From positions 1-10,360 of the forward strand of contig JAQUZZ010000026.1 in the NCBI GenBank assembly GCA_028691095.1: a stretch of DNA of 10,360 bases. Reading direction: 5' to 3'. The stretch comes from Alistipes sp. Its GTDB lineage: Bacteria > Bacteroidota > Bacteroidia > Bacteroidales > Rikenellaceae. Numbering within the stretch: the stretch's first letter is position 1; each line of letters starts with the position of its first letter. Positions 1 to 10,360 of the stretch are shown here, in pieces. A model generated the notes under the pieces. That model saw only the letters and a program-made list of their open reading frames with translations, made no database searches and had not been told where the DNA came from. The translations under genes were made by a program, and so were the position numbers.

Positions 1-781
1 CAGCTTCCAGACTCTGCATGTGTTCGGTGACGGTGCTGACGGCTTTGATGCGCAGCGTCTCACGGAGTTTATTGGCGGAGAGTGCCTCTCCGCTGTGTGT
101 GAGAAGATGGAGCGCGACTCGGCGCAGGGTGGCGTGATCGCGAATCCCTTGAGGAAGGAGGACGTCGCGGGTGAGGATCTCTTCGTAGAGCTGTCGCAAG
201 AGGGTGGGGTCGTCATTGCGTAGGTTGCACGGAAATCCACCACGATGCAGGTACTCCTGCACCGCTTGTGTTGAGCCATTGCGTCGATGTGCGGTCAGAA
301 ACTCACCATAGCAGAGCGGCGACAGAGTGTAGGAAATGATCTGTTCTCGCAGGAAGGGGGCGGTTTCGCGTTGCAGTCGGTGTAGGGTGGGGTGTCCGAC
401 GGTGGCGACGATCTTCTGCTGCCGTGATAAGCGTTGTGCACAGAAGTCCTCCCAGCCCTTGGTGAGATCGACGCGGTGAAACAACATGACTCCTTTTCCC
501 GATTCGTCGATCAGGCGTGCTAACTTCAGAAAATCGGTTTCGTCGAATCCGTCCAGTCGCGGATCGGCAAAGTCGGTGTACCAAGCCTCCGGATAGTCGT
601 TGTGAAAGAGATAGTGTAACCATGTCGTGCATCCGCTGCCACGCACACCCCCGATCAGAAGCATCTGGTGGGTGAGGTAGGGGAGGTCGGTGACCTGTTG
701 TGGGGGAAACGAACGAGCTGAGTTTCTGAGACGGAGTTGCTGATCGGCAATGATCCGGTCTAAACTGCTTTTTTGAATCAT
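1..781 (-). CDS. AAA_14/DUF4143-family protein with degenerate ATPase motifs (partial, C-terminus off the left edge)
   Basis: An open frame runs leftward from ATG (779-781) to the window edge with no stop, giving 260 codons. The layout follows the AAA_14 plus DUF4143 family common in Bacteroidota: a P-loop-like segment at residues 44-55 (GGVRGSGCTTWL), a Walker B-like strand at 98-111 (VMLFHRVDLTKGWE), a sensor-like strand (KIVATVGHPTL), the family's 'SPLCYGEFL' segment, then 'RGGFPCNLRNDDPTLLRQLYEEILTRDVL', cited here only as a landmark of DUF4143. Family members normally have GKTT in the P-loop and DE in Walker B; here the lysine is Cys51 and DE is His102-Arg103, and the usual arginine before the PLSF-like motif also seems missing. 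The frame is intact, so this is not a simple pseudogene, but ATP hydrolysis is unlikely. Cellular role unknown; some relatives are considered toxin-like or defence-associated, without proof here. It is divergent from the porin gene. No earlier in-frame ATG precedes 781. Confidence 0.8.
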   Translation of the reverse strand, partial: MIQKSSLDRIIADQQLRLRNSARSFPPQQVTDLPYLTHQMLLIGGVRGSGCTTWLHYLFHNDYPEAWYTDFADPRLDGFDETDFLKLARLIDESGKGVMLFHRVDLTKGWEDFCAQRLSRQQKIVATVGHPTLHRLQRETAPFLREQIISYTLSPLCYGEFLTAHRRNGSTQAVQEYLHRGGFPCNLRNDDPTLLRQLYEEILTRDVLLPQGIRDHATLRRVALHLLTHSGEALSANKLRETLRIKAVSTVTEHMQSLEA

Positions 782-824
782 TGTTTTGATATTGAATGTA
801 TTGATTGGTTTTGAATCATTGTTT
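771..824. repeat. 16-bp direct repeat over the ATPase-like gene start
   Basis: TTTTGAATCATTGTTT occurs exactly at 771-786 and at 809-824, 38 bases apart. The left copy holds the start codon of the minus-strand gene (779-781); the right copy holds a second minus-strand ATG (817-819). The second ATG opens a 13-codon frame whose TGA overlaps the real ATG as ATGA. This may be a local duplication, an operator pair, or a leader-peptide arrangement. Confidence 0.7.
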
Positions 825-852
825 GTTAGTAACAAATATATCTTTATTTTTG
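822..852 (+). promoter_or_regulatory. candidate promoter for the porin gene
   Basis: TTTG at 822-825, then 19 bases, then TATTTTTG at 845-852 matches the Bacteroidota sigma-ABfr pattern (TTTG, about 19, TAnnTTTG) and has the same spacing as the rpsL promoter in this window. Transcription would start near 858, giving a leader of about 200 bases before the porin ATG at 1059. The spacer contains the opposing -7 box of the leftward gene. Confidence 0.55.
833..840 (-). promoter_or_regulatory. candidate -7 box for the leftward ATPase-like gene
   Basis: Read on the minus strand, 840 to 833 is TATATTTG, a perfect match to the Bacteroidota -7 consensus TAnnTTTG, 52 bases upstream of the start codon at 781. 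No TTG lies at the expected 19-base spacing (about 860-863), so support rests on the -7 box and position alone. Confidence 0.4.
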
Positions 853-938
853 TAAAAATAATTATTGTAAAGTAAAAATGAGTATTAAAGCGTATGAACT
901 TACAAGGAGAAGGGTGTGGGTGCTTTGCGGATTTATAC

Positions 939-946
939 TATTTTTG
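939..946 (+). promoter_or_regulatory. second candidate -7 box upstream of the porin gene
   Basis: TATTTTTG at 939-946 fits TAnnTTTG perfectly and lies 112 bases before the porin start. The position expected for a -33 box holds GTGTGGG rather than TTG, so it is weaker than the promoter at 822-852. It may be an alternative start site or chance in AT-rich DNA. Confidence 0.3.
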
Positions 947-1058
947 CGAAGTTCTAAGTCATTCCAAAGAGTGAGCGCGTTTTTGGGTGCCGGATATGCT
1001 GAGGTATTGATGGTTAATAGATAGCACGTGGTGCTTAAATAGAAGAAAGTAAAGGTTA

Positions 1059-2249
1059 ATGAGGAGACTATTAGGATGGATGGCTGTGGCTATGCTTGGG
1101 AGTCAAGGCGTCTATGCACAACAGGATTCGGTCTCACTGGAGGCTTGCACACGCGTGGAGGTTCCGGAGACACCCACGGCTCTTGAACCCGGTAGCGAGG
1201 GGTTCTATCGACCCAAAATATTTGGCGCGATCAAGGCGCGACTGGAGGTGGATCTCTCGGAGAGTGCCTATCGCTTTAATGTGCGGGCTGCACGTTTCGG
1301 ATTGAAAGGAAATGTGGCTTCCGGAGTGAGTTATCAGATGCAGGTCGATTTTTGTGCCGAGGGTAAGATCACGGTGTTGGATGCTTTCGTTCGCTATCGC
1401 GTCGGGAAATGGGAGGCTTCGCTGGGACAGCAACAGTACCATTTTAGCATTGACATGGATCGTAGTGCGGCGGCAAATCCCTTTGCCAACCGCTCTTTCT
1501 TGGCAAAATATATTACCAGTTATTACGGAAGCGAACTCTCCAACGGCGTTCCGGTTGGCACGGTGAAGAATCTTGGTTCGCGAGACTTGGGATTCAATCT
1601 CTCCTACCGTTTTGCCGGTGCGGTGCCGGTACGTTTGATGGGAAGCCTCTTTAATGGTTCGGGAATCAACAACCCCACATGGAGTGGTTCGGTCAATTAT
1701 CAAGGAAGAATCGAGATCGGGGATCGCGAGAAGTTGCAGACGGCGTTTGCATACTACGGAGGACGCACCCCGTTGCACACGGAGGTATTCGAGCAGGAGG
1801 GCGAGTGGGTGACCCATTCGGTGCGTCAACCCTTGCAGATGGTGGGCGTCGAGGCGCGTTGGCACTATCGGCAATGGTGTCTCGAAGGAGAGTATGCCCG
1901 TCGTTATCTGAAGATGAACGGCCGTCAAGAGGTCTTGGTTGCAACCTTCATTCAGAGCTATTACCACTTTATGTTGCCCGGGAAGACGATCTTCAACTTC
2001 CTAAGTCCGTTGTTGCGATGGGACTTAGGAAATGGTATCGATTATCTTAATACCTTGACCCATCAACGGGAGACCTTCTCGGCAAACCGTATAACAGCCG
2101 GGCTTACTTTGGGAATGAATACGAAGTGGACGATCTCGGAGTTGCGCCTAAACTATGAGAAATATCTTCCGAAGCAGAAACCTTCGGACTTTGAGACCAA
2201 TCGTCAACTGCATGACCGATTCTTTTTGGAGTTGATGATCTCCTTCTAA
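1059..2249 (+). CDS. outer-membrane porin, phosphate-selective porin O/P-like
   Basis: Complete 396-residue protein. It starts with a Sec signal peptide: basic MRR, a hydrophobic core (residues 4-15) and a likely cleavage site after VYA at residue 20, leaving an N-terminal QQ. The mature part alternates polar and aromatic residues as beta-barrel strands do, and ends in FFLELMISF, with the C-terminal Phe of an outer-membrane insertion signal. The N-terminal half follows the porin O/P pattern: a first strand near FGAIKARLEVDLS, an R-A-A-R-F-G-L-K-G segment, a YQMQVDF strand, then 'DAFVRYRVGKWEASLGQQQ'. Length is normal for the family. The role would be passive uptake of small anionic or other solutes through the outer membrane; OprP/OprO of Pseudomonas are phosphate and polyphosphate channels, but the substrate here cannot be read from sequence. 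No SusC/SusD partner or transporter adjoins it. It has its own candidate promoter and terminator and appears monocistronic. Confidence 0.8.
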   Translation: MRRLLGWMAVAMLGSQGVYAQQDSVSLEACTRVEVPETPTALEPGSEGFYRPKIFGAIKARLEVDLSESAYRFNVRAARFGLKGNVASGVSYQMQVDFCAEGKITVLDAFVRYRVGKWEASLGQQQYHFSIDMDRSAAANPFANRSFLAKYITSYYGSELSNGVPVGTVKNLGSRDLGFNLSYRFAGAVPVRLMGSLFNGSGINNPTWSGSVNYQGRIEIGDREKLQTAFAYYGGRTPLHTEVFEQEGEWVTHSVRQPLQMVGVEARWHYRQWCLEGEYARRYLKMNGRQEVLVATFIQSYYHFMLPGKTIFNFLSPLLRWDLGNGIDYLNTLTHQRETFSANRITAGLTLGMNTKWTISELRLNYEKYLPKQKPSDFETNRQLHDRFFLELMISF

Positions 2250-2426
2250 GCATATAGCGCTATGTATTTGGCAATCAATACCTCAATATATCCGGCGTAT
2301 CCCGTGATAAAAAGGGTACGGTAATTCTTCGGGGCTACGCAAAAGCCTGTGCTGGGGAGGGTGGCCTCGGAAGATTGCACCGTGTGCAATGAACGAAGCC
2401 GGCGATTTGTGGAACGTATGGAATAA
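2250..2426 (+). other. structured 3' region between the porin stop and terminator
   Basis: This 177-base stretch has no convincing ORF. It contains the palindrome ATAGCGCTAT (2254-2263) just after the stop, and a two-part hairpin: ATTGCAC (2374-2380) pairs with GTGCAAT (2384-2390), extended by GGC.TCG (2363-2369) with CGA.GCC (2394-2400) across one mismatch. With the terminator that follows it could be a porin 3' UTR or a terminator-ended small RNA. No promoter with correct spacing is visible inside it. Confidence 0.4.
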
Positions 2427-2470
2427 GATCTGGGAAACGAAACATATCGTCTCCCAGGTCTTTGCTTTTT
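2427..2470 (+). terminator. intrinsic terminator after the porin gene
   Basis: Bases 2427-2440 pair with 2447-2460 over 14 positions with a single A/C mismatch (2436/2451) and one G-U pair, closing a 6-base loop (AACATA). The 3' arm is followed directly by TTTGCTTTTT (2461-2470), a typical U-tract. It lies between two convergent genes. On the minus strand only TTATTCC follows the stem, so termination of the opposing gene would be weaker. Confidence 0.85.
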
Positions 2471-2495
2471 GAGGGAGAGGAGTGCTCAGGGAGGG

Positions 2496-2873
2496 TTATA
2501 AAATGGAGCTTTTGTAGCGCATATTGATGCGTTGTGCGCCGCCCCATCGGTTGATCGTCAGGGTGAAGGTGTCGATCAAGGTGTTGTCGCGTAGGATGCG
2601 CCCGCGGAGCGTGAAATCGGGGGCGTCGGAGACGTTGTCGATCTGCGGAGTCCCGATGGGAACCATGTAGATGGAGGCGGAAATCTCGGCCACCGATTCC
2701 GTCGTGCTTAAGGCGTGTCGTGTGGCGACCTTGCAGGGCGAGATGTCGAGGTAGTCGCTGTGGAGTTGTGTTCCGATCGCGTTGAAACTCGTGAGGTTGA
2801 GGTGTAGATTCATCTCCTCACAAGCGGGATTGTCACACTGAACTTCGATACGAAAAATAGCCGTTGCTTTCAT
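2496..2873 (-). CDS. hypothetical protein, 125 residues
   Basis: Read from ATG at 2871-2873 the protein begins MKATAIFRIEVQCDNPACEE and ends RINMRYKSSIL. An earlier in-frame ATG at 2984 would add 37 residues, but that extension (Cys- and His-rich, then KFKRLLKHRI) looks unlike coding sequence, so I prefer the internal start. There is no signal peptide or membrane segment. The sequence alternates short hydrophobic and polar runs (TAIFRIEVQ, NLHLNLTSF, AEISASIYMV, FTLRGRI, TFTLTINRW), suggesting a small beta-rich soluble domain. Cysteines are Cys12, Cys17 (CDNPAC) and one further on, too few for a clear metal site. I do not recognise the family. It stands alone, converges on the porin gene and is divergent from the rpsL operon. 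No good promoter was found upstream on its strand. An ordinary small accessory protein is most likely; a spurious frame is less likely. Confidence 0.55.
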   Translation of the reverse strand: MKATAIFRIEVQCDNPACEEMNLHLNLTSFNAIGTQLHSDYLDISPCKVATRHALSTTESVAEISASIYMVPIGTPQIDNVSDAPDFTLRGRILRDNTLIDTFTLTINRWGGAQRINMRYKSSIL

Positions 2874-3350
2874 AATGCGGTGTTTTAGCAGCCGTTTGAA
2901 TTTCGTTACCCTATTAAGCACAGCGTGCTCTTGTGAGCAATCCACGCATCCGTGTGTCACGCATGTGCCGTGAAAAGGGCTCAATCATGTTTGGAAATTA
3001 TCGGAAACAGCTTCTTGCGCGGAGAGGCAGAGTCTCTTGTCTGTGCAAGGGGAGGGTTACGCTTTTGGGTTCCTTCGATTGCCGAATTGCCCTGCCAAAG
3101 GTGCGTTTTTACTCAAAAAAGTTTAGACAAACATAGGGATAAAATCGGGATTGATTGCAACGGCGCTGGAGAAGTCCATTCCTTGTCTGTGGGCGTTATC
3201 GTGCTGTTGTATAGAATATTAAGCTTGTGTGTATTTGATTGAGTTATGTTTTTGTAATTTCTATAAGAAAATACGATAAACAAGAGGGGGCGATAGGGGG
3301 CTAAAAAGGGCGAAAAGAACGGAAAATCAGTGAAAAAAGCAGGGTTGCGC
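2874..3350. other. gene-poor intergenic region upstream of the rpsL promoter
   Basis: About 480 bases with no convincing gene. Several short frames exist on both strands, but their translations lack family features and overlap control regions. I looked for tRNA-like arms, a CRISPR repeat and an intrinsic terminator and found none. Only a small hairpin AGCAC-AGC-GTGCT near 2918-2930 stands out. The stretch from about 3210 to 3340 is A/T- and purine-rich, as often seen upstream of strong bacterial promoters. Confidence 0.5.
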
Positions 3351-3380
3351 TTGTGGATTCCGAAATTATTGGTAACTTTG
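3351..3380 (+). promoter_or_regulatory. main promoter of the rpsL-rpsG-fusA-S10 operon
   Basis: TTG at 3351-3353, a 19-base spacer, and TAACTTTG at 3373-3380 give a perfect Bacteroidota -33/-7 promoter. The expected start point is about 3385-3388, leaving a leader of nearly 60 bases before rpsL. No comparable match occurs between later genes, so this probably drives all eleven ribosomal and EF-G genes in the window. Confidence 0.85.
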
Positions 3381-3384
3381 CAGT

Positions 3385-3443
3385 CCGTTTGTATGAACGG
3401 CAATTGAATTCATTTAACAAAAGTAAAGGAAAAAGTAAGTAAG
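3385..3443 (+). promoter_or_regulatory. rpsL 5' leader with a hairpin at the predicted transcript start
   Basis: CCGTT (3385-3389) and AACGG (3396-3400) form a 5-pair stem with a 6-base loop right at the expected 5' end. The rest of the leader is A-rich (AACAAAAGTAAAGGAAAAAG), typical of Bacteroidota genes, with a weak AAGGA about 12 bases before the ATG. A 5' hairpin could protect the mRNA or serve in regulation. Confidence 0.4.
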
Positions 3444-3845
3444 ATGCCAACTATTCAACAGTTAGTGCGCAAAGGAAGACTCAAGCCGTGCTTTAAAAGT
3501 AAAGCACCTGCTTTGGATGCGTGTCCTCAGCGTCGTGGCGTTTGTGTCCGTGTTTACACGACCACGCCTAAGAAGCCGAACTCGGCTATGCGTAAAGTTG
3601 CTCGTGTGAGATTGACCAACGGGAAAGAGGTGAATGCCTACATCCCCGGAGAAGGTCATAACTTGCAAGAGCACTCGATCGTTCTCGTACGAGGAGGTCG
3701 TGTGAAAGACCTTCCGGGTGTGCGTTATCACCTGATCCGCGGTGCTATGGATGCCGCAGGCGTAGATGGTCGGAAACAACGTCGCTCGAAATACGGAGCC
3801 AAAAGACCTAAAGCCGGAGCTGCTGCCCCCGCTAAAAAGAAGTAA
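3444..3845 (+). CDS. rpsL: 30S ribosomal protein S12
   Basis: 133 residues, full length with the basic C-terminal tail (AAAPAKKK) seen in Bacteroidota. S12 sits at the 30S decoding centre and helps control codon-anticodon fidelity. The signature segments are present: [23 protein letters not shown] cannot be mistaken, nor can [15 protein letters not shown] later on. The two lysines whose replacement classically gives streptomycin resistance (TPKKPNS and GRVKDLPG) are both wild type. The N-terminal arm [17 protein letters not shown] differs somewhat from the forms I remember (such as KSKSPALDSCP) but is not damaged. It is first gene of the operon, 33 bases before rpsG. In E. coli S7 represses through the rpsL-rpsG spacer; here that spacer is A-rich with only a weak AU stem, so the same mechanism is not evident. 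Confidence 0.98.
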
Positions 3846-3878
3846 TTTAAACAAAACAACACAAAGAGTTTGTAAACA

Positions 3879-4355
3879 ATGAGAAAAGCGAAGCCTAAAA
3901 AGCGAATTCTACTTCCAGATCCCAAGTTCGGAGACGGTCTTGTGACAAGATTTGTGAATAATCTTATGCTGGATGGTAAGAAGAGTATTGCCTATGCGAT
4001 TTTTTATGATGCGATGGAAATCATAGGCGAGAAGATGAAGGATGCGGACAAGGCTCCCCTGGATATCTGGAAGAAAGCCCTTGAGAACATCACTCCCCAA
4101 GTGGAGGTGAAGTCTCGTCGTGTGGGTGGTGCTACTTTCCAGGTGCCAACGGAAGTGAGACCTGAGCGTAAGATTTCAATTGCAATGCGCAACCTTATCC
4201 TTTACTCGAAGAAACGTGCAGGTCGTTCGATGGCAGAGAAAATGGCTGCTGAAATCCAGGCTGCATACAATGAAGAGGGCGCTGCCTTCAAACGTAAAGA
4301 GGAGATGCACCGTATGGCTGAGGCCAATAAAGCATTTGCACACTTCAGATTTTAA
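3879..4355 (+). CDS. rpsG: 30S ribosomal protein S7
   Basis: 158 residues, normal length. S7 is the primary binding protein of the 3' major domain of 16S rRNA and lies at the head of the 30S subunit near the E site. Recognisable parts are the basic N-terminus with [18 protein letters not shown], the conserved [20 protein letters not shown] segment of the RNA-binding beta hairpin, and the C-terminal helix ending [13 protein letters not shown]. The ATG lies 33 bases after rpsL, and the next gene, fusA, starts 19 bases after the stop, consistent with co-transcription. Nothing unusual. Confidence 0.98.
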
Positions 4356-4374
4356 TTAGAGAAGAGATCGTAAA

Positions 4375-6480
4375 ATGGCAAGAGATTTAACATACACCAG
4401 AAATATCGGTATCATGGCTCACATTGATGCCGGTAAAACGACCACTTCGGAGCGTATCCTGTTTTATACGGGAAAAACTCACAAAATCGGAGAGGTGCAC
4501 GAGGGTGCCGCCACGATGGACTGGATGGTGCAGGAGCAGGAGCGTGGTATCACCATCACCTCTGCTGCAACAACAGCCTTCTGGCACTACCAAGATAAAG
4601 TGTATCAGATCAACATCATCGATACCCCGGGTCACGTCGACTTTACCGCTGAGGTAGAGCGTTCGTTGCGTGTGCTGGACGGTGCGGTGGCTACGTTCTG
4701 CGCCGTGGGCGGTGTAGAGCCTCAGTCAGAGACCGTATGGCGTCAGGCCGACAAATATCGCGTGCCGCGTATCGGTTATGTCAACAAAATGGACCGTACC
4801 GGTGCCGACTTCCTGAATGTTTGCGCACAAGTGAAGGAACGCCTCGGGGCCAATGCACTGCCGGTTGTGTTGCCGATCGGTGCGGAGGATAAATTCGTAG
4901 GTTTGGTAGACCTTATATATAATAGGGCGATGATCTACGATGATAGCAAGAAAGCTGAATTGGTCAACTACACCTACCAGGAGATCCCCGACGATATGAA
5001 GGCCGAGGCTGCGGAATGGCGTAATAAGTTGATCGAGGATGTAGCTTCCATGGATGACGCCTTGATGGAGAAGTTCTTTGAGGATCCCGATTCGATCACT
5101 CCCGATGAGTTGATCGCCGCGATCCGGAAGGCTACCATCTCAATGGCCGTCGTTCCGATGCTTTGCGGTTCGTCGTTCAAGAATAAAGGCGTTCAGTTGC
5201 TGCTGGACTATGTAATGGCTTTCCTTCCCTCCCCGCTCGATATCGAGGCTGTGGTGGGAACCGATCCTCGTACCGGTGAGGAGACCGCACGTCATCCCAG
5301 AGAGACTGATCCGTTCTGCGGTCTTGCTTTCAAGATTGCAACCGATCCCTTCGTAGGCCGTTTGGCTTTTGTTCGGGTTTACTCGGGTAAATTGGAGGCC
5401 GGATCCTATGTACACAACAGTCGTTCTGAGAAAAAAGAGCGTATCAGTCGTCTGTACCAGATGCACGCCAACAAGCAAAATCCGATGGAGGTGATTGGTG
5501 CGGGTGATATCTGTGCAGCCGTAGGTTTCAAAGATATTCGTACCGGTGATACACTGTGCGATGAGCAGAATCCCATCGTGCTGGAGTCGATGACCTTCCC
5601 CGAACCGGTGATCGGTTTGGCGATTGAGCCGAAGACTCAGAAAGACTTGGATAAACTGGGTATCGCACTGGGTAAACTCTCCGAAGAGGATCCTACCTTT
5701 ACGGTGAAAACCGACGAGGATAGCGGACAGACCGTCATCAGCGGTATGGGTGAGCTCCACTTGGAGATCATCGTGGATCGTCTGAGACGTGAGTTCGGAG
5801 TCGAGATCAACCAAGGAGCTCCTCAGGTGAACTACAAAGAGGCCATCACCTCTTCCGTTCAGCATCGTGAGGTCTTCAAGAAACAGACGGGTGGTCGTGG
5901 TAAGTTTGCCGATATCATCTTTGAACTCGGCCCTGCCGAAGCTGGTAAATCGGGCTTGGAGTTCGTGGATATGGTGAAAGGCGGTAACATTCCTAAAGAG
6001 TACATCCCCTCAATCCAGAAAGGTTTCGATGCGGCTATGGCAAATGGCCCGTTGGCCGGATTTGTGGTCGACAGCATGAAGGTCACCTTGAAGGATGGAT
6101 CGTTCCACCCGGTGGACTCGGATGCCCTCTCATTTGAAATTTGTGCTCGTAACGGTTTCCGTGAGGCTGCTCGTAAAGCTTCTCCGGTGATCCTCGAACC
6201 GATCATGAAGGTCGAGGTGGTTACTCCCGAAGAGAATATGGGTGATATCATCGGTGACCTGAACAAACGTCGGGGTCAGGTGTCGGGTATGGAATCGCGC
6301 GGTAACGCTCGTGTGATTGATGCCAAAGTACCTCTCTCGGAGATGTTCGGTTACGTGACGGTACTGCGTACCATCTCTTCCGGTCGTGCAACCTCGTCGA
6401 TGGAGTTCTCCCACTTTGAACAAGTGCCGGCGAACTTAGGCAAGGAGATCATCGAAAAAACAAATGGTAAAAAGGAATAA
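4375..6480 (+). CDS. fusA: translation elongation factor G
   Basis: 701 residues, full length. EF-G is the ribosomal GTPase that drives translocation and, with RRF, splits ribosomes. GTPase motifs are intact: G1 AHIDAGKTT (residues 15-23), G2 [11 protein letters not shown]3 DTPGH (83-87, with catalytic His87), G4 NKMD (137-140) and a G5-like [10 protein letters not shown]. Domains II-V follow in the normal order, including the domain IV tip SFHPVDSD with its conserved histidine, and the domain V segment [20 protein letters not shown]. It is the EF-G type encoded in the str operon. Bacteroidota often carry a second EF-G paralog elsewhere; the intact motifs and location make this the canonical copy. 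tuf, which follows fusA in many bacteria, is absent; rpsJ follows after 8 bases, so there is no room for an E. coli-like S10 leader. Confidence 0.98.
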
Positions 6481-6488
6481 TCAGCATT

Positions 6489-6794
6489 ATGAGCCAGAAA
6501 ATAAGAATTAAACTGAAATCGTACGATCACAATCTCGTCGATAAGTCGTCGGAGAAGATCGTTAAGACGGTGAAAGGTACAGGTGCCGTGGTGAGCGGCC
6601 CGGTGCCCCTGCCTACGCAGAAGAAGATTTTCACGGTCAACCGTTCAACCTTTGTTAACAAAAAGGCTCGGGAACAGTTCCAACTTTGCACCTTCAAACG
6701 GATTCTCGACATTTACAGCTCGACTCCGAAGACGATTGATGCTTTGATGAAACTCGAATTGCCCAGCGGCGTAGAGGTTGAGATCAAAGTCTGA
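6489..6794 (+). CDS. rpsJ: 30S ribosomal protein S10
   Basis: 101 residues, usual length. S10 sits in the 30S head and in other bacteria also pairs with NusB in transcription antitermination. Diagnostic parts are the N-terminal [17 protein letters not shown], the loop [28 protein letters not shown] and the C-terminal [11 protein letters not shown]. The ATG is 8 bases after fusA. This is the first gene of the classical S10 cluster, here joined directly to str. The 195-base gap after it is the longest spacer in the operon and is strongly structured. Confidence 0.97.
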
Positions 6795-6809
6795 GACTGA
6801 CGCTCTACT

Positions 6810-6846
6810 CTCCGGCAAGGTGCTTTCCCGTAAACGGGGCACGGAG
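6810..6846 (+). other. first hairpin of the rpsJ-rplC spacer
   Basis: CCCG (6827-6830) pairs with CGGG (6835-6838) around a TAAA loop. GTGC (6820-6823) pairs with GCAC (6839-6842), with TTT bulged on the 5' side. CTCC (6810-6813) pairs with GGAG (6843-6846) across an internal gap. It begins 16 bases after the rpsJ stop and has no T-tract, so it is not a terminator. Confidence 0.5.
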
Positions 6847-6889
6847 TCGGTAGACGGAGCAACAGAATCGACGGAACAACAAAAATCCC

Positions 6890-6966
6890 GGCAAAGGCTT
6901 GACGGAACGGCATCGTGAGGTGCATTGCATCTCACGATGATCGCAGCCGGTCAAGTGGACTTTGCC
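6890..6966 (+). promoter_or_regulatory. large composite hairpin before rplC, candidate r-protein leader
   Basis: Three nested stems are visible. GGCAAAG (6890-6896) pairs with CTTTGCC (6960-6966), 7 pairs. CTTGAC (6898-6903) pairs with GTCAAG (6950-6955), 6 pairs plus a G-U. The apical stem 6911-6923 pairs with 6927-6939, 13 pairs with one G-U, closing a 3-base ATT loop. Asymmetric internal loops separate them (6904-6910 against 6940-6949; 6956-6959 bulged). The element ends 23 bases before the rplC ATG and has no U-tract. This fits a cis-regulatory RNA controlling rplC and downstream genes, perhaps by L4 or L3, but no binding partner is shown by the sequence. Confidence 0.6.
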
Positions 6967-6989
6967 TCCAATACTAATTCAAAGACAAA

Positions 6990-7607
6990 ATGTCAGGACT
7001 AATTGGAAAAAAAATCGGAATGACTTCCGTGTTCGATGCGGACGGTAAAAACATCCCCTGTACCGTAATCGAGGCTGGTCCCTGTGTAGTTACGCAAGTG
7101 AAAACCGAGGAGAAAGATGGTTACTCGGCCGTTCAGATTGCCTATGACGAGACAACCGAAAAACACACCAGCAACAGTTTGATGGGCCACTTCAAAAAGG
7201 CCAACACTACCCCGAAACGCAAACTCGTGGAGTTCAACAGCTTCGAGCAAGAGATGAACCTGGGCGATGTGCTCACGGTGGATATCTTCGAAGAGAACGA
7301 CTGGGTGGACGTAACGGGAATCTCTAAGGGTAAAGGTTTCCAGGGCGTTGTGAAACGTCACGGTTTTGCCGGTGTAGGTGGCCAGACTCACGGTCAGCAC
7401 AACCGCCAACGTAAACCGGGTTCTCTGGGAGCATCCTCCTATCCTTCGCGCGTGTTCAAAGGAAAACGTCTTCCGGGTCGTACCGGTGGCGATCAGGTCA
7501 AAGTGCTGAACCTGCGCGTGCTGAAAAAAATGCCCGAGCACAACCTTCTTCTGGTGAAGGGTTCGATTCCGGGTGCTAAAGGTTCATACTTACTAATCGA
7601 AGACTAA
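6990..7607 (+). CDS. rplC: 50S ribosomal protein L3
   Basis: 205 residues, normal length. L3 is an early assembly protein of 23S rRNA whose long loop reaches towards the peptidyl-transferase centre. Recognisable parts are the N-terminal [35 protein letters not shown], and the central-loop [18 protein letters not shown] (starting at residue 130), which includes the glutamine region methylated by PrmB in E. coli, then [13 protein letters not shown]. The ATG follows an A-rich stretch (TTCAAAGACAAA) with no Shine-Dalgarno, 23 bases after the large hairpin. rplD starts 3 bases after the stop, so the two are probably translationally coupled. Confidence 0.98.
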
Positions 7608-7610
7608 GCA

Positions 7611-8240
7611 ATGGAAATAGCAATCTATAATATTTCAGGAAAAGAGACGGGCAAAATGGCCGTTCTGAAGGATGAGATCTTCGGTATTGAACCCAACACT
7701 CACGCAATCTACCTCGATGTAAAGCAGTATCTGGCCAATCAACGCCAGGGTACGCACAAGTCGAAACAGCGTAACGAGATCGCCGGTTCAACCCGTAAAC
7801 TGAAAAAACAAAAAGGAACGGGTGGCGCTCGTTCGGGTAGCATCCTCTCTCCGTTATTCCCCGGTGGAGGTCGCGTATTCGGTCCGGTGCCCCGCGATTA
7901 CAGCTTCAAACTCAACAAGAAGCTCAAACAGTTGGCTCGTAAGAGTGCACTCTCTACCAAAGTGAAGGAAGAGGCCGTGAAAGTGGTGGAAGACTTTACG
8001 ATGGATGCTCCGAAAACCAAGGAGTTTATCACCATTACCAAAAACCTGAACCTTGAGGGTAAGAAGATGCTGTTGGTACTCCCCGAGTCCAACGCTACCA
8101 TCGCTCTCTCGGCACGCAACCTCCAAAATGTGAAGGTTGTTCTGGCCTCCAATCTCAATACCTATGACGTGATGAACGCAGGGTGCTTGGTGATGGCCGC
8201 AGGTTCGGTAGAAGCCATTAACCAAATGTTCGGATTGTAG
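7611..8240 (+). CDS. rplD: 50S ribosomal protein L4
   Basis: 209 residues, normal length. L4 binds domain I of 23S rRNA and lines the peptide exit tunnel; in gamma-proteobacteria it also represses the S10 operon through the S10 leader. The exit-tunnel loop is clear: [21 protein letters not shown] followed by [21 protein letters not shown], in which the conserved KGTGxAR segment lies. The globular C-terminal half ([21 protein letters not shown]) is also typical. Only 3 bases separate it from rplC. A 77-base spacer with a strong inverted repeat separates it from rplW, an unusual break in this tightly packed cluster. Confidence 0.97.
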
Positions 8241-8248
8241 GAACGATC

Positions 8249-8295
8249 TCGTCGTGCGACAACGAGGCAATGCTGTCCGTTGCGCCGCACGACGA
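8249..8295 (+). promoter_or_regulatory. long inverted repeat in the rplD-rplW spacer
   Basis: TCGTCGTGCG (8249-8258) is a perfect inverted repeat of CGCACGACGA (8286-8295), 10 pairs. Inside, CAACG (8260-8264) pairs with CGTTG (8278-8282), leaving a 13-base terminal loop. The outer flanks GATC (8245-8248) and GATC (8294-8297) could pair if one base bulges. It begins 9 bases after the rplD stop and ends 22 bases before rplW. No T-run follows, so a terminator is unlikely. Regulation, RNA processing or mRNA stabilisation are possible. Confidence 0.6.
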
Positions 8296-8317
8296 TCATC
8301 CTGAAAATTAAGACACA

Positions 8318-8608
8318 ATGAATATTCTAATTAAGCCAATTTTAACCGAGAGAATGACGGCTCAGGGCGAAAAGCTGAACCGTTACGGTTTTATCGTTGA
8401 TCCGAGGGCGAACAAACTGCAGATTAAAAGTGCTGTAGAAGCAATGTATAACGTGGTCGTGATGGATATCAATACCATCAACTATATGGGTAAGGTCAAG
8501 AGCCGTTATACCAAACAAGGTCTTTTAGTCGGACGTGCCAACAATTTCAAGAAGGCGATCGTAACCCTTAAAGACGGAGATAAGATTGATTTTTACAGTA
8601 ATATCTAA
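8318..8608 (+). CDS. rplW: 50S ribosomal protein L23
   Basis: 96 residues, usual length. L23 lies at the tunnel exit and is the docking site for trigger factor and SRP. The family pattern is visible: N-terminal [23 protein letters not shown], where the PxxTE motif sits, then [22 protein letters not shown] and the C-terminal [20 protein letters not shown]. The ATG follows an A-rich leader (GAAAATTAAGACACA) without a clear Shine-Dalgarno. rplB starts 5 bases after its stop. Confidence 0.97.
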
Positions 8609-8613
8609 GCGAA

Positions 8614-9438
8614 ATGGCAGTAAGAAAGTTTAAACCCATGACCCCGGGTACCCGTCACAAAGTGATCGGTACGTTTGACGATATTACTTCGTCTACCCCT
8701 GAAAAATCGTTACTGGAGACCACGAAAAGCTCCGGTGGACGTAACAATAGCGGTAAGATGACAGTCCGTTACATCGGCGGCGGTCATAAACGAATGTATC
8801 GTGTTGTTGATTTCAAACGCAACAAAGATAATATGAGTGCTGTGGTGAAGACCATCGAGTATGATCCGAACCGCTCGGCACGTATCGCTCTTATCAATTA
8901 TCCCGACGGAGAGAAACGTTATATGTTGGCTCCGAACGGACTCGCTGTGGGCCAAACCGTATCAACCGGTGCAGGTGTGGCTCCCGAGGTGGGAAATACC
9001 CTCTTCCTGGCTGATATTCCACTGGGTACGGTGATCCACAACATTGAACTCTATCCTGGACAAGGCGCCGTGATGGCTCGTAGTGCAGGAACCTACGCAC
9101 AGCTGCTGGCTCGTGAAGGTAAATTTGCTATTATTAAACTTCCTTCGGGTGAAACCCGTATGGTGTTGGTGACTTGTCGTGCAACGGTCGGTGTGGTTTC
9201 AAATCCGGATCACAGCCTCGAATCGCACGGTAAGGCCGGTCGTCGGAGATGGTTGGGTCGTCGTCCTCGCAACCGTGGTGTCTCAATGAACCCTGTCGAT
9301 CACCCCATGGGTGGTGGTGAAGGTCGTTCGTCAGGAGGACATCCCCGTTCGCGTAAAGGCCTTTTGGCTAAAGGTTACAAGACTCGTAATCCGAAGAAGA
9401 CCACTTCGAAGTTTATCGTATCCAGAAGGAAAAAATAA
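8614..9438 (+). CDS. rplB: 50S ribosomal protein L2
   Basis: 274 residues, full length. L2 is a primary 23S rRNA-binding protein needed for subunit association and for building the peptidyl-transferase centre. Visible parts are the N-terminal [42 protein letters not shown], the RNA-binding [14 protein letters not shown] and [15 protein letters not shown] segments, and the C-terminal [20 protein letters not shown]. The catalytically important Asp-His pair (E. coli Asp228-His229) is kept; the following E. coli His231 is Met, which I recall as the usual Bacteroidota form. It sits between rplW and rpsS with 5- and 18-base spacers. Confidence 0.98.
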
Positions 9439-9456
9439 TTTTAAAATAGTAGCATA

Positions 9457-9726
9457 ATGAGCCGATCATTAAAAAAAGGACCATACATTGAACCCAAACT
9501 GGAGACGAGAGTAATCGCCCAGAACGAGGGTGGCAAGAAGTCTGTCATCAAGACGTGGTCGCGTGCCAGCATGATCTCTCCCGAATTTGTGGGTCAAACG
9601 ATCGCCGTGCACAACGGGAATAAATTTATCCCCGTGTATGTAACAGAGAACATGGTAGGTCACAAATTGGGCGAGTTCGCTCCGACACGTACCTTCCGTG
9701 GTCATTCAGGTAATAAGAAAAAATAG
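9457..9726 (+). CDS. rpsS: 30S ribosomal protein S19
   Basis: 89 residues, normal length. S19 works with S13 in the 30S head and contacts the A-site tRNA and the intersubunit bridge. The signature [15 protein letters not shown] at the start, [23 protein letters not shown] in the middle and [18 protein letters not shown] near the end leave little doubt. It starts 18 bases after rplB and is followed by rplV after 9 bases. Confidence 0.98.
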
Positions 9727-9735
9727 TAGGTAAAA

Positions 9736-10149
9736 ATGGGTGCAAGAAAAAGCATAAGAGCCGAAAAATTAAAGGCCGAAAAGAAGCAGACGGCGATAGC
9801 CGTACTTCGCGACTGCCCGACCTCTCCGCTGAAAATGCGTATCGTTGCCGATATGATTCGCGGAATGGAGATCAATAAAGCACTGGGAACTTTGCGTTTC
9901 AGTAAAAAGGCAGCTTCGATCAAATTGGAAAAATTGTTGCGCTCGGCCATCGCGAACTGGGAGCAGAAAAACGAGGGTCAGCGTCTGGAAGATACCAAAC
10001 TGTGCGTTAAAGAGGTTTGCGTAGACGGAGGTAAGATGCTCAAACGGGTACAGCCCGCTCCGCAAGGACGTGCTCATCGCGTCCGCAAACGCTCGAACCA
10101 CGTGACGATCGTTGTCGATAAAATGATAGTTAAAGAAGATAAAAAGTAA
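9736..10149 (+). CDS. rplV: 50S ribosomal protein L22
   Basis: 137 residues, slightly long at both ends as usual in Bacteroidota. L22 spans the 50S subunit, and its beta-hairpin forms part of the exit-tunnel constriction where macrolides bind. Visible are the core helix segment [21 protein letters not shown], the [12 protein letters not shown] helix and the hairpin region [20 protein letters not shown], intact with no deletion of the kind linked to macrolide resistance. It starts 9 bases after rpsS, and rpsC begins 5 bases after its stop. Confidence 0.97.
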
Positions 10150-10154
10150 AGCAG

Positions 10155-10344
10155 ATGGGACAGAAAGTTAATCCAATAGCAAACCGACTTGGTATCATCC
10201 GCGGTTGGGATTCCAACTGGTATGGTGGAAAGGATTTCTCCAGCAAGCTTGTCGAGGATGCTAAAATCCGTAAGTATCTGAATGCCCGTCTGGCTAAGGC
10301 AAGCATTTCCAAAATTATCATTGAACGTACGCTGAAACTCGTTA
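10155..10344 (+). CDS. rpsC: 30S ribosomal protein S3, N-terminal part only
   Basis: The frame opens [20 protein letters not shown] and continues through [20 protein letters not shown] to LKLV at residue 63, the standard S3 N-terminus that precedes the KH domain. S3 lies at the mRNA entry site of the 30S subunit and contributes to mRNA helicase activity. It starts 5 bases after rplV. After residue 63 the frame reads KIGRA, which does not fit S3, where I expect a continuation like TVT leading into the KH domain. The change coincides exactly with an Illumina adapter match, so the true gene sequence stops at 10344 and the rest of the gene is missing. Confidence 0.95.
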
Positions 10345-10360
10345 AGATCGGAAGAGCGTC
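10345..10360 (+). other. Illumina adapter remnant at the contig end
   Basis: The last 16 bases are AGATCGGAAGAGCGTC, identical to the start of the TruSeq adapter read-through sequence that continues GTGTAGGGAAAGAG. The S3 reading departs from the family exactly here, and the preceding GTT A is what a GTT ACn (Val-Thr) continuation would give. This is therefore sequencing adapter, not genome. Confidence 0.93.

Follow-up and report, generated by a model that had tools for sequence, protein, structure and literature searches.

Illumina TruSeq adapter sequence at a contig end interrupting rpsC in a draft Alistipes sp. assembly

The last 16 bases (10345-10360) of the Alistipes sp. DNA analysed here (10,360 nucleotides, hereafter the window) are almost certainly a remnant of an Illumina TruSeq adapter, most probably left by read-through of a short fragment, with an untrimmed read becoming the last piece of the contig. 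An adapter at a contig end is very likely an ordinary and already documented artefact of assembly, and not a matter of biology. The window spans contig C143 in full, so position 10360 is a physical contig end and the boundary is that of the assembly itself. The assembly comprises 295 contigs and 1,674,035 bases (1.67 Mb), and is 69% complete with a listed contamination of 0.3%.

The 3' end of the window reads gctgaaactcgtta up to position 10344 and AGATCGGAAGAGCGTC from position 10345 onwards. The terminal bases, agatcggaagagcgtc (10345..10360, + strand), are identical at 16/16 positions to the start of the TruSeq universal-arm read-through, the arm reached by read-2 read-through and the source of these non-genomic letters. 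The exact core common to both adapter arms, AGATCGGAAGAG, is present in this tail and runs on into letters specific to the universal arm. The exact 13-mer AGATCGGAAGAGC has a single copy in the window, with 3 bases following it; with up to two mismatches allowed, this word was matched in 34 of 200 shuffles of the window, whereas the copy in the contig has 0 mismatches. With uniform bases, the chance of a given 16-mer lying at a given end is 4^-16, or about 3e-7 over 590 ends and two arms. The 16 bases translate as a false S3 tail, K(part)-I-G-R-A. They also supply the first residues of an antisense frame (10074..10358, - strand), which comes from the mechanical listing of open-ended ORFs, lies opposite rplV and rpsC and is not a gene.

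The 190 nt ahead of the adapter (10155..10344, + strand) are the 5' part of rpsC, corresponding to codons 1-63 together with the initial base of codon 64. The gene starts normally, immediately downstream from an intact rplV (L22; 9736..10149, + strand; PF00237, E 5.8e-34), and is identical at 176/190 nt (93%) to NZ_CP045651.1, the complete chromosome of Alistipes sp. dk3624, which was used as the relative for comparison. The TIGR01009 (rpsC_bact) model spans residues 1-65 with 64.3 bits, against a whole-protein cut-off of 114.5, as would be expected of a fragment; a Pfam search of the fragment gave no match at E 0.001. A search with the N-terminal part of S3 found matches in 57 of 61 genomes, including the genome to which C143 belongs. 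We fetched 29 loci from relatives, 27 of which could be read by means of a start motif that missed L026 and L035. At the place of position 10344, all 27 have an A, as does the window; at the place of 10345, all 27 have a C and the window has an A. The genomic DNA therefore ends at 10344, or at 10343 if the A is coincidental. Codon 64 encodes Thr in 27/27 relatives, and beyond the junction all 27 carry other, conserved sequence, which agrees with the 16-base tail at just 3-6 positions. The reading LVKIGRA, with K-I-G-R-A following residue 63, was found in none of the 27.

The remainder of S3 lies elsewhere in the same assembly. Its C-terminal domain is present as a single copy (124.7 bits) on contig C117, and its N-terminal part as a single copy on C143. 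The first base of C117 corresponds to rpsC codon 82, in frame, leaving 53 nt (rpsC nt 191-243 in the numbering of the relative) unassembled between the two contigs, both of which are collinear with the complete relative NZ_CP045651.1. With the rest of the protein on C117, nothing suggests a truncated or variant S3 in the organism, and on a plain reading of the sequences rpsC would be broken in the assembly only. Proper handling would be to cut C143 back to 10344 and to regard rpsC as a gene split over two contigs.

These results bear out, in every part that could be checked, a first-pass annotation made from the letters of the window. Its claims that the terminal 16 bases are the TruSeq adapter prefix and that the right boundary is an assembly artefact agree with the exact match, the presence of both arms at the ends of contigs in this assembly, the position of the adapter at the true end of C143 and the location of the rest of rpsC on C117. 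The interruption of rpsC was correctly placed where S3 conservation fails, with the A at 10344 conserved in 27/27 relatives and followed by C in all of them, against A here; the junction could be refined by identifying the arm as the universal one (read-2 read-through) and by noting that agreement with the relatives extends to base 10344. Relatives reading LVKIGRA, which that annotation had named as grounds for abandoning its view, were absent among the 27, all with Thr at 64, and its warning that a truncated or variant S3 should not be called here is upheld by the missing part on C117. Its suggestion that further contig ends might be affected was also confirmed, with five more found (C48, C88, C167, C243 and C278).

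In the 295 contigs, the exact 13-mer has four copies, with about 0.05 expected in 1.67 Mb for uniform bases, and all four point outwards from places no more than 11 bases from a contig end. Besides the copy in C143, these are at the start of C88 (L001 1-24; universal arm, 23/24), the start of C167 (L003 1-16; index arm, 16/16) and the end of C278 (L004 1501-1518; universal arm, 18/18). Both arms are thus represented at contig ends, the index arm in C167 and the universal arm in C88, C143 and C278. A 10-base search added the end of C48, the last 12 bases of which are the adapter core (L036 1501-1512; 12/12), and the start of C243 matches the universal arm at 14/15 positions (L149 1-14), the sole mismatch falling where the first A of the arm is expected. 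The known affected contigs therefore number six of 295 (C48, C88, C143, C167, C243 and C278), a count for which remnants of fewer than 10 bases were screened in part. The adapter at the start of C243 interrupts a gene carrying a PPDK_N domain, the remainder of which is on C277. The two pieces (L156, C243, 15-1892; L157, C277, 976-1749) hold codons 13-640 and 751-1008, respectively, of the 1008-codon frame of a relative (L155, G005), and the C277 portion stops two bases short of the contig end; by the length of that relative's gene, about 110 codons, or some 330 nt, are missing. A short unassembled gap thus lies behind both of the adapter ends that were traced to a partner contig (C143 and C243), of six ends known. 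In L155 of G005, the 1008-codon frame of the PPDK_N-domain gene is accompanied by a longer antisense open frame of 1185 codons.

Looser searches were less discriminating. A search of the assembly with two mismatches gave 58 matches, against 19 for the reversed control, and is too permissive to be used alone. It contained four one-mismatch matches, one starting at the third base of C243 and the others in C129, C156 and C199; the last three were dropped as adapter ends, being well inside their contigs. A candidate in C206 was likewise dropped as a chance match, lying 35 bases from the contig start with no arm. Five of the nine matches in the 10-base search were at contig ends (C48, C88, C143, C167 and C278) and four were internal (C171, C176, C208 and C237). 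The 8-mer AGATCGGA was matched 151 times in the assembly, about three times the roughly 51 expected for uniform bases. On the reverse strand, among the 8-mer matches listed, only those of C88 and C167 were within 100 bases of a contig start, and of the looser forward-strand matches checked (20 places in 20 contigs) none was at a contig end. The reversed word gave 0 matches for the 13-mer; reversal of the 8-mer, however, likewise left 0 where the forward word had 151, suggesting that the reversed sequence is scarce for an independent reason. The control is therefore weak, and the case rests on the position at contig ends and on the arm-specific letters.

We also searched for the 13-mer in 150 genomes, including that of C143 (G000), and found it in 20. 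The matches of the relatives were read at 28 loci and the ends of G000 were read separately. In 15 of the 150 genomes (G000 included), at least one of the matches read is no more than 200 bases from a contig end, and these end matches either fit one arm closely or are on contigs that end before the arms diverge. In five of the 20 matching genomes (G007, G033, G043, G068 and G070), the sole match is deep in a contig, at least 11,890 bases from the end to which it points, and continues in neither arm. Such single internal 13-mers would appear to be natural words, and the core alone would accordingly not constitute proof of an adapter. Copy number per genome reached 138 (G047). Six genomes (G047, G065, G009, G072, G024 and G063) have 10 to 138 copies each, and many of the copies listed for them sit 30-50 bases in from the start of a contig. 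Two of the six, G009 and G047, also belong to the four genomes (of 61) in which the N-terminal part of S3 had no match. One locus (L046, G041 C115, 136-168) carries the full index arm (33/33), 135 bases inside the contig and pointing inwards, as though assembly had incorporated an adapter there.

A real truncated, split or variant S3, reading K-I-G-R-A after residue 63, would be compatible with a frame that remains open through the 16 bases, but it is extremely improbable given that none of the 27 relatives reads in this way and all have Thr at 64, that the C-terminal part is present in frame from codon 82 on C117, and that the same letters recur at the ends or starts of unrelated contigs. A second alternative is that the letters arose by chance, in true genomic sequence that happens to close the contig. 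The exact 13-mer does occur naturally within contigs of relatives with no arm following it (five of 20 matching genomes), and the 8-mer exceeds its uniform-base expectation about threefold; nevertheless, with all four exact matches within 11 bases of ends and continuing in an arm, and with relatives agreeing at so few positions of the tail (3-6), we give coincidence next to no credence. That rpsC carries a real insertion, such as a mobile element, whose first 16 bases lie at the contig edge is barely conceivable: the adapter letters adjoin six unrelated stretches, the arm in C167 differs from the others, and an essential ribosomal gene would not be expected to carry an insertion, even if repeats are common break points of draft-genome contigs.

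A false pairing with C117 alongside a real adapter, the two S3 halves deriving from two organisms in the same bin, is very unlikely. In its initial 300 nt, C117 shares 243 positions (81%) with the relative, against 93% for the N-terminal part. Over longer stretches, however, the identities are alike (83-87% for the window and 86% for C117), the contigs are collinear with the relative, the two halves do not overlap and are each present as one copy in the assembly, and the listed contamination is low (0.3%). Under the preferred reading of an adapter remnant, a library fragment not long enough to fill the read would have been sequenced through into the adapter, the resulting read would have been trimmed incompletely or not at all, and thin coverage at a gap would have left it as the only extension open to the assembler. 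The position at contig ends, the presence of both arms and the short gap behind 2/2 traced ends (of six known) fit such read-through at a coverage gap.

At the left end of C143, no adapter is visible; this end cuts an AAA_14 ATPase-type gene (2-835, - strand). A porin of the Porin_O_P family (1059-2249, + strand) and a 162-residue frame with no Pfam or NCBIfam match (2496-2984, - strand) lie upstream of the ribosomal genes.

The significance of these observations is one of data hygiene only. If the contig is left untrimmed, gene calling would be expected to produce a partial S3 whose tail derives from the adapter, and rpsC serves as a phylogenetic marker. One genome in ten (15 of 150, that of C143 included) has the adapter core close to a contig end, which is reason to test unusual end residues of conserved proteins in such drafts for adapter before accepting them. 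Adapter-ended contigs in thin assemblies might mark short coverage gaps, not hidden overlaps, with the gene resuming tens to hundreds of bases further on in the same bin, a proposition for and against which we see the balance as even. If it is true, adapter ends could serve as bookmarks for pairing contigs by the gene order of a relative where overlap repair fails.

Adapter contamination at contig extremities in public microbial assemblies has been described by Moeller et al. (2024, BMC Genomics 25:1033; PMC11536531). That paper reports that 1110 of 15,657 assemblies among the MGnify species genomes were adapter-enriched (p below 0.01), and that trimming and reassembly raised N50 in 327 of the 1110; the shared 12-base core and the parts specific to each arm are also given there. 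Both 33-base arms appear together in 267 papers of those searched. Compared with the cases of Moeller et al., the present assembly has the same core and the same arm-specific continuations, the adapter reading forward where contigs end and in reverse complement where they begin. It differs from them in the low level of contamination (four exact 13-mers and two more ends in 295 contigs), in the shortness of the remnants (12 to 24 bases) and in that, at the two ends traced, the partner contig lies beyond a gap with no overlap, such that overlap-based stitching would not join the contigs. Relative to a bacterial rpsC in the S10 gene cluster, the 190 nt preceding the adapter are the 5' part and the start of C117 the 3' part; the break is in the assembly only, and no unusual feature was seen in the gene.
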